64,000 bases of DNA, from contig NZ_JADNRS010000053.1 in the NCBI RefSeq assembly GCF_015709225.1, forward strand, positions 62,001-126,000, read 5' to 3'. Every line of letters starts with the position of its first letter. Positions within the stretch are counted from its first letter, which is position 1. This DNA is from Acholeplasma laidlawii (lineage in GTDB: Bacteria > Bacillota_I > Bacilli_A > Acholeplasmatales > Acholeplasmataceae). The translations under genes and the position numbers were made by a program. Below, in pieces: positions 1 to 64,000 of the stretch. Below the pieces are notes generated by a model, which was given only the letters and a program-made list of their open reading frames with translations, was not told the DNA's origin and ran no database searches.

Positions 1-2
1 AT

Positions 3-1160
3 CCAAATTCTACAACTTTCCCTTCTACTTTAAAACAACTTGATTTGTCTAAACTGTTAGTTGAAGAAATATTAGCGATGGGTTTTGATGCGAGATTAGA
101 TAAAGACGGTTACGTTTACGCTAAAATTGATTCTAATGTCGATAAGAAAGTACCAAGTATTGGTTTTATTGCACACGTGGATACTTCTCCAGATGCACCA
201 GGTAAAGGTGTAAATCCTAGAATTATTAAAAACTATGATGGTTCTTTAATTAAACTAAATGATACATTTCAAATGCATCCAGATAAATATCCTTCTTTAA
301 AAAAGGTTATTGGTGAAGATATTATCGTTACTGATGGAAACACTTTGTTAGGCGCTGATGATAAAGCAGGGGTTGCAGAAATTATGGAGCTACTCCATAG
401 AATAGCTGATGATAAAACAATCAAACATGGTGATATCTATATTTGTTTCACACCTGATGAAGAAATTGGACAAGGTGCCGACAGATTTGACTATGACTGG
501 TTTAAAGCAGACTTTGCATATACTTTAGATGGCAGTGAAGTTGGTGGTATTGAATATGAAAACTTTAATGCTGCAAGTGCAGATGTTACATTCATTGGTA
601 ACTCTATACACCCTGGTAGTGCTAAAAATAAAATGATTAACGCACTTCACCTACAAATGGAGTTCCATAGTATGTTACCTAAGTTTTTAGATCCAGCAAT
701 TACTGAAGGTTACGAAGGCTTTAATCACTTATCCAATGTAGTTGGTCAAGTTGAAGAAGCTTTTGCTCACTATATTATTAGAAATCACCACATGACTAAG
801 TTTTTAGAACAACAAAAAACTTTTGAAGTTATCAAAAACTATATGAATGAAAAGTATGGTTATGAAGCTGTTGTATTAAACATTAAAGAATCGTACCTAA
901 ATATGTATGAAATCATAAAAGATCACATGTACGTGATTGATTATGCAGTAAAAGCCACAAAAGCTGCAGGCTTAACGCCTAAATTTGAAGCTATTCGTGG
1001 GGGTACAGATGGTGCTAGATTAACTTATGGAGGACTTATTTGTCCTAACCTTGGTACGGGTGCATATCACTTCCATGGTCGTTTAGAGTTTGCAAGTATT
1101 AACCAAATGGAAAAAGCTGTTGAAGTCATGTTCAACATTATAAAGGAAGTACAAAAATAA
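3..1160 (+). CDS. pepT: Peptidase T (tripeptidase), 5' end cut by the window
   Basis: M20B-family zinc aminopeptidase that removes the N-terminal residue from tripeptides in the cytoplasm. The reading frame is open to the first bases of the window, and the first codons (PNSTTFPST...KQLDLSKLL) match the PepT N-terminus, so the gene starts upstream. The TTG at 45 is internal. Metal-site motifs are all visible: IAHVDTSPD, GADDKAGVAE, TPDEEIGQGAD with the catalytic Glu pair, LDGSEVGG, and the C-terminal YHFHGRLEF His. About 386 residues are present against a usual length of about 410. The next gene follows after 16 bp and has its own strong SD. Confidence 0.95.
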   Translation, partial: PNSTTFPSTLKQLDLSKLLVEEILAMGFDARLDKDGYVYAKIDSNVDKKVPSIGFIAHVDTSPDAPGKGVNPRIIKNYDGSLIKLNDTFQMHPDKYPSLKKVIGEDIIVTDGNTLLGADDKAGVAEIMELLHRIADDKTIKHGDIYICFTPDEEIGQGADRFDYDWFKADFAYTLDGSEVGGIEYENFNAASADVTFIGNSIHPGSAKNKMINALHLQMEFHSMLPKFLDPAITEGYEGFNHLSNVVGQVEEAFAHYIIRNHHMTKFLEQQKTFEVIKNYMNEKYGYEAVVLNIKESYLNMYEIIKDHMYVIDYAVKATKAAGLTPKFEAIRGGTDGARLTYGGLICPNLGTGAYHFHGRLEFASINQMEKAVEVMFNIIKEVQK

Positions 1161-1176
1161 AAGGAGGTTTTATTTT

Positions 1177-2172
1177 ATGTATGTAGCAAACCCAGATAGA
1201 TACCAAAAGATGAAGTATCGTAGATTAGGTAACAGTGGTTTAGTGTTACCTGTGCTATCTTTTGGTATGTGGTATAACTTTGGTGAGCATAATGATTATG
1301 AAACATCCAAAGCAATGATATTAAAAGCATTTGATCATGGTATAACACACTTTGATCTTGCAAATAATTATGGTCCACCTCTGGGACATGCAGAGACTGT
1401 TATGGGTCGTATATTAAAAGACAGTCTTATAGCTTATAGAGATGAAATTATCATTTCTACTAAAGCAGGTTTTAGAATGCACGATGGTCCTTATCAAGAT
1501 GGTGGTTCAAGAAAGTATTTAATGTCTTCTCTTGATCAATCACTTAATAGATTAGGTATTCCTTATGTAGATATCTTCTACCATCATAGATATGATAGTC
1601 AAACAAGTTTAAGAGAAACAATGATTGCATTAAGAGACATTGTTTTAAGTGGTAAAGCCTTATATATAGGTTTATCCAACTATAATGCAGAACAACTAAA
1701 AAACGCTCACAAGATACTTGATGAGCTAAACGTTCCATATGTAATTACCCAACCAAGTTACTCAATGTTAAATCGTTGGCTTGAAAAAGATAATTTATTA
1801 GAAACTCAGTCTAAATTAGGTGGTGGTGTTATATGTTACTCAGCACTTCAACAAGGCTTACTTACTAATAAGTACATTACCGGTATCCCAAGTGATTCAC
1901 GTGCTAAAAATCCAGATGCACTTTGGTTTAAAGAAAAAGATGTCACACCTGAAGTTGTAGAAAAGTTAAAGAAACTCGACTTAATCGCATCCAAACGCGG
2001 TCAAACAATTGCTCAAATGGCACTTGTTTGGACCTTAAGAGATGAAAGGATGACTTCAACTTTAATTTCTACATCCAAGCCAAAACAATTAGAAGAAAAC
2101 TTAGCTGCACTAGACAACATGAGTTTTACTGAAGATGAACTACAAAAAATCAATGATATTCTAAATAGTTAG
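1177..2172 (+). CDS. Aldo/keto reductase, YghZ / Kv-beta-like
   Basis: NADPH-dependent aldo/keto reductase of 331 residues. It resembles the E. coli YghZ (L-glyceraldehyde-3-phosphate reductase) group, with the N-terminal MKYRRLGNSGLVLPVLSFG. The catalytic tetrad is visible at about Asp60, Tyr65 (FDLANNYGPP), Lys96 (ISTKAGFR) and His136/137 (FYHHRYD). The conserved SNYNAEQL strand and the C-terminal STSKPKQLEENL nucleotide-binding segment are present. AAAGGAGG lies 11 bp before the ATG. The likely role is detoxification of methylglyoxal or other aldehydes, inferred from the family. It is followed by a bidirectional terminator. Confidence 0.9.
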   Translation: MYVANPDRYQKMKYRRLGNSGLVLPVLSFGMWYNFGEHNDYETSKAMILKAFDHGITHFDLANNYGPPLGHAETVMGRILKDSLIAYRDEIIISTKAGFRMHDGPYQDGGSRKYLMSSLDQSLNRLGIPYVDIFYHHRYDSQTSLRETMIALRDIVLSGKALYIGLSNYNAEQLKNAHKILDELNVPYVITQPSYSMLNRWLEKDNLLETQSKLGGGVICYSALQQGLLTNKYITGIPSDSRAKNPDALWFKEKDVTPEVVEKLKKLDLIASKRGQTIAQMALVWTLRDERMTSTLISTSKPKQLEENLAALDNMSFTEDELQKINDILNS

Positions 2173-2179
2173 TATAGAT

Positions 2180-2206
2180 AAAGGCACCTAATCAAGGTGC
2201 CTTTAT
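2180..2206. terminator. Bidirectional terminator between convergent genes
   Basis: AAAGGCACCT and AGGTGCCTTT form a 10-bp stem with a 5-nt loop between the stop of the + strand aldo/keto reductase and the stop of the - strand ATPase. A/T tracts on both sides let it serve both strands. Confidence 0.85.
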
Positions 2207-2208
2207 AT

Positions 2209-3426
2209 TTATAACTTATTAAAATAACCTTCCAAATATAGATTAAGTAACTTCTTATCTTTTCTTATACCTAGAGAATTTAAATAATTTAGTTGAATGA
2301 ACTGGTCCTTTGCAACATAAATCATTTCTTTAAAATCAAAGTGACTACTATCAAACAACAACATATCGTGTGTTGTACAGTTTAGTCTTATATGTTTTAG
2401 GTTCAAGATAGGTCGCACTTTTTTTAACAGCAACGTAAATAATGTATGATCGATATGACTTGTCACATCATCTATAAAGATATAGTCATTTATCTTAGCA
2501 TTTGAAATCATCATACTTAATACAAGAATTGCTTTTTCACCTTTGGATAGGTCGCTAAAGTTAAGTATATGTCCATCATCATAATATACATCAATAGCAT
2601 GTATAGATAATTCATTTAAATTTCTACCACTTAATTTGTAAAACTCATTATATACTTCAACAAAGAAGTTTGATGTATTAAACTTCGTGACATGATTTCT
2701 GAACTCATCAAGTAGATGATCATAGCGATGTCTATTTAAACGGTACCTTAAATCATCTAATGATATCTCTTTATATTGAAGTGAATGTATATGAGGTAGT
2801 GCAGACTGTACTAATTTTAATACACTAACATAATGACTCTCATCCATATCTGTGTAGAAATTGATATGGTCATTAGGTTTTAAGAACTTTAACTTTTGGA
2901 TGTAGTCAGCAAGCTTGGATAGTATTAAGGCACCCTTACTTTCAGAAAAGTCCTTTAATCTTAGATGATTTAAGATAAACTCACGTCTATCAAATCTCAA
3001 ATCATATAGATAGGTTTTAAATCGATCAAAATCAAATGGTGTAAAAATCTTTTCTAATTTATCGCCTATTGTTATGTCATATCCATCTCTAATGAAATAG
3101 ATATATTTAGATGTCTTAGTGACTTGTTCTAATGATTCATAGATAATTTCACTTTTATCATAATTAAGTGTTGTATGATAATGAATGATTTGATTATCTA
3201 TCATGAACTCAAAAGTATAAGTACTCTTTATTTCATTAGGTATACGTTCAATTGAGCGCATGCCATATAAAAATACTTCTTTAAACTGTTTGATAGCTTC
3301 AAACACAAGTGATTTACCAGAACCTACTTTGCCAAATAACATGTTAAAGATAAGACCTTCATCAAACTTTAGTGAAATCTCATCCTTGATTGCTTTAAAA
3401 TTTGATATTTTTATATTATTTATCAT
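2209..3426 (-). CDS. SMC/RecF-like AAA ATPase (AAA15/AAA21 type)
   Basis: A 405-residue ATP-binding protein. It begins INNIKISNFKAIKDEISLKF, the usual start of RecF/SMC-like ATPases. Walker A is GKVGSGKS at residues 32-39, the ABC signature is LSKGEK at about 293, and Walker B is YIFIDDVTS at about 313-321. A long, poorly conserved insert lies between them. The Walker B acidic pair is DD instead of DE. Proteins of this build include OLD-like nucleases and abortive-infection ATPases, but no TOPRIM or nuclease domain is visible here and no partner gene adjoins it. It is a single-gene unit facing divergently from metN. The function is unknown. Confidence 0.7.
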   Translation of the reverse strand: MINNIKISNFKAIKDEISLKFDEGLIFNMLFGKVGSGKSLVFEAIKQFKEVFLYGMRSIERIPNEIKSTYTFEFMIDNQIIHYHTTLNYDKSEIIYESLEQVTKTSKYIYFIRDGYDITIGDKLEKIFTPFDFDRFKTYLYDLRFDRREFILNHLRLKDFSESKGALILSKLADYIQKLKFLKPNDHINFYTDMDESHYVSVLKLVQSALPHIHSLQYKEISLDDLRYRLNRHRYDHLLDEFRNHVTKFNTSNFFVEVYNEFYKLSGRNLNELSIHAIDVYYDDGHILNFSDLSKGEKAILVLSMMISNAKINDYIFIDDVTSHIDHTLFTLLLKKVRPILNLKHIRLNCTTHDMLLFDSSHFDFKEMIYVAKDQFIQLNYLNSLGIRKDKKLLNLYLEGYFNKL

Positions 3427-3573
3427 TTTTTTCGTGATTCCTTATTTATATTTTGCTATTAAATGCATCTCTATAGTCTATCTTACGATTATTTCGTTTT
3501 TATTGCAAGAAGTTAGTAAAATAAGTTGACTATATATATAATATACAAGAATTCAAAAAGGATAATGATATAT

Positions 3574-4305
3574 ATGATTAAGTTAGAACATATAAGTAAA
3601 TCATTTAAGACAAAAAAAAGCAATGTTTGTGCACTAGATGATATTTCACTAGAAATACAAGATGGTGAGATATTTGGTATTATTGGAAAAAGCGGCGTTG
3701 GTAAATCCACATTATTAAAAATACTTTCTTTATCGATGATGTATGATACCGGTACATATATATTAATGGATAAAGATGTTAAAACATTAACACATAAAGA
3801 GAAGGTAAAACTTTTACAAGATACTTCATTTATTTATCAAAACTTTTCCTTACTTTATAACCTAAATATTTTAGACAATGTAAGTTTGCCTTTAAAGTTA
3901 CGTGGTGTTGATAAGTTAACTCGTTATAAAAAGGCTAAAGAGATGTTGGCCTTTGTTGGATTAGATTCTAAAGCATTAGATTACCCGATTACCTTATCTG
4001 GTGGTGAGGCACAGCGTATAAGTATTGCTAGAGCATTAATTACTGATCCTAAGTTGTTATTCTTAGATGAACCCACTTCTGCACTTGATGAAGAAACTGC
4101 TTACGATATTTTAAAACTTATAAGAAAACTCCATGAGACCTTTAAACCTACGATTGTATTTGTCTCTCACCAAATACAATCCATCAAGTATCTATGTGAC
4201 CGTGTAATGATGCTTCATGATAATAAGATAAAGCATATTGGAAAAATAGCTAAATTAAGTACGCTAACTACGACATATGATGCCATATGGGGTGATGTAC
4301 TATGA
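3574..4305 (+). CDS. metN: Methionine ABC transporter ATP-binding protein
   Basis: ATPase subunit of a MetNIQ-type D/L-methionine importer. From the chosen start the protein has 243 residues: Walker A GKSGVGKS at 38-45, signature LSGGEAQR at 141-148, Walker B LLFLDEP at 161-167, and H-loop FVSHQ. An in-frame ATG at 3565 lies too close to the AAAAAGG SD (about 3556-3561); ATG 3574 is properly spaced. Typical MetN has about 340 residues with a C-terminal NIL/ACT domain that mediates trans-inhibition by methionine. That domain is absent here. The gene overlaps metI by ATGA. No S-box is visible in the upstream gap. Assignment to methionine rests on the neighbouring MetQ-like protein. Confidence 0.85.
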   Translation: MIKLEHISKSFKTKKSNVCALDDISLEIQDGEIFGIIGKSGVGKSTLLKILSLSMMYDTGTYILMDKDVKTLTHKEKVKLLQDTSFIYQNFSLLYNLNILDNVSLPLKLRGVDKLTRYKKAKEMLAFVGLDSKALDYPITLSGGEAQRISIARALITDPKLLFLDEPTSALDEETAYDILKLIRKLHETFKPTIVFVSHQIQSIKYLCDRVMMLHDNKIKHIGKIAKLSTLTTTYDAIWGDVL

Positions 4306-4982
4306 TGATGTTTATAAGTCAACCTGATCAACTAAAACTCATAGATGCCACACTTGAAACATTTAACCTATTACTCGTTAGTACACTGATATCTTTACCA
4401 ATTGGAAGTTTACTTGGTATGCTGTTTGCACTTTATGAAAAGAAAGTATTTCATAAGTTTAAGTCCATTGTATCAGTACTTTCTATCTTGGTAAGTGTCA
4501 TACGTTCAATTCCCTTTGTCCTACTCATGGTCATCATCATACCTACATCGTTTGATCTATTTGGTACAAGTATTGGTTTTATACCATCCATTATGGCCTT
4601 AAGTTTGATTGGCATAGCTACCTTATCTAGATTAATTGAACAAGCGATTATTGATATGAACCCTATGATATTTGATATTGCACACACAATGGGTGCATCT
4701 AAATATCAGTTATTCAAAGAGTTTATCTTTGTAGAGGCAAGATCATCCATTATCTTAGCACTTACTTCATTTATCGTAAGTCTACTCGCTTATTCTTCTG
4801 TGGTTTACATTATCGGTGGTGGAGGATTAGGCTATACCGCTATTCAAATAGGATATTATTCACCTGTGGGTAAAACCTTAATGTGGGCTTCAACCATAAT
4901 TATGATTTTAATCGTCCAAGTAGTTCAACTACTTGGTAATATACTTGCAAATTATTTAAACAAAAAGAAAAGAGGTCATTAA
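4302..4982 (+). CDS. metI: Methionine ABC transporter permease
   Basis: Integral membrane permease of 226 residues with five or six hydrophobic segments. It carries the MetI-type opening (ATLETFNLLLVSTLISLPIG). The EAA loop is seen as AHTMGASKYQLFKEFIFVEARSS, which docks on MetN. It starts at the ATGA overlap with metN and ends one base before the metQ ATG, so the three genes form one translationally coupled operon. Confidence 0.9.
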   Translation: MMMFISQPDQLKLIDATLETFNLLLVSTLISLPIGSLLGMLFALYEKKVFHKFKSIVSVLSILVSVIRSIPFVLLMVIIIPTSFDLFGTSIGFIPSIMALSLIGIATLSRLIEQAIIDMNPMIFDIAHTMGASKYQLFKEFIFVEARSSIILALTSFIVSLLAYSSVVYIIGGGGLGYTAIQIGYYSPVGKTLMWASTIIMILIVQVVQLLGNILANYLNKKKRGH

Positions 4983-4983
4983 C

Positions 4984-5787
4984 ATGAAAAAATTATTACT
5001 TATAACGACAACTATACTATTAGGCTTATTAACTGCTTGTACATCCGGTGATGATGTATTAAAAATTGGTGTAAACTTTTATCCAATGCCTGAGTTACTC
5101 GATTTAATTGAAGCGGATTTATTAGAACAGGGCATTAAAATTGAACAAGTTCAAATGGACTACAACGTATTAAACACACCACTAAATAACGGTGAAATTG
5201 CTGGGAATATGGTGCAACACCAATACTTTATGGAATTTTTTAACAAGGCGAATGATGCAGAACTTGTGATTGCACAGCCCATATACCATTCCTACTTCGC
5301 TTTATATTCAGGTGTTTATGATACTATAGGTGATATTCCAAATGGTACAACAATTTATATACCTGAGGATGAAGTCAATCTACCTAGAGCTTTAATCTTA
5401 CTAGAAAGTTTAGGATTGATTACTTTAAAGGAAGGTATTGATGTTACTGCTACATTAACAGATATTGAAACAAACCCTAAGTCACTTGTATTTGAAACAA
5501 GATCGCTTGGTACAACATCTAGTGCATACCACTCAGATGGTTCTAAATTAGCAATTATGTATCCAACCTATGCAAGAGATACAAACAATCAACTGATGGA
5601 TGATAGTGAGGTTTTAGCTTATGAGACTCTAAATGATTTGACAAAAACCTACGCCATTAGTTTTGTTACTAGAAGGGATAATTTAAACGATCCTAAGATT
5701 CAAACATTTATCGATATTCTTACATCAGATAAAGTAAGAACTTGGTTAGAAACAAATTATGGTTGGGCAGCAACACCTGCATTTTAA
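4984..5787 (+). CDS. metQ: Methionine-binding lipoprotein, NlpA/MetQ family
   Basis: Extracellular lipid-anchored substrate-binding protein of 267 residues. A signal peptide ends in the lipobox LLTAC at about residues 15-19. The mature part is NLPA-like: LKIGVNFYPMPELLD, then NTPLNNGEIAGNMVQHQYFMEF, which corresponds to the family's LNDGxxDAxxFQHxxY region, and a GWAATPAF C-terminus. The usual ADVAVINGNYA motif is weak, so the ligand could differ from methionine. The gene ends in front of a hairpin that also contains mscS control signals. Confidence 0.85.
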   Translation: MKKLLLITTTILLGLLTACTSGDDVLKIGVNFYPMPELLDLIEADLLEQGIKIEQVQMDYNVLNTPLNNGEIAGNMVQHQYFMEFFNKANDAELVIAQPIYHSYFALYSGVYDTIGDIPNGTTIYIPEDEVNLPRALILLESLGLITLKEGIDVTATLTDIETNPKSLVFETRSLGTTSSAYHSDGSKLAIMYPTYARDTNNQLMDDSEVLAYETLNDLTKTYAISFVTRRDNLNDPKIQTFIDILTSDKVRTWLETNYGWAATPAF

Positions 5788-5790
5788 CAC

Positions 5791-5842
5791 TTTAAAAAAT
5801 ACCTCAAATATGTTATATTATTAACAAGTGAGGTATTTTTTT
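5791..5842 (+). promoter_or_regulatory. metQ terminator overlapping the mscS promoter and SD
   Basis: A 13-bp inverted repeat (5794-5806 with 5829-5841) ends in a T run and follows the metQ stop, which is terminator architecture. Its 3' arm contains the GAGGT SD of mscS. The 22-nt loop contains an extended -10 (TGTTATATT, 5811-5819) with TTTAAA 17 bp upstream at 5791. A transcript starting at about 5826 would lack the 5' arm and have a free SD, whereas readthrough RNA would hide it. The repeat is directly seen; the regulatory reading is inference. Confidence 0.6.
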
Positions 5843-6661
5843 ATGGATAATTTAAAATCATTTTTAACTTCTTGGCTTACAGGCTATAATATGGATCCTG
5901 TTTTAATCGGCTTAATTGTAACTACTGCTGCAATTATTGGTTGGGTATTAATTGGTTCAATTTTTCACATTGCAATTAAAATCTTCATTTCCAGACTTAA
6001 AGCAAAAGAAAGACATATGGTGCGCCGTCAACGTACAGTGACTGCACTCATTTTAGCCCTTATTAAGTACATGTTCTGGTTTGTTATGGCCATGATGGTA
6101 TTAAAAGAATTCGGCCTTGATTTAGCCCCTATTTTAGCCAGTGCTGGTATCTTAGGTTTTGCTGTTGGTTTTGGTGCACAAGAACTTATTAAAGACATGA
6201 TAGCTGGATTCTTTATAATATTTGAAGGTGCGATGAATGTAGGAGATTTTGTTGAAGTTGGTACCTTTTCAGGTACTGTTCAAGAAGTAGGAATCAGACG
6301 TACAAAAATCTTAAATTGGAAAAATGAATTGAGATTAGTGAATAATGGTGATATTAAGTCACTGACTAATTTTTCCGGTAAAGATTCTGTTGGTGTAGTA
6401 GAGTTTTTTGTATCTGCACAGTTTGATTTAAAGCACTTTACGAGTGATTCATTTAATGATTTACTTGCAAGCTACACAAAGTATGAGGTCATCACAGAAC
6501 TTCCAAGTTTCCAAGGTGTCGTAGATTCACAGTTACATAATTTAAAACTAAGAGTTATTTTTAAAACTCAAAATCAAAACCATTATAGTATCGAAAGAGA
6601 TTTAAGACGTGATATTCAAATCTTTATTCAAAACATTCGAGAAGAAACTAAAGTATTTTAG
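5843..6661 (+). CDS. mscS: Small-conductance mechanosensitive channel
   Basis: MscS-type channel of 272 residues that releases osmolytes on hypo-osmotic shock. It has three transmembrane segments at about 18-45, 65-90 and 97-125. The pore helix has the Gly/Ala-rich ASAGILGFAVGFGAQELIKD, followed by the beta domain VGDFVEVGTFSGTVQEVGIRRTKI. An in-frame codon at 5828 precedes the SD, so ATG 5843, 8 nt after GAGGT, is the start. The C-terminal cytoplasmic domain is short, as in YkuT/YggB-like channels of Firmicutes. Confidence 0.92.
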   Translation: MDNLKSFLTSWLTGYNMDPVLIGLIVTTAAIIGWVLIGSIFHIAIKIFISRLKAKERHMVRRQRTVTALILALIKYMFWFVMAMMVLKEFGLDLAPILASAGILGFAVGFGAQELIKDMIAGFFIIFEGAMNVGDFVEVGTFSGTVQEVGIRRTKILNWKNELRLVNNGDIKSLTNFSGKDSVGVVEFFVSAQFDLKHFTSDSFNDLLASYTKYEVITELPSFQGVVDSQLHNLKLRVIFKTQNQNHYSIERDLRRDIQIFIQNIREETKVF

Positions 6662-6669
6662 AAAAAACC

Positions 6670-6712
6670 GACTAGGTAAGAATGGGAGACATTCACTACC
6701 TAGTCTGTTTTT
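6670..6712 (+). terminator. mscS terminator
   Basis: GACTAGGTA and TACCTAGTC form the outer stem and GAATG/CATTC the inner stem, followed by TGTTTTTA just after the mscS stop. Confidence 0.8.
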
Positions 6713-6728
6713 ACTTTAATGAGAGGTA

Positions 6729-6795
6729 TATAACTAATATGGAGGTTAGAGGCTAGCAATAACAAACATGGAGGTTATCCTCCATATTAGTTATA
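6729..6795. repeat. Inverted repeat with a competing inner hairpin
   Basis: A perfect 17-bp inverted repeat (6729-6745 and 6779-6795) encloses a second copy of ATGGAGGTTA. That copy (6768-6774) can itself pair with 6779-6785 through a TTAT loop. Both pairings use the same right arm and so exclude each other. There is no T run behind it and no coding potential here, so it is not a standard terminator. Confidence 0.7.
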
Positions 6796-6859
6796 GGGCC
6801 TCAATTAATAAGGATGTTCCGATTACCAATAAGTAAATAAAAAGTGGTTATGACAAAAG

Positions 6860-6885
6860 AAAAGACGCAATTTCTGCGTCTTTTT
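6860..6885. terminator. Terminator of the NYN/DegV/CpsB operon
   Basis: AAAAGACGCA and TGCGTCTTTT form a 10-bp stem with a 5-nt loop. It lies 45 bp beyond the stop of the - strand NYN gene and has T tracts on both strands. Confidence 0.85.
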
Positions 6886-6894
6886 GATAGCACT

Positions 6895-6927
6895 ATTTGG
6901 GTTTTACACCATCTATTTTATAGAGCC
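6895..6927. repeat. Dispersed 33-bp repeat, copy 1
   Basis: This stretch matches 37781-37813 at 29 of 33 positions (core TTTTACACCAxCTATTTTA). It lies between a - strand stop codon and its terminator, as the second copy does. Read on the - strand it begins GGCTCT, like the ends of some ISL3-type insertion sequences, so it may be an IS-end relic. Confidence 0.6.
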
Positions 6928-6929
6928 AA

Positions 6930-7655
6930 TTATTGTTTGATTCGAATATAAGCTACCTTATCTTCATTTTTCACTTCAAAATCTTTGAAGGTTTTAAAGA
7001 AATTTAGGGCTTTTAATTTGGAACCATAGTTTACCGGGTCAAAACCGGGGCTCTTCTTTCTTAGTTGGTCAGCAACTATACTCCAGTATGCCCAACCATC
7101 ATCTTCTAAGTTGTCTTCAATAATTTTTTTAACTTCTTTGATAATTGTTTCCTTTTTAGGGATTAAAGAGTTACCATTTTTATCTTTACGTTCTTTTTTA
7201 GGTTCTAGTGCTTCTAGAATTTGGTCGATGTAGTAAAAACGTTCATAAGAATTAACTAATACTTCTGGAGTTTTTGACTCACCCATACCAATGAGATACA
7301 TATTATCTTCTTTTAATCTAATAATTAATTTTGTAAAGTCAGAATCACTTGAGACGATACAAAATGCATTCACCTTATTAGAATAGAGAAGATCCATAGC
7401 ATCAATAACTAACGTAAAGTCTGTGGCATTACCTTTATTTGATAGGTTTGCATATTGTTGGACGAAGGTAAGGCTGAATTTTTCAGCCTTACTACGCCAT
7501 GTTTTTAATCTTTCTTGACTCCAATCCCCGTAAACTCGGGCATTGGTAATTTTTCCATGCTTGTTAGATTCATTTATAATAATATCTAAATAAATTGGTG
7601 AGATATTATCTGCATCAATTAAGAGTGCAATCGTATAATCTCTATCTGACCTCAT
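6930..7655 (-). CDS. NYN-domain protein with C-terminal OST-HTH/LOTUS domain
   Basis: Putative PIN-like RNase of 241 residues (LabA/DUF88 class). The NYN domain at about 8-150 has the acidic site LLIDADN (Asp14, Asp16), NATDFTLVIDAMD and SSDSDFTKL. A linker is followed by a winged OST-HTH/LOTUS domain at about 165-240 (DGWAYWSIVADQLRKKSPGF...YGSKLKALNFF), an RNA-binding fold. It overlaps the DegV gene by ATGA and is the last gene of the polysaccharide-regulator operon. A role in RNA decay is likely from the family; a link to polysaccharide synthesis is only suggested by context. Confidence 0.85.
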   Translation of the reverse strand: MRSDRDYTIALLIDADNISPIYLDIIINESNKHGKITNARVYGDWSQERLKTWRSKAEKFSLTFVQQYANLSNKGNATDFTLVIDAMDLLYSNKVNAFCIVSSDSDFTKLIIRLKEDNMYLIGMGESKTPEVLVNSYERFYYIDQILEALEPKKERKDKNGNSLIPKKETIIKEVKKIIEDNLEDDGWAYWSIVADQLRKKSPGFDPVNYGSKLKALNFFKTFKDFEVKNEDKVAYIRIKQ

Positions 7656-8524
7656 CTATTTTGACCTATAAAGAACAGTGCAAGTGTACCATGTCCTGCA
7701 TGAGCACCAATAACTGGACCTAATGTATTAATTAAAAGGAACTCAACATCAAAATGTTCTTTAATCATTTCAGCTAATTTATTTGCATCTTCAAGTGCAT
7801 TTGCATGAGAGATAAATACTGTTTGCTTACCAGGTTTAGCGGTTTTTTGCATTTCCTCAAATAAACCTTTAACTGCTCGTTTACGTCCAATTGCTTTGTG
7901 ACGTGAGATGAGTTTACCTTCATCTGAAACGTGTAGGATAGGTTTAATGTTTGCAACCGTTGCAATAAAACCTGCAACTTTTGAAACACGACCACCACGT
8001 ACTAAATGAGATATATCATCTACTGTAAACCAATGAGCAACCGTAGGTGCTAACTTACTTGCAAATTCATAAGTTTCTTCAATGGTTAGTTTTTTATCCA
8101 TTGCCTCTTTGGCAGTTAAATAGACAATTAATCCTTCACCTAATGAAGCTGCTTTAGTATCAAGTAACATAATTTTTCTATCTTTAAATGTCTCTCTTAG
8201 TTCTTCTGCAGCAATTCTTGCGCTATTAAATGTACCTGATAATGCGGATGAGAATGCTAGAATTAAAACATCTTGTCCTGACTTTAAGATAGGTGTTAAT
8301 GTTTCAACATACTCTTCAGGGTTTACCTGGGAAGTTGTTGGTTTTGCTCCATTTTTAAGTTTTTCAAAAAACTCTGTAGGATCAAGTGCTCTATTGTCTA
8401 AGTAGTTCATGTACTCTTTACCATCTAAATTAAATTTTAGTGGCATTACATGTAATTTGAGTTCTTGTGCGATATGTTCAGGTAAATCCGTTGTAGAGTC
8501 TGTTAAAATTATAAATTTCGACAT
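7652..8524 (-). CDS. DegV family fatty-acid-binding protein
   Basis: DegV-fold protein of 290 residues. It has ILTDSTTDLPE at the N-terminus, KPTTSQVNPEEY, SSALSGTFNSAR and the C-terminal GPVIGAHAGHGTLALFF. Characterised members (FakB) bind fatty acids and present them to the kinase FakA; no fakA is in this window. It sits 2 bp after the CpsB-like gene and overlaps the NYN gene by ATGA, so all belong to one transcript. Confidence 0.92.
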   Translation of the reverse strand: MSKFIILTDSTTDLPEHIAQELKLHVMPLKFNLDGKEYMNYLDNRALDPTEFFEKLKNGAKPTTSQVNPEEYVETLTPILKSGQDVLILAFSSALSGTFNSARIAAEELRETFKDRKIMLLDTKAASLGEGLIVYLTAKEAMDKKLTIEETYEFASKLAPTVAHWFTVDDISHLVRGGRVSKVAGFIATVANIKPILHVSDEGKLISRHKAIGRKRAVKGLFEEMQKTAKPGKQTVFISHANALEDANKLAEMIKEHFDVEFLLINTLGPVIGAHAGHGTLALFFIGQNR

Positions 8525-8526
8525 TT

Positions 8527-9186
8527 TTATACCTCTAATACTTTCATTTTAAAATCTTTCGGTGCTTTTTTTAAAGCTTCCATCAAATTGGGTTTTCTAC
8601 GTTCTAGATTATGACAATCACTAGCGATGATATCCACAAAACCTTTTTTGAAGTATTTTTGAGCTTGTTTTTTAAATTGTTTTCCATCTAAACCTAAGAT
8701 TGCGCCACTATTAACTTGAATGATTGCCCCTAGTGATCTTATACGTTCTACATCAAACATATCTAGATATAAGTAACGTTCAATGTGCGCTATGATTGGC
8801 GTAAATCCTTTGGCAACTAAGTTGTAAACAATATCCTGAATAGGTTCTTTATTTCGAACAGAAAATTCTATTAATAGATATTTTTCTTTGAAACCTTGAA
8901 AAACAAAGTTATGATACTCTTTAGATTTTTCTTGATTAAATTTAACTTCATATCCTAAGTAGAGCGTCATTTCTGGTAAATCTACTTCAATACGTTTTTT
9001 CAAATCATAAAATAGTTTGACATATGCTTTTGACGAAACTTTTTGGCTACTATTATGTACATGTGGAGTAATAACTACCTTATTTACACCACTTTGTAGT
9101 TGATGATTTAATACTGCAAGTGCCTCTTCATATGTTTGTACACCATCATCTACACCAGGTAAAATGTGTGTATGTATGTCCATCAT
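8527..9186 (-). CDS. cpsB: CpsB/CapC-type PHP tyrosine phosphatase
   Basis: Metal-dependent protein tyrosine phosphatase that dephosphorylates the C-terminal tyrosines of the BY-kinase encoded just upstream. PHP motifs are visible: DIHTHILPGVDDG, VITPHVH, AHIERY and ASDCHNLERRKP. Codons further upstream (to 9219) are open but overlap the kinase gene. Family members begin directly with MIDIHxHILPG, so the ATG at 9186 is preferred. The SD (AAGGA, about 14 nt away) is only moderate. Confidence 0.88.
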   Translation of the reverse strand: MMDIHTHILPGVDDGVQTYEEALAVLNHQLQSGVNKVVITPHVHNSSQKVSSKAYVKLFYDLKKRIEVDLPEMTLYLGYEVKFNQEKSKEYHNFVFQGFKEKYLLIEFSVRNKEPIQDIVYNLVAKGFTPIIAHIERYLYLDMFDVERIRSLGAIIQVNSGAILGLDGKQFKKQAQKYFKKGFVDIIASDCHNLERRKPNLMEALKKAPKDFKMKVLEV

Positions 9187-9190
9187 ATAC

Positions 9191-9946
9191 TTATGATTTT
9201 TCCTTGTCAATATCATCATCTAGTGATGAATTATATCCATCACCATAGCCATATGTATAAGATAATATATCACTATTTTTAACATCTACTTGTGTAAATG
9301 CTATCCCTATAATATTCACCTTGTTTTGTTTTAGAGTTTGGATAGCTTCGTTAATAACTGTACGTTTCGTCTCGTTTTGAGCAACCACAAATAATACACC
9401 GTCTGCTAATCTTGAAATATATAAGGCATCAGAAACTGCCATTGTTGGAGGTGAATCTAGTAAAACGTAATCAAATTCTGTTCTTAGTCGAACAATTAAG
9501 TCCTTTAATTTTTGTGCTTCTAAGACGTTTACAACCGCAGTTGTACGTTCACCTGCAACAATATAGTGAACACTAAACTTCTCAGAATAATTAACTAATG
9601 TTTTGTAGTCGATTTTACCAGTTAAGTAGTCTGTTACACCATTTTCATTGGGTGCTTTGAAAACCCTATTAATTTTAGGTTTTCTTAAATCTAAATCTAC
9701 AACAACGACTTTTTTTCCTTTTTTTCCAATTAAATGGGCAACGTTTGAAATAAATGTAGTTTTACCTGCACCAGCTAGTGTCGAAGTAAATTGAATGACC
9801 TTAAAATTGCCATCAATGTTGATATACTCTAAATTCACTAATGCCTTTTGAAAGGATTCAGCAGTATAAGACATAGGTGATTCATAGGTTACTAAGTGAT
9901 CATATTCAGCAATACGCTCTTTTTGGAATAATTTACGTCTTCTCAT
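9191..9946 (-). CDS. cpsD: Bacterial tyrosine kinase (CpsD/Wzd/CapB type)
   Basis: Cytoplasmic BY-kinase of 251 residues that works with the Wzz-like membrane adaptor to control polysaccharide length and export. It has Walker A at about 55-63 (STLAGAGKT), Walker A' VVVDLDLRKP at about 81-90 and Walker B YVLLDSPP at about 160-167. The C-terminal tyrosine cluster (Tyr230, 232, 234, 238) is the expected autophosphorylation site. It overlaps the adaptor gene by ATGA. Confidence 0.92.
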   Translation of the reverse strand: MRRRKLFQKERIAEYDHLVTYESPMSYTAESFQKALVNLEYINIDGNFKVIQFTSTLAGAGKTTFISNVAHLIGKKGKKVVVVDLDLRKPKINRVFKAPNENGVTDYLTGKIDYKTLVNYSEKFSVHYIVAGERTTAVVNVLEAQKLKDLIVRLRTEFDYVLLDSPPTMAVSDALYISRLADGVLFVVAQNETKRTVINEAIQTLKQNKVNIIGIAFTQVDVKNSDILSYTYGYGDGYNSSLDDDIDKEKS

Positions 9947-10686
9947 TTTTTCTTCCCCTCTTTAATAGTAAACTCTGGAATAACACCAATAACTTGAATA
10001 CCAGTACCTTGTTCAAGTTGCTCTTTGGTCATATATGAGTTATTAAATAAGTGTTTTATAAATGCTAAGCCTATACCAATAATTGCACCACCCATTAAAC
10101 CTACAATGATATATAAAATTCTATTTGGTGAATCATCAACTGGATCACTTGCTGGTGATAACTCAATGAATGAGTCTTCAAACATTAAAATATCATTTTC
10201 TATTAAAATTGTAGTTAAGATTGATGTAATCACTTGAGTAAAATCAGCATTTGAATGGCTATAACTAAATTTAATAATAAAAGATGTACTTGATGAAGCA
10301 ACTGATATATTCCTAATAATGTCACGATCTGTCATCGAATTTAATAAACTTTGATGTTCTACATTTGTGATTAAACTACGATATTCTTCAGTTCTTAGTT
10401 TTCTTACAACATGAGGACTTCTTGCAAATTCTGCTGCGGTATCAAGTAATCTTTGTGAATTGATTAAAGTATTAGAATCAACTCTTTCAGTAGACACAGG
10501 TACCTGAACGAGTATTTCAGAAGTTGATTTATATCTATCTTCTACAAAGCGACTTACATAAGCAAATGTAAGTACACCTAATAATAATGTGAAAAACGTA
10601 ATCATAATCCAGTTTAACTTAATAATAGATATAATATCCATTAAACTTAGACCGGACTCCTGATTTTCTTTATTTTCTAAATCCAT
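9943..10686 (-). CDS. Chain-length determinant / kinase adaptor (Wzz/CapA type)
   Basis: Membrane protein of 247 residues with two transmembrane segments, at about 26-48 and 190-213. They flank an extracellular domain of the Wzz type (YKSTSEILVQVP...NSQRLLDTAAEFARSP). The short cytoplasmic tail would activate the separate kinase encoded next, as in Gram-positive CpsC/CpsD pairs. It is the first gene of a five-gene operon; SD GGGAG precedes the ATG. The polysaccharide operon it presumably serves lies 30-40 kb away in this window. Confidence 0.9.
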   Translation of the reverse strand: MDLENKENQESGLSLMDIISIIKLNWIMITFFTLLLGVLTFAYVSRFVEDRYKSTSEILVQVPVSTERVDSNTLINSQRLLDTAAEFARSPHVVRKLRTEEYRSLITNVEHQSLLNSMTDRDIIRNISVASSSTSFIIKFSYSHSNADFTQVITSILTTILIENDILMFEDSFIELSPASDPVDDSPNRILYIIVGLMGGAIIGIGLAFIKHLFNNSYMTKEQLEQGTGIQVIGVIPEFTIKEGKKK

Positions 10687-10728
10687 AAAAAAATCTCCCT
10701 TTTTAATTAGCTCTTATTTGGTTAACTT

Positions 10729-10737
10729 ATTATAACA
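10729..10737 (-). promoter_or_regulatory. Promoter of the Wzz-kinase-phosphatase operon
   Basis: The - strand reads TGTTATAAT, a perfect extended -10, 43 nt before the Wzz-like start and 7 bp after the pepF stop. There is no good -35 and no terminator between pepF and this operon, so pepF readthrough may also feed it. Confidence 0.6.
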
Positions 10738-10743
10738 CACTAG

Positions 10744-12498
10744 CTATGCTTTTTTTAACAAATTTATTACTTGATCAATATTTTTTTCAATCATTTTAAG
10801 AGAATCTGTCCAAAATGATTTTTCTGTAATATCAATACCCATAGATGCTGCTACATCTTCTGCATCTGCCATTGTTGTTAATTTTAGTAGTTTATCATAG
10901 TTTTTAATGAATGCTGGTTTGTCTTTTAAGTATTGTGCATATAAGCCTTTACCAAAAAGTAACCCAAATGCATAAGGGAAGTTATAGAAGTTTAATCCTG
11001 CACTATAATAGTGTCCTTTAACTAACCACATATATGGATGTAGGTTTTGATGATCTAAGCCATCTTGATATGCTTCTTTTTGAGCCTCTAACATCCAAGT
11101 TTTCATTTCATGTTTAGAAATTGGACGGTTTGCACTTTCAAATACTCTTGATTCAAATAGGAAACGAGAAAGAATATCAATAATTACTTGTGTATCTCCT
11201 TGTAAGCCCATTTCTAAAATAGATAATTTTTCATTATCATCTTTCACACTTGAAAGTAGGTAATCATTCATAATTGCTTCACAGAAAATTGATGCAGTTT
11301 CTGCTAAAGGCATCGAGTAACTCCAGTGAAGTGGTGCGTTATCAGAAATAATTTCACCGTGATAAGCATGTCCTAATTCATGAGCAAGTGTAGATACATT
11401 ATCTAGTGCACCAGTAAAGTTTAACAATATTCTTGATTGACCAATTTGAGGTTGATTTGAACAGAATGCACCACCACGTTTACCCTTTTTAGGGTATACG
11501 TCAATCCAATTTTTATCAAATGTTTTTTGTGCAAAGTTACCAAGTTTTGGTGAGAATGATGTAAATGCATTAAACACTAATACTTTAGCCTCATCATAGG
11601 TATATGTTTTGTTTAAGTTACCTACAGGAGCAAACATATCATACCAAGGTAGACTACCTTTATGTCCTAAGTACTTAGCTTTTGCTTTTAAGTAGTTAGC
11701 AAATTGTGGTCTAAAGTCTTTCATTGCAGAAATCATTGCATCCAATGTTTCTTTTTTCATATTGGATTGATCAAGTGTTTTTTCTAATGCAGACTCATAA
11801 CCTCTCAATTCATTCATAGTGTTAACTTCACGCTTGATGTTAGTTAATGCAAGCGCAACAAAGTCATCTACTTTTTCATATGCTTCTAGCTCTTTTTCAT
11901 ACGCTAGTTTACGTAATTTTTGATCGTTATCATATGCCATATTTCTAACATCTGAAAAAGTTTTTTCTTCACCATTAATTTCAATCATCATATTAGATGT
12001 TGCAAGTGTTTGGATTTGACTCCATGAACGTGAGCCTAACTCACTTAATTTTGAGTAAAGTGATTCTTCAGCTTCACTTAGTAAGTGCTTAGCACCTTCT
12101 TGGTCTTTCTTTAGGTTGTATAAGTATTTATTAATGATTTCAGATTTGGTTGCTAGTTCATCTAAATTTAGAGTTGTTAAATATCTACTAAAGACTACAC
12201 TTGGTTTTGTTAGACCTCTATAAATCTCACTTAATTTAGATAAATAGCCTAGTGCTTCATTATTAGATACATCAGTAGATGATGTAAGGGAAGCAAAACT
12301 TCCAATCGTACGACCTAATACAGTGATTTTCTCATCAAATTTAAGTGCTTCTTCAATGTATTTAACATCGTCCTTAACTTCACTTGTTAAATGCTTTGCC
12401 ATAGATTGAACTAACGCTTCTAGTTTAGTTAAATCATTTTTGAAGGTTTCATCAAAACCTTTATATAAATCGTTTAAATCCCAGTTGATTGCTTTCAT
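10744..12498 (-). CDS. pepF: Oligoendopeptidase F (M3B)
   Basis: Cytosolic zinc oligopeptidase of 584 residues, usual for PepF. The zinc site is HELGHAYH at about 373-380, with a downstream Glu in PLAETASIFCE. The N-terminal oligopeptidase F domain and the C-terminal GHYYSAGLNFYNFPYAFG motif are intact. It lies 19 bp after a small lipoprotein gene that abuts uvrB, so uvrB, the lipoprotein and pepF may be co-transcribed. It probably works with pepT in peptide catabolism. Confidence 0.95.
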   Translation of the reverse strand: MKAINWDLNDLYKGFDETFKNDLTKLEALVQSMAKHLTSEVKDDVKYIEEALKFDEKITVLGRTIGSFASLTSSTDVSNNEALGYLSKLSEIYRGLTKPSVVFSRYLTTLNLDELATKSEIINKYLYNLKKDQEGAKHLLSEAEESLYSKLSELGSRSWSQIQTLATSNMMIEINGEEKTFSDVRNMAYDNDQKLRKLAYEKELEAYEKVDDFVALALTNIKREVNTMNELRGYESALEKTLDQSNMKKETLDAMISAMKDFRPQFANYLKAKAKYLGHKGSLPWYDMFAPVGNLNKTYTYDEAKVLVFNAFTSFSPKLGNFAQKTFDKNWIDVYPKKGKRGGAFCSNQPQIGQSRILLNFTGALDNVSTLAHELGHAYHGEIISDNAPLHWSYSMPLAETASIFCEAIMNDYLLSSVKDDNEKLSILEMGLQGDTQVIIDILSRFLFESRVFESANRPISKHEMKTWMLEAQKEAYQDGLDHQNLHPYMWLVKGHYYSAGLNFYNFPYAFGLLFGKGLYAQYLKDKPAFIKNYDKLLKLTTMADAEDVAASMGIDITEKSFWTDSLKMIEKNIDQVINLLKKA

Positions 12499-12517
12499 GT
12501 TTATTGTCCTTTTTATT

Positions 12518-12796
12518 TTATGGTGTTTGAATATTTAAATATGTAATACGTTCTTTTGACATGATGACATTATGACTATGTGTTAGTAGATTGTTTTGAT
12601 CTTTTGTATAGATTTCTATCATACCATCTTCATAATCTTTCCAACGCTCTATCTCTACTTCTACATAGAGTCCATCACTAATTTCTATGTATGCGTAGTT
12701 ATAGGTATAATTTCCCCATCCCATATCTTGGTTACCACAAGCAACCAGTGCAAATACAGATGTTAGTACTACAAAAAGTGTTATTATTTTATTCAT
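12518..12796 (-). CDS. Small lipoprotein of unknown function
   Basis: A 92-residue protein with a lipoprotein signal peptide (lipobox LVAC at about 17-20). A short aromatic and acidic mature domain follows (NYTYNYAYIEISDGLYVEVEIE). Its ATG lies one base after the uvrB stop, so it is translationally linked to uvrB. I do not recognise the family. Confidence 0.75.
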   Translation of the reverse strand: MNKIITLFVVLTSVFALVACGNQDMGWGNYTYNYAYIEISDGLYVEVEIERWKDYEDGMIEIYTKDQNNLLTHSHNVIMSKERITYLNIQTP

Positions 12797-12797
12797 T

Positions 12798-14753
12798 TTA
12801 TTTATCCACCTTTAATTCAAATATTAAATCTCTTATTTCCATTGCTTTTTCAAAGTCTAGGTCTTTAGCTGCTTGACGCATTAATGTATCTAGGCGTTTA
12901 AGTTCTTTTTCTTTTTGTTTCTTATCTAGTTTCAAGTTATCTAAGTCTTTATCTGAGATAACTCCTTTAATAGATATATCATCCCTAATGTCTTTAACTA
13001 CTTGAGTTGGTGTAACGTGGTGCATCTCATTATACTTTATTTGAATGCTACGACGACGGTTGGTTTCATCTATTGCTTTTTGCATAGATTCTGAAATAGT
13101 ATCTGCATACATAATGACTGTCCCATCAATGTTTCTAGCAGCTCTACCAATGGTCTGGATTAAGGAACGCTCACTACGTAAAAAACCTTGTTTATCAGCA
13201 TCTAATATAGCAACTAATCCTACCTCAGGTAGGTCTAACCCCTCTCTTAAGAGGTTAATACCAATTAAAACATCATATTTACCAAGTCTAAGCGCTCTTA
13301 AGATGGATGTTCTTTCTAAGGATTTCACTTCACTATGTAGATATGCTACTTTTAAACCTAACTCTTTAAAATGTCTTGTTAAGTCTTCACTCATCTTAAT
13401 TGTTAAGGTTGTAACAAGTACGCGCTGATTTTTTTCAATTCTATTTTTAATTTCAAAATACAAATCATCTATTTGACCAACAGTAGGTTTAATTGTAATT
13501 TCAGGATCAATTAAGTATGTTGGTCTAATAATTTGTTCTACAATTGGTAGATTTCTTTCCAACTCATATGGACCAGGGGTTGCTGATAAATAGATCACTT
13601 TATCTTGGCGTGCTTGGAACTCATCAAATTGAAGCGGTCTATTATCAAGAGCTGATGGTAATCTAAATCCATAGTTTACTAAGTTTTCTTTACGACTTCT
13701 ATCACCAAAGTACATACCTCTTACTTGAGGGATTGTAACGTGTGATTCATCAATCACCATTAAGTAGTCATTTCCAAAAAAATCAATGAGTGTAGCAGGT
13801 GTTTCACCTGCTTCACGTAAGGCAATATGCCTTGAGTAGTTTTCAATACCTGATGTAAATCCAATTTCTTCTAGCATTTCTATATCGTATTTGGTACGCA
13901 TTTCAATTCTTTGGGCTTCAAGTAGTTGATTATTACCTTGGAAGAAATGTATTTGATCAGCAAGTTCATTTTTAATACGACGAATACTTTCCTTCATTTT
14001 ATCTTTATTAGCCATAAAGAGTGTTGCAGGAAATATCGTTACAAATGTGGTTCTTTCTTTTGAAATACCGGTTAGAGGATCAAATAAGATAATATCATCG
14101 ATTTCATCACCAAAGAAGGAAACACGAATACCTTGGCTTGCTTCATTGGCTAAAATGATTTCAATAGCATCCCCTCTAACTCTAAAGCTACCACGCTTAA
14201 AGTCAATGTCATTTCGTTCATAAGTTAATTCAATCAGTTTGTTTAATAGATTATTACGACCATATTCTTCGCCTACCCTTAAAAAGATTGTAGCCTTTTT
14301 ATAGTCATCAGGATCTCCAATACCGTAGATACAAGAAACAGATGCTACAACAATCACATCTTCCCTAGTAAGTAAGGATGCCACTGCCGAGTGGCGTAGT
14401 TCATCAATTTCATCATTAATAGATGAATCCTTTTCTATGTAGGTATCACTAGATACCACATAGGCTTCTGGTTGAAAGTAATCATAATAAGATATAAAGT
14501 ATTCTACTCGATTTTCAGGAAATAGCGATTTTAATTCTCCATAAAGTTGACCAGCTAATGTTTTATTATGAGCAAGTACTAAAGTTTTCTTACCCATCTT
14601 CTCAATAATATTAGCAATTGTAAAAGTTTTACCTGTTCCTGTTGCACCTAAAAGAATTTGTTCTTTTTGTCCAGCATTAAAATTAGATATTAATTTATCT
14701 ATAGCTTCTGGTTGGTCTCCACTTGGTTTATAAGGCGATTTTAATTTAAACAA
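12798..14753 (-). CDS. uvrB: Excinuclease ABC subunit B
   Basis: DNA damage-recognition helicase of nucleotide excision repair. It has Walker [11 protein letters not shown] at about 34-43, the beta-hairpin region [20 protein letters not shown], the DESH box, QTIGRAARN and a C-terminal UVR motif ([20 protein letters not shown]). A GTG at 14762 directly abuts the SD AAAGGAA and cannot be used. The TTG at 14753, 8-9 nt after the SD, gives the standard [17 protein letters not shown] start. No uvrA is in the window. Confidence 0.96.
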
Positions 14754-14832
14754 TGATGTCACTTCCTTTGGTGTTTTTAAATACTTTAAATATATATCTA
14801 TATCTAGTTAATTTTATCATTTTTATATGAAT

Positions 14833-14863
14833 ATAACAAGGAAGTTAAAAAATTCCTTGTTAT
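14833..14863 (-). terminator. Strong hairpin in the uvrB-flavoprotein gap
   Basis: An 11-bp perfect stem (ATAACAAGGAA/TTCCTTGTTAT) with a 9-nt loop, about 190 bp past the flavoprotein stop. The stop of a small open remnant falls inside its arm. No long T run follows, so termination strength is uncertain. Confidence 0.55.
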
Positions 14864-14979
14864 CGTTTTAAACCTTTATTAATTAACTTTGAATCAAATT
14901 TATCAATTTTATATAGACGGGTATCTAGTAATAGAAATGATACTCTTTCATCTTTTGTATGAAGATATTCATTTATGAT
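14860..14979 (-). pseudogene. Possible gene remnant, about 39 codons
   Basis: On the - strand a 39-codon open stretch without a start codon reads like protein (NEYLHTKDERVSFLLLD, then TRLYKIDKFDSKLINKGLKR). It stops inside the hairpin above. Upstream frames are closed. It may be the tail of a deleted gene or chance; I do not recognise it. Confidence 0.3.
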
Positions 14980-15051
14980 TTACACAAAATATTTTATACT
15001 ATGTCAGTATTTTTTTCTTTATAGTAATATTATATCTATTTACTATATTTT

Positions 15052-16272
15052 TCACTGTTTTATTTTATCTATAATATCATGCGAAGCAAGGTAACCGGTT
15101 GATAGAGCAATAGTGATATTATATCCACCAATTGGTCCATGTAAGTCTGTTGTTTCACCTATAAAGTATAAATTCGGGTGTGTCTTAACTTCCATGGATT
15201 TAGGATCTAATACTTTTAAGTCGATACCACCCTTATTGACATAAGCTCTTTGCCTATCTTCTACACTATCAATAACAAACTCATACTTAGTAAATGAGTT
15301 ACAAATATACATTAAATCCTTCTTCTTCATTTCTGCAATTTTAATAGAGACAATATTTTTTAGTGCTAATACGACTTCAACAATTCTTTTACTTGTATAG
15401 TCTTCTAATACCTTGTGTAATAATTTATTTTTGTTTTCTATTAAGATGTTATATAATTCTTCTTCAGTTTTATTGATGAACCCAAAGGTTATAGTAGATT
15501 TTCCTTTCTCCACAATATCTTCATAAATAAACTCCGAAAGATGCATAATAACTGGTCCACTTAAACCTACATGGGTAAATAATAGATCACCTACATAGGC
15601 TATTTTAGTGTTCTTAATCGCGACACGCACTTGGGTAAGTGATGTGCCACGTAAGAGTTTAAAATCATCCACAACTTGTTTAGAGTAGATGGATGTTTCA
15701 GCTGGTGTAAATGCTTTATAAGGTATGTCCAAATGTTCAGCAAATTTAAGTCCATCACCACTGCTACCTACTTGAGGATAACTATTAGATCCGGTTGCAA
15801 CAATTACATAGTTAGCATAAAATACAGTGTGGTTTGTAGTTATTTCATAGTCGTTGTTTACATATTCTATTTTTTTAACTGATTGACCAAATTTAATGCG
15901 ATCTTTATTTATTGTATGAGTAAGTGCATCTAAAACACTTGAACTTTTTCCAGTTTCAGGAAAATATTTAAAATTGTTTTCTAAAATCAGTTCTAAACCA
16001 TTTTCTTTAAAAAAGGCTCTAATTTCAAGTGGCCCAAATTGTTTTAATGCTGGATATATAAATTTCTTATTATGAATTGTAAGTGTATCAATAAAATCTC
16101 TTACACTTAAATTATTGGTTACATTACAACGTTTTCCACCAGTTAACAATACCTTTTTTCCAACTTGTTCATTCTTTTCTAGTAGTACATAATTAATTTT
16201 TGCTTTTTCTAATTGGTTGGCTGCCATAAGTCCTGCTGGTCCACCACCAATAATAATGACATCATACTTCAT
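15052..16272 (-). CDS. FAD-dependent oxidoreductase, HI0933/YhiN (BaiN-like) family
   Basis: Flavoprotein of 406 residues. The N-terminal FAD site is IIGGGPAGLMAANQL, with LLEKNEQVGKKVLLTGGKRCNVTNN typical of the HI0933 family. ATGSNSYPQVGSSGDG occurs near 160, and the C-terminal LYFIGETTDLHGPIGGYNITIALSTG closes the FAD domain. The physiological substrate is unknown for most members. It lies 97 bp after ktrA, separated by a terminator. Confidence 0.9.
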   Translation of the reverse strand: MKYDVIIIGGGPAGLMAANQLEKAKINYVLLEKNEQVGKKVLLTGGKRCNVTNNLSVRDFIDTLTIHNKKFIYPALKQFGPLEIRAFFKENGLELILENNFKYFPETGKSSSVLDALTHTINKDRIKFGQSVKKIEYVNNDYEITTNHTVFYANYVIVATGSNSYPQVGSSGDGLKFAEHLDIPYKAFTPAETSIYSKQVVDDFKLLRGTSLTQVRVAIKNTKIAYVGDLLFTHVGLSGPVIMHLSEFIYEDIVEKGKSTITFGFINKTEEELYNILIENKNKLLHKVLEDYTSKRIVEVVLALKNIVSIKIAEMKKKDLMYICNSFTKYEFVIDSVEDRQRAYVNKGGIDLKVLDPKSMEVKTHPNLYFIGETTDLHGPIGGYNITIALSTGYLASHDIIDKIKQ

Positions 16273-16336
16273 TTTTCTTGTTTCCTTAATTTATCATTTG
16301 TTATGCTTATTGTATACAATAACATTTTAGTTAAAA

Positions 16337-16359
16337 GTGCATCAGTTAGACTGATGCAC
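16337..16359 (-). terminator. ktrBA terminator
   Basis: GTGCATCAGT and ACTGATGCAC form a 10-bp stem with a 3-nt loop, 10 bp past the ktrA stop. A short T run follows on the - strand. Confidence 0.8.
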
Positions 16360-16368
16360 ATATCTTTA

Positions 16369-17037
16369 TTACTTATTAAAAATACTAATAACTTTAGGTA
16401 AATCCTTTTTTCTACCAAAAATAAATATTTCATCTTTTGGTCTTAAGACAGAGTCTTTATTTGGGACTAGTATTTTATTATTACGCTCAATAAGTAAAAT
16501 GTTACTACCATACATACTTCTTAAGTCTAGTTCCGTAATCGGTGTTGGTTCAAAATCCTCTGGTATATTTATTTCAAATACATCAAAATCATTTTTGATG
16601 TTAAAATAATCTACTACATTCCCAAGCGCAATGCGGTTTGCTACGCGTTCACTTGCAATACCAAGCGGACTTACAACATCGGTTGCACCAACCAGTTTTA
16701 AGATAGAGGCATAATCCTCCTCATCAGCTCTTGCTGTTATTTGTTTTACACCGAGTTCTTTTAATTTAATGATTGTAATAATACTTGCAGTTAAATTGTT
16801 TCTTTCATTTTGCCCGAAAGCAACAATCGCGTGATCTACATTAGAAATCCCACTTGCTTTAAGTGCTTCTTCATCTGTGGAATCACACACGAACACATTA
16901 GATATAATCTCACTTGCTTTTTTAACGGAGTCTTTATTGTTGTCTATTGCAATAAGTTCTACATTAAGTTTACTAAAACTATCTACTAAGTTTAAGCCAA
17001 ATCGGCTTAAACCAATAATGCCAATTATTTTTTTCAT
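16369..17037 (-). CDS. ktrA: Potassium uptake regulator KtrA
   Basis: Cytoplasmic RCK gating subunit of 222 residues. The TrkA-N Rossmann domain (IIGIIGLSRFGLNLVDSF, acidic end IAIDNN) binds nucleotides. The TrkA-C domain starts at about 135-140 (FEINIPEDFEPTPITELDLR) and binds c-di-AMP in characterised homologues. It starts 7 bp after ktrB and forms the Ktr channel complex with it. Confidence 0.93.
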   Translation of the reverse strand: MKKIIGIIGLSRFGLNLVDSFSKLNVELIAIDNNKDSVKKASEIISNVFVCDSTDEEALKASGISNVDHAIVAFGQNERNNLTASIITIIKLKELGVKQITARADEEDYASILKLVGATDVVSPLGIASERVANRIALGNVVDYFNIKNDFDVFEINIPEDFEPTPITELDLRSMYGSNILLIERNNKILVPNKDSVLRPKDEIFIFGRKKDLPKVISIFNK

Positions 17038-17044
17038 AATTTTA

Positions 17045-18349
17045 TCATCCTATCATCATTTTTTCTTCTATATAACCGATACTATCCATACCTTTTTTAT
17101 ACCAATGGGTATTAAATATGCTAATGATGGTAATCGGTCCAACTCTACCTATGAACATTACGATACTTAATATTATTTTAGAAGCATTTGATAAAGTAGG
17201 TGTTAAGTTCATAGTTAATCCAACGTTAGCAAATGCTGATATAACTTCAAATATTGCTTTTTCTAATTCAATATCTTCTATCATCAATATAAGTGAAGTA
17301 GCAACTAAAACTATCATAATTGCTGTAGTAAGTAATATACTTGCTTTACTTTTTGTTTCTTCCGTAATTAAACGTTTATATGTAGTTGTAGTTTTTCCTT
17401 TTGCATAGCTTGTGGTACTTTTAAATAATGTATAAAGCGTTGTTGTTTTTATCCCACCACCCGTAGAAGATGGTGAAGCCCCAATAAACATTAATACCAT
17501 TAATACGAGTGCAGTTAAGGAAGATATTGCCCCTATATTAATTGTTGTAAACCCTGCTGTTCTAGCCGTTACACTAAGGAAAAACGCTTCTAACAGATTT
17601 AAGTTTTTACCATCTACTTTACTGAGCAGAAAGAAAATAATCCCTAAACTCCATAAGACGATGTTCACTTTAAGTACGATCTTAGAGTGTATCATTAGTT
17701 TCTTATAAGACTTTTTAGTTAATATATCATTTAATACGATAAAGCCTACACCACCAAGCATTATCAATATAGATGTACTTAAATTAAGTAGCACATGGCT
17801 ATTATATCCTTGAAGATTTGAGTCTCCTAAAATATCAAATCCCGCATTATTAAAACTAGACACAGCATGGAATAAGCTAATACCTATAGCATCCATTACC
17901 TCATATTTAGGCAGAAACACAATCATGTTTGCTATAAAGCCAATACTTTCAATAACAAGTGTAAATACAATAATCTTTTTAACTAATTTAACCATACCAG
18001 ATAAACTGGTTTGGTTAAAACTTTCTTTAATCAAAATTCGGTTTGACAAACCAATTTTAGCACCAATTAAATACATTACAAATACAGATATTGTAATTAC
18101 ACTTAATCCACCAATCTGGATAAGTATGCCTAATACCACTTTTCCAAACGGACTAAGTAAGACTGATAAGTCTGTAACCGGTGATAAACCGGTAATAGTC
18201 ACTGCAGATGTTGAAACAAAGAGTGCATCTACAAAACTCAAATGTCCTTGTGCTTGCTTAGAAATAGGTAGTATAAGTAAAATACCACCTACGAATATAA
18301 TAGATAGAAATGATAAAACAATTATAATGTATGGTGAAATTTTTTTCAT
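17045..18349 (-). CDS. ktrB: Potassium channel subunit KtrB
   Basis: Membrane K+ translocation subunit of the Trk/Ktr/HKT superfamily, 434 residues with four M1-P-M2 repeats. Selectivity-filter segments are visible: TITGLSP, FNNAGFD, ARTAGFTT and FANVGLTM. It precedes ktrA by 7 bp. Upstream there is a weak promoter (TATAAT at 18402-18407, TTGAGT at 18427-18432 on the - strand, 19-bp spacer). A small hairpin lies in the leader at 18376-18392. No ydaO-type c-di-AMP riboswitch is recognisable. Confidence 0.94.
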   Translation of the reverse strand: MKKISPYIIIVLSFLSIIFVGGILLILPISKQAQGHLSFVDALFVSTSAVTITGLSPVTDLSVLLSPFGKVVLGILIQIGGLSVITISVFVMYLIGAKIGLSNRILIKESFNQTSLSGMVKLVKKIIVFTLVIESIGFIANMIVFLPKYEVMDAIGISLFHAVSSFNNAGFDILGDSNLQGYNSHVLLNLSTSILIMLGGVGFIVLNDILTKKSYKKLMIHSKIVLKVNIVLWSLGIIFFLLSKVDGKNLNLLEAFFLSVTARTAGFTTINIGAISSLTALVLMVLMFIGASPSSTGGGIKTTTLYTLFKSTTSYAKGKTTTTYKRLITEETKSKASILLTTAIMIVLVATSLILMIEDIELEKAIFEVISAFANVGLTMNLTPTLSNASKIILSIVMFIGRVGPITIISIFNTHWYKKGMDSIGYIEEKMMIG

Positions 18350-18609
18350 TTTTTAATCATCTTTCTAATATTAAAACTGTAGGCTTTACAGTAACGTATT
18401 TATTATAACCTTAAATAGATAATTTTACTCAATTTTTGGTAATTATACGCCCTAAATCTCATTCTTATAAAAACATATAATAGACTTAATTTATGCAACT
18501 TCTACCCATAAATATGTTTTTTATTAATAGTAATCGATTTCAAAAAAAATTAATTTATAATATGTCTTGCGTAATGGCTTTTGTGGCCATTGAAAGGAAT
18601 TATTTAATT

Positions 18610-19416
18610 ATGAAGTTCTTATTAGATTTACTTAACTCTGACATGATGAGGCCAGAAGCCTATCAGAGTTTTTCAAAAAGCTGGTTTCACTATTTATCAC
18701 TAATTATTACTTTATTAGTTATCATCATGCTGACTCGAAAGTTTAAAGTAGCTGATGATAAAAAATTAAAAAGTATCCTTCTTGTTTTTGGAATTGTGAT
18801 GATAATATTAGAGATATATAAACAAATCATTCTCACCTACCAAGCAAATGCTTACCAATGGTATGCATTTCCGTTCCAGTTTTGTTCAACACCGATGTAC
18901 TTATTTATCATCTATGGCCTAAACAAAAATCACAAAGTTGATCAATACTTATTATCCTTTCTAGCAACTTATAGTACCTTTGCAGGTATTGCAGTCATGC
19001 TATACCCTGCAGATGTTTTTATTGAAACAATTGGTATAAACATTCAAACTATGGTACACCACGGTCTCATGGCTGCTGTAGGATTTAGTTTACTTATAAC
19101 AAAGTTTAAACTATCCATTAAGTACTTTTTAAAAGGCAGTGCTGTATTTGCTATTTTAATGACACTGGCAATGATAATGAATATTATATTTAACATGCAA
19201 GGGATTGATGCAACATTTAATATGTTTTATATCAATGAAAGATTTGGTTCTCATTTACCTATCTTAATGGTTATCGAACCACTGGTACCGCATCTAGCAT
19301 TCTTAGCTATATACCTCTTTGGGTTTAGTTTTGTTGCAAGTATTATCTTCATGATAGGTTATCTATTTAGAAGTATCATTTATAAAGAAAAATATAAATT
19401 AATCGATCTATTTTAA
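18610..19416 (+). CDS. YwaF-like integral membrane protein (TIGR02206)
   Basis: About 268 residues with seven hydrophobic segments and the motif WYAFPFQFCSTPMYLF, typical of the YwaF/TIGR02206 family of unknown function. The open frame runs upstream to 18493, but GAAAGGAA lies 11 nt before ATG 18610, which gives the start MKFLLDLLNSDMMRPEAY. It is an isolated + strand gene with its own terminator. Confidence 0.85.
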   Translation: MKFLLDLLNSDMMRPEAYQSFSKSWFHYLSLIITLLVIIMLTRKFKVADDKKLKSILLVFGIVMIILEIYKQIILTYQANAYQWYAFPFQFCSTPMYLFIIYGLNKNHKVDQYLLSFLATYSTFAGIAVMLYPADVFIETIGINIQTMVHHGLMAAVGFSLLITKFKLSIKYFLKGSAVFAILMTLAMIMNIIFNMQGIDATFNMFYINERFGSHLPILMVIEPLVPHLAFLAIYLFGFSFVASIIFMIGYLFRSIIYKEKYKLIDLF

Positions 19417-19417
19417 T

Positions 19418-19455
19418 AAAGTAGTGAACCCAAAGAATTTGGGTTTGCTACTTTT
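19418..19455 (+). terminator. Terminator of the YwaF-like gene
   Basis: AAAGTAG/CTACTTT outer and AACCCAAA/TTTGGGTT inner stems, followed by a T run, directly after the stop. Confidence 0.85.
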
Positions 19456-19523
19456 ATTATTTATTGCATAGATTTCGTGTTTTTTACCTTCTTAATATAT
19501 ACTATGTGTATAGGAGGCATTTC

Positions 19524-20468
19524 ATGAAAAATAGAGTTGTTATTGTAGGTACTGGTTTTGTAGGCATGAGCTATGCTTATGCACTTTTAAACCAAGGAAC
19601 TTTAGAAGAAATTATATTAGTAGACATTGATTCAAGAAAAGCCGAAGGTGAGGCAATGGATTTAAACCATGGGCTAGCTTTCGCACCAAGAAAAATGCTT
19701 ATACGTTCTGGTACGTATGAAGATTGTAAGGATGCCAAATTAGTTGTTATTACAGCAGGCGTTAATCAAAAAGATGGAGAAACAAGAATTGATCTTTTAA
19801 ACAGAAATGCTAAGATTATGCAGTCTGTTGTAAAAGAGATTATGAAACATCGCTTTAACGGCATCTTTTTGGTTGCAACAAACCCTGTGGATATCTTAAC
19901 CTATATTGTATGGAAATCCTCTGGATTACCATCAAATAGAGTGATTGGTAGTGGTACTTCTCTTGATACTGCAAGACTTCGTTATGAGATATCTCAATAC
20001 ATCAACATTGATGTTCGAAATATCCATGCATATATCTTAGGTGAACACGGAGATTCTGAGTTTGTTTGTTGGTCAAATGCCTTTGTTGGTGTTAAACCTT
20101 TAAAAGATGTTATAGACTCCATGCCAGCACAAATCAAATTCTCTGATTTAGATAAGATTTACCTTGATGTAAAAAATTCAGCATATGAAATTATCCAAAG
20201 AAAAAGAGCCACATATTATGGTATTGGTATGGCTTTAGTACGTATAACAAAGGCTATTTTCAATAATGAAAACAGAATTCTACCGATTTCAGTATTTAAC
20301 GATGATGTATATGATATTGATAATCTCTATATAGGGTTACCAGCTGTATTAAATGAAAACGGGGTAGACCATGTAGTAAAACTTAATTTAAATGATGAAG
20401 AACTCAAATCACTTAAAAGATCTTCTAGTATATTAAAGCGTAGTATCGATTCTATCACATTAGATTAA
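19524..20468 (+). CDS. ldh: L-lactate dehydrogenase
   Basis: NAD-dependent fermentative enzyme of about 314 residues that reduces pyruvate to L-lactate and regenerates NAD+. It has the dinucleotide site VVIVGTGFVGMSYAYALL, NPVDILTYIVWKSSGLPSNR, and the catalytic His in GEHGDSEFVCWS. The frame is open from 19464, but ATAGGAGG lies just before ATG 19524, which is the true start. It is monocistronic with a strong terminator. The alternative, malate dehydrogenase, is less likely given the GEHGDSEF region and overall build. Confidence 0.93.
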   Translation: MKNRVVIVGTGFVGMSYAYALLNQGTLEEIILVDIDSRKAEGEAMDLNHGLAFAPRKMLIRSGTYEDCKDAKLVVITAGVNQKDGETRIDLLNRNAKIMQSVVKEIMKHRFNGIFLVATNPVDILTYIVWKSSGLPSNRVIGSGTSLDTARLRYEISQYINIDVRNIHAYILGEHGDSEFVCWSNAFVGVKPLKDVIDSMPAQIKFSDLDKIYLDVKNSAYEIIQRKRATYYGIGMALVRITKAIFNNENRILPISVFNDDVYDIDNLYIGLPAVLNENGVDHVVKLNLNDEELKSLKRSSSILKRSIDSITLD

Positions 20469-20470
20469 AT

Positions 20471-20516
20471 AAAGGATCAGCCTTAAATAGCGTAACGTAT
20501 TTAAGGCTGATCCTTT
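20471..20516. terminator. Strong bidirectional terminator after ldh
   Basis: A 19-bp perfect stem (AAAGGATCAGCCTTAAATA with its complement) and a short loop. It also serves the convergent - strand gene ending at 20522. Confidence 0.9.
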
Positions 20517-20521
20517 TATTT

Positions 20522-20977
20522 TTACTTATTTATTCCTTCTAAAATGGGTTTGAGATCACGAAATAATTCTAGTGGAAATATACTAGTATCTAAATATAAT
20601 GCAAAGTGCTTTCTTATATAGTACATGTACTCTTTAGCCTCTTTTAGATAACTATGAGAAAGTTCATAATCATCAATTACTGATGCAATAATTAGATTTT
20701 CAAATACACTTACAATCAGATCATTATACACTGTAATTGGTGGATATAGTAAGTCAATTTGTTCCCTAATATAATCATCTATTTTAGATAAATACTCAAA
20801 TAAAGATTTTTTTGACATAAATACATCTTGACTACTTTGAAGTAGTTTAATAAGTAATTTATCCCTTTCTACCTTATCTTTTATCATATAATCTGGATAA
20901 TTGTCTTTATCTTCCTTACCCTTAACTCTAATGCCTTCTAAATATTTTAGAAGTTCATTCTTTAAATCATTTTTCAT
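20522..20977 (-). CDS. Unknown 151-residue protein under SAM-I riboswitch control
   Basis: I do not recognise this protein. It is predicted soluble, helical and Lys/Glu/Asp/Tyr-rich, with no signal peptide, membrane segment or metal motif. A GTG two codons upstream (20983) is open, but ATG 20977 is the more likely start. Its 5' leader is a SAM-I (S-box) riboswitch ending in an intrinsic terminator, and the promoter lies immediately before the aptamer. The gene should therefore be switched off when S-adenosylmethionine is plentiful. S-box genes almost always serve methionine/SAM/cysteine synthesis, recycling or uptake, so a role there is inferred. It is monocistronic. Confidence 0.8.
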   Translation of the reverse strand: MKNDLKNELLKYLEGIRVKGKEDKDNYPDYMIKDKVERDKLLIKLLQSSQDVFMSKKSLFEYLSKIDDYIREQIDLLYPPITVYNDLIVSVFENLIIASVIDDYELSHSYLKEAKEYMYYIRKHFALYLDTSIFPLELFRDLKPILEGINK

Positions 20978-21003
20978 ATACACTTCTTTCTACCAAAAAG
21001 AAA

Positions 21004-21137
21004 GACGCCATCACATGATGGCGTCCATTAGATAAGTCGTATCTTATGTATCCATCATTCAAGCATTAGCACCTTACTTAGTTTTGCAGGTTGCTGAAGG
21101 GTCATAGAGCTTGTCTCTCACCTTCTCTTTATGGTAG
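21004..21137 (-). promoter_or_regulatory. SAM-I (S-box) riboswitch with terminator
   Basis: On the - strand the leader carries hallmark S-box segments: AGAGAAGGTGAGAGA, TATGACCCTTCAGCAACC and GTAAGGTGCTAATGC. The terminator is a 10-bp stem GACGCCATCA/TGATGGCGTC (21004-21025) followed by TTTCTTTTT. The P1 3' strand contains TGATGG (21052-21057). It can pair with CCAT at the 5' end (21131-21134) or with CCATCA of the terminator (21016-21021), which gives the standard OFF switch. Placement right after the promoter fits. Confidence 0.9.
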
Positions 21138-21141
21138 TTTT

Positions 21142-21169
21142 ATTTTAACTCAAATTAATTAATTGTCAA
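21142..21169 (-). promoter_or_regulatory. Promoter of the SAM-riboswitch transcript
   Basis: The - strand reads TTGACA (21164-21169), a 16-bp spacer, then TAAAAT (21142-21147). This places the RNA start at about 21135, where the aptamer's P1 begins. Confidence 0.8.
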
Positions 21170-21178
21170 ATAAAGTGA

Positions 21179-22417
21179 TTATTTGAATAACTCTAAATCA
21201 ATTAAACATTTTAGATTCATAATTAAATTTGTTTCTGCCTTCATCAAATACGTTTTTACTTTATGTTTCATGTTATGGTGTTTTACATGGAAGTAACCCT
21301 TTTTAAAGCCAAACTCATCTGGCTTTATTGCAAACGCCTTACTATTATAATCAATCATGTGTTTGGTGCAGTTCTTATTGTAAAAGCGTCTTAAGTAATC
21401 ATCTTTATCTAAATTGATTTCTATAAGGTAGAAAAAGTGTGGCTTACCTGCTTCATAAACATCCCTACCATAACCAATATGGGTAATCTTAGTAACATGA
21501 TTTTCTTTATCCTCTTTAAATAATCTTAAGCGTTCATTGGTTTTATCCAGTATTTTTTGTTCGATATATTCTTGTGTTACATCTTCTTTAACACCTGCTG
21601 TTAAACCAAATGCTACTGGTGATACTAGTAAGTCTTTTGAGGTTGATCCTGTTTTAGAACGTTGGTTGAGTATATAAAAGTTATCGGTTGTTTTAATAAT
21701 TCCAATAATACCTAAGTGGTTTGAGAAAAATGATGTCTTTAGAGGTGTAATATCAGGTCCCGGTTCATATAAACTTCTCAAGGTTAATGACTTAGCAAAC
21801 GGAAAATCCATGACACGGTTAGATATTAAGTGATTGAAATACGTACTTCTACTTGTATATACAGTTAACGTTTTACCATCTTCTTTGACATCATCTACTC
21901 TAACTGTATATACATTTTTCTTGTAACTTCCTCTATGTGCATTAAAGAGTTTTACAAAGTTAGAACTCATGACCTCTGTGGGTAAATATAATTTTTTATT
22001 GTTATCAACTACCTTGATACTTTCTATTATGGTCGGTTCACCCTTATAAGCAAAATTGATGCTTGTTCCATCTAAAAAGTTCACTTTTTGCCTTAGTGAT
22101 TCGTTAGTGTAGGTATCAGCAATTAAACGAAAGTCTTCTGTAACCTTGTTACGGTCTTCAAATGCTAATGATATAAGATGAGCTAAAGAACCAATAAAGA
22201 TTGCAGTAGCAAGACCTACAAAAGTACCAATAAATTGATTATAGGTTTCCTCCCAGTAAAAGTGGCTATATATACCAAAACCAATACTAAATACTACAAC
22301 AATGAATATAACATTTCTGGTGCCACTGGCCATAAATGTTTTTCTATAGAGTTTAAAAGAAATATTTGATATAGCACGTCCAAATCTTTTAAACATATGT
22401 TTTATTTTTAAGCTCAA
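21179..22417 (-). CDS. Two-TM membrane protein with a Nudix-like C-terminal domain
   Basis: A 412-residue protein. Two hydrophobic helices at about 36-55 and 62-85 are followed by a soluble region. Residues about 245-360 look like a Nudix fold (NHLGIIGIIKTTDNFYILNQR...SPVAFGLTAG...HIGYGRDVYEAGKPHFFYLIEI). The canonical Nudix box (GX5EX7REXXEEXG) is not seen, so catalysis is doubtful. It starts at TTG, 9 nt after AGGGGG, and is probably co-transcribed with the oxidoreductase upstream. The function is unknown. Confidence 0.65.
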   Translation of the reverse strand: MSLKIKHMFKRFGRAISNISFKLYRKTFMASGTRNVIFIVVVFSIGFGIYSHFYWEETYNQFIGTFVGLATAIFIGSLAHLISLAFEDRNKVTEDFRLIADTYTNESLRQKVNFLDGTSINFAYKGEPTIIESIKVVDNNKKLYLPTEVMSSNFVKLFNAHRGSYKKNVYTVRVDDVKEDGKTLTVYTSRSTYFNHLISNRVMDFPFAKSLTLRSLYEPGPDITPLKTSFFSNHLGIIGIIKTTDNFYILNQRSKTGSTSKDLLVSPVAFGLTAGVKEDVTQEYIEQKILDKTNERLRLFKEDKENHVTKITHIGYGRDVYEAGKPHFFYLIEINLDKDDYLRRFYNKNCTKHMIDYNSKAFAIKPDEFGFKKGYFHVKHHNMKHKVKTYLMKAETNLIMNLKCLIDLELFK

Positions 22418-22431
22418 ATCCGTTTTCCCCC

Positions 22432-23328
22432 TTATGTGATTTGATCTATTAAGAACTTGTGAATAAGATGCATGTGTAATTCGTGATGCTTTCTACTTTC
22501 ATAACTACCAAATAAATTTAAGTAATGTGTTTCTAATCTATTTTCATTACTTAAATTTATAGTAAGTGATTCTGTTTTAACAAGTGGTATCGAGTGGTTT
22601 ATATAAATGGATGTATCATCATCAAATAGGATGGTTGTTTCTTTATGGTTTTTATGGCTTAACCAATTGATATGTATCTTTATGATAGTATCCCCAACAT
22701 TATAGGTTAAATTTGTTTGGACTATTTGTTTTGAAACACTATCTTTAATATCTGTTCTACCTTTAAACTCTAACTGATTTATATTTATGATTAGGCTTAA
22801 AAAACTTAGCACATTAGGTAGACTATCGATTAAGGCACCACCTAAATTTAGATAGCTACTTTTTACATGTCCATTCATATCACAATACGGGTCTTCTCCA
22901 TGAATAACTATCTCTTTGATGGATTTTGTAATTAAGGATTTAACTAAAGGCACTTCATCACCAAATTGCCAGTGATATAGCGTTTCTAGTACCAATCCTT
23001 TCCTTCTTGCTAAATCAATAAGTGCTTGGTAAGTATTTATATTGGTTGAAATAAGCTTTTCAACCAATACATTAATATTTTGATCAAGTGCTTCTTTAAT
23101 CAGTACATCATGGGTATTTGGTGGTGTTGAGATTAAAACATAATCTAATTTGTGATGTGAAGTAGCCTCTTTAATCGTTTTATAGAGTGGATAGTCCTTA
23201 TAGTATTTAATGCCTATAGGAGATGTATTAATATCGACTAAACACACCAAGTTAAAACTTGATTTACTTAATCCCGAAAGATATTTATTGGATATATTTC
23301 CGACACCAACTAGTGCGATATTTCTCAT
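22432..23328 (-). CDS. Gfo/Idh/MocA-family oxidoreductase
   Basis: NAD(P)-dependent sugar or sugar-acid dehydrogenase-like protein of 298 residues, slightly short for the family. The Rossmann motif is IALVGVGNISNKY, the acidic end VCLVDIN, then STPPNTHDVLIKEAL and the EK motif VLVEKLIST. The C-terminal substrate domain is shortened. It lies between two membrane-protein genes with gaps of 14 and 18 bp, suggesting one operon. The substrate is unknown. Confidence 0.85.
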   Translation of the reverse strand: MRNIALVGVGNISNKYLSGLSKSSFNLVCLVDINTSPIGIKYYKDYPLYKTIKEATSHHKLDYVLISTPPNTHDVLIKEALDQNINVLVEKLISTNINTYQALIDLARRKGLVLETLYHWQFGDEVPLVKSLITKSIKEIVIHGEDPYCDMNGHVKSSYLNLGGALIDSLPNVLSFLSLIININQLEFKGRTDIKDSVSKQIVQTNLTYNVGDTIIKIHINWLSHKNHKETTILFDDDTSIYINHSIPLVKTESLTINLSNENRLETHYLNLFGSYESRKHHELHMHLIHKFLIDQIT

Positions 23329-23346
23329 AAACTAATCACTACCTTT

Positions 23347-23928
23347 TTAAGTTATTTTTACTATGATAAGGTTTATGTTCATGACTAAAGAAGAAATGAT
23401 TAACATAGATGCAGGTATCATATTTACGACCCCATATACTCCAAATCCCTTTTGATAAAATGAGATAGAACTTTTTAAATAGATCATACCTAACAAAAGA
23501 CAACCACTAAATAAAACATATAGGACAAAAGAATAATCTTCATACATTGTATTTTGATAGACAAAATAGTTATATGCAAGGTCCTTATATTTAATAAGTG
23601 AAGCATCTATTGTAATATCCTCTATTTCCAGGATATCTTCATACTGAAGACTACCCTTGGTTATTGATAATATTACACCTATATTGGTATAGGCTAATCT
23701 AACATACGCATCATCATTATCTATTACAAATACTTCGGTAGTAACACCATCTTCTGTGTACTTTAGAATAGTGATAAGTAGTCCATTTTTAGATTCATAT
23801 ATATCAATTACATCTGAGGCATAATATTTAGATCCATCATACTCGAAAAAAGGTTCCTTTGGATAGACAAGATAACCACCAACCATTAACATACCTACTA
23901 CTGACATGAATATCAATAAATTTTTCAA
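23347..23928 (-). CDS. Unknown three-TM membrane protein
   Basis: A 193-residue protein with an N-terminal hydrophobic helix (about 5-22), an extracellular-type domain and two C-terminal helices (about 132-150 and 165-190). It starts at TTG with GGGG 11 nt upstream. It is first of the three-gene unit ending at 21179. I do not recognise the family. Confidence 0.65.
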   Translation of the reverse strand: MKNLLIFMSVVGMLMVGGYLVYPKEPFFEYDGSKYYASDVIDIYESKNGLLITILKYTEDGVTTEVFVIDNDDAYVRLAYTNIGVILSITKGSLQYEDILEIEDITIDASLIKYKDLAYNYFVYQNTMYEDYSFVLYVLFSGCLLLGMIYLKSSISFYQKGFGVYGVVNMIPASMLIISSLVMNINLIIVKIT

Positions 23929-24001
23929 ACTTATGTCATCCCCTTTGACTATAAAGTATGATCGGATTCAGTTCTATTACTTTAATTATAACATTTACAT
24001 G

Positions 24002-24038
24002 AAAAAACATGCCACAATATAGTGTGACATGTTTTTTT
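24002..24038 (-). terminator. Terminator after the tandem regulator genes
   Basis: AAAAAACATG/CATGTTTTTT stem with an inner CACA/TGTG and one mismatch, 19 bp past the regulator stop. T tracts occur on both strands. Confidence 0.85.
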
Positions 24039-24056
24039 TAGTTAAACTGGTTTAGC

Positions 24057-24983
24057 TTAGTTATGACCAATAAGTTCAACTTCAATATATTCTGTATAAT
24101 CGAGTAAGAATTTTTTGACATCTAAACCAAATCCTTGATTGATCAATTCTTTATATGCCTGTTGTGCATAATCAGAGTGAATCACTAGTGAGTTCATTAT
24201 TGCTTTATATAAGTATTTGTCTCTCATCTTATAGTCTTGTTTCACATGATATAAAAATGCATGGTATGTTTGAATCGTTAATTCATAGTTTTTAACATTC
24301 ATGTAAATAAAATATGCCTCAAGGGTTTTTAGTATTTTCTCATAAATATCAAAATCAATTTCTGATTGTTGAGTTATAAAACTTAAATATTTATCCATTA
24401 ACATAATATAGTAAAACAATGAAAGATTGGAGTTATAGTCAATGAGCATTTGACCAAACTTTTTATGATCAATTGTGTTTTCTTCTCTAAAATAACTATG
24501 ATAGATAAACTTGATTAAGTGGACAATTAAATTTTCTGTACCAAGTGATTTAAGTGATTCTAAAATCACTTGGTAGTGTATTTTAAATTCTTCTTTTGTA
24601 ATCTTTTTAATTAAGTATTCAAACTCTAATTTAAATGCTTCTACCATGAGTGTTTCTATTTTGTTTTCGGACTTATATTTTAAGATATGTTCATAAATAG
24701 GGCCAATATCCATAAAGTGATACATGTGCACTCTAATAGCAAATCTATTAACACCAGTATCAGACTTATCAAAGTGAATCATATAGGTCATGAATTGACC
24801 CATACGTGTATCTAATCTATCTAATAGTTTTGAAAAGATAGTAAAGTTAACTTTTGCTCCATTCTTAATTTGTCTAAGATATGTTCTTTCTGAAATGATA
24901 CCATCACATAGTTCAGCTATTGTATAGCCTTTGGCAATCCTTAATTCATCTAACAATCTGTAATAACTACCATATTTTTCCAT
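24057..24983 (-). CDS. Rgg-like helix-turn-helix regulator, second of a tandem pair
   Basis: About 308 residues. The N-terminal HTH at about 7-60 (LDELRIAKGYTIAELCDGIISERTYLRQIKNG) is followed by a long all-helical region resembling the TPR-like peptide-sensing part of Rgg/PlcR-type regulators. ATG 24983, 9 nt after AAGGGA, is preferred over an open codon at 25001. It overlaps the upstream paralogue by 17 bp. The two proteins share layout, length and HTH phrasing, suggesting duplication. Peptide sensing is inferred from fold only. Confidence 0.7.
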   Translation of the reverse strand: MEKYGSYYRLLDELRIAKGYTIAELCDGIISERTYLRQIKNGAKVNFTIFSKLLDRLDTRMGQFMTYMIHFDKSDTGVNRFAIRVHMYHFMDIGPIYEHILKYKSENKIETLMVEAFKLEFEYLIKKITKEEFKIHYQVILESLKSLGTENLIVHLIKFIYHSYFREENTIDHKKFGQMLIDYNSNLSLFYYIMLMDKYLSFITQQSEIDFDIYEKILKTLEAYFIYMNVKNYELTIQTYHAFLYHVKQDYKMRDKYLYKAIMNSLVIHSDYAQQAYKELINQGFGLDVKKFLLDYTEYIEVELIGHN

Positions 24984-25938
24984 GTTTAAGCATCCCTTCA
25001 TACATCGTATTTTGTTGATATAAACCTTTTTTTAGGTAATTTTTAAAGATATTCACATCTTCTTTAGTTATATCTAACTTATGCGGAATAGCTCCCTTTT
25101 CAAGTACACTTAAATAAGAACTGATGTAATTAAATATGATAAAGTCATTTTTCAAATTCTTTTCTTTTTGGAATTGATAAAGTATTCTAAATATTTTATG
25201 ATCAAATACTGTCGCTCTAAATTTAGTTTGAAAATCTAGTGCTTCAATGACTATTTTTTCTAAACGATTTAATTCTTCATTATCTAAACTATCAAGCAAG
25301 GTAAATGATAAGATACCTGCTATATGAATAATCGTTTTAGATATTTCTGTATAAGAGTAAAAGTGTTTAAAACTTGGATTAAATATAACTTCATATATGA
25401 AGTTTCCAATTTGTCTTCTTTCAATATCTCCTACTAAATAAACAAAACTATAAAGTATACCAGATACACCATCATCAATGATTCTGCTTTCTAGTATACT
25501 TTTTAAATTAAACTTTTGATGCAAGTTTCTTAAAGATACTTCTTTAGATTGCTTGTTTAATTTATAAAGCATAAGTTCTATCGTTGCAGGTACAGATTTA
25601 GCACCAAATATAGTTTTAAGTTCCCTATCCTTAACACCCGGATAAAACGCATCATATGCTTTTTGATAGTCTTCTCTTAGGATAGTTAAATAGAAACTAG
25701 ATTCCATTGGAAATTGACTTTCAACACTATTTACAACATAAAGAGAAAACTCTAAAAAAGGTATGGAAAGTTTTTCTAATAATTTATTTAAATCGTAAAA
25801 AGAAATACTTGCTTCATCATTTAATAATCTCGTATAGGTCTTTCTTGACATTATACCCTGAACTAAATCTTGTATCTTAATCTTGTGATTGGCTCTAATA
25901 GAATCTAGTGATTTCATAACGTCTATACTTTCAAACAT
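24967..25938 (-). CDS. Rgg-like helix-turn-helix regulator, first of a tandem pair
   Basis: A 323-residue protein. Its N-terminal HTH (MKSLDSIRANHKIKIQDLVQ...MSRKTYTRLLNDEASISF) is a diverged paralogue of the next gene's. A roughly 250-residue helical domain rich in Leu, Ile, Tyr and Lys follows. The SD is GGGGG, 5 nt before the ATG. A 490-bp upstream region carries operator-like repeats, an extended -10 and a terminator-like hairpin. No export or pheromone gene is recognisable nearby. Confidence 0.7.
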   Translation of the reverse strand: MFESIDVMKSLDSIRANHKIKIQDLVQGIMSRKTYTRLLNDEASISFYDLNKLLEKLSIPFLEFSLYVVNSVESQFPMESSFYLTILREDYQKAYDAFYPGVKDRELKTIFGAKSVPATIELMLYKLNKQSKEVSLRNLHQKFNLKSILESRIIDDGVSGILYSFVYLVGDIERRQIGNFIYEVIFNPSFKHFYSYTEISKTIIHIAGILSFTLLDSLDNEELNRLEKIVIEALDFQTKFRATVFDHKIFRILYQFQKEKNLKNDFIIFNYISSYLSVLEKGAIPHKLDITKEDVNIFKNYLKKGLYQQNTMYEGMLKHGKIW

Positions 25939-26080
25939 ATATCCCCCTAACCTTTATAGAAAAGAAAACAACCTCTTTTTAATAAAAGTATATGTGTAAT
26001 AAATAGTATTCTTGATGTGTTGAGCATGATGATATATGAATATTGTATCATGTTTGTTTTTTTTATGAATATAAAAAAAA

Positions 26081-26156
26081 TAGTATACCACCTTAAAACT
26101 CTCCCCTGACCTACTTGATTCTCCCAAGTTGGCCCGATTTTTAAGGTGGCATACTA
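26081..26156 (-). ncRNA. Structured RNA / attenuator-like hairpin upstream of the tandem regulators
   Basis: Outer stem of 6 bp, one mismatch and 11 bp (26081-26098 with 26139-26156), followed on the - strand by eight T. The apical part is not a simple loop: a second helix with one mismatch (about CCAACTTG/CAAGTAGG) sits above an uneven internal loop rich in G. It could terminate a small RNA started near 26287 or attenuate the regulator operon. No known RNA family was recognised. Confidence 0.55.
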
Positions 26157-26266
26157 TATCCTCTTTTTACTTCTTTATTTAAAAGAAGCGACTTCCTACT
26201 TATTAAGTGCTATATGTCCCCTATACCCTTTTATCGTAAGAATTTGTTAAAAACTACCATGGGACA

Positions 26267-26314
26267 ACCTATATTTAGGTTTCCACGATATTATTGTAAC
26301 ACCTATATTTAAGT
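26267..26314 (-). promoter_or_regulatory. Extended -10 between two operator-like repeats
   Basis: ACCTATATTTAGGT (26267-26280) and ACCTATATTTAAGT (26301-26314) are direct repeats 34 bp apart. Between them the - strand carries TGTTACAAT (26293-26301). Outer GGGACA (26261) and TGTCCC (26331) form a further inverted repeat. The arrangement suits autoregulation by the downstream HTH proteins; this is inference. Confidence 0.5.
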
Positions 26315-26372
26315 AATCCTATGACAAAACTGTCCCAAATCCTTTAATAAAGGTAAATACTAGGTAATAAAT

Positions 26373-26421
26373 ATAAAAAAAACAACCACAATTGCCTTTT
26401 TATAAGAAAATTGTGGTTGTT
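26373..26421 (-). terminator. Terminator of the SGNH hydrolase gene
   Basis: A 13-bp perfect stem (AACAACCACAATT with its complement), then eight T on the - strand, 11 bp past the stop. Confidence 0.9.
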
Positions 26422-26431
26422 GACTATTTGT

Positions 26432-27085
26432 TTATAGATTATTTAGTATATTCTTAGCGTATACTTCATAACCCTTAGAGTTAAGATGTATACCATCATA
26501 AGTGTAGTTAGTATTTAGGTAGCTTTCGCTATCTAATAAATCATCAAATTGGTGTATATATGTTATATCATTTGATTTCGCATAATTCATAACTTTGTAG
26601 TTTATTGATTTTAATTCACCATTGGTTCTGCCACCAATGTAGATCTTTTTATATAGTGGATGATCTGTACTTACTACAGGTGTTGTAGATAAGTAATATA
26701 ATTTAGCGGTTGGAAATCTAAAAGATAGCGCCTCTAGTACTTTAGTAATACTATCAAATGTATTAGATACGCTATATTCTAGTAAGACAAGATCATTTGA
26801 ACCAATAGAAATGTATATGGATTTAGGGTTTATGTTACCCAAGATAACATCTAGGTTATCTAGTATAAACTTTGTAGTAGCACCAGCTACACCCCGATTA
26901 AGTGCATTTAGTGTAGGCAAATACCCTTTTAGATTAAAGAACTCAATCATAGAGTCTCCAAGAAAGATGACATCTTGATTAAAACTATTTACCTGGTTAT
27001 CTTTACTATAAGTATTTAAGACTTTAGATGATGTCTTTTCTATCATTTGTTGTAAGCCTTTAAGCTCTTGATGTGTTAATTTCAT
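26432..27085 (-). CDS. SGNH/GDSL-family hydrolase
   Basis: Cytoplasmic esterase/acylhydrolase-like protein of 217 residues without a signal peptide. Block I is VIFLGDSMIEFF (catalytic Ser), block II has NRGVAGATT (Gly), block III SIGSNDL (Asn) and block V DGIHLNSKGY (Asp/His). It resembles the platelet-activating-factor acetylhydrolase-like group. SD GAGGAG precedes the ATG. The substrate is unknown. Confidence 0.9.
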   Translation of the reverse strand: MKLTHQELKGLQQMIEKTSSKVLNTYSKDNQVNSFNQDVIFLGDSMIEFFNLKGYLPTLNALNRGVAGATTKFILDNLDVILGNINPKSIYISIGSNDLVLLEYSVSNTFDSITKVLEALSFRFPTAKLYYLSTTPVVSTDHPLYKKIYIGGRTNGELKSINYKVMNYAKSNDITYIHQFDDLLDSESYLNTNYTYDGIHLNSKGYEVYAKNILNNL

Positions 27086-27162
27086 ATAAAGTGCTCCTCA
27101 CATAAATTTACTAATGCCATTATAGCATTTAAGATATTTTTAATTAATTTCGTGCTTAATTA

Positions 27163-27171
27163 TGTTATACT
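27163..27171 (+). promoter_or_regulatory. Extended -10 promoter of the PEPCK-like gene
   Basis: TGTTATACT lies 38 bp before the ATG at 27210, close to the TGTTATAAT motif before the Wzz-like gene. No clear -35 box. Confidence 0.45.
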
Positions 27172-27209
27172 TACAATAAATAGTAACCAATCATTGGAGG
27201 TATCACTAA

Positions 27210-28910
27210 ATGAAAAACTATTTATTAGACGAAACATCCTTTATATTACAATTTAACAGAATCCCGTGTAATTCAGAATCAGATATCTTAAGTTCAAGAC
27301 CATTTCAACTCGTCTTAAGACGTTATCTACAACACACTAAGAAATTAGAAAATCCAGATTTTAAATGGATATTAAAAATCAAACAAAGTGATTTAATATC
27401 CATTTATAAAGCACTACTTGTTTGGCCTTATGAAGAAGTGGTACAAAGATTAGATGCTTTAAGTCATAGACTCAATAGATACCACTTCTTCTTATTTACA
27501 GAAGAGTTTTATAACTACTGGAGAAAGTTTGAACGTTATGGCTTTTTATCTAGAACAAGATTTGATGATGATAAGTCGATGAATAAACGTTTAATTAATA
27601 TAACAGAAAGTTTTTCTAATTTAGTGCTTAATTTATATCGTACAGTGACTGAAAAAATATTAGATAGAAATTACCACTTACTTCGCCAATTACCTGCTGG
27701 TACACAAGCGAATCTTTCCTTAGTATCTAACCCATGGACTTATGATGCACCATATACAAAGTTAACTGATAATAGATTTGTTACTGGTATTGTAATTACA
27801 CCACCTTTAATGATTTATTCTAAATCCAATACAAGAACAGGCATTTTTAAAGAAGTCTTTAATAACCCCTTAAAAGATATTGACCTACACAAGAATGATT
27901 ATGTAGTAGTTGCTATTAAAGTAGGACCTTTCTTAACTTACGCATATATTCATAACAAGTTTATGAAATATGCAGTAACCTTAGGTTCTTTATTTGAAAT
28001 GGTCTCATTTGAGGCATATAAAGATAAAAAACCTGATCTAATTTATGTATATGGTATACATGAGTCTAATTACGATGGTACATATTACCACGATAAAGAA
28101 AATGACATCTATGCTGGTTTTGTAAGTATTGATGATAAAAATGACTATTTTGGCTATGTAAAGAAAATGTTATTAACACTACATAACGTTAAAATGATCC
28201 ATGAAAAGAAATTACCAATTCATGGTGCTATGTTTAGATTACAACTTAAAGGTGGTCAAACAAAACATGTAGTCATTATTGGTGATAGTGGTGCTGGTAA
28301 ATCAGAAACAATTGAATCCTTACGTGTAGTAGGAGAGGGTAAAGTCACTTCTATTGAAATCATTTATGATGACATGGGTACCTTTGATATTAAAGATGGT
28401 AAGATAGTAAGCTATGGTACTGAAATTGGGGCATTTGTCAGACTAGATGACCTAGACCAAGGCTATGCTTACAAACAAATTGATAGAGCGGTATTTTTAA
28501 ACCCTAATAAGACAAATGCCAGAGTCGTACTTCCTGCTGCTGATTATGAATTTGTAATGAAGGAGCATAAAGTAGATTTACTACTTTATGCAAATAACTA
28601 TGATGAAACAAAATCTGGTTTAGAAATATTTGATGCATCAGATGATGCTGCTAAAGTGTTTGAAGAAGGAAAGAGAAAAGCTAAGGGTACTACAAGTGAA
28701 GTTGGTATGACTTCTACTTACTTTGCTAATCCATTTGGACCTGTACAACATGAAGATCTGACAAAAGAATTAATCTCTACTTACTTTAATAAGTTAAAAG
28801 ACAACAATATCCCAGTAGGTGTAATTTATACTAAGTTAGCACTTGATGGTTATGAACAAAAAGGGCCACAAGAAGCGGCTTTAAAACTATTAGAATACTT
28901 AATTAAGTAA
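27210..28910 (+). CDS. PEPCK/HPr-kinase-fold P-loop protein
   Basis: A 566-residue protein. The C-terminal half carries the P-loop IIGDSGAGKSETIESL at about 356-371, the acidic pair IIYDDMGTF at about 385-393, and KTNARVVLP, as in PEP carboxykinase and HPr kinase folds. The N-terminal about 250 residues do not resemble classical PEPCK. Similar proteins are often labelled phosphoenolpyruvate carboxykinase, but the PEPCK oxaloacetate-binding and kinase-2 motifs are not recognisable. The activity should be treated as unknown. SD GGAGGT is 8 nt before the ATG. It is monocistronic. Confidence 0.7.
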   Translation: MKNYLLDETSFILQFNRIPCNSESDILSSRPFQLVLRRYLQHTKKLENPDFKWILKIKQSDLISIYKALLVWPYEEVVQRLDALSHRLNRYHFFLFTEEFYNYWRKFERYGFLSRTRFDDDKSMNKRLINITESFSNLVLNLYRTVTEKILDRNYHLLRQLPAGTQANLSLVSNPWTYDAPYTKLTDNRFVTGIVITPPLMIYSKSNTRTGIFKEVFNNPLKDIDLHKNDYVVVAIKVGPFLTYAYIHNKFMKYAVTLGSLFEMVSFEAYKDKKPDLIYVYGIHESNYDGTYYHDKENDIYAGFVSIDDKNDYFGYVKKMLLTLHNVKMIHEKKLPIHGAMFRLQLKGGQTKHVVIIGDSGAGKSETIESLRVVGEGKVTSIEIIYDDMGTFDIKDGKIVSYGTEIGAFVRLDDLDQGYAYKQIDRAVFLNPNKTNARVVLPAADYEFVMKEHKVDLLLYANNYDETKSGLEIFDASDDAAKVFEEGKRKAKGTTSEVGMTSTYFANPFGPVQHEDLTKELISTYFNKLKDNNIPVGVIYTKLALDGYEQKGPQEAALKLLEYLIK

Positions 28911-28921
28911 CTTAAATAAAG

Positions 28922-28959
28922 AAAATGGAAATCGCTATTTTAGACGATTTCCATTTTTA
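28922..28959. terminator. Bidirectional terminator between convergent genes
   Basis: A 13-bp stem (AAAATGGAAATCG with its complement) with a 10-nt loop, shared by the PEPCK-like gene and nox. Confidence 0.88.
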
Positions 28960-28965
28960 TTTAAC

Positions 28966-30303
28966 TTAGTTTTTATTGATTGCAGCGAGTGCAGCTGTAT
29001 TTAGTAGGTTCCAGGGTTTACTGTAATGTGGTTGGAAGAAAAAGTCAGCAAATGCTAGTTGCTCGATTGTCATCTTGTTTTGGATTGCTAAACTTAAGAT
29101 GTTCATTTGTGCAGTTAAATCATACTTAGATAAGATTTGACCACCAAGTAAACGTTTAGTATGTTTTTCATAGACTAACTTTAATAATACATCATCATAA
29201 CTTGGCATAAACTCTGGTCTATTATGATCATGGATAGTAATTGTTTCATATTCAATACCTGCTTGTTCTGCTACCCCTTCAGTTAAACCGGTGGATGAAA
29301 TATTTAAATCATATATTTTAATACCAGATGTACCTTGTGTACCTACATAAGGTACATGTTGGTCTTTAATATTTAAACCAACAAGTGTGCCCATGCGTAC
29401 TGCATTCGTAGCTAGTGGTATATATCTAACTTCATCTGTTGGATTATAGATAATGTTTGCATTATCTCCACATGCAAACACATCAGGGTTTGATGTTTGC
29501 ATATATTCATTCGTAATTAAAGCACCATTTGGCGTGGTTTCTAGTATACCTTTGTATAAAGTGTCATTTGGTCTAAAACCAATGCACATAATAACTAAAT
29601 CTGTTTCATATGTAGCTTTATTAGTTTTAATGTGTGTTACTAAATCATTTGATGTTATAAAACTATCTACTTTTTCACCTAATGCTAATTTAACGCCATT
29701 ATCAGTAAATGCTTTTTGTGCATGATTAGTAAACTCTTCATCTAAGTATTTAGGCATAATACGTTCTTCACCATCAATTAAGACTACTTCTTTACCTAAG
29801 AGTTCAAATGCTTCAGCAAGCTCAACACCAATATAACCTGCACCAACTACTACAATTTTTTGAGCGTGTTTAGCTTGATCAATGATTTCATTTGCTTGAT
29901 TAAAGTTTTTAGATAGTAATACGTTACTTGAACTAATACCAGGGATTCTTGGGATAATAGGCCATGATCCTGTGGATAATACTAACTTATCAAATGAATC
30001 TACTGAGATTTCATTTGTAGTTAGATTTTTAACTGTTACAGTCTTTTTATCATAATCAATTGCTTCTACATTATATTCCATAAAGACATTAGCACCTAAT
30101 TGTCTTAGTTCTTCTGGACTTGAATAAAATAATCCATTCACATCTTTTACAATACCACCAACATAAAGGGCGATACCACATGATAAGAAGGACACATTAT
30201 CATTTCTTTCATATACATTTACTTCAATATCTTTGTTATTATTTAACATTGATTTTACTGCTGCTGTACCTGCGTGTGTACAACCTATAACAACAACTTT
30301 CAT
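28966..30303 (-). CDS. nox: NADH oxidase / CoA-disulfide reductase family
   Basis: Flavoenzyme of 445 residues. The FAD site is VVVIGCTHAGTAAVKS, the redox-active Cys42 lies in SFLSCGIALYVGG, the NAD site is IVVVGAGYIGVELAEAF, and the second FAD motif is FACGDNANI. The C-terminal PHYSKPWNLLNTAALAA matches water-forming NADH oxidases. It regenerates NAD+ in fermentative cells. SD AGAGGT precedes the ATG. A cre-like site lies upstream, suggesting carbon-catabolite control. Confidence 0.9.
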   Translation of the reverse strand: MKVVVIGCTHAGTAAVKSMLNNNKDIEVNVYERNDNVSFLSCGIALYVGGIVKDVNGLFYSSPEELRQLGANVFMEYNVEAIDYDKKTVTVKNLTTNEISVDSFDKLVLSTGSWPIIPRIPGISSSNVLLSKNFNQANEIIDQAKHAQKIVVVGAGYIGVELAEAFELLGKEVVLIDGEERIMPKYLDEEFTNHAQKAFTDNGVKLALGEKVDSFITSNDLVTHIKTNKATYETDLVIMCIGFRPNDTLYKGILETTPNGALITNEYMQTSNPDVFACGDNANIIYNPTDEVRYIPLATNAVRMGTLVGLNIKDQHVPYVGTQGTSGIKIYDLNISSTGLTEGVAEQAGIEYETITIHDHNRPEFMPSYDDVLLKLVYEKHTKRLLGGQILSKYDLTAQMNILSLAIQNKMTIEQLAFADFFFQPHYSKPWNLLNTAALAAINKN

Positions 30304-30360
30304 CGATATTACCTCTGACTTTCTTATTTTGAACTTTGTTATCTCGCTTAAGACAATTGA

Positions 30361-30413
30361 ATTATAGGCCGTATATAAAATGTGTGGGATTTATTGCTTA
30401 TGAAAACGTTTCA
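30361..30413 (-). promoter_or_regulatory. nox promoter with cre-like site
   Basis: The - strand has TATAAT (30361-30366), 57 bp before the nox ATG. The palindrome TGAAAACGTTTCA (30401-30413) matches the CcpA cre consensus and is centred about 50 bp upstream of the expected start site, a position used for CcpA activation in Firmicutes. No ccpA is in the window. Confidence 0.6.
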
Positions 30414-30503
30414 CATAATTTAATTGTGGTGGTTTTGCGAGAATCTTGCCTTGTGGAGCATTTTACTTTATTTATGACTTAATATTGTCCAAAAGATATA
30501 ATA

Positions 30504-30531
30504 AAAGATGCATCAAAATCGATGCATCTTT
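30504..30531 (-). terminator. Terminator after the small ORF
   Basis: AAAGATGCATC/GATGCATCTTT, an 11-bp stem with a 6-nt loop. The - strand continues TTTTATTATA. It lies 41 bp past the stop of the 22-codon ORF. Confidence 0.8.
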
Positions 30532-30572
30532 ACTACAAGTTTATGACTTAAATTTTATCCTTAAATAATCTA

Positions 30573-30641
30573 TTAATATTTACTAATGGAAGTACGTATG
30601 GGGTAATATTTGTTAAATTTTACTTCTGTCGTGTTTTCCAT
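30573..30641 (-). CDS. Candidate 22-residue small protein
   Basis: ATG at 30641 with SD GGAGGG (30646-30651) 4 nt upstream, a TATAAT at 30660-30665 and a terminator downstream. Together these form a complete small transcription unit. The peptide starts MENTTEVKFNKYYPIR. It is too short for family assignment and could instead be a small RNA with a chance ORF. Confidence 0.4.
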   Translation of the reverse strand: MENTTEVKFNKYYPIRTSISKY

Positions 30642-30702
30642 AAGTCCCTCCTTCATCTTCTATTATAGTCAGATAATTATTTATAAACCTAGATTTATAT
30701 TA

Positions 30703-30846
30703 TTATAGGAAATTTGACTCACGATTACCTAATGGAGCTTGATAGTAGTCATTTACAGTTAGGGATTTAATCAAAGATTCTTGATCATCTTTTAGTTTAA
30801 ACTTTATAATGTTTCTTATGAATTTAGATATAAAATGATAATATCA
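30703..30846 (-). pseudogene. Open remnant after the alpha/beta hydrolase
   Basis: In another - strand frame, 47 codons without ATG read like protein (IRNIIKFKLKDDQESLIKSL, then TVNDYYQAPLGNRESNFL). They overlap the hydrolase stop. This may be the tail of a lost gene or of a frameshifted fusion. I do not recognise it. Confidence 0.3.
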
Positions 30847-31538
30847 ATAATCTGATTTTGTTGATCTATAGTTGTAATAGTTGCAGTACCATCACCTTTT
30901 TGATTACCATACCAACCAAACCCTGCGTGGTTACCACCATTGATTTCAGACACTTGATAATTTGAGTAATTAACTAGACTGTCATCGAATTTATCTTTAT
31001 TTATCACTTCATCATTTGATGCTTGTATAAGCAGTGTTGATGCTTTATCAATTTTAGTTGTTGTATAACTTGCTAGTAAAATTAAGTGATCCACTTTATC
31101 AGGATATTTTGATGTAATTAAACCACCAACTGTACCACCTAATGAATGACCTATAATAATATTAGGAAGTGTACTAGATAAGAATCTTGAAGCATAATTA
31201 GGCGTTAATATAGCTAAATGAAATAAGGCTTTAGATAACGTAACATTATATCCATCAAGAGCTAAGTTATATGCCAAGTATAAATAACTTTCTGTGTATA
31301 CCAATCCACCTGGGATAATGACAATTTGGCCTTTAGGATTGGTTACTTTCAACTTATAGCTATCATAATACTCATTCATCTCAACTGATGCTATATCAAG
31401 GGTTTCTATAGCATCATACATTTCATCTAGTGGTTTATATGCGTTAAAGGATACAACAGTTAATCCAATGACTATCACAGAAAAGATGATAGTCATAGTA
31501 ACAAGCGTTATTAATAATATTTTCTTTATTCTTCTCAT
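30816..31538 (-). CDS. Membrane-anchored alpha/beta hydrolase
   Basis: A 240-residue protein with one N-terminal transmembrane helix (about 7-29), so the catalytic domain is probably extracellular. The nucleophile elbow is NIIIGHSLGGTVGG, the acid is probably in ASNDEVI and the His in GGNHAGFGWYG. It resembles the alpha/beta hydrolase 5 family. SD AAAGGTGAT lies about 11 nt before the ATG and overlaps the end of a small upstream ORF, suggesting coupling. The substrate is unknown. Confidence 0.85.
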   Translation of the reverse strand: MRRIKKILLITLVTMTIIFSVIVIGLTVVSFNAYKPLDEMYDAIETLDIASVEMNEYYDSYKLKVTNPKGQIVIIPGGLVYTESYLYLAYNLALDGYNVTLSKALFHLAILTPNYASRFLSSTLPNIIIGHSLGGTVGGLITSKYPDKVDHLILLASYTTTKIDKASTLLIQASNDEVINKDKFDDSLVNYSNYQVSEINGGNHAGFGWYGNQKGDGTATITTIDQQNQIIDIIILYLNS

Positions 31539-31548
31539 AAGCTTATTA

Positions 31549-31689
31549 TCACCTTTTTAAAGTTACTAGTCTTGTAGCATACATTGCAATTGGGTATTTA
31601 TATGTATTCATGATTGGAGCATTCGAATCATATACTAGATGTTCCTTGCTAAACTTTTGATTCTTTTTTCTTTTTCTAAATAAAGTCAA
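31549..31689 (-). CDS. Candidate 46-residue small protein upstream of the hydrolase
   Basis: TTG start at 31689 with GAGGAA about 10 nt upstream. A -35-like TTGCTA and -10-like AATAAT with a 17-bp spacer lie before it. The peptide begins MTLFRKRKKNQKFSKEHLVY and is basic at the N-terminus. It ends TGA 10 bp before the hydrolase ATG, with the hydrolase SD overlapping its last codons. Composition and signals look genuine; the function is unknown. Confidence 0.5.
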   Translation of the reverse strand: MTLFRKRKKNQKFSKEHLVYDSNAPIMNTYKYPIAMYATRLVTLKR

Positions 31690-31743
31690 TTATCTGGTTT
31701 CCTCGAATTATTTAATATTTTTATCTGGTTAGCAAATAAAACA

Positions 31744-31805
31744 CCTCCAAAGTAATCAATAAATAGTAAGTATAATCTTATTACTAGGTGAAATTACTTT
31801 GGAGG
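31744..31805 (-). terminator. glmSMU terminator
   Basis: CCTCCAAAGTAAT (31744-31756) pairs with ATTACTTTGGAGG (31793-31805). An inner TAGTAAG/CTTATTA hairpin sits in the loop, and GTGTTTTATTT follows on the - strand. It lies 15 bp past the glmU stop. Confidence 0.85.
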
Positions 31806-31819
31806 ATATATTCTATTAT

Positions 31820-33199
31820 TTATTCTTTATTTTCTTTTGGTTTTATCAAGTATTTTGAGTAGTCTTCTTTAGTGACTTGACGGCTTCTTGCAATAGCAAA
31901 CCCGTTATTAGGAATGTCCTTAGTCACTGTTGAACCAGCTGCAATAAAGACATTGTCTCCAATTTTTATTGGTGCAATAAGGTTTGTATTGCATCCAATA
32001 AAGACATTGTCCCCTATTTCAGTTTTATGTTTTAACTTACCATCGTAGTTCACTGTAACAGAACCACAACCAAAGTTAACAGATTCACCAACGACTGAAT
32101 CACCAATGTAAGCTAGGTGACTTGCTTTGGTGTTGTGTCCTGTACTAGATTTTTTAACCTCTACGAAGTTACCGATTCTATTATGTGTACCAATATCAGC
32201 ATGATCTCTTAAGTGAGCAAATGGACCAACTGTTGTTCCTTCTCTAACGATACTATCATAAACAAGACTGTGTCTGACAACTACATGACTATCAATACGT
32301 GAGTTATGTATTTCTGTATTAGGTCCTACAATTGCTCCTGCTTTAATTACTGTCTCTCCAGTAATTGTAGTATTTGGGTTAATTGTAACACCTGGTTCAA
32401 TAATGACGTTATGTCCTATTGTAATGGTTTCTGGGTTAATCATTGATACCCCATTTAGCATATGATCTTTATTAATATATTCTCTTAAATACTTCTCAGC
32501 TTTGCTGATTGCATATAAGTCATTTACACCCATGGCTAAAGAGTTATTTTTGATCATATATGAACCTATCTTATAATCCTTTTTCATTAACTCTACCATA
32601 TCAGTGATATAGTACTCACCTTTAGCGTTGTTGTTATTTAAGTTTTTTAATAAAGAAAAGAACTTTTTGTTATTAACTATATAAATACCAGTATTGACTT
32701 CTTTAATTTCTTTTTCAAAGTCATTAGCATCTTTTTCTTCAACAATACGTTGAATGACACCTTGTTCATTACGCACAATACGTCCATAACCTTCTGGATC
32801 ATCATAATGGGCTGTAACGATTGTAAAATCATTACCATTGTCTTCATGAACAGCAAACATTCTATCAATAGATTTATACCAAATGAGTGGTACATCACCA
32901 GGCATAATAAAAGTATTACCATCTAGTTTAGATAGTACTGGTGCAGCCATCATGGCTGCATGGCCAGTACCTAGTTGTTCTTCTTGATAGACATACTTAG
33001 CACGGTCTTTAACAATACCTTCTACCACTTCTCTTTTATATCCTAATACAAGGTATATTTCTTCTACACTTGATTTTTCGATATTTTCTACAATATACTC
33101 AATCATTGGTTTTCTTAGTATTGGAAAAGCAACTTTAGGTATATCCGATTTCATACGAGTGCCTTTACCGGCAGCAAGTACTAAAGCATAATTTTTCAT
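31820..33199 (-). CDS. glmU: Bifunctional GlmU (uridylyltransferase / acetyltransferase)
   Basis: Makes UDP-GlcNAc from GlcN-1-P by acetylation and uridylylation, 459 residues. The N-terminal pyrophosphorylase has LVLAAGKGTRMKSDIPK, then EEQLGTGHAAM and MPGDVPL. The C-terminal left-handed beta helix has many hexapeptide repeats and the acetyltransferase segment HLAYIGDSVVGESVNFGCG. It overlaps glmM by ATGA. In a wall-less cell the product probably feeds the surface polysaccharide encoded next door. Confidence 0.97.
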   Translation of the reverse strand: MKNYALVLAAGKGTRMKSDIPKVAFPILRKPMIEYIVENIEKSSVEEIYLVLGYKREVVEGIVKDRAKYVYQEEQLGTGHAAMMAAPVLSKLDGNTFIMPGDVPLIWYKSIDRMFAVHEDNGNDFTIVTAHYDDPEGYGRIVRNEQGVIQRIVEEKDANDFEKEIKEVNTGIYIVNNKKFFSLLKNLNNNNAKGEYYITDMVELMKKDYKIGSYMIKNNSLAMGVNDLYAISKAEKYLREYINKDHMLNGVSMINPETITIGHNVIIEPGVTINPNTTITGETVIKAGAIVGPNTEIHNSRIDSHVVVRHSLVYDSIVREGTTVGPFAHLRDHADIGTHNRIGNFVEVKKSSTGHNTKASHLAYIGDSVVGESVNFGCGSVTVNYDGKLKHKTEIGDNVFIGCNTNLIAPIKIGDNVFIAAGSTVTKDIPNNGFAIARSRQVTKEDYSKYLIKPKENKE

Positions 33200-34512
33200 T
33201 TATTTAAACTCCCCAGATTTTGTATCTTAGTAACAAGTAGTTCCATGTACTTATCAAGTTCTAAGATATCTTGACAACTTATTGTAACACGAACTAAGGG
33301 TTCTGTGCCACTAGGACGTACTAATAATAAAGAATCTTCTGGTAGATTTCTTCTAACTTCTTCTACTAATTTAATCATTTCGGGATGTTTAAGTACTTCT
33401 TTGTTAACATTTTTGATGTTGACCATTTTTTGAGGATACATTTCTACTTCTTTTGTATAATCTTTTAGTGATGTTTTATGTTCTTCTAAAATCTTTAGGA
33501 TATAAACACCTGCGAATAACCCATCACCTGAAGGTAGCAGGTCATTTATAATGATATGTCCTGAATTTTCTCCACCTATGCTTAAATCGTGATTCATAAT
33601 TTCTTCAGATACATATTTATCTCCTACTGGAGTTTGAAGTACTTTGATACCTAGAGACTTAAATGCTTTAAGCATACCAGGATTACTCATTTGAGTTAAG
33701 ACTACTGTATCTTTTTTTAGTTTTCCTTTAGATTTTAAATACTTAGCTATGATGTAGACTATATAGTCTCCATCATAGGTAATTCCATCTTTATCTATGA
33801 CTAGTATACGATCTCCATCACCATCAAAAGATAGTCCAATATCTGACCCATTATTTTTAACAGCATTTGTAATAGCATCTAAATGAGTTGATCCAACATT
33901 TAGGTTAATATTTAAGCCATCTGGTGTATTGCCTATTTGATAGGTGTGTGATGCAAAAGATTCTATTACTTTTTTAGAAATAAGATAGTTAGCACCATTT
34001 GCAGAATCATAAGTAATTTTCAAGGATGTTTTAGGTACTTGTAAGTCCTCATAAACCTTCAAGTAGATGTCTTCTACATCATGAGTAATTTCAATTGCAC
34101 CCAGTTTAGATGAAGATAAAACCTCATTATCATCAATATAGGTCTCTAAATTAAGTTCTTCTTCATCAAGCATCTTATATCCTGATTTGATGACCTTAAT
34201 CCCATTATCAGTATATGGATTATGAGATGCAGTGATCATAACTCCTATGATGTCTTTCACTTTAGAGTAATAAGCAACCATAGGTGTTGAAACAACACCT
34301 GCTATTTTTACATTTACTCCAGCTAGTGCTGCACCATATGCAACACCATATGCAAGCATGTTTGAAGATAGTCTAGTATCTTGACCAATGATGATTTCAC
34401 TAGGACTAAACTTTTTAGCGATGGCTTGACCTAATTTAAATGCTAGTTTTGAATTTAATTTTTCAAATGCTGTACCTCTAATGCCATCGGTTCCAAAATA
34501 TTTTTTGTTCAT
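33196..34512 (-). CDS. glmM: Phosphoglucosamine mutase
   Basis: Converts GlcN-6-P to GlcN-1-P, 438 residues. It has KYFGTDGIRGTA at the start, the phosphoserine loop TASHNP at about 94-99, the metal loop SFDGDGDR at about 230 and the sugar/phosphate motifs GGENSGH and VRPSGTEPLVRV. SD AGGGGAA precedes the ATG. It lies between the interrupted glmS (10 bp) and glmU (4-bp overlap). Confidence 0.96.
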   Translation of the reverse strand: MNKKYFGTDGIRGTAFEKLNSKLAFKLGQAIAKKFSPSEIIIGQDTRLSSNMLAYGVAYGAALAGVNVKIAGVVSTPMVAYYSKVKDIIGVMITASHNPYTDNGIKVIKSGYKMLDEEELNLETYIDDNEVLSSSKLGAIEITHDVEDIYLKVYEDLQVPKTSLKITYDSANGANYLISKKVIESFASHTYQIGNTPDGLNINLNVGSTHLDAITNAVKNNGSDIGLSFDGDGDRILVIDKDGITYDGDYIVYIIAKYLKSKGKLKKDTVVLTQMSNPGMLKAFKSLGIKVLQTPVGDKYVSEEIMNHDLSIGGENSGHIIINDLLPSGDGLFAGVYILKILEEHKTSLKDYTKEVEMYPQKMVNIKNVNKEVLKHPEMIKLVEEVRRNLPEDSLLLVRPSGTEPLVRVTISCQDILELDKYMELLVTKIQNLGSLNK

Positions 34513-34522
34513 ATAAATTCCC

Positions 34523-35242
34523 CTATTCTATAGTAACACTCTTTGCGAGATTTCTTGGTTTATCAATATCATATCCTAATTCATAAGCTGCATAATATGC
34601 TATAAGTTGTGCGGGTAATATGGTTAGAATCGGTGTTAAAAGTGGATGTACATCTTCTAAGATAATATCATCCCCTTTACTTTTGAGAGATTCTAATGTA
34701 ATAACGATAGGTATAGCGCCTCTAGACACTGTTTCTTCTAAATTACTTCTTGTATTCAAAATAATCGATTCATGAGATATTATAGCAATAACAGGGGTTT
34801 TATCCTCTATTAATGCGATTGTTCCATGTTTTAGTTCACCTGCAGCTAAACCTTCTGTATGGATATATGATATCTCTTTCAGTTTTAATGCAGCCTCTAA
34901 TGATGTTGCATAATCCATGCCTCTACCAATGTAGAGGGCATGTTTCGTGTTTATATATTTTACCACTAAATCCCTGATATGGCTATCACTTAATAGGAAA
35001 TTTTCCATTGCTTGTGCGGTTTTTGATAGTTCATATTGTATATCAATTGTTTTATCTGATAAAGCATATGCAAGTATAAATAACATCGCAATTTGAGCAA
35101 CATATGCTTTTGTGGATGCAACAGCAATCTCAGGACCAGCAAAAATCTCTAAGGCATAAAGAGACTCTCTTGCAAGTGTAGATGTAATAACGTTAGTTAT
35201 GGTTAATGTTTTATAATCTTGTTTTTTAGTTTTGTTAAGCAT
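34523..35242 (-). CDS. glmS: GlmS C-terminal part (sugar isomerase domains, after frameshift)
   Basis: Encodes the second half of glucosamine-6-phosphate synthase: the remaining SIS domains with AGPEIAVASTKAYVAQ, LEAALKLKEISYIHTEG, GELKHGTIALI and the C-terminal DKPRNLAKSVTIE. It is in the -1 frame relative to the N-terminal part, and the two overlap by 40 bp. The apparent start codon at 35242 is not at a real domain border. One extra A in the A6 run at 35222-35227, or a -1 shift there, would restore one protein of about 590 residues. Confidence 0.9.
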   Translation of the reverse strand: MLNKTKKQDYKTLTITNVITSTLARESLYALEIFAGPEIAVASTKAYVAQIAMLFILAYALSDKTIDIQYELSKTAQAMENFLLSDSHIRDLVVKYINTKHALYIGRGMDYATSLEAALKLKEISYIHTEGLAAGELKHGTIALIEDKTPVIAIISHESIILNTRSNLEETVSRGAIPIVITLESLKSKGDDIILEDVHPLLTPILTILPAQLIAYYAAYELGYDIDKPRNLAKSVTIE

Positions 35243-36303
35243 GTTCTTAAATCAGCTATTTCACCACTTTGTGATATCAGTATGAAAAAAGCATTTGGAT
35301 CAATAAGTGGTGTGTTATAAGCAAACTCAGATGCAATATGTGCCTCAACTGGTTTTTTAATTAAGTCTTCAATTATTTTCTTGCCAACAATACCTGCATG
35401 CATGGATGTTCCAGCTGCTAGTATATAAATACGACTGGATTTCTTTAAATCATTTAAAAGAGATTGATTGATATTTATTGAAGAGTCATGAATATATTTC
35501 TTCATGATTCTTCTAATCACAGTAGGTTGTTCATGAATTTCTTTCAACATAAAATGTTCAAAGATTCCTTTTTCAGAAGATTTAATATCAAAGTTGAATT
35601 CATCGAATTGAACTTGAAGTTCATTTAAATCATAATCGTATAATTTGACGGAATCTTTCTTACTAACAACAAATGTTTTATCAGCTAAAACATGATATGT
35701 TTTAGCATATCCAGCGAGTGCTAATATGTCTGATGTAATAGTAACTCCTTCTTCATCTTTCCCTATAATCAAAGGTGGTTTATTCTTAGCAGCATAGATA
35801 GTATTTGGATCTTTGTTATCAATACTAAGTAAAGCGTAAGACCCTTGAAGTAAATTTAATGTAGAAACAATAGATTTTTCAACATCCATGATGGTTGAAA
35901 AACTATCAATCAAGTGAGCAATAACTTCTGTATCTGTTTCACTGATAAAGATGTGATTTTTTAAGTATTGATTTTTTAATTGTTTAAAATTTTCAATTAC
36001 TCCATTGTGGACAATAATAAAACGACCTGAACTGGACTGGTGAGGGTGTGCATTAACTGCATTTACTTTTCCATGGGTTGCCCATCTTGTATGTCCTATA
36101 CCAATGTTAGAAAGTATGTTGTGCGTTGTTTTAGATAGTGTTGAAACCCTACCGATATCCTTATAAATGTTAAAAAGATTTGAGGATAAATTATATAATG
36201 TGATTCCTGCAGAATCATATCCACGGTACTCTAATTTCTTCAATCCTTCAATGATGATATTTCTAGCATTTGATGATCCTATATAACCTACAATTCCACA
36301 CAT
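35203..36303 (-). CDS. glmS: GlmS N-terminal part (glutaminase plus first SIS domain)
   Basis: First half of glucosamine-6-phosphate synthase. It has catalytic Cys2 (MCGIVGYIGS), RGYDSAGI, GHTRWATHGKVNAVNAHPH, HNGVIENF and the first SIS domain up to FFILISQSGEIADL. It then runs out of frame after the heptamer A AAA AAC (35221-35227) and stops 13 codons downstream. SD AGGAGG precedes the ATG. As the first committed enzyme for UDP-GlcNAc it should matter for the operon. Sequencing error, mutation or recoding are all possible. Confidence 0.92.
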   Translation of the reverse strand: MCGIVGYIGSSNARNIIIEGLKKLEYRGYDSAGITLYNLSSNLFNIYKDIGRVSTLSKTTHNILSNIGIGHTRWATHGKVNAVNAHPHQSSSGRFIIVHNGVIENFKQLKNQYLKNHIFISETDTEVIAHLIDSFSTIMDVEKSIVSTLNLLQGSYALLSIDNKDPNTIYAAKNKPPLIIGKDEEGVTITSDILALAGYAKTYHVLADKTFVVSKKDSVKLYDYDLNELQVQFDEFNFDIKSSEKGIFEHFMLKEIHEQPTVIRRIMKKYIHDSSININQSLLNDLKKSSRIYILAAGTSMHAGIVGKKIIEDLIKKPVEAHIASEFAYNTPLIDPNAFFILISQSGEIADLRTCLTKLKNKIIKH

Positions 36304-36323
36304 GATTGATTCCTCCTAAAGAA

Positions 36324-36348
36324 AAACACTGATGTTTAGTCAGTGTTT
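36324..36348 (-). terminator. Hairpin directly before the glmS SD
   Basis: AAACACTGA/TCAGTGTTT, a 9-bp stem with a 7-nt loop and TTTTTC on the - strand. It lies 31 bp past the tagD-like stop and 8 nt before the AGGAGG SD of glmS. It may end the upstream operon or attenuate glmS. No glmS ribozyme is visible upstream, since that space is tagD coding sequence. Confidence 0.7.
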
Positions 36349-36378
36349 ATTATAGCATATTTTCAATTATTGAAAAAA

Positions 36379-36776
36379 TTATTCACCCTTTTTATTATCT
36401 AGGTCTTTCTTAATTTGAGTAGTTGAAATTTCTGGAGTTCTTGTCAAATATACAACTTCGCAATAATCCTTTAAAAAATCAAACTTACCTTTCCAGTCAT
36501 CACCAATAACAAAAATATCAATTGAATACCTTTTAATATCTTCAATTTTTTGTTCCCAATTTTCTTCAGGAATTACAAGATCAACGTATCTTATAGATTC
36601 AAGTAGTTTTTTCTGTTTTCATAATTAAAATATGACTTTTTCCCCTTTAGATTATTAAAATCACCTGTAGAAAGTCCAACAATTAGGTAGTCACCCAAAC
36701 TCTTAGCTCTTTGCAAAATATTTATATGCCCATAATGCAGCAAATCAAAAGTACCATATGTCATTACCCTTTTCAC
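36379..36776 (-). pseudogene. tagD: TagD-like glycerol-3-phosphate cytidylyltransferase with -1 frameshift
   Basis: Would make CDP-glycerol from glycerol-3-P and CTP. It has GTG start 36776 with [23 protein letters not shown] contains HYGH at 14-17, followed by [14 protein letters not shown] and [13 protein letters not shown]. The frame then stops after NYLNL at 36591. In the -1 frame the protein continues as [35 protein letters not shown] and RTPEISTTQIKKDL to the stop at 36379. The shift maps exactly to A AAA AAC at 36606-36612. One more A would give about 132 residues, the normal family length. Confidence 0.85.
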
Positions 36777-36831
36777 TTGTAAATCCTCCTAAGTTTTTAA
36801 TTAATTCTGATTTTTCACTATTAATATTGTC

Positions 36832-37683
36832 CTATCTCCTACTAATAAAATTAAATAATTTATTTCTATGATTTTTATTAAAGATGATAAATATAAAATA
36901 CATGAATATATACATAGTTATCAATATAATTGTATTCACAATTGTGCTAAATATTAATATTCCATTAAGAATACTACCTACAAAAACTAAAATTATATAT
37001 ATTGTAATGAAATAAATATGCTCTATTAAGTGTTTTTTAATACTTATAAAATCTTTTACCATATAGATTCTAATACTACAAACTACAAACTCAGTCATTA
37101 TTATAGAGTAGATTGCACCAATTGCACCATTTTTCGGAATAAGTAATACCCCAAGTAAAATATTTAATAATGCACCTATTATTGTAGGTAAAACAAATGC
37201 TCTTGTTCTATTTAAAGGTAAAGCAATCTGATTGGAAAATACCCCACCTATAGGGATTAAAACTATGAGAATTGATGCCAGTTGAACCATTATAATTATA
37301 CTTGGAAATGATTCACCAAAGAACAATAATACAAATTGTGGAGATATAAGAATAACCATCCCATATAAAAATAATCCAGTGATTATTGTAAAACTTAATG
37401 ATTTATTCAATAACCGTTTAATCTCAAGAGAGTTATTACTATAGTAGAGATTTGCAATTCTAGGTAGAATGGCAATTGACAAACTACTTATAAATGGATT
37501 TATTATTTTAGCCATTTTTAATGATTGATCATATAATCCTGAATTTGTATTATCAGATAACAACATAACCATAGTTCTATCAAATTGTGTATACATTTGA
37601 ACAGAAATTATTGGTATTGATAATAAAAGAATTTCTTTAAGGTGTTTTTGAGGCTTTATGTTCTTAATTTGTCCCCAATTCAA
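36832..37683 (-). pseudogene. 5'-truncated polysaccharide flippase (MATE/Wzx-like)
   Basis: About 283 residues covering only the C-terminal half of a Wzx/PST flippase (usual length about 480). The first recognisable segment, LKEILLLSIPIISVQMYTQF, belongs to the middle of such proteins. About eight hydrophobic helices remain. The nominal TTG start has no SD, and the in-frame sequence runs back into the terminator of the neighbouring lipoprotein gene. A 5' deletion or recombination junction at about 37684-37703 is therefore likely. An intact flippase lies at 40292-41800. Confidence 0.8.
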
Positions 37684-37702
37684 AACTAGGTTACGATAAC
37701 AA

Positions 37703-37727
37703 AAAAGGCGCTAAAATAGCGCCTTTT
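37703..37727 (-). terminator. Terminator of the GT80-like lipoprotein gene
   Basis: AAAAGGCGCTA/TAGCGCCTTTT, an 11-bp stem with a 3-nt loop, and six T on the - strand. The truncated flippase begins directly behind it. Confidence 0.85.
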
Positions 37728-37813
37728 GGGTGTACACCAACTAATTGAAGGTATTTTTACACTAGCTTTTGGAAAGCCTTATTTGGATTTTACACCAACT
37801 ATTTTAAAGGGCC
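37725..37813. repeat. Dispersed repeat, copies 2 (full) and 3 (diverged)
   Basis: 37781-37813 matches 6895-6927 at 29 of 33 positions. A diverged partial copy at 37725-37751 (GTGTACACCAACTAATTGAAGG) is in the same orientation. Both genomic sites lie between a - strand stop codon and a terminator. Confidence 0.6.
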
Positions 37814-37830
37814 TGAGTAAATTCTATATT

Positions 37831-39681
37831 TTATTGAACTACAACTTCACCGTTACTATCAACAGTTAAATAGACGGTATTACTAAATATATCTGTAGTT
37901 TCAATTAAATTCTTCATTGTTGCATTACCTTTAATTAATGCTTGAGTACCAAACAAGAATACTGTTTGATCTTTTAATGATGATTGGAATGATGTTCCAT
38001 TGTATCCTCCAACATATACATTTTCATATAAAAGCATCAATGTCTCTACAGGAATACTGTTTGGTAATTCAATAACATTGTTATTTTCAAACAATTGAAC
38101 TCTTTGAGGTTCCGATGGATAACGTGGATGCCCCTTATAGAAAATCTTATATTCATCACCATAAAGTTCAACGATCTTTTCTAGGTGTTTATCAAATGAA
38201 GCGAATTGAGCATTCACTTCACCTGTAGGTGATGTACCTAAAATTAATAAATTTTTTACTGGATTACCAGTAAAGTATGCCATCATACTTTCATTAGGTT
38301 CTGAACCCCAACGTGTCTTTAATAAGTATTCTAATTCATCAAGTTTACCAATTGTTTCTAAAGAACCAAACGCATCAGATACTGACAATACGCGGACATT
38401 TAATTCATCATTAATCAATTCCATTAGATCATGTTCTAGATTCCAACCAGATATTGAGTTAACAACATATTCAAAATTATCAAGTTTTGTTGAAGTTAAA
38501 ACATAATAACTTTGCATATGTGCTAAAATGTTTGAACCACTTACATTTCCATTTAACCAGTTTTCAAATAATGTATATAGACTATTAAATTGACTTAGTG
38601 TAGAGAAACTTGAATTAATCATTGACGTAGTAAATGAACCATCTGTATAAATTACAAATGATAATCTTTCAAAAGGAATACCAGATAAAATTGAACTAGT
38701 AATAACAGTTAAATCATTATCTACTCCTAAAATTTTGAAATTCGTGTTTGGATTAATTGAATATAATTCTTTCATCCATTCAATCATTTTATTGCTTTGA
38801 CCATGAGTGACATTAGTGTAAAAATTTGGGATTTGTGTTTGTGTATAATTGCCACCAGAAGCTGATACAGCTAATGGATATTTAAGTGCCTTTTCAGGAA
38901 GTTTATTAAAGTCATAAGTTGCAGCACGTTCAATTTCAACATAAGTATATCCTGGATATTTATTGTTTAATAAGTCTGATGCAAATAATAATACAGGCAT
39001 TGTTGCATGTAGCCATGCAAAATTAACTTGATCCACCTTATACATTACAGGTAATTTAAACGTAAGAATTCCTTGATCTCCGATTGAATCAATGTAAGTT
39101 AATTCAATAGTCATCTCAAAATATCCATGGAATTCAACTTCTAATTCAAATTCACCAGATATATCTTCAAACTGGTTTACTGATATGATTGGATTAACAG
39201 TACTTATTTTTCCTGTCAAAGGATGTCTTAATGTAAATTTAATACCTTCAACTGTTAATGTTGTTGAATTAGGTAGTGAGAGTTCATAACTTAATGTACC
39301 AATCAATGAATCTTCAACTTGATTAAATACAAATGTTGAGTATTCATATATGTAAAGTTTAGAATTTAAATCTGCAAGTTTTTGTTCAAGTCTACTTAAT
39401 GCCACTTCAAAATCGTGTGTCTGTATTGCTAGTTCTTCATTAAATTGACTTATAGCATCCGCTAGTGCTTGTTCATATTCAGCTTTTTGATTTGATATAA
39501 GTTGGTCGTATAATTCTTTTTGCGCATCTAAACTAGCATTGAATAATGATTCTAAAGTTACTAAAGATTCATCGTATAGTGCTTCTTGGTCCACAAGTTT
39601 AGCATCATATTCTTCTTTAAGATGTTCTAAATCAACTTCGAATTTCGATTTTTGAGCATCGATGATAACACGCAATTCCAA
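37831..39681 (-). CDS. Coiled-coil lipoprotein body with GT80-like (sialyltransferase-like) C-terminus
   Basis: This open stretch of 616 codons (nominal TTG) continues in frame the lipoprotein start at 39888, broken only by a TAA at 39712-39714. The first about 110 residues are coiled coil. Next comes a beta-rich domain. The last about 350 residues resemble GT80 sialyltransferases: FVIYTDGSF in the place of the D/E-D/E-G motif, YKIFYKGHPRYP for the H-P motif, then IELPNSIPVETLMLLYENVYVGG and NGTSF. It lies at the end of the polysaccharide operon. If made, the enzyme domain would be outside the cell. Family assignment is by eye and uncertain; activity is unproven. Confidence 0.6.
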   Translation of the reverse strand: MELRVIIDAQKSKFEVDLEHLKEEYDAKLVDQEALYDESLVTLESLFNASLDAQKELYDQLISNQKAEYEQALADAISQFNEELAIQTHDFEVALSRLEQKLADLNSKLYIYEYSTFVFNQVEDSLIGTLSYELSLPNSTTLTVEGIKFTLRHPLTGKISTVNPIISVNQFEDISGEFELEVEFHGYFEMTIELTYIDSIGDQGILTFKLPVMYKVDQVNFAWLHATMPVLLFASDLLNNKYPGYTYVEIERAATYDFNKLPEKALKYPLAVSASGGNYTQTQIPNFYTNVTHGQSNKMIEWMKELYSINPNTNFKILGVDNDLTVITSSILSGIPFERLSFVIYTDGSFTTSMINSSFSTLSQFNSLYTLFENWLNGNVSGSNILAHMQSYYVLTSTKLDNFEYVVNSISGWNLEHDLMELINDELNVRVLSVSDAFGSLETIGKLDELEYLLKTRWGSEPNESMMAYFTGNPVKNLLILGTSPTGEVNAQFASFDKHLEKIVELYGDEYKIFYKGHPRYPSEPQRVQLFENNNVIELPNSIPVETLMLLYENVYVGGYNGTSFQSSLKDQTVFLFGTQALIKGNATMKNLIETTDIFSNTVYLTVDSNGEVVVQ

Positions 39682-39711
39682 AACCAGTGTTTCTAAATCA
39701 TTTATTTCATT

Positions 39712-39888
39712 TTAAAGTTCACTAATTTGTTGCTCATATTCTTCCTTTTGTTCTTCAAGACTTTCTTCGATTAGATCAATTCGATCATTAATATCGTCGA
39801 AAGATGAATCAATTTCTTCAGCATTTGCACAAGAAATCAATACAAGTGCTAATAATATCGACATAAAGGTCGATAAAATTTTTTTCAT
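39712..39888 (-). CDS. Lipoprotein signal and coiled-coil start, ended by an in-frame TAA
   Basis: 58 residues: MKKILSTFMSILLALVLISC is a classical lipoprotein signal (lipobox LISC). It is followed by an acidic coiled coil (IDSSFDDINDRIDLIEESLE) that stops at TAA in ISEL-stop-NEINDLETL. The same frame then continues the coiled coil for about 110 residues and the GT80-like domain. A single base change (for example AAA, CAA or GAA to TAA) explains the break. The upstream leader has a TATAAT at 40009-40014 and a small hairpin at about 39898-39930; the SD is weak. Confidence 0.7.
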   Translation of the reverse strand: MKKILSTFMSILLALVLISCANAEEIDSSFDDINDRIDLIEESLEEQKEEYEQQISEL

Positions 39889-40104
39889 TTCTATACTTAC
39901 ACACTCAAAAAATCAAAAATTGAGTATGCTTACCTTTCTTTTATTTATTTATTTATAACTTCAACCTTAAGTTAATACAGTAATTTAAAAATATATTTCA
40001 TTCAACCTATTATAATACAATTAAACAACATTATATCAATTCCATAAAATCATTTGCTGATAAGATAACTATTTCTATCTTATGGTGCATTATAATTTGT
40101 TACA

Positions 40105-40281
40105 TTAAATTTGTGAGTAATGTTTTGAACTGGTAACATTTTCTTTTTCTATTGCTTCTATTTTTTTATCATATTCTTCCAATACTTTTGAAAAATAATC
40201 GTATTGTCTTCCATCGTTTGAGTTTGTGCCTGAACATGCAACAAGTGTTAGTGCTAATATCAAACCTAAAAAAGTAAGCAT
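40105..40281 (-). CDS. Small lipoprotein, 58 residues
   Basis: Starts 11 bp after the flippase stop. MLTFLGLILALTLVACSGTN has a lipobox LVAC at about 13-16 but no positive charge in the n-region. A short charged coiled coil follows (YDYFSKVLEEYDKKIEAIEK). No clear SD, so it may rely on coupling. Its signal and coiled coil recall the start of the next lipoprotein, so it could be a truncated paralogue. Confidence 0.55.
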   Translation of the reverse strand: MLTFLGLILALTLVACSGTNSNDGRQYDYFSKVLEEYDKKIEAIEKENVTSSKHYSQI

Positions 40282-40291
40282 TATTCGTTCA

Positions 40292-41800
40292 TTATTTATG
40301 TCTACTTCTTACAAATAAATCTTTTCCTTTTTCAATAATTAATTTTTGTATATCATTTTTAAGAATTTTATTGGTTATAAGATAGATGCAACCTCCAATA
40401 AAAACTATTCCTAAGTTAATCAGGCCATTCACTACAAATACTTCACTTGCACTATTAAATCTAGATAGTATAGATTCAAATGGAAAGAAACTAATTATTA
40501 AGAAAAGAGTAATACTCATCACAACTGATGAAATAAAAGATTTATATGTACTTCTTATTTTATTAATAAAATTTATTTCTTTTCTTGTTACAAAGATTTG
40601 AACCGTTGTAACAAAAAACTCTGCAACCACAAGTGCAATAGCAGCCCCTAGAGCACCAATGTAAGGTGCTGTCAAAAACAATAAACCTAAATTGATAATT
40701 GCTCCTGCTGCGACAGACAAAATATACTTCCCATTATTTCCTTTGGGGATCAAGTATTGTATCCCAATAATATTACTTACTGCTATAAATATGATTTTTA
40801 ATGAATATATCCCACAAACCCAAACCGCTGAAGCGTACGCCTCGCCCAAAAACCATGGAATTGTGATTGGTGTCAAAACAAAAAAACCAAGAGTGATTGG
40901 ATAAGCCAAAAATAACATAGCTTTTACAGATTTGGTTAATATTTCATTTACCTTTCCATTCTCATCATTGGCGATCAAATAACTTATTTGTGGCATAACC
41001 ACCAATCCTAAAGTTGTTATTAAAACAAGTAATGTATTAGTTATTTTTGCGGCAACATCAAAATATCCTACTTCTGTTTTTGTTGATACCATACCTAAAA
41101 TAGTAATGGTTGCATTATTATAGAAAAGTGTTATCAATTGTGGAATAAATAATATCACAAGCCCTTTGAAGTGTTTTTGTATATTCAAGAGTGTTATTTT
41201 TTCTATTTTTACAAATAAAACTTTCTCCTTAATGAGACCTGCCCACATAATTACTTGAGATAGTATTTCAGTTCCAATCATAATGAATGCATATATGTAG
41301 ATATCTTGCGGTTTGTTTACAAAAATAAGTATCATAGCAAAAGAGGTAGTTCTAATTAATAAGTTTCTAACTACGATTGCCTTAAAGTTTTCTCTTCCAG
41401 TAAAATACCAAGTGATATCTAATAAGTTAGCTATTAACACCAAACTTTGAATTAAAATCAAATTAGTGTTGGGGATGAGTTTGGTAAGATACATCGCTAT
41501 AAATACTGCAATTGATATTAAACTCGTTATTGCTTTAATAAGAAAAACTTCAACAAAAGCTTGTTTGGTTTCTTCGGCACTTTCCCTTTTTTCAGAAATT
41601 AGCTTAGTAGCATACAACTGAACACCTAAAACCGCTGCATAAGAAAAGTAGGTAACAATGGAATAATGATATGAATACTCTCCTAATCCTTCTGGAAGCA
41701 GTATTCTTGATAAATATGGAATGAGTATTACCGGAATAATTATAATAAGTAATTGATATAAAAAATTATATAAGTAATTTTTAGTTATACTCTTACTCAT
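40292..41800 (-). CDS. wzx: Polysaccharide flippase (Wzx/PST family)
   Basis: Integral membrane protein of 502 residues with about 12-14 hydrophobic helices. It starts KSITKNYLYNFLYQLLIIIIPVILIPYLSRILLPEGLGEYSYHYS, written here as overlapping family motifs: NYLYNFLYQLL, PYLSRIL and GLGEYSY. It moves lipid-linked repeat units across the membrane. It overlaps glf by 8 bp and is intact, unlike the truncated copy at 36832. Confidence 0.92.
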   Translation of the reverse strand: MSKSITKNYLYNFLYQLLIIIIPVILIPYLSRILLPEGLGEYSYHYSIVTYFSYAAVLGVQLYATKLISEKRESAEETKQAFVEVFLIKAITSLISIAVFIAMYLTKLIPNTNLILIQSLVLIANLLDITWYFTGRENFKAIVVRNLLIRTTSFAMILIFVNKPQDIYIYAFIMIGTEILSQVIMWAGLIKEKVLFVKIEKITLLNIQKHFKGLVILFIPQLITLFYNNATITILGMVSTKTEVGYFDVAAKITNTLLVLITTLGLVVMPQISYLIANDENGKVNEILTKSVKAMLFLAYPITLGFFVLTPITIPWFLGEAYASAVWVCGIYSLKIIFIAVSNIIGIQYLIPKGNNGKYILSVAAGAIINLGLLFLTAPYIGALGAAIALVVAEFFVTTVQIFVTRKEINFINKIRSTYKSFISSVVMSITLFLIISFFPFESILSRFNSASEVFVVNGLINLGIVFIGGCIYLITNKILKNDIQKLIIEKGKDLFVRSRHK

Positions 41801-42902
41801 TTGGAAACTCTTTGCTCACTAGTTCTAAAACTCGCTCTACAATGATATGCATATCATAATATTTATATTCTGCTAGTCTACCACCAAAGATGTGCTTAGG
41901 TTCTTTGTCTGATAATTGTTTATACTTATCATAAATTATTTGATTTACTTCATCATTGATTGGATAATATGGTTCTATTCCCAGCGTCCAATCTATAGAA
42001 TATTCCTTAGTAACTACTGTCTTATTAGTATCAACCATTTCAAAGTGTTTATGTTCTAAAATTCTTGTGTAAGGTGTTTCTGCATCTGTATAATTTACAA
42101 CGGCATTACCTTGGAAATTACTCATATCTTTTATCTCGTGCTCAAATCTTAGACTTCTATATTCTAAAACTCCCTCACTATAATTATAGAATTGATCTAA
42201 TGGACCTGTGTATAAAATCTTATCAGCCATTTCATCATAGTATTCCTTTTGACTAAAGTAATCGACATTTAATTTCACTTCAATCCCATCTAGCAATTTA
42301 TCAAATATTTGAGTATATCCACCAATTGGAATCCCTTGATATCTATCATTGAAGTAATTATTATTATAGGTAAATCTCACCGGTAATCTTTTTATAATAA
42401 AAGGCGGTAATTCAGTGCATTTTCTTCCCCATTGTTTCTCAGTATAACCTTTTATAAGTTTTTCATAAATATCAATTCCTACCAAGTTGATTGCTTGTTC
42501 TTCAAGGTTTTTGGGTTCTTTTGTGAACATACCGCTTCTTTGTTCTTCAATCTTTTTATATGCTTCTTCAGGCGTTATGACTCCCCATAATTTACTAAAT
42601 GTATTCATATTGAAAGGTAAATTATAAATTTCGCCTTTATAATTAGCTATTGGAGAATTTATGTAGTTATTAAACTCAGTAAACTGATTCACATAATCCC
42701 AAACCTTTTTATTCGAGGTATGAAAAATATGTGCTCCATATACGTGGACATTGATGCCCTCAACTTCTTTAGTATATAGATTTCCACCAATATGAGATCT
42801 TTTTTCAAGAACTAAAACGTTCTTTCCTCTTTTTTTTGCCTCGTAGGCAAATATAGCCCCATATAAACCAGAACCTACTATTATATAATCATATTTTTTC
42901 AT
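41793..42902 (-). CDS. glf: UDP-galactopyranose mutase
   Basis: FAD enzyme of 369 residues converting UDP-galactopyranose to UDP-galactofuranose. It has YDYIIVGSGLYGAIFAYEA, LVLEKRSHIGGN, NVHVYGAHIFHTSNKKVWDY, YTEKQWGRKCTELP, RIPVRF-like RLPVRFTYNNNYFNDRYQGIP and the C-terminal GGRLAEYKYYDM. The polymer therefore probably contains galactofuranose. galE upstream would supply UDP-galactose. It overlaps the neighbouring glycosyltransferase by ATGA. Confidence 0.96.
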   Translation of the reverse strand: MKKYDYIIVGSGLYGAIFAYEAKKRGKNVLVLEKRSHIGGNLYTKEVEGINVHVYGAHIFHTSNKKVWDYVNQFTEFNNYINSPIANYKGEIYNLPFNMNTFSKLWGVITPEEAYKKIEEQRSGMFTKEPKNLEEQAINLVGIDIYEKLIKGYTEKQWGRKCTELPPFIIKRLPVRFTYNNNYFNDRYQGIPIGGYTQIFDKLLDGIEVKLNVDYFSQKEYYDEMADKILYTGPLDQFYNYSEGVLEYRSLRFEHEIKDMSNFQGNAVVNYTDAETPYTRILEHKHFEMVDTNKTVVTKEYSIDWTLGIEPYYPINDEVNQIIYDKYKQLSDKEPKHIFGGRLAEYKYYDMHIIVERVLELVSKEFPNE

Positions 42903-43669
42903 TTTTCAAAAAACTCCATTATCTTATATCTAACTTTTTTTAACTTAAATAACAACTGATTTTGATCAAGATTGATCATTCTATATTCTTTGACCTTAAG
43001 ATTATTTTTTTCTATCCAAACATTAATTAATCTTTCTGAGATAAAACCGTATATTCTTGCTTGATAAGAATCATATGAAGTTATGTCACTTCTTTTTTCC
43101 AATTCAAAAAGAACCGAAAATAACCATTCACTATATTGATCAAAATATTCTTTCTTTGTAATTAAAATATTCGCTAAAAACAAGTGTTTTTGATTAGAGA
43201 CCTTCTCAAAAGCTTCTACATAGTCTGGGTGTTTTTCTGAAATAATTTCTCTTATAATTTCATAATCTTTTTTGTAGTGAGCCTTAGAATAGTAGGATTC
43301 TACAGTATGTCTCAACATTTTCTCTCTTTTAGGTACAATTACATCTGCTTTGCTTAGCGCTTTTTTAATTTGCTTTTCATTAAGAGCCTTATAAAAAAAA
43401 TTGCTTTTACTCTTCGATAGAATTCTTCTATAGTGTATCAACCCTACAATTTTTGCATTAGCGTTTTTCCAAATATAATATTGCCCTGTTAGTTCACTAT
43501 AATTCTTATTTTTATGTGAAATTCCACCCGGAAATGAATCTGATAAGTACCCTTCTGGTATTATTTTATTTTCTGCACCTACAAATAATTTTTGATATAT
43601 TGAGGTTATTTTTTTATTAATTATGTCTGTTTCTTTGTGAGTTGTAACATAAACTTTAATATCTTCCAC
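42899..43669 (-). CDS. DUF4422 glycosyltransferase
   Basis: A 256-residue protein of the DUF4422 family found in capsule loci. It has KVYVTTHKET, LFVGAENKIIPEGYLSDS, ELTGQYYIWKNANAKIVGLIHYRR and ANILITKKEYFDQYSEWLF. It starts at GTG with TAGGAGAA upstream. It lies next to glf, and DUF4422 enzymes are often encoded beside galactofuranose genes. The exact linkage cannot be told from sequence. Confidence 0.85.
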   Translation of the reverse strand: MEDIKVYVTTHKETDIINKKITSIYQKLFVGAENKIIPEGYLSDSFPGGISHKNKNYSELTGQYYIWKNANAKIVGLIHYRRILSKSKSNFFYKALNEKQIKKALSKADVIVPKREKMLRHTVESYYSKAHYKKDYEIIREIISEKHPDYVEAFEKVSNQKHLFLANILITKKEYFDQYSEWLFSVLFELEKRSDITSYDSYQARIYGFISERLINVWIEKNNLKVKEYRMINLDQNQLLFKLKKVRYKIMEFFEK

Positions 43670-43686
43670 GTTTTTTCTCCTAACTT

Positions 43687-44601
43687 TTACGTTTTTAATC
43701 TATACAAAATTCTTCTGTTCAAATATTTTCTTTGTTCTGAAGAACTACAGTAGGCTCTTGTAAGTAAATACATTTTCTTGATTTTATTTTTCTCTGCAAT
43801 AGCTCTTAATAAAAAATCAGATGAGGTCATGTATTTTTTAATCTCTTTTTCTGTAGACTCTATCGCTTTTTTGAATTTAGACTCTGAAAACAAGTCTTCA
43901 CCTGTCTTTTCCTTCAAGTATAAATCATAACAGTATCTATGGGCTTTTCTCTGATAAATACCTGCCGTTGATTGTGTATTGCCTTCTCTTATTCTAACTC
44001 TATACCCATAGTAATCTTCAAGATTTGATAAGATGAAACCATGTTTAATTGATCTTAATAAAAAATCATAGTCTTCAACATAAGAAATGTTTCTATATTT
44101 TCCAACAGTGTCATAAACTTCTTTCTTGGCCATCCATATGTGTAAGATTGGAGAAGAGTATTTAATAGTTTTTTTAATCGTTTTAAAATCTTCTAATAAT
44201 GTGTTTTTTCCAAGTTCTTTCCCATTTTGATTGATTGTATACACACTACAACCCAAAATATCTATTTCTGGGTTTCTTTCCATATAGTCTATTTTTTTCT
44301 CAAGTCTATCCAATTCACTTATATCATCCCCATCCATCCGGCAAATATAATCCCCCTTGGCCCTATCTAATCCTTTATTTAACGAACTAACTATTTTCTC
44401 GTTTTTTTGATTTTTAAGATGAATAATTCTACTATCTTTTTTTGCATACGATTCTATCATTAAAGTGGTTCCATCACTGGAGGCGTCATCTATGATAATT
44501 AATTCAAAATTTTTATATGTTTGATTTAGAATTGATTCTATTGCTTCGCCAATATATTCTTTAACATTATATACCGGCATTAAGATTGATATTAACTTCA
44601 T
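43687..44601 (-). CDS. Family 2 glycosyltransferase
   Basis: GT-A enzyme of 304 residues. It has LISILMPVYNVKEYIGEAIESILNQTYKNFELIIIDDASSDGT (in part: MPVYN, ILNQTYKNFE, IIIDDASSDGT), then the metal-binding DxD as YICRMDGDDISEL and VEDYDFLLR. It transfers one sugar of the repeat unit on the cytoplasmic face. It overlaps the polymerase gene by ATGA. Confidence 0.92.
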   Translation of the reverse strand: MKLISILMPVYNVKEYIGEAIESILNQTYKNFELIIIDDASSDGTTLMIESYAKKDSRIIHLKNQKNEKIVSSLNKGLDRAKGDYICRMDGDDISELDRLEKKIDYMERNPEIDILGCSVYTINQNGKELGKNTLLEDFKTIKKTIKYSSPILHIWMAKKEVYDTVGKYRNISYVEDYDFLLRSIKHGFILSNLEDYYGYRVRIREGNTQSTAGIYQRKAHRYCYDLYLKEKTGEDLFSESKFKKAIESTEKEIKKYMTSSDFLLRAIAEKNKIKKMYLLTRAYCSSSEQRKYLNRRILYRLKT

Positions 44602-45836
44602 TTTCTTGCCCCCCTTGTGTTAAATTCATAGTACAAGAATACTAACAACAACCAGAAATGTCTTGATTCAAAATACTCTACAAAAATAGATTGTGTCAAA
44701 AAGGCTGCCATTCCAAATATCATTATATTTTTAGGATTTTTAGAATTTATAAATACTTGCTTAAATATTTTCCATAACATGATCATAAAACAAAATAATC
44801 CCACAATTCCTAGTTCAGCACTTATTTTTAAAAATAAATTGTGAAAGTGAGGGTTATTTATAATCAAATTATTTTGGGCATATTGATAAAATAGATTGGT
44901 TGAGTTAGAAAGTCCGACTCCAAAAACTGGATTATTAAAACTCATTTTGATTCCAACAGCCCATAACTCCAATCTACTATAGGCGGAAACATCTTGTATC
45001 AGTCTATCATAGACGATAATTGCCGCTATTGATACAAAAAACGGGATACTAATTAATGCTATTTGAGAAACTATTTTACCCTTCTTAGTCATAAATATGT
45101 ATATGCCCATTGCACCTACTAAGAAACCTATATAGGCGCTTCTAGATAAACTTAAAAATAATGTAAACAACAGCAAACTTATTAGTAAAATACTAATAAT
45201 TTTTTTTCTTTTCTTAACAACCTGTAAATAATATATTAATAAGAATATACTTATTAATAAGTACCCAGCAAAGTTATTAGGGTCTTCAAAGAAAAGACTA
45301 TTAGTAAACTTCAATGCATAAAAATCTGCAACGTTTAATGAGAAAATCTGAAAAATATTTTTTAGATTTTCCGGATTTAACATAAAACTTCCGACTGTTA
45401 TAATTCCTACGACGACTGATGAAAAAACCCAATATTTAATAAATTTTTTTTTCTCTTCCTTATCTAAATTTTTAGCTACAAAATATCCAGAAAAAACAGC
45501 TAAAGAAGTTCTAAACAGGCTAATCAAAGCGCTGCTTATTTGTATTCTATGTACATTAAATATAATACTAAGTAACATGATACAATAAAACCCAAATATG
45601 ACACTTATACCCTTTACTTTTATCTTATCTATATTTTTAATGCTAGTTATCGTAAAGGTTAGTATTAAGATAATATAAAAAATATCATTTAATCTAAAAT
45701 CTACATCACTTACACTAAAGAGAACCATTCTAAAAGGTAACATAAAACCCGACAGATATAATACTCCTTTTATTCTATACTTTACAACTGTTGCTATAAG
45801 GACAATCGATACAAATAGAATGACTAATAAATCCAT
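44598..45836 (-). CDS. wzy: O-antigen/capsule polymerase (Wzy-like)
   Basis: A 412-residue membrane protein with about ten to twelve helices. The Wzy_C/O-antigen ligase signature sits in a large loop (LSLSRSAYIGFLVGA, SRLELWAVGIKMSFNNPVFGVG, INNPHFHNLFLKISAELGI). It polymerises repeat units on the outer membrane face. SD GGAGAG precedes the ATG, one base after the upstream gene. Confidence 0.88.
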   Translation of the reverse strand: MDLLVILFVSIVLIATVVKYRIKGVLYLSGFMLPFRMVLFSVSDVDFRLNDIFYIILILTFTITSIKNIDKIKVKGISVIFGFYCIMLLSIIFNVHRIQISSALISLFRTSLAVFSGYFVAKNLDKEEKKKFIKYWVFSSVVVGIITVGSFMLNPENLKNIFQIFSLNVADFYALKFTNSLFFEDPNNFAGYLLISIFLLIYYLQVVKKRKKIISILLISLLLFTLFLSLSRSAYIGFLVGAMGIYIFMTKKGKIVSQIALISIPFFVSIAAIIVYDRLIQDVSAYSRLELWAVGIKMSFNNPVFGVGLSNSTNLFYQYAQNNLIINNPHFHNLFLKISAELGIVGLFCFMIMLWKIFKQVFINSKNPKNIMIFGMAAFLTQSIFVEYFESRHFWLLLVFLYYEFNTRGARK

Positions 45837-45837
45837 A

Positions 45838-46935
45838 TTAGTTATCTCTCCTTTGACTAATTTTGTATTTTTGAAGATAACTTGAACTCATTATCTGTGA
45901 GCTAAAATCCATATTAATCTCTCTAGATTGCTTATTATTTTTGATTTTAAAATATTCTATTTTAATTTTTTCCATCATGTCTTCTATATCATTCTTAAAA
46001 AGCGAAATTTCATCACTTTTTAGTTTTAATTCTCTATGTGAATCAATGTCACTTAAAACAGTAGATAATCCTGTTACTAAGGCCTCTAAAGCGGCCATTG
46101 GTAATCCCTCAGAAGAGGAGTTCGATATGAATATATCTGAGGCTTGCAAATATGTCTCTACTTCCTTTTTGTTTCCAAGCAAAATAACATTTTCTTTGAT
46201 TTCTTTTTGAACCTGTTCTTCTAGGTTTCCACTACCTAAGACCATAAGTGTACAGTCATTTATTTGATTTTCTAGTAAAAATTTATTAAACCCTCTTACA
46301 AGTTCAATCGGCCTTTTTCTCTTTATAAGCATTCCTGTGCTAATTAAAATTATATGATTTGTTGGTAAATTAAGTTTTTCTCTAATTTGCCTTTTCATAT
46401 CCGGCGTGACCCTAAAGAATCGCTTTGTATCTACACCATTTTGAACAACTTCTAATTCAATTTTTTTTCTTTTGAATTTTTTTTGAATAGCGTATGAACA
46501 AGCTATTGGATAATTTATTCTCTTTATAATTTTCATGTGTGCTTGTGCTATGAAAGTTCCCAAAACTTTACCATAAATTTTAGGATAATCTTCATATGGA
46601 TAGTTATGTATCGTAGAAAAATGAGCCACTTCTTTTATCTTACTCGCATAATAATCCGCTCGTAGACCGTGTGAATGGATGATCTCTATATTATTACTAG
46701 AAATAACTTCTTTTATATTGTTCAAAACTTGCTTTTTTCTGACCATTCTAGTTAGATTTAACGCTATAATTTGGCTACCCAACTTTTCAAAATCACTTTT
46801 CATACTTTTTTCACTTTCTTCTGGAGATAGAGTAAGTATTACATAGTCATTTACATCTAAATCTCTAGTGATATTGTACAAAACGTTAATTGGTCCCGAT
46901 CTTTGCAGTGTCGAAACGATATAAAGTATCTTCAT
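45838..46935 (-). CDS. Family 4 glycosyltransferase
   Basis: GT-B enzyme of 365 residues. It has YIVSTLQRSGPINVLYNITRDL, IIHSHGLRADYYASKI, VQNGVDTKRFFRV, ILISTGMLIKRKRPIELVRGF and the donor-site motif SNSSSEGLPMAALEALVTG with the E-x7-E glutamates. It retains anomeric configuration and uses an unidentified sugar nucleotide. SD AGAGG is present. Confidence 0.93.
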   Translation of the reverse strand: MKILYIVSTLQRSGPINVLYNITRDLDVNDYVILTLSPEESEKSMKSDFEKLGSQIIALNLTRMVRKKQVLNNIKEVISSNNIEIIHSHGLRADYYASKIKEVAHFSTIHNYPYEDYPKIYGKVLGTFIAQAHMKIIKRINYPIACSYAIQKKFKRKKIELEVVQNGVDTKRFFRVTPDMKRQIREKLNLPTNHIILISTGMLIKRKRPIELVRGFNKFLLENQINDCTLMVLGSGNLEEQVQKEIKENVILLGNKKEVETYLQASDIFISNSSSEGLPMAALEALVTGLSTVLSDIDSHRELKLKSDEISLFKNDIEDMMEKIKIEYFKIKNNKQSREINMDFSSQIMSSSYLQKYKISQRRDN

Positions 46936-46937
46936 CC

Positions 46938-47756
46938 TTAAACCTCTTCTCTTAAATATTTAAGATAAATTTTCTTTCTAATCTTATTTGGTACAATCAC
47001 TCTTATGATAAATCTTACGCCGGTTTGATATGCATATTGAAAAAAATTGATCATTTTTTCTTTATACATATATTTGAAAATCTTTTTTTGTTCTTTAAAA
47101 TATTTCCAGCCCCCACGACGCATATATGTGTCGTCATTAACTCTCATTTTCACGAGGTTAGCATCAATATTTTCAGTAAGATATCCTTTTTTCAAAACTC
47201 TTATCCAAAGGTAATAATCTTCATTTAATTTGCAATCCAAATAATTACCAGCCTCTATAATGTTTTTTTTCCTAAACATTACAGTGGGATGATTGAATGG
47301 GTTTCTTTTTTTTACCATTTTCATTATTTCGTCATGACCAAGGGGAACTTTTTTTATTGCAATCACTTTTGAGGGTTCTCCAACAAATTCTTCAACATGA
47401 CTTCCTACAATAGATATTTCCGGTTTATTCTTCATTATAGCTAGCTGTCTTTCACATCTATCTGGAACTGAAATATCATCACTATCCATTCTAGCAACTA
47501 AATCATTTTTACAAAAATTCAAACCATGATTCAATGCTTTACCTAGACCAATGTTTTCTTCTAATCTAACAATATTAATATAGGGTATTTCTTGATATTT
47601 AACTAATACTTCTTCTAGTCCCGGAGTGAGTTCTCCATCACAAACTATCACAAAATCATTTGTTTTATAAGTTTGATCAAGCATGCTTTGTATACTTTCA
47701 TCGAAATACCTTGGTACGTCCTTATAATATACAGACATCAAAATTGAGTATTGCAT
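46938..47756 (-). CDS. Family 2 glycosyltransferase
   Basis: About 272 residues. It has YSILMSVYYKDVPRYFDESI, SMLDQTYKTNDFVIVCDG, GKALNHGLNFCKNDLVARMDSDD with the DxD, and LNEDYYLWIRVLKKG. It resembles galactosyl/amylovoran-type enzymes. Upstream codons to 47777 are open, but AAGGAG sits 10 nt before ATG 47756, the better start, which removes an overlap with the epimerase gene. Confidence 0.9.
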   Translation of the reverse strand: MQYSILMSVYYKDVPRYFDESIQSMLDQTYKTNDFVIVCDGELTPGLEEVLVKYQEIPYINIVRLEENIGLGKALNHGLNFCKNDLVARMDSDDISVPDRCERQLAIMKNKPEISIVGSHVEEFVGEPSKVIAIKKVPLGHDEIMKMVKKRNPFNHPTVMFRKKNIIEAGNYLDCKLNEDYYLWIRVLKKGYLTENIDANLVKMRVNDDTYMRRGGWKYFKEQKKIFKYMYKEKMINFFQYAYQTGVRFIIRVIVPNKIRKKIYLKYLREEV

Positions 47757-47760
47757 TAAA

Positions 47761-48603
47761 TTATTTCTCCTTCTCAATCATTTCTATACTATCTGGAAAG
47801 TTTATTAGACAAATACTATCTTCATCATATTGATAATACAATGTTCCAAATATTTTACTTATTTGTAAGACAATCGGTTTTAATAGATAAATCATCCAAT
47901 TGAATAGTTTGGTCTCTCTACATTTTTTACCGTGAGATTTCCTTATTAAACTTATCAATTCGGTTGTATTTACATATTCTTTATTTTGTGGAAAGAAAAT
48001 TCCATGTGCGTTGCTATCTATATAGCGCTTTATATAAATAGACAGATTATCTATGTATAACATGCTTCTTTGATTATTAATTTTTGGATAAAACGGAAGT
48101 TTTAATGCTAGTTTAGACAATCTTTGATAGTTACCAGGTGAATCAGGACCATAAACCATTGGTGGTCTTAAAATAGCAACCTTAAATTCACTTGTTTCTA
48201 TTTCCTGAATAAGTTTTTCAGCATCTAATTTTGATCTTCCGTATGCTGTTTTAGGATTGGTTGTTGTATCTTTGGTAATAATTCCTGTTTCCATGCCATA
48301 TACGCTCATACTACTTAAAAAAATAAACTGCTTTACACCAGACTCTTTTGCTTTTAATGCTGCTTGATAGGCTAAGTCCCGATTCACTTTATAATATAAG
48401 TCTTTATTCCTTTTGGTTTCTTTTATATGAGCAATTCCTGCTACATGAAAAACAACGTCAAAACCTGAAAAATCAAATTGATTCCAATTTTCATCTTTCA
48501 TATCTAATGTTTCTACTATATATTTTTCCGGTTCTCTTAACAGCCATTTTTCAACGTTTGTTCCTATATAGCTGTTAGATCCTGTAATAAGTATTTTTTT
48601 CAT
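47761..48603 (-). CDS. NAD-dependent sugar epimerase/reductase (extended SDR)
   Basis: A 280-residue Rossmann protein. It has ILITGSNSYIGTNVEKWL, HVAGIAHIKETKRN, SSMSVYGMETG, the YxxxK pair in AYGRSKLDAEKL, and LRPPMVYGPDSPGNYQRLS. It resembles reductases that make UDP-QuiNAc-type sugars (WbpV/WbvX group) and is next to the priming transferase, which often uses such a sugar. The substrate assignment is inference. Confidence 0.82.
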   Translation of the reverse strand: MKKILITGSNSYIGTNVEKWLLREPEKYIVETLDMKDENWNQFDFSGFDVVFHVAGIAHIKETKRNKDLYYKVNRDLAYQAALKAKESGVKQFIFLSSMSVYGMETGIITKDTTTNPKTAYGRSKLDAEKLIQEIETSEFKVAILRPPMVYGPDSPGNYQRLSKLALKLPFYPKINNQRSMLYIDNLSIYIKRYIDSNAHGIFFPQNKEYVNTTELISLIRKSHGKKCRETKLFNWMIYLLKPIVLQISKIFGTLYYQYDEDSICLINFPDSIEMIEKEK

Positions 48604-48611
48604 TTTACCCC

Positions 48612-49229
48612 TTATTTCTGATCCTTATTTTTATCAATTGAACCTGTGCCGCCTTCTACAACACCATCTGATTTAAAAACGCTAACGATGGTGCCAAAAA
48701 AGACTTTGATGTCTAACCATAAACCCATGTTCTTAGTGTAAAATCCGTCAAGTTTTGCTTTTTGATCAATTGGTAGTTCATCTCTACCTTTAATTTGTGC
48801 ATAACCTGTTAGACCTGGATAAATATCATTTGCCCCATACTTATCTCTTTCTTCAATGAGATCATATTGATTCCATAAAGCTGGTCTTGGTCCTACAATG
48901 GACATATCTCCTTTTAGGATATTTATGATTTGTGGTAATTCATCTAAGCTGGTTTTTCTTAGGAATTTACCCATTTTAGTAATCCATTGTTCTGGATTCT
49001 TCAGTAAATGTGTAGGAGTATCCTTAGGTGTATCTATGCGCATAGTTCTAAACTTTAAGATATTAAAGTGTTTTTTATGTCTACCTACACGTTTTTGTTT
49101 AAACAAAATAGGTCCTTTAGAATCTAGTTTTATCATGATGACTAATAATAAAAATAGAGGGGAGAGGATAATTAATCCTAATAATGATAATACAAAATCT
49201 GAAATTCTTTTAAATAGTCTAAATATCAT
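48612..49229 (-). CDS. Priming sugar phosphotransferase (PglC/WcaJ-type core)
   Basis: A 205-residue initiating enzyme that moves sugar-1-P to undecaprenyl phosphate. It has one N-terminal re-entrant or transmembrane helix (SLLGLIILSPLFLLLVIMIK). The core is GPILFKQKRVGRHKKHFNILKFRTMR, seen as GPILFKQKRVGR and FNILKFRTMR, then KTSLDELPQIINILKGDMS and GPRPAL, then PGLTGYAQIKGRDELP. The short PglC-like form lacks the extra helices of WcaJ. It is the first enzyme gene of the operon. Confidence 0.93.
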   Translation of the reverse strand: MIFRLFKRISDFVLSLLGLIILSPLFLLLVIMIKLDSKGPILFKQKRVGRHKKHFNILKFRTMRIDTPKDTPTHLLKNPEQWITKMGKFLRKTSLDELPQIINILKGDMSIVGPRPALWNQYDLIEERDKYGANDIYPGLTGYAQIKGRDELPIDQKAKLDGFYTKNMGLWLDIKVFFGTIVSVFKSDGVVEGGTGSIDKNKDQK

Positions 49230-49247
49230 ATATGTTTTTTCCTTAGA

Positions 49248-49874
49248 TTAGTTGTTGTCAAAAAAATGAAATATTTTGTGTTCTGGGTACCCAGATTTAA
49301 TTAACTTATGATATATAGCATCATTATGCGTGTAGCTTGATATTAATATGCCATCATGATCATAACGAACTATATCCTCTATATCTATGATTGGAGTATT
49401 TATAATTAACTGATTTCTTTTATTTTTATTATCATCTACCACTGCAAGTACCTTGAGTGGTATTTTATTATCATCATTCATACTTTTTAGGATAATCTCT
49501 GCTACTTCACCAGCTCCATATAATAGCAGCCTACTACACTTTTTTTCGATAATTTTATTCAAGAATACACTGATATTATCTTTTGCTTCATTATATAGTT
49601 TATTGGATGATTCCAAATACCAAATATTAAGAAGTTTTCTTCTTTCAATACCTTTTTTTGTAATATGGTACCTTACTGTTTTAGTTGAGATGTGTTCTTT
49701 TTCTAATAAACCTTGTTTTTCATACATATCAATGTATGTATTAACCATAGAAACAGCAATGTTAATTGCTGTTGAGATTTCTCTTTGAGTAATATTGGAA
49801 TCTTTTTCAATTAAGTTTAGAATCATGTACTCTTTATAAAGTATCGTGGGTTTAAAAAAGTTTTTGGTGTGCAC
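49248..49874 (-). CDS. Winged-helix regulator fused to a Rossmann sugar-nucleotide-like domain
   Basis: A 208-residue protein. A MarR-like winged helix lies at about 14-80 (LNLIEKDSNITQREISTAIN, YHITKKGIERRKLL). A Rossmann domain at about 112-208 (SRLLLYGAGEVAEIILKSM, VLAVVDDNKNKR, DGILISSYTHND) is like that of PglD or nucleoside-sugar dehydratases. It is the first gene of the polysaccharide operon; the GTG start has GGGGAG upstream. It may sense a pathway sugar nucleotide and bind the inverted repeat over its own promoter. Both roles are inference. Confidence 0.8.
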   Translation of the reverse strand: MHTKNFFKPTILYKEYMILNLIEKDSNITQREISTAINIAVSMVNTYIDMYEKQGLLEKEHISTKTVRYHITKKGIERRKLLNIWYLESSNKLYNEAKDNISVFLNKIIEKKCSRLLLYGAGEVAEIILKSMNDDNKIPLKVLAVVDDNKNKRNQLIINTPIIDIEDIVRYDHDGILISSYTHNDAIYHKLIKSGYPEHKIFHFFDNN

Positions 49875-49902
49875 TACAATATCTCCCCTTATTGTTCGTT
49901 TA

Positions 49903-49943
49903 TTGAATAATTTTATTATATACTATTTGTATGAATTATTCAA
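49903..49943 (-). promoter_or_regulatory. Polysaccharide operon promoter inside an inverted-repeat operator
   Basis: The - strand reads TTGAAT (49938-49943), 17 bp, TATAAT (49915-49920). A 10-bp perfect inverted repeat TTGAATAATT/AATTATTCAA (49903-49912, 49934-49943) brackets it, covering the -35 and the start site. A third half-site ATTATTCAA lies at 50030-50038. It is well placed for autoregulation by the winged-helix protein. Confidence 0.75.
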
Positions 49944-50235
49944 GCACTTTAGAACAATATCTTAGGATGGTAAAGATTTTAATATTATTGCAATCTAAAT
50001 TTATAACTAGTATTTCCACATGTAAGATGATTATTCAAGAGATAACTTTATTTTCACCCGAAAAAAATTAATTTTCTAAATCTTTTAACATTACAATAAT
50101 TTCAAATATACCCTCATCACATTTTATATTATAAATCACCCTTTAACAAGCACTTCATTATTAAAATATTTTCACCAACTATTAAGATTATTCCGTTCTT
50201 TATAAACACCTTTAGACCATTTTATAGACTCAATC
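49944..50235. other. AT-rich spacer between the galE terminator and the operon promoter
   Basis: No open frame with a start and SD and no strong hairpin is visible. The only structured item is the third operator-like half-site at 50030-50038. Confidence 0.5.
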
Positions 50236-50262
50236 AAAAAGACAACCTACAAAAGGTTGTCT
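50236..50262 (-). terminator. galE terminator
   Basis: GACAACCT/AGGTTGTC, an 8-bp stem with a 5-nt loop, and TTTTT on the - strand, about 90 bp past the galE stop. Confidence 0.85.
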
Positions 50263-50352
50263 AATTTCAATAATATTTCGTTTTTCATACTTATCCATTT
50301 AATCAATTAATCACATCCCCATATGATTTTTTGTATCCATTGTAAATTAGAT

Positions 50353-51348
50353 TTATCTTAAATTCTTTTCAAATGCCCATGCATCTTTAACCATATCTTC
50401 AAGAGTTAACTTAGTTTCCCAATGAAGTTCTCTTTTCGCTTTAGATGCATCTGCATAAACAGTAGCAAGATCCCCTGGTCTTCTTTCTACTATATCATAA
50501 GGTATTTTAATACCATTTATTCTTTCAAAGGTATGAATCAGTTCTAAAACACTTGTACCAACACCTGAACCTAAATTATATATATTAAAATTACTTTTAG
50601 CATTCATTAGTGCAGCAATATGTCCTTTAGCTAAATCAACTACATGGATATAGTCTCTAACACCAGTACCATCAACTGTGTCATAGTCATTACCAAAAAC
50701 AAATAACTTTTCTCTTATACCTTTTGCTACTTGAGTAACATAAGGCATAAGGTTATTTGGTATGCCTTGTGGCTTTTCACCAATTAAACCAGACTTATGT
50801 GCTCCAATAGGATTAAAGTATCTAAGTAAGGTTATGTTCATATCTTTGTTATTACGAGAAAAATCTTTTAAGATGCGTTCACTCATCTTCTTTGTTTCAC
50901 CATATGGATTAGTAGTTTCCTTTAACTCCATTAGTTCATGTAATGGTGATACTTGATCACCATATACAGTAGCAGATGATGAAAAGATAAAGTGTTTCAC
51001 TTTATACTTTTCTGATAGTGATGCGAGTGTCATGGTAGTATTTAAATTATTTTGATAATACATCAATGGTTTCAAAACAGATTCACCTACAGCTTTATAA
51101 CCTGCAAAGTGGATCACTGCATCTACTTTTTCTTTATTAAATATGTCATCCATGACATCCATATTTGAACAATCTGCTTCATAAAACTTTAAGTTATTAA
51201 TTTTTGTTATGGTTTTAATTTTATCTAATACATCTATTTGACTATTATATAGATTATCTACAATAATCACCTCATGTCCTAATGCTATGAGTTCTACTAC
51301 TGTATGTGATCCTATATAACCTGTACCACCTGATACTAATACTTTCAT
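50353..51348 (-). CDS. galE: UDP-glucose 4-epimerase
   Basis: A 331-residue SDR enzyme that interconverts UDP-Glc and UDP-Gal. It has VLVSGGTGYIGSHTVVEL, VIHFAGYKAVGES, SSSATVYG, the catalytic YxxxK in NPYGETKKMSE, RYFNPIGAHKSG, RDYIHVVDLAKGH and ERRPGDLATVYADASKAKRELHW (in two parts). It is upstream of, and on the same strand as, the polysaccharide operon, supplying UDP-Gal for glf. SD GGAGAA precedes the ATG. Confidence 0.96.
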   Translation of the reverse strand: MKVLVSGGTGYIGSHTVVELIALGHEVIIVDNLYNSQIDVLDKIKTITKINNLKFYEADCSNMDVMDDIFNKEKVDAVIHFAGYKAVGESVLKPLMYYQNNLNTTMTLASLSEKYKVKHFIFSSSATVYGDQVSPLHELMELKETTNPYGETKKMSERILKDFSRNNKDMNITLLRYFNPIGAHKSGLIGEKPQGIPNNLMPYVTQVAKGIREKLFVFGNDYDTVDGTGVRDYIHVVDLAKGHIAALMNAKSNFNIYNLGSGVGTSVLELIHTFERINGIKIPYDIVERRPGDLATVYADASKAKRELHWETKLTLEDMVKDAWAFEKNLR

Positions 51349-51670
51349 TTATATGTTTCTCCATTCATAATAATTGTTCAGTATGTGAATAATTATATTT
51401 TACCTTAATACGTCTAAGTAAACAATCAATATATAATTCAAAAGTGTTTTGTTAATTAGTGTCCTCAAGTCTTACCTAGTGTATTAATGCTATTTCTTGT
51501 TGTTATGACGAGCCGTCCAATTAATCCTTTATTGTTTACAAATAATCGAAAAACACAAAAATACGATAGTTATTCTATCTTTTATGAGTAGAGCAATATC
51601 ATAATCATTTTACAGTTATTCATAAAGTATAACATACTGAATCTTAATAGTATCATTATAATTAAACCTA
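51349..51670. other. Intergenic region upstream of galE
   Basis: AT-rich and without a supportable gene. A small GATAG/CTATC hairpin lies near 51570-51590. It presumably holds the galE promoter, but no convincing -35/-10 pair stands out. Confidence 0.4.
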
Positions 51671-51990
51671 TTATAAGGAAACATTCTCATCAAAATGTTT
51701 GTTTTTTAATAAATTAAGTGCCCTTTCTATCTCCCTAGCCTCACCATTATCTTTAACTAATTAAATTAAAGCTAATGCATTTTCATCATTTGATTCTATA
51801 TTATTCTCCCTTAAGATCTTAATAGCATTCATGAATAACTGTCTTGTAAACAACACTTTATCTGAGTATAACATTCTATTTAAGTGTTCAATTCTATATA
51901 TTATTTCTCTTGTAGTCCTAACCATTCACCTTCTTCAAAATAATCAATAAATTCTTCCACCTCATGCTTTATTTTTAACCTGAGATATCA
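51671..51990 (-). pseudogene. Decayed gene with a frameshift and an internal stop
   Basis: On the - strand, protein-like sequence runs KIKHEVEEFIDYFEEGEWLG, then in another frame REIIYRIEHLNRMLYSDKVL and FMNAIKILRENNIESNDENA. A TAA follows and the same frame continues as VKDNGEAREIERALNLLKNK to a stop at 51671. Two lesions in about 100 codons indicate a dead gene. I do not recognise the family. Confidence 0.6.
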
Positions 51991-52008
51991 TATATGACTT
52001 GGTTTTTA

Positions 52009-52056
52009 GTGGCTCACTTTCACAACGTTTATTTAACAATTAATGGCTCAGTTTCA
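52009..52056. mobile_element. Possible IS21-type terminal-repeat relic
   Basis: TGGCTCACTTTCA and TGGCTCAGTTTCA, 12 of 13 identical, lie 34 bp apart in one orientation beside a pseudogene. Ends of IS21-family elements carry such multiple terminal repeats. No istA/istB remains here, so this is tentative. Confidence 0.35.
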
Positions 52057-52180
52057 TTATACGACTTACATATATCACATGATGAAATCGTTTATAAGTA
52101 AAATATATTGAAAAAATAGTTATTTTAGGTTACTTATTAATTTTAATGTGATTGTAGTGTAAACCCGTTACCACAAATAG

Positions 52181-52211
52181 AAAAGACAACCTTTATAATA
52201 GGCTGTCTTTT
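52181..52211 (-). terminator. Terminator of the giant lipoprotein gene
   Basis: AAAAGACA..CC/GG..TGTCTTTT stem with one mismatch and T-rich flanks, about 50 bp past the stop. Confidence 0.8.
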
Positions 52212-52260
52212 CTTCTTTTGTTATTTAATTATTCTTTGTATATCACATTTTAATAACTTT

Positions 52261-55200
52261 TCAGTAATATCTTTCATTGAAAATGAATGTGTTTTCTGCA
52301 GTCCAAGTATTTTCTATATCACTAATCGTGACACTAACATCTCTACCAAATTCAGATGTAATAATCTCAGTTGTAACAACAAAGTTTTCTATACCTAAAT
52401 CATTGATATAAAAGCTTTTTGTTTCATCATACCCACTCACTTCATGGATATACAGATATTGGATGTATAAGTAATCAAGTATATTGGTCTCATCATACAG
52501 TGTTAAATTGATAAATACCCATACATTTACAGGATCTATTAATGCATATTCTACATAAATGGCAGCATCACCCTCTGGTAGTTCTTCTACTGTTGCACCA
52601 TTTATAGTCATTGTCTTAATGTAATAATTAGGATGGGAATAAAGGTTAATATTTGGATGTGTTGATTGAATTGTGTAAGTTAAACTGTTTAGATTGTTGG
52701 TGACTGTGTAGGTGTAACCAGTAGTTTCTATTTCTATAGTTGGGATTTCATCTACTGGAAATACTTTATAGTCTCCACCTGGGCTGGTATATAATCTATA
52801 GTCACTTTCTATATAGACTTTATAGTCACCTTCTGATAATTCAAATGTTAGGTAGTAGCCGTTATTTTTAACAACATCTAACCCAAATTCATTAAAGATC
52901 ATACTTTCATACATCATAATATCTGCAATGATCTTATAGGTTTCATAATCTAAGTAACTTTCTAAACCCATTTGATTGATACGTTCGCTTGGTACATGGA
53001 AACTAAATTCAGCTGACTTATATTCTACAAACACTTCATTAAATGTAAAGGTAAAGTTATTTGAATAAATGGTTTGAGTTGTAAAATCATAATAAATCGC
53101 ATCTTCTGCATAGGTTTCAAACATAACATATGTTTGTGGCGAGGTATCTATAAATAATGAGATATCTGATATTTCATATTCTAAACTTAAATAGATGACG
53201 TTGTAGTGGTTAGCTTCTGCAAAAGTCATTAATTCTTCAAAACTATTATATTCTACATAGCCCCACATTTTAATCTTTGTTACTGTTAAGTAAGCTGGTA
53301 TATATGTATTATAATCATTTAAATAAAAGTATCTGTCGTGATTATAATCTGTTTGATCGATTGCCATAACACCAAGTGATGCATCATAAATGGGAATATA
53401 AAGTGTTTTCGTAAATCCCTTATGGGTTAAGGTAAAATAGGTTTCATTTAAGTTAGTATTTGTATAAACTTCTAGTGTATACGTTAAAGGATCTAAATCA
53501 CTTAGTCTATGGGTGTAAGTATCCCCATTTAAGTAAGTAATCATAAAGACGATATCTTCTTCTATGCCGTCTAACGATATATAAGAATCCATGTAAAACT
53601 CTAAATTAGTAACAACATTTTCAATGTAATATGCATATAAATTGATGTTACCTATTTCTTCTCCAGTAACTTCTGTTTCAAAACTACTATCTGTAAATAA
53701 ACCGTCTAACATAAAATCACCATATACACCTAATATATTATCTAAATTGTTTGATTTGATGATGTAGTGACTGCTATCAATATTGTTATAAATGGTGTAG
53801 GTGTTTGCTTTAACGGTAAATGTTTTTTTAGGTAATACGTCAACAAACTCAAAATCGGTGTAGAAGTAAGGTGATTCTGTTCTAAGTATCATGAAACTAC
53901 CATAATCTTCTATTTCAAGTAGCGCTTCCTCAAAATAGAATGTGATACGGTTATTTCCTCGATATGCGTTTTGGTATCTACCTTGTAACAACTCTTTTAA
54001 CATATAGCTTATTTCTATAATGTACATATCATCAAATTCTATAACATCATATAATGCAGCTCTATCAAAATTGGTTGTTAAAAACTTATAGATAACATCT
54101 TTATTTTCATAGATGACATACTCACCTTCAAGTTTGAAGGTGAAATTATCACCAATAATGATTTGATTGGTTAAATCCATGTAGTAGTTGGCGTCATACG
54201 CCTTTAAGTTTATGATGTTTGTTTGAAGTTCTTGTAATAAATCATCTTCACTGATAATTCTATATACAAACTCGAGGATATAGATGGACTCATTCGTTTC
54301 TAGGATGTAATCTTTTAGATCTTCTAATGTATTTAGTTCACGATGAGCAACAACATCCCAAATAATATAAAGCGTTGAAATATTTAAAGTCTCTAGAGTA
54401 TCTAGATCACTATAACTATATTTATTACCATTAATGATAAATACTTGGCCATCTAATACATAATCATGTGTATCCACATAGACTTCTATGGTGATATCTT
54501 CATATACAACTGTGAGTGTATATATACTACCTTCAACATTTATCAGTTCATGTGTATAACCTTCTAGTGTTACTAAATCTGTAGTGACATCGTAGCCGTT
54601 ATTGTATCTGATCACTATCTTAATAGCTTCTAGTGGGTTTAATATATCTACGATGTATACATTGTCACCTAAAGTTTCATCATAGTAGTAATAATCCGCC
54701 ATGAGATTGATGTTTACAACGTATATATTTTCGTAATTGATGACGTAACCGGTGGTTGTTGTAGGCATGTCCTTATAATAAACTAAGATCGAATCATCAT
54801 TTAACATAACATTTAACATGTATAAGTAATTTGGTGCATAATTAAAACTATCACCATTACCCATGTTTAGACTATCAAATGTAATATAGATGATATGATC
54901 ATCTTTATTATTTCTAAACTCATAGGTTCGTCCTAATGTGGTTATATCTGGCAAATCTATTGTTTCTTTAGTTTCTTTAATGTTTAACCAATTAAAGTTA
55001 AAACTATATTCATCGCTACTTAGTCTAAGTTCATAATTCGAGTTGCCAAATGTGTATACTCGATCATCAAATTCATGAGTTCTACCAATTACTAGACCCT
55101 TATAGATCTCTCTAATAGTAAATATGTTATAGATATTTATGTTCATTTCATCCAACATACTACTTGGCAAACTTTCTATGAACCCTACTTGATTAAAGTC

Positions 55201-57999
55201 TTTAGCAGGTACACTCAAACTAAATTTTTCAGATATAAAGGTGATGGTGCTTGTTGTAAAACTTATCATGAAGTTTTCATTAAATAAGATATCTTCAGTC
55301 AAGTTGTAGTAAATAGTTGTTTCTCCAAAGTCATCTGTTATTTCTACCATGTCTACTGTGGATAGATAGTCTTGGAAGAATGTGTAGTCTTTTAGTGTAT
55401 AGTAAATGTTTAAGTAATTTACCGCTTGATCACTTTGATCAAGTAAGTTACCAACAAATGCTATATCCATAGAAGCTTCTTCATAGTATCTACCATTGAT
55501 GTTAACTTCTTCAATGTTTAAGTAGCTTGGTATCATAAAATCTGTTAAGAAGTTTGATACATAACCTATACCATTATCACTAATATAAATACGACCATTG
55601 GTATCATAATCATAAATGACTGCAAAGTATGAGATTTCTATACCTTCGTAGGTAAGTTCTACAAATATTGGTTCTAGGTTTTCATTGTATGTATAGTCTA
55701 AGGTATACTCTGTTTCATCAAGGTCTGATAACTTAATATCTTTATACATACCAGCTGAGTCTCTAGTAATAATTGTAATATCATCTATCATATGATCTTT
55801 ATCAAATACGTAGACTGTTGCATCCAGTTCATAATCATAGTATTGATGCACTGTATCTAAGCTAATAGATTCAAATACGATGTCTTCATCAATCAAGTGA
55901 TTGGTGATGATATTTTTAAGTTCATCATAACGCGCTTCAAAGACTGCTGCATCATAAGTATTCATGTAGTAAGTATTGTAGTAAAATTCATAGGAATCAT
56001 TTAATAGATTTATCATATGACTTGTGGTTAATATACCTTTATGTTGTTCGATATATAAGTCACCTAATCTAATGAAGTCTTCATTTGTTAATGAATCAAA
56101 TTGTTCAATAAATAAGGTTAACTCAGGAATATCAGTATAGAGGATTGCTATATATTCTCCGTAAACCATATCAATTAAGTAATACTTACTTTCATTCATA
56201 TCATAGACAACTGCATAACCTGTATAGTTTTTAAATACATCAACAAAGACGATGTATTCGTTTAATTGGTAGATACCATTTAAATCTCTTGGATTTTCAT
56301 CTGTTTCAAGTGCCATGAAGTTATTTGCATCACCAAAGGTTAGGAGTTCATCTACCATAAAGTTTATTGGCACCCACTGAATATATATGGTAATTTCAGG
56401 GTTTAGTGCTAGTTTATCCATTAAGGTTTGATCAAGTGGTTCAGTAAATTCTTTATCATAGTAATAACCTTCTAATACATAACCATCACGTCTAAAGGAT
56501 GTGATGTCATCAAAGCCATTGTCATAGATACTATCGAAGTCTTCATTGTAACTTATTTCTTGAACGATACCATCTACACCATAATCTACTTTTAATGTGT
56601 AGGTTTGTTCGTAGATGGTTTCGTAAGTTAATGGGTCAATTGTTTCTATATAGGCTTCATCATAATCACTTTGTAGAATAGATATATCCATACCGATATC
56701 ATCTTCTACTGTGATATTTAGATCGATACCAATGATTTGGTTATTTTCTATCCAAAGTGTAAGTTTTGCTTCAATGATTTCAGTTTCCATAAACATCTCT
56801 TTATATTGAAGTGGTATGGTTTGTTCGTTTAAGATAACTTCTACTTTATAGCTGTTTAGTTTTTGATAAACTTTAAAGTTATTGGTATTGATATTTGATA
56901 GTATGTCAATGGCGTTAAAGTTTTCGATGAAGGATTTAAAGTAGTAGTTTGGTGTATCTACGATACTAGCCATACCCATAAAGTTACCAATAAATTGGTC
57001 TGAAATAATATCTGGACTCATTAGTTTAGTTTCTTCCAAGAAATCTTCGATATAGAACTTACCATGCATCACGTAGATTTCTTGTTGAAGTTCTTCATTA
57101 TATAACATCATGATGTGGCTATTTCTAGTTTCATAGTTGGTTTCTAAGTCAATTTTAGCTGTAATTAACATTTCTTCTTCGCCTTGGGTTTGTTTCAAGG
57201 TTGCTTCATATTTGGTGTTATAAATGATTTTTTGTTCCACACCAAGCATTTTAAGTAGACCTTCAGCAAAACTAAGTTCTACATAAGTTGGTTCTGGTGT
57301 TAAAGTCCATTTAGCCTCTAGTGTGATATTGGAAGTTACTGGCGTGTTAAAGTCGTATAAAACCTCACCAATATACCAGCCACCAAAGTCATAGAGTGCT
57401 TTAGTAGGATCAGCTGGTTTAATTACTAAGGTGTTAGCCTCTACGGTTTGGTTAGGTATGTTAGAACCTTCCTTACTATCAAATGTTACAGTATAGGTAA
57501 TAACTTCTTGATTTACTTCCCAAACAGCTAATAATGTAATAGCGGCTGTTATTGGTGTTGTTTCAAAGTTAAATTCGTTATCGTTTAATGCCCAGTATAA
57601 AAAGATATGACCAGCATACGTAGGATTTGTAGGCTTAGTAGCAAATCCATTTTCGACAACTTCTTGGGCATTAACACTCGAACCCCCCTGGCTATCAAAG
57701 GTAACTGTATGCTTATTGACACCTTCATCAGGCGCCCAAACAGCAGTAAGTGTAATCGATGCAACTATTGGATATTCGTCGAATTTAAACTCAACACCTT
57801 CAAGCGCCCAATGTATAAACGTGTGTCCTTTATAAGTTGGATCCTGAGGCTTGGTAGCAAATTCTCCTGATAAAACGGTTTGGCTTAAAACTCCTGTGCC
57901 CCCATTACTATCAAAGTCAACCGTGTAACTTGTTTCTGTACAGCTTATTAGTATGCATACGAATAAGATTGTACTAAAGATGATAAATAATCTTTTCAT
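52261..57999 (-). CDS. Giant lipoprotein with InlB B-repeats
   Basis: A 1912-residue surface lipoprotein. The signal peptide ends in lipobox ILISC at about 16-20. Three Listeria-Bacteroides (Flg_new/InlB B) repeats follow at about 26-92, 97-162 and 166-230, each ending in a Trp (TLTAVW, TLLAVW, TLEAKW). Weaker relatives of the repeat occur near 470-555 (YTLKVDYGVDG...IYIQW) and near 1400-1470. The rest is Tyr/Asp/Glu/Ile-rich, acidic and probably beta-rich, with recurring phrases such as Y-x-NN-D/N-S and VPAKDFNQVGF/VPSERINQMGL. No C-terminal anchor or enzyme motif is seen. It is probably an adhesin or structural surface protein. SD AAAGGGA precedes the ATG. Confidence 0.85.
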   Translation of the reverse strand: MKRLFIIFSTILFVCILISCTETSYTVDFDSNGGTGVLSQTVLSGEFATKPQDPTYKGHTFIHWALEGVEFKFDEYPIVASITLTAVWAPDEGVNKHTVTFDSQGGSSVNAQEVVENGFATKPTNPTYAGHIFLYWALNDNEFNFETTPITAAITLLAVWEVNQEVITYTVTFDSKEGSNIPNQTVEANTLVIKPADPTKALYDFGGWYIGEVLYDFNTPVTSNITLEAKWTLTPEPTYVELSFAEGLLKMLGVEQKIIYNTKYEATLKQTQGEEEMLITAKIDLETNYETRNSHIMMLYNEELQQEIYVMHGKFYIEDFLEETKLMSPDIISDQFIGNFMGMASIVDTPNYYFKSFIENFNAIDILSNINTNNFKVYQKLNSYKVEVILNEQTIPLQYKEMFMETEIIEAKLTLWIENNQIIGIDLNITVEDDIGMDISILQSDYDEAYIETIDPLTYETIYEQTYTLKVDYGVDGIVQEISYNEDFDSIYDNGFDDITSFRRDGYVLEGYYYDKEFTEPLDQTLMDKLALNPEITIYIQWVPINFMVDELLTFGDANNFMALETDENPRDLNGIYQLNEYIVFVDVFKNYTGYAVVYDMNESKYYLIDMVYGEYIAILYTDIPELTLFIEQFDSLTNEDFIRLGDLYIEQHKGILTTSHMINLLNDSYEFYYNTYYMNTYDAAVFEARYDELKNIITNHLIDEDIVFESISLDTVHQYYDYELDATVYVFDKDHMIDDITIITRDSAGMYKDIKLSDLDETEYTLDYTYNENLEPIFVELTYEGIEISYFAVIYDYDTNGRIYISDNGIGYVSNFLTDFMIPSYLNIEEVNINGRYYEEASMDIAFVGNLLDQSDQAVNYLNIYYTLKDYTFFQDYLSTVDMVEITDDFGETTIYYNLTEDILFNENFMISFTTSTITFISEKFSLSVPAKDFNQVGFIESLPSSMLDEMNINIYNIFTIREIYKGLVIGRTHEFDDRVYTFGNSNYELRLSSDEYSFNFNWLNIKETKETIDLPDITTLGRTYEFRNNKDDHIIYITFDSLNMGNGDSFNYAPNYLYMLNVMLNDDSILVYYKDMPTTTTGYVINYENIYVVNINLMADYYYYDETLGDNVYIVDILNPLEAIKIVIRYNNGYDVTTDLVTLEGYTHELINVEGSIYTLTVVYEDITIEVYVDTHDYVLDGQVFIINGNKYSYSDLDTLETLNISTLYIIWDVVAHRELNTLEDLKDYILETNESIYILEFVYRIISEDDLLQELQTNIINLKAYDANYYMDLTNQIIIGDNFTFKLEGEYVIYENKDVIYKFLTTNFDRAALYDVIEFDDMYIIEISYMLKELLQGRYQNAYRGNNRITFYFEEALLEIEDYGSFMILRTESPYFYTDFEFVDVLPKKTFTVKANTYTIYNNIDSSHYIIKSNNLDNILGVYGDFMLDGLFTDSSFETEVTGEEIGNINLYAYYIENVVTNLEFYMDSYISLDGIEEDIVFMITYLNGDTYTHRLSDLDPLTYTLEVYTNTNLNETYFTLTHKGFTKTLYIPIYDASLGVMAIDQTDYNHDRYFYLNDYNTYIPAYLTVTKIKMWGYVEYNSFEELMTFAEANHYNVIYLSLEYEISDISLFIDTSPQTYVMFETYAEDAIYYDFTTQTIYSNNFTFTFNEVFVEYKSAEFSFHVPSERINQMGLESYLDYETYKIIADIMMYESMIFNEFGLDVVKNNGYYLTFELSEGDYKVYIESDYRLYTSPGGDYKVFPVDEIPTIEIETTGYTYTVTNNLNSLTYTIQSTHPNINLYSHPNYYIKTMTINGATVEELPEGDAAIYVEYALIDPVNVWVFINLTLYDETNILDYLYIQYLYIHEVSGYDETKSFYINDLGIENFVVTTEIITSEFGRDVSVTISDIENTWTAENTFIFNERYY

Positions 58000-58063
58000 A
58001 TAAATTCATCCCTTTCTTGAATTTTATGGTAATAATCGTTAAAAAGCTATATAAAGACAAAAA

Positions 58064-58090
58064 GAAAACTTCCTACAATAGGATGTTTTC
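58064..58090 (-). terminator. Terminator-like hairpin in the giant-lipoprotein leader
   Basis: GAAAAC-T-TCCTA pairs with TAGGA-T-GTTTTC (one mismatch), with TTTTCTTTTTG on the - strand, 65 bp before the lipoprotein ATG. It either ends the upstream transcript or attenuates the lipoprotein gene. Confidence 0.65.
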
Positions 58091-58142
58091 CTTGGTTAAA
58101 ATAAACTTAATAAAAGTAAATTTATGAGTTGCATCAACAATT

Positions 58143-58150
58143 CCCCCCCC
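58143..58150. repeat. Mononucleotide C8/G8 tract
   Basis: Eight consecutive C on the + strand (G on the - strand) in very AT-rich DNA, 144 bp upstream of the giant lipoprotein start. CAACA and TGTTG flank it. Such tracts are typical slippage sites for phase variation. Confidence 0.8.
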
Positions 58151-58287
58151 AAACTGTTGTTTTGCAGAAGATGAAGTTTTCTAGTTGCTACAGTTCTATT
58201 TTAACACTTTTTATAATAAGTAGTGTAAATAATTATAATAATAATGATGTTACCGTGATTGACAAGTTAATTTGACGCGATAGTTAC

Positions 58288-58401
58288 TTATTCAATCTTT
58301 TCCGGTAGTTCTTTAAGTACTTCTTTTTTGTACGTCTTAATATAAATGGCTTTGTTTTTTAATTTTACTGGGATTTGTGCTAATTTAGTTAGAATATCCA
58401 T
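58288..58401 (-). CDS. Candidate 37-residue basic small protein
   Basis: ATG 58401 with AAAGGCG 8 nt upstream. The peptide begins MDILTKLAQIPVKLKNKAIY and ends ...KELPEKIE. It is Lys-rich and amphipathic. It starts about 60 bp past the UvrD-like gene stop. Codon use is like its neighbours; the family is unknown. Confidence 0.45.
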   Translation of the reverse strand: MDILTKLAQIPVKLKNKAIYIKTYKKEVLKELPEKIE

Positions 58402-58460
58402 TAACGTGGCGCCTTTATATATTTACTTGATGTCTTTATTAAACTTATTTTAGATTATAC

Positions 58461-60602
58461 TTAAGCTATTTTAGCATCTATTAAACTTAAGTGTTTATCA
58501 TTTAGATTCAGTGCATGATAAAGCTTTATCACAGCAACATAATACCTGATTTTATCTCTGTTTGTTAAACCCTGGTAGATCTCAATGTTTTTCTTGGCTT
58601 GAGCTTTTTCGTTTTTAGATACAGACTTTTCATAGTCATGTTTATGGTGTGTTGCAGATAAATATCTATAGATATCATGAACACTCTTAAACTCAGAGAT
58701 GGTAAAGGATTTATCTAATAACTTTTGGTTCATGAGATAATCGTAGTCCCTATCCATATTAAACCCACCAGCTGAGCCACCGGATAAGTAACCTGCAATC
58801 CGGTTTCTTTTTTCATTAAACGCTACATCAAATGTCACCTTTAATGTGTGTTGAATAAAGTATCTAAATGCTTGCATATAGATATCTATATTAGGTTTTG
58901 TCTGTTTTTCATTTAATATCTTATCAAAGTTTATGATGAGTTCTATTAAGTATAGAAGTTCATTATATAGTTTAGGGTATACCATATATTTTAGTTTTAC
59001 TTCTTCAAAGATATGATGTTGTTCAATTCTTAAATAAGTATTTGTAGGTGTATATATAATATCTTTATACATGGACTTTTTAACACTAATTTTAATCCAG
59101 TTTTCTTTTATCTTTTTAAGTTCTTCTAATACTTCATGGCTACTATTTTTCAGAGCATAAAGATAGACTAAATCTCTTGCAGTAAATAAGAGGTTATACA
59201 TAATCTTTCTTGATTGTTCTAATTGATTAGTTAATAGACTTGTTAGATCTTTAATGAGGACATATTTAAAATCTAGTCCCTTAGTTTCTTCTAGTGTGAG
59301 CACATTCACACTAGAAGGCTCTACTTGGTAAACCTTCATATAACTTTTAGTTTGTAAGAAGATAATAAAGTTTTTAATTGAAAGATTTTTGGTTGTCTTC
59401 TGATAAATACTAATTAGTCTCATATAAGATGCCTTAGTTTGTTTATCTAAGTCTAATTCATCCATCGTGCGTAGCATAAAGGTTAAAAAGTTTGTTTTAT
59501 CGATTAAAGGTTCTTCTGTATAGTTAGAAAGTCCTTCCACTAATGTATCACAATCTACCATTTCTTCTTTTTCTATATAATTTAATAAACCCTCTTCTTG
59601 AAGTCTATTAATCATTGATGGTTTATCTTCATTTGATACAATCACTGCAATATCAGAAAGATCTGTTTCAATCTCATCTTCATTAAGTTGTTTAATGGTA
59701 CTTATCATTTCTTTAAATATTTCTTCTTCGCTTGAAAGTATATTTAGATTTGGTTTAAAGTGATCTTGTCTCATATATTTGATTTTTGGAATTAAGCGAG
59801 ATGTATTCTTTTCAATCATACTAGCAAACCTTAATATAGAAAGGTTTGTCTTGTAGTTGTCAACTAATACTTTTCTTTCAAAGTTTTTATCTAAATACAC
59901 ATCATATAAATAAGTAGACTTAATATCTATATCTTCCATTAACTGATCATCATTGCCCAAAACATAAATGTTTTGGGTATTGTCAAACAACATATAGACA
60001 AACGACTTACTTGTACCATAGATATCTTGTGCATTATCAATAAAGATATGGCTATACATATTATGATACTTATTTTGAAGTTCCTTATCTTCAGAAAAGA
60101 GTTTAAATGCATAACTTACAAAATCTTCATTTAAAGAAACTTTATGTGTCTTTAAATAATTTTCATAACTTTCATTGATTTTACTCTTATAATTCATAAA
60201 AATATTTGGATTAATCTGATATGCTACATACTGTTTCTTAGTAATCATAACCTCTTTAGTGATGTTATCTTTAATGTTATCTAGTACTTCTTTGCTTAAA
60301 AACTTTTTATTATAACCTTCATGGTCTAAAATAACCTTTAAAGCAAACATTTCCAGTGTAAAAATGGATATGTTTGAAATATCTAAATGTTCATCTAACT
60401 TATTCATGATATTATACATATCATTAACTGTTGTTGTAAGTATAAGTATATGTTTAGGATTTAATTTAATTTGTTTTACTAAGTAGTCTATACGTTCTAC
60501 TAAAACGTGTGTCTTACCAGTACCAGCACTTCCAATTAATAAAAAATATGGTGCATCTGTTTTAATTGCGTGCCTTTGATCTTCTGTGTAGTTATAGTTC
60601 AT
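58461..60602 (-). CDS. UvrD/Rep-superfamily protein with degenerate helicase motifs
   Basis: A 713-residue protein. The start YTEDQRHAIKTDAPYFLLIG leads into Walker A GSAGTGKT at about 23-30. Motif II is IFIDNAQD where active helicases have DEAQD, so the catalytic Glu is replaced by Asn. Motif III is VLGNDDQ, motif IV-like DNYKTNLSILRFA, motif V-like TLEETKGLDFKYVLI. Motif VI (IMYNLLFTARDLVYLYA) lacks the usual Arg (VALTRA). The Walker A Lys remains, so ATP binding may persist while hydrolysis and unwinding are doubtful. The C-terminal about 200 residues are not recognised. A structured leader with terminator precedes it. Confidence 0.8.
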   Translation of the reverse strand: MNYNYTEDQRHAIKTDAPYFLLIGSAGTGKTHVLVERIDYLVKQIKLNPKHILILTTTVNDMYNIMNKLDEHLDISNISIFTLEMFALKVILDHEGYNKKFLSKEVLDNIKDNITKEVMITKKQYVAYQINPNIFMNYKSKINESYENYLKTHKVSLNEDFVSYAFKLFSEDKELQNKYHNMYSHIFIDNAQDIYGTSKSFVYMLFDNTQNIYVLGNDDQLMEDIDIKSTYLYDVYLDKNFERKVLVDNYKTNLSILRFASMIEKNTSRLIPKIKYMRQDHFKPNLNILSSEEEIFKEMISTIKQLNEDEIETDLSDIAVIVSNEDKPSMINRLQEEGLLNYIEKEEMVDCDTLVEGLSNYTEEPLIDKTNFLTFMLRTMDELDLDKQTKASYMRLISIYQKTTKNLSIKNFIIFLQTKSYMKVYQVEPSSVNVLTLEETKGLDFKYVLIKDLTSLLTNQLEQSRKIMYNLLFTARDLVYLYALKNSSHEVLEELKKIKENWIKISVKKSMYKDIIYTPTNTYLRIEQHHIFEEVKLKYMVYPKLYNELLYLIELIINFDKILNEKQTKPNIDIYMQAFRYFIQHTLKVTFDVAFNEKRNRIAGYLSGGSAGGFNMDRDYDYLMNQKLLDKSFTISEFKSVHDIYRYLSATHHKHDYEKSVSKNEKAQAKKNIEIYQGLTNRDKIRYYVAVIKLYHALNLNDKHLSLIDAKIA

Positions 60603-60675
60603 AGAAAGTCCCCTAACTTCTATTGTTGTGTCATAGTAGTATTATAACATGATATATACTTGGTACTTAATAAAT

Positions 60676-60709
60676 AAAAGCCTTGAATCTAAATAGATAC
60701 AAGGCTTTT
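60676..60709 (-). terminator. Terminator in the leader of the UvrD-like gene
   Basis: AAAAGCCTTG/CAAGGCTTTT plus inner ATCT/AGAT, then TTTTATTTATT on the - strand. It lies 74 bp upstream of the ATG and directly behind a folded leader, as in attenuators. Confidence 0.85.
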
Positions 60710-60710
60710 A

Positions 60711-60790
60711 CATTAGTGGTTGAAGTCCATAGAACCTTATCCCCACTATGATATAATTCAGATCTACATATCCGGGGAGATTAGCTAATG
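60711..60790 (-). promoter_or_regulatory. Candidate orphan riboswitch / attenuator leader
   Basis: On the - strand CATTAG (60785-60790) pairs with CTAATG (60711-60716) to close a junction. It holds a CCCC..GATAT/ATATC..GGGG helix (60741-60777) and a GGTT/AACC helix (60718-60736). AAGGTT of the latter (60733-60738) can instead pair with AGCCTT of the terminator (60701-60706), giving an antiterminator. TATAAT at 60797-60802 would start RNA right at the closing helix. It matches no riboswitch consensus I know. Confidence 0.5.
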
Positions 60791-60982
60791 ATCTCAATTA
60801 TATTTTGGTTTTTCAATAAAGATATTAATATAATTTTAAAGCGTTTTCACAACACAGATATCATTATAACAAACTTTTTATCTTTTGTTAAGCCATTATA
60901 GGCATATTGTATGATTTTATCAAGTAATGAAAAAATTGTAACTTTAGATGTGTTTTTAAATGAAAATTGATTAAATCATGTA

Positions 60983-61017
60983 AAACCTGAGCTAAGTTTG
61001 ATACTTAACTCAGGTTT
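60983..61017 (-). terminator. Terminator of the flotillin-like gene
   Basis: AAACCTGAG/CTCAGGTTT with inner TAAG/CTTA, just past the stop. The region between it and 60803 is AT-rich with no gene visible. Confidence 0.85.
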
Positions 61018-61026
61018 AATGATTTA

Positions 61027-62460
61027 CTATTTATCTAACTTTTTATCTTTTTCAACTTTCGGTTCTACTTGTTTATTGGTAAGTTTACCTGATGCATATC
61101 CTGCTAATAGAGAAGTTAAATCAATACCAGTTGATTCTTGGATGGATGATAAGATTTGAGTGGATGAATTGACGATATCACCAACAAGCTTTGTTGAGTT
61201 ACCATCACCATACATCGTAATCTTATCTACCTTAGCAAGTGGTGATGCTGCAGCACCAACAATCTTAGGTAATACATCAGAATTTAAGATTAATTCTAAG
61301 ACAGCTGCTTCTTCCATCAACTTCATAGCAACCGCTTTTTTCTCAATTGCTTCAGCTTCTGCTACCCCTACTGCTTGAATACCTTTAGCACGTTCTTCTT
61401 CAGCAAATCTTTGAGCTTCAGCAGCTACCTTAACAGAATCAGCTCTTTTAGCTTCTTCAATATATTTAGCTTCTGCTTCTTTAGAACGAATATAAAGATC
61501 CGCTAAAGCTTTTTGTTCAGCAGCATAACGTTTTGCATCTGCATCTTTTCTAACAACTGCATCTAAACGTTTTTCTTCAACTTCAATTTCTTTTTGTTTT
61601 AATTCAATCTCTTTTGTACGTTTAGCAATCTCTGCTTCTTGAATTGCGATATTTACACTCTTAGATTCATTTGCACTTTGAATTTGATATGCAGCATCTG
61701 CTACCGCTTTTTGAGTATCTGATCTTTGTTTTAAGGCTGATTGACGTAATTCAAGATCAGTATTTTGTTCAGCAATTTTTAACTCAGCAGTAATTCTTGC
61801 TTCGTTGGCTAATTCTTTTGCTTGTGCTGTTGCAATCTCTACATCTTTTTCAGAGTTTGCACGGGCAATAGAAGCCTCTTTTCTAATTTGTGTAACATTA
61901 TCAACCCCAAGGTCTTCTATTACACCATTTTTATCACTAAAGTTTTGAATTGTGATATTAATGATTTCAAGACCCATACGGTTCATATCTTGCATTGCGG
62001 AGTTATATACTTGTTCAGCAAACTTTTCTCTGTTTTGAACTAGTTCCTTTAACTTCATTTGACCAATAATTTCACGCATGTTACCTTCTAATATTTCTTT
62101 AGTAACAATACGGATACCTTCTAAGTCTCTAGATAAAAGGATTTGACCTGCTAGACGGATAGAGTCCTCATCTGTCATGATACGGATATTTGCTACCCCA
62201 TCTACAAATATATTGATAAATTCATTTGTAGGTACAGCAGAATCTGTTTTAATATCTGTTTGAATTAATGATAAAGGAATCGCATCAATTCTTTCTAAGA
62301 ATGGTATACGTAATGTACCCTTTCCTATAACAACTCTTGACTTCTTAGGTCCTGTAATAATATATGCTTGGTTAGGTTTAACCTTGACATAGGATGCAGC
62401 AAATAAAACAATCAAAATGACCACTATGGCAATAGATATGCCAATTATGATTTCTTCCAT
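61027..62460 (-). CDS. Flotillin-like SPFH/band-7 membrane protein
   Basis: About 477 residues. An N-terminal membrane helix (IIIGISIAIVVILIVLFAAS) is followed by YVKVKPNQAYIITGPKKSR. The SPFH domain spans about 25-190. A long Ala/Glu/Lys-rich coiled coil spans about 200-390 with repeated EAE/AxA motifs, followed by the flotillin C-terminal domain (VLPKIVGAAASPLAKVDKIT). It organises membrane microdomains in other bacteria (FloT/YqiK). The open frame reaches 62517, but GAGGGG lies 8-9 nt before ATG 62460, which is preferred. Confidence 0.92.
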   Translation of the reverse strand: MEEIIIGISIAIVVILIVLFAASYVKVKPNQAYIITGPKKSRVVIGKGTLRIPFLERIDAIPLSLIQTDIKTDSAVPTNEFINIFVDGVANIRIMTDEDSIRLAGQILLSRDLEGIRIVTKEILEGNMREIIGQMKLKELVQNREKFAEQVYNSAMQDMNRMGLEIINITIQNFSDKNGVIEDLGVDNVTQIRKEASIARANSEKDVEIATAQAKELANEARITAELKIAEQNTDLELRQSALKQRSDTQKAVADAAYQIQSANESKSVNIAIQEAEIAKRTKEIELKQKEIEVEEKRLDAVVRKDADAKRYAAEQKALADLYIRSKEAEAKYIEEAKRADSVKVAAEAQRFAEEERAKGIQAVGVAEAEAIEKKAVAMKLMEEAAVLELILNSDVLPKIVGAAASPLAKVDKITMYGDGNSTKLVGDIVNSSTQILSSIQESTGIDLTSLLAGYASGKLTNKQVEPKVEKDKKLDK

Positions 62461-62594
62461 ATTTAATTTCCCCTCTTTCGTATGGTTATGTTTTAACACT
62501 TTAAAATAATTATACATGAAATTATAGATGTTTCCTAATCATTCAATAAATAATTCTGTCATAGTTTTTATACTAGAACTTAAGACAAAATAAA

Positions 62595-62637
62595 AACCCT
62601 ATAAACTTGTGATATTTATGCACAAATTTATAGGGTT
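62595..62637 (-). terminator. Terminator of the GlsB/YeaQ-like gene
   Basis: AACCCTATAAA/TTTATAGGGTT with inner TTGTG/CACAA, 13 bp past the stop. T runs occur on the - strand. Confidence 0.85.
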
Positions 62638-62649
62638 ATTTTGTAAGTA

Positions 62650-62895
62650 CTATCTTTTCTTAAGTGATTTTAAGATACTAATAAATACTACAGCTCCCAG
62701 AATGGATATAAAAAATCCTGGCCATGAAATATTGGTTGTTGTAAAGTCTTTAAATCCACTAGCAGCCCAGCCACCTAAAAATGAACCTATAATACCTACT
62801 GCAATGTCTGCAATAAGTCCTCTTCTATCTTTCGTTATCCATCCAGCAACAATACCTGTTATTGCTCCAAACAATATCCATATAACCAAGTTCAT
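62650..62895 (-). CDS. GlsB/YeaQ/YmgE-family stress membrane protein
   Basis: An 81-residue protein with three hydrophobic helices. It carries the transglycosylase-associated (GlsB) signature WILFGAITGIVAGWIT, then DIAVGIIGSFLGGW and FFISILGAVVFISI. SD GGAGG is well spaced. The molecular role of the family is unknown; members are often stress-induced. Confidence 0.92.
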   Translation of the reverse strand: MNLVIWILFGAITGIVAGWITKDRRGLIADIAVGIIGSFLGGWAASGFKDFTTTNISWPGFFISILGAVVFISILKSLKKR

Positions 62896-63004
62896 CTTTT
62901 TTCCTCCAACAATAATATACTTCCATTATATGTTAAATAACATAGATTTGATAAGTATTCACACTATTTTGTTTTATTGTTACTAGTTTAGACTTATAAA
63001 GATG

Positions 63005-63036
63005 AAAAGGTATTCGATGTTCATCAAATACCTTTT
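63005..63036 (-). terminator. Terminator of the 83-residue gene
   Basis: AAAAGGTATT/AATACCTTTT with inner GATG/CATC, about 30 bp past the stop. T tracts on both strands. Confidence 0.85.
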
Positions 63037-63064
63037 CTAGTAGAATTATTATTTTATTGATTGG

Positions 63065-63316
63065 CTATTCTTTGTTGTTGATAGCATCTACAACCTTGTT
63101 AAACTTACTTGTTACCTTTTTGATACCTTTGTTGATATCTTGATTCAGTTTATATGAAGGATTTTCTTTAAAGATTACTATCACATCATATTTATGTGCA
63201 TGTATTGCACCTTCAAAATCCCATCCAATTTTAGTTTGATTATTGATGAGTTCAGTTAGTTTTTCTGCACGTAGCTTTGTATCTTTGATACCTTTAAGGA
63301 TTTCTGTTTTATACAT
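63065..63316 (-). CDS. Small DUF4177-like protein
   Basis: An 83-residue soluble protein. YKTEILKGIKDTKLRAEKLT then LINNQTKIGWDFEGAI and DVIVIFKENP resembles the DUF4177 layout (LNELGKEGWELV). A Lys-rich helical tail follows. The function is unknown. It sits among small membrane and stress genes. Confidence 0.65.
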   Translation of the reverse strand: MYKTEILKGIKDTKLRAEKLTELINNQTKIGWDFEGAIHAHKYDVIVIFKENPSYKLNQDINKGIKKVTSKFNKVVDAINNKE

Positions 63317-63399
63317 GATTATATTCCCCCTATATCATGAATTTCTTTGAGTCTATCTTACCACATAATTTTTTTCAATACGGCAATTAGCAGTTTCTA

Positions 63400-63723
63400 T
63401 TAAAAACCAAGAATACGTTTTCTACTCTCATGGTATTCTTCTTCGGAAATAATCCCTTTATCATAGAGTGATTGTATTTTGTTTAATTGTGTTTCAATAC
63501 TAACCCCACTACTTATTGTACTACTACCTGTAACGTATGTGTTGCCTTCATTCTTAAGTCCAGAAATACTTACAAGCAGTGTTATCAAGTAGATAATGAA
63601 TGACACCCACATTAGAGGTAATATTAAAGCTAGAAAAAATGAAAGTATTAACCCAATGATACTGATAATCATTGCTGGTTTCCATTTTTTTAATACGACC
63701 AAAACTATTGCTACTATATCCAT
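63400..63723 (-). CDS. SHOCT-domain membrane protein
   Basis: A 107-residue protein. Two hydrophobic segments at about 17-54 are followed by a C-terminal SHOCT motif (IQSLYDKGIISEEEYHESRKRIL), thought to mediate oligomerisation. Unknown role. Confidence 0.85.
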   Translation of the reverse strand: MDIVAIVLVVLKKWKPAMIISIIGLILSFFLALILPLMWVSFIIYLITLLVSISGLKNEGNTYVTGSSTISSGVSIETQLNKIQSLYDKGIISEEEYHESRKRILGF

Positions 63724-63804
63724 TTATTTAAATCCCCTTGTGATTATAGTATACATGATTTGAATCTAAATATTAAGTCCTGTTATAAACTTTATTTTTG
63801 AAGA

Positions 63805-63869
63805 TAGTTGAAGAACTACACTTTCAACTAATTTGATGTGCTTTAGTTGATCCTTACAAGGTGTACCTT
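63805..63869. repeat. Two inverted repeats upstream of the recombinase
   Basis: TAGTTGAA/TTCAACTA (63805-63812, 63823-63830) and AAGGT-GT-ACCTT (63858-63869). The second has a 2-bp asymmetric centre like serine-recombinase crossover sites. They could be operator or recombination sites; no function can be proved from the window. Confidence 0.3.
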
Positions 63870-63947
63870 TTGGGAATAAAGAGGTATTTTCTTATTGCTA
63901 TTTAATGCTAGAATTAAAACTATAAAAATATTTTAGGAGCTAGCAGG

Positions 63948-64000
63948 ATGACATACGCATATATAAGAGTTTCTAGTAAGACTCAACATATTGATAGACA
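63948..64000 (+). CDS. Serine recombinase/resolvase, 3' end cut by the window
   Basis: ATG 63948 follows AGGAGCTAGCAGG. The first 17 codons read MTYAYIRVSSKTQHIDR, the N-terminal strand of the resolvase/invertase fold. The YxRVS motif contains the catalytic serine (Ser9 or Ser10). The rest lies outside the window. It probably marks a mobile element or inversion system beginning here. Confidence 0.8.
   Translation, partial: MTYAYIRVSSKTQHIDR

Follow-up and report, generated by a model that had tools for sequence, protein, structure and literature searches.

A P4-less SAM-I riboswitch with a putative post-terminator latch upstream of an orphan gene of Acholeplasma laidlawii

A 64,000-nucleotide stretch of the Acholeplasma laidlawii genome (the window; positions refer to it unless stated otherwise) carries on its minus strand a SAM-I riboswitch without a P4 helix, followed by the gene for a 151-residue orphan protein. 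The leader is probably a SAM-OFF attenuator by which a small accessory protein would be expressed at low SAM. Riboswitches of the same kind are found in other bacteria and in phages, mostly before other small orphan genes.

The riboswitch element of the window

The first-pass annotation took the leader for a SAM-I riboswitch, and a cmscan search against Rfam bears this out: RF00162 is matched end to end at 21137-21049 (minus strand) with 53.8 bits (gathering cut-off 44.4) and an E-value of 1.3e-9, the sole Rfam match above threshold across the 64 kb window. The aptamer shows P1 (21134-21131/21055-21052), P2 with an internal loop, P3 and the P2-loop pseudoknot, with covariation, and it reaches 101.3 bits with R1, a scoring model of the subtype described below. 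The P4 helix, which is part of the Rfam consensus, is missing, its positions being deleted in the cmscan alignment. For this reason the element was filed as a subtype of SAM-I, not as a canonical member; its ligand core is present and its score exceeds the curated cut-off. The S-box core described earlier is real, with the correction that P4 is missing and that the same genome contains one other SAM-I element, upstream of metK.

A sigma70-type promoter can be read directly from the sequence at 21169-21142 (minus strand), with TTGACA at 21169-21164, a 16-nt spacer and TAAAAT at 21147-21142. It ends 4 nt before the aptamer, directly ahead of the leader as had been proposed. The promoter is kept in the orthologous locus of a related genome (G002), and other subtype loci have promoters of a similar type. 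A gene for a 412-residue protein stops about 10 nt upstream of it, so that read-through from this gene could also feed the leader.

The 3' strand of P1, ATGATGG (21058-21052, minus strand), is at the same time the antiterminator strand, being complementary to the 5' arm CCATCAT (21021-21015) of an intrinsic terminator. The latter was found by folding as the hairpin GACGCCATCATGTGATGGCGTC (21025-21004, minus strand), followed by the U tract TTTCTTTTT. The two pairings are mutually exclusive. Stepwise folding of the growing transcript gives the aptamer with the antiterminator at 130 nt and the aptamer with the terminator at 140 nt, so the overlap of P1 and antiterminator noticed at first reading holds, and both states can be seen. 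Beyond the orphan gene, a bidirectional terminator read from the sequence (GGATCAGCCTTAAATA..TATTTAAGGCTGATCC, 20474-20513) lies before the convergent ldh. It closes the unit and leaves the orphan as its only gene, in agreement with the earlier view that the leader serves a single gene. The metNIQ-like genes at about 3574-5781 (plus strand), said to lack such an element, indeed have no SAM-I upstream: a permissive Rfam scan and a core-pattern search for an overlooked copy there were both empty.

A P4-less subtype of SAM-I

Sorting of 84 RF00162 hits in 61 related genomes gave three kinds of SAM-I, one before metK, one before metN and a third like that of the window. An alignment of 36 sequences of the third kind has a P1 of 4 bp, P2 with an internal loop, P3 and the P2-loop pseudoknot, and P4 is missing throughout. 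The helices are 92-100% paired (97.0% of all cells), both partners vary in 15 of 25 pairs, two of them in the pseudoknot, and none of 500 shuffles matches this. R1 scores the subtype at 71-107 bits, metN-type elements at 47-68 and metK-type elements at 35-45; individual subtype copies also score above the RF00162 threshold. A terminator-like hairpin is present in 96 of 98 subtype loci, and in 98% of these 96 P1 overlaps the terminator arm by at least 5 nt (median 8 nt), as compared to 53% with shuffled arms. Judged by this alignment, the window element belongs to a structurally distinct, compact subtype of SAM-I. In metN-type SAM-I elements of Acholeplasmataceae (e.g., loci L075, L076 and L079), CCAACC/GGTGG replaces GCAACC/GGTGC, a compensatory swap, and these elements appear to lack P4 too.

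With SAM-I (RF00162) the subtype shares P1, P2 with its internal loop, P3, the pseudoknot, the core GCAACC/GGTGCTAA, the terminator-antiterminator platform and a score above the curated cut-off. It differs from canonical SAM-I in the lack of P4, in a P1 of only about 4 bp, in the latch after the terminator and in the mostly small orphans downstream. The kept core nucleotides of SAM-I point to SAM as the probable ligand. The same ligand-binding core is present in SAM-I/IV (RF01725) and SAM-IV (RF00634), and SAM-IV is also devoid of P4 (PMC6890682). However, SAM-I/IV variants lack the P2 internal loop (PMC2864571) and PK-1 (PMC6890682), both of which the subtype keeps. Membership in SAM-I/IV was rejected at 36.9 bits against a cut-off of 41.1, the comparison being one of score, loop and PK-1. 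No paper describing the subtype or its gene set was found in a search that lay mostly outside subscription journals and preprints.

A putative latch after the terminator

Between the terminator and the ribosome-binding site of the window lies the sequence TTTCTTTTTGGTAG (21003-20990, minus strand, U tract included), which is complementary to the first 14 nt of the aptamer, CTACCATAAAGAGA (21137-21124), and is here called the latch. Its complementarity score is 12.3 vs. 9.3 for the 95% point of shuffled sequences. Over the 98 subtype loci the mean z relative to dinucleotide shuffles is 3.0, with 65% of the loci beyond the 95% point, kinship among the loci being ignored. The metK-type and metN-type elements of the same bacteria are likewise RF00162 members with terminators and sit before metK or metNIQ; unlike the subtype, they reveal no clear latch, with z of -0.29 (no complementarity) and 0.70, respectively.

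Several loci with an altered P1 have an altered latch as well, e.g., CCTATAAAGAG with CTCTTTATAGG. The own P1 turned out to be a better latch partner than a permuted one in all 400 trials, and among the ACCAT loci the own P1 prevailed over the swapped one by 47:7 (p 1e-8), kinship being ignored in both tests. The CCTAT loci taken alone, a small set of 14, gave 8:5, which is not significant. An early regular expression for the latch motif hit the U tracts of terminators at several phage loci and gave way to the complementarity and P1-swap tests; its per-position tests had yielded p values of 0.06 and 0.08 with G-U pairs allowed, and 0.0001 and 0.02 with Watson-Crick pairs only. Only transcripts that run past the terminator contain the GGTAG part of the latch, and it is proposed on this basis that the latch locks them into the open state. 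Such pairing may in addition shield the 5' end of the message.

The 151-residue protein

The orphan gene occupies 20977-20522 (minus strand), with an ATG start at 20977 and a weak SD, AAAGAAG, upstream. Pfam, NCBIfam, PHROGs, PADLOC and PDB sequences contain no family for the protein, as expected from the initial failure to place it in any methionine or SAM family. One weak Pfam match, to a glycosyltransferase domain, has 14.5 bits vs. a cut-off of 23.6 and is attributed to chance. The AlphaFold model is all-helical with pLDDT of 52, too weak to use, and has no PDB match at E 0.001.

Between the window species and G002 the orphan has 20 changes at 368 nonsynonymous sites and 13 at 85 synonymous sites (Fisher p 0.004), i.e., dN/dS of 0.33; the value for the neighboring ldh is 0.056. 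By this ratio the reading frame is a real gene under purifying selection. The DNA block common to the window and G002 starts at the promoter. The orphan and ldh differ from their G002 counterparts by a synonymous divergence of about 0.17-0.19, as against about 0.6-1.0 for the adjacent TMEM164-like gene, trkH and trkA (window 16369-20977 vs. L103), a contrast which suggests that the ldh-orphan segment has recently recombined. The TMEM164-family membrane protein (PF14808, E 2e-23) is encoded beside ldh at 18493-19416.

Homologues of the protein (family A) were found in G002 (87% identity), A. oculi (31%) and the MAG AS08sgBPME_440 (26%), and G001 carries a probable fifth member. All four clear members, and the probable fifth, lie behind a subtype riboswitch. 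A search of 160 genomes of the order gave no further clear member, nor any that lacks the riboswitch. Since every clear homologue, from 87 to 26% identity, is preceded by the subtype, the link between riboswitch and gene is conserved. The search for homologues and their neighborhoods advised by the first-pass annotation thus yielded a pairing that persists while the surroundings differ: ldh is common only to the window and G002, and a serine recombinase lies near the copy in the MAG. HEPN-MNT proteins matched by the family A profile in two genomes (G075 and G032) belong to a different gene pair and were discarded as chance matches.

Genes behind the subtype and its distribution

A census was made of 97 distinct subtype loci. 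Motifs served to sort the genes into classes, and Pfam to check representatives; loci with the same downstream DNA entered only once, a few start sites were guessed and the counts are given without correction for phylogeny. An SD and an ORF follow the subtype in nearly all loci. Only three loci precede metK, none metN or metNIQ, and two have no gene. PriA-like genes account for 15 loci, FGase-like for 9 (representative PF05013, E 6e-46), AAA+ for 5 (representative weakly matched by Pfam) and SAM hydroxide adenosyltransferase for 2 (PF01887, E 5e-47). The other 61 are ORFs with a median length of 103 residues, mostly orphans, with several small families among them; those tested gave no library match except for a MORN repeat protein, a glutamyl-tRNA-synthetase-like ORF (recognized by eye) and similar cases. 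The cargo varies even within the genus: family A is present in the window species, G002 and A. oculi, and family B in A. granularum and A. equifetale.

The orphan had been put forward as a possible new methionine/SAM-related protein. This is not supported by the census, in which unrelated small proteins stand behind the same subtype, as do priA and genes for FGase, AAA+ proteins and SAM hydroxide adenosyltransferase. What stands of the original interpretation is that a genuine SAM-I serves one gene outside known families and that their link is conserved; what finds no support is the use of S-box control as evidence of pathway membership. Because the subtype precedes so many unrelated proteins, the riboswitch signals that a protein is made when SAM is low, not that it belongs to methionine metabolism.

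Several classes deserve a separate remark. The priA genes (replication restart) stand behind the subtype in Anaeroplasmataceae (L113, L116, L123, L133, L164, L176, L183 and others). The N-formylglutamate-amidohydrolase-like genes (PF05013) are found in Anaerovibrio and Clostridia (L111, L115, L128, L130, L131, L144, L179 and L184) and possibly serve formyl-methionine salvage. In two Anaerococcus loci (L148 and L151) the cargo belongs to a SAM-degrading enzyme family, SAM hydroxide adenosyltransferase (PF01887/PF20257); behind a SAM-OFF switch this would be paradoxical and does not readily fit a simple saving of SAM. One common fold for the small alpha/beta cargo proteins was considered and set aside, as profile comparison was only suggestive and the model (pLDDT 79) had no PDB match.

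When about 85,000 genomes of named species were scanned with a sequence pattern, the subtype turned up in Acholeplasmatales, Izemoplasmatales, Anaeroplasma, Anaerovibrio, Anaerococcus, Peptoniphilus, Corynebacterium and others. Usually there is one unit per genome, and bacterial units are mostly solitary chromosomal genes; two genomes of the genus (G003 and G007) have no copy. In the mycoplasma Mycoplasmopsis cynos the subtype precedes a DUF4116 gene (L284, 2999-3088 of that locus). Corynebacterium has copies at L141, L146 and L163, with a MORN-repeat gene behind L146; the copy tested has no clear terminator, and CTTCTTTTTATG directly after the aptamer is complementary to the aptamer's CATAAAGAGAAG.

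Fourteen IMG/VR contigs carry the subtype, apart from one contig that matches an Anaerococcus genome. The copies on phage contigs, gut phage included, score 84-96 bits with R1 and mostly precede one family of about 100 residues (MRTI..EKVYI..). Ruminococcus phage PV036439 is the one annotated phage with the subtype among 50,697 records. At five phage loci (L282, L288, L289, L293 and L290) phage DNA methyltransferase genes are found in the vicinity of the unit, with one directly convergent to it in four of the five. Two further candidates were dropped: a Psychrobacter plasmid match is a partial aptamer without an RF00162 match, and MT835503, labeled 'Bacteriophage sp.', carries tryptophan synthase and is probably bacterial DNA.

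Proposed mechanism and alternative explanations

According to the SAM-OFF explanation, with ample SAM the ligand would hold the short P1, the terminator would form and only leader RNA would be made. At low SAM, the P1 3' strand would pair with the 5' arm of the terminator and RNA polymerase would read through. The latch, which is transcribed at this point and lies shortly before the ribosome-binding site, would then capture the P1 5' strand, keeping the aptamer open and covering the 5' end of the mRNA. The helical 151-residue protein, and elsewhere other small proteins, would be made only when SAM or methionine is scarce. We infer both the OFF logic and the action of the latch, and the protein would be a low-SAM effector rather than a pathway enzyme.

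Two alternatives describe the role of the protein and overlap with this explanation of the switch. A dedicated methionine/SAM pathway protein, be it an enzyme, a transporter partner or a regulator of MetK or MetNIQ, would agree with SAM-I control, with a riboswitch pairing conserved at 26-31% identity and with the report that SAM-I in C. difficile occurs only before methionine/SAM genes (PMC11477304). Nevertheless it appears unlikely, given that the sister species A. granularum and A. equifetale have the unrelated family B at this place, that G003 and G007 do without the subtype and that the protein has no homology to any pathway family. The units could also be selfish or defence cassettes triggered by SAM depletion (e.g., by phage SAM-degrading enzymes or methyltransferases), with toxins, anti-phage or counter-defence proteins as cargo. 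Genomes usually hold a single unit, whose cargo and neighborhood change from one to the next; this, the phage copies, five of them near methyltransferase genes, and the serine recombinase in the MAG are all consistent with such cassettes. We consider them rather improbable, however, in view of the absence of any PADLOC hit, the mostly solitary chromosomal position of bacterial copies, the housekeeping nature of priA in Anaeroplasmataceae and the rarity of annotated phages with a copy.

The main product could instead be the RNA itself, if the terminated leader or the latch acted in trans or as antisense. A leader far more conserved than the proteins would agree with this, and a SAM-I acting through antisense RNA has been discussed for Clostridium acetobutylicum (PMC2258182). 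This seems very improbable to us: nearly all loci have an SD and an ORF, the orphan evolves with dN/dS of 0.33 (p 0.004), and the bidirectional terminator of the window stands between the unit and the convergent ldh.

Significance

SAM-I riboswitches are usually taken as markers of methionine/SAM genes. The subtype is wired almost entirely elsewhere, mostly to small orphans, and it is so in gut anaerobes, in phages and in a lineage of near-minimal genomes. Since these proteins are many and unrelated, the subtype would mark a hidden low-SAM response and not one missing methionine enzyme. It is conceivable, albeit somewhat doubtful, that the latch-bearing P4-less SAM-I elements form a widespread class driving fast-changing small proteins in Bacillota and phages, as a general low-SAM response, possibly linked to phages or methylation, that is unrelated to methionine synthesis. 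The latch is proposed to be a simple device which commits a riboswitch to the ON state. In general, dozens of unannotated proteins gain a testable condition of expression, low SAM, and SAM itself may serve as an alarm signal.
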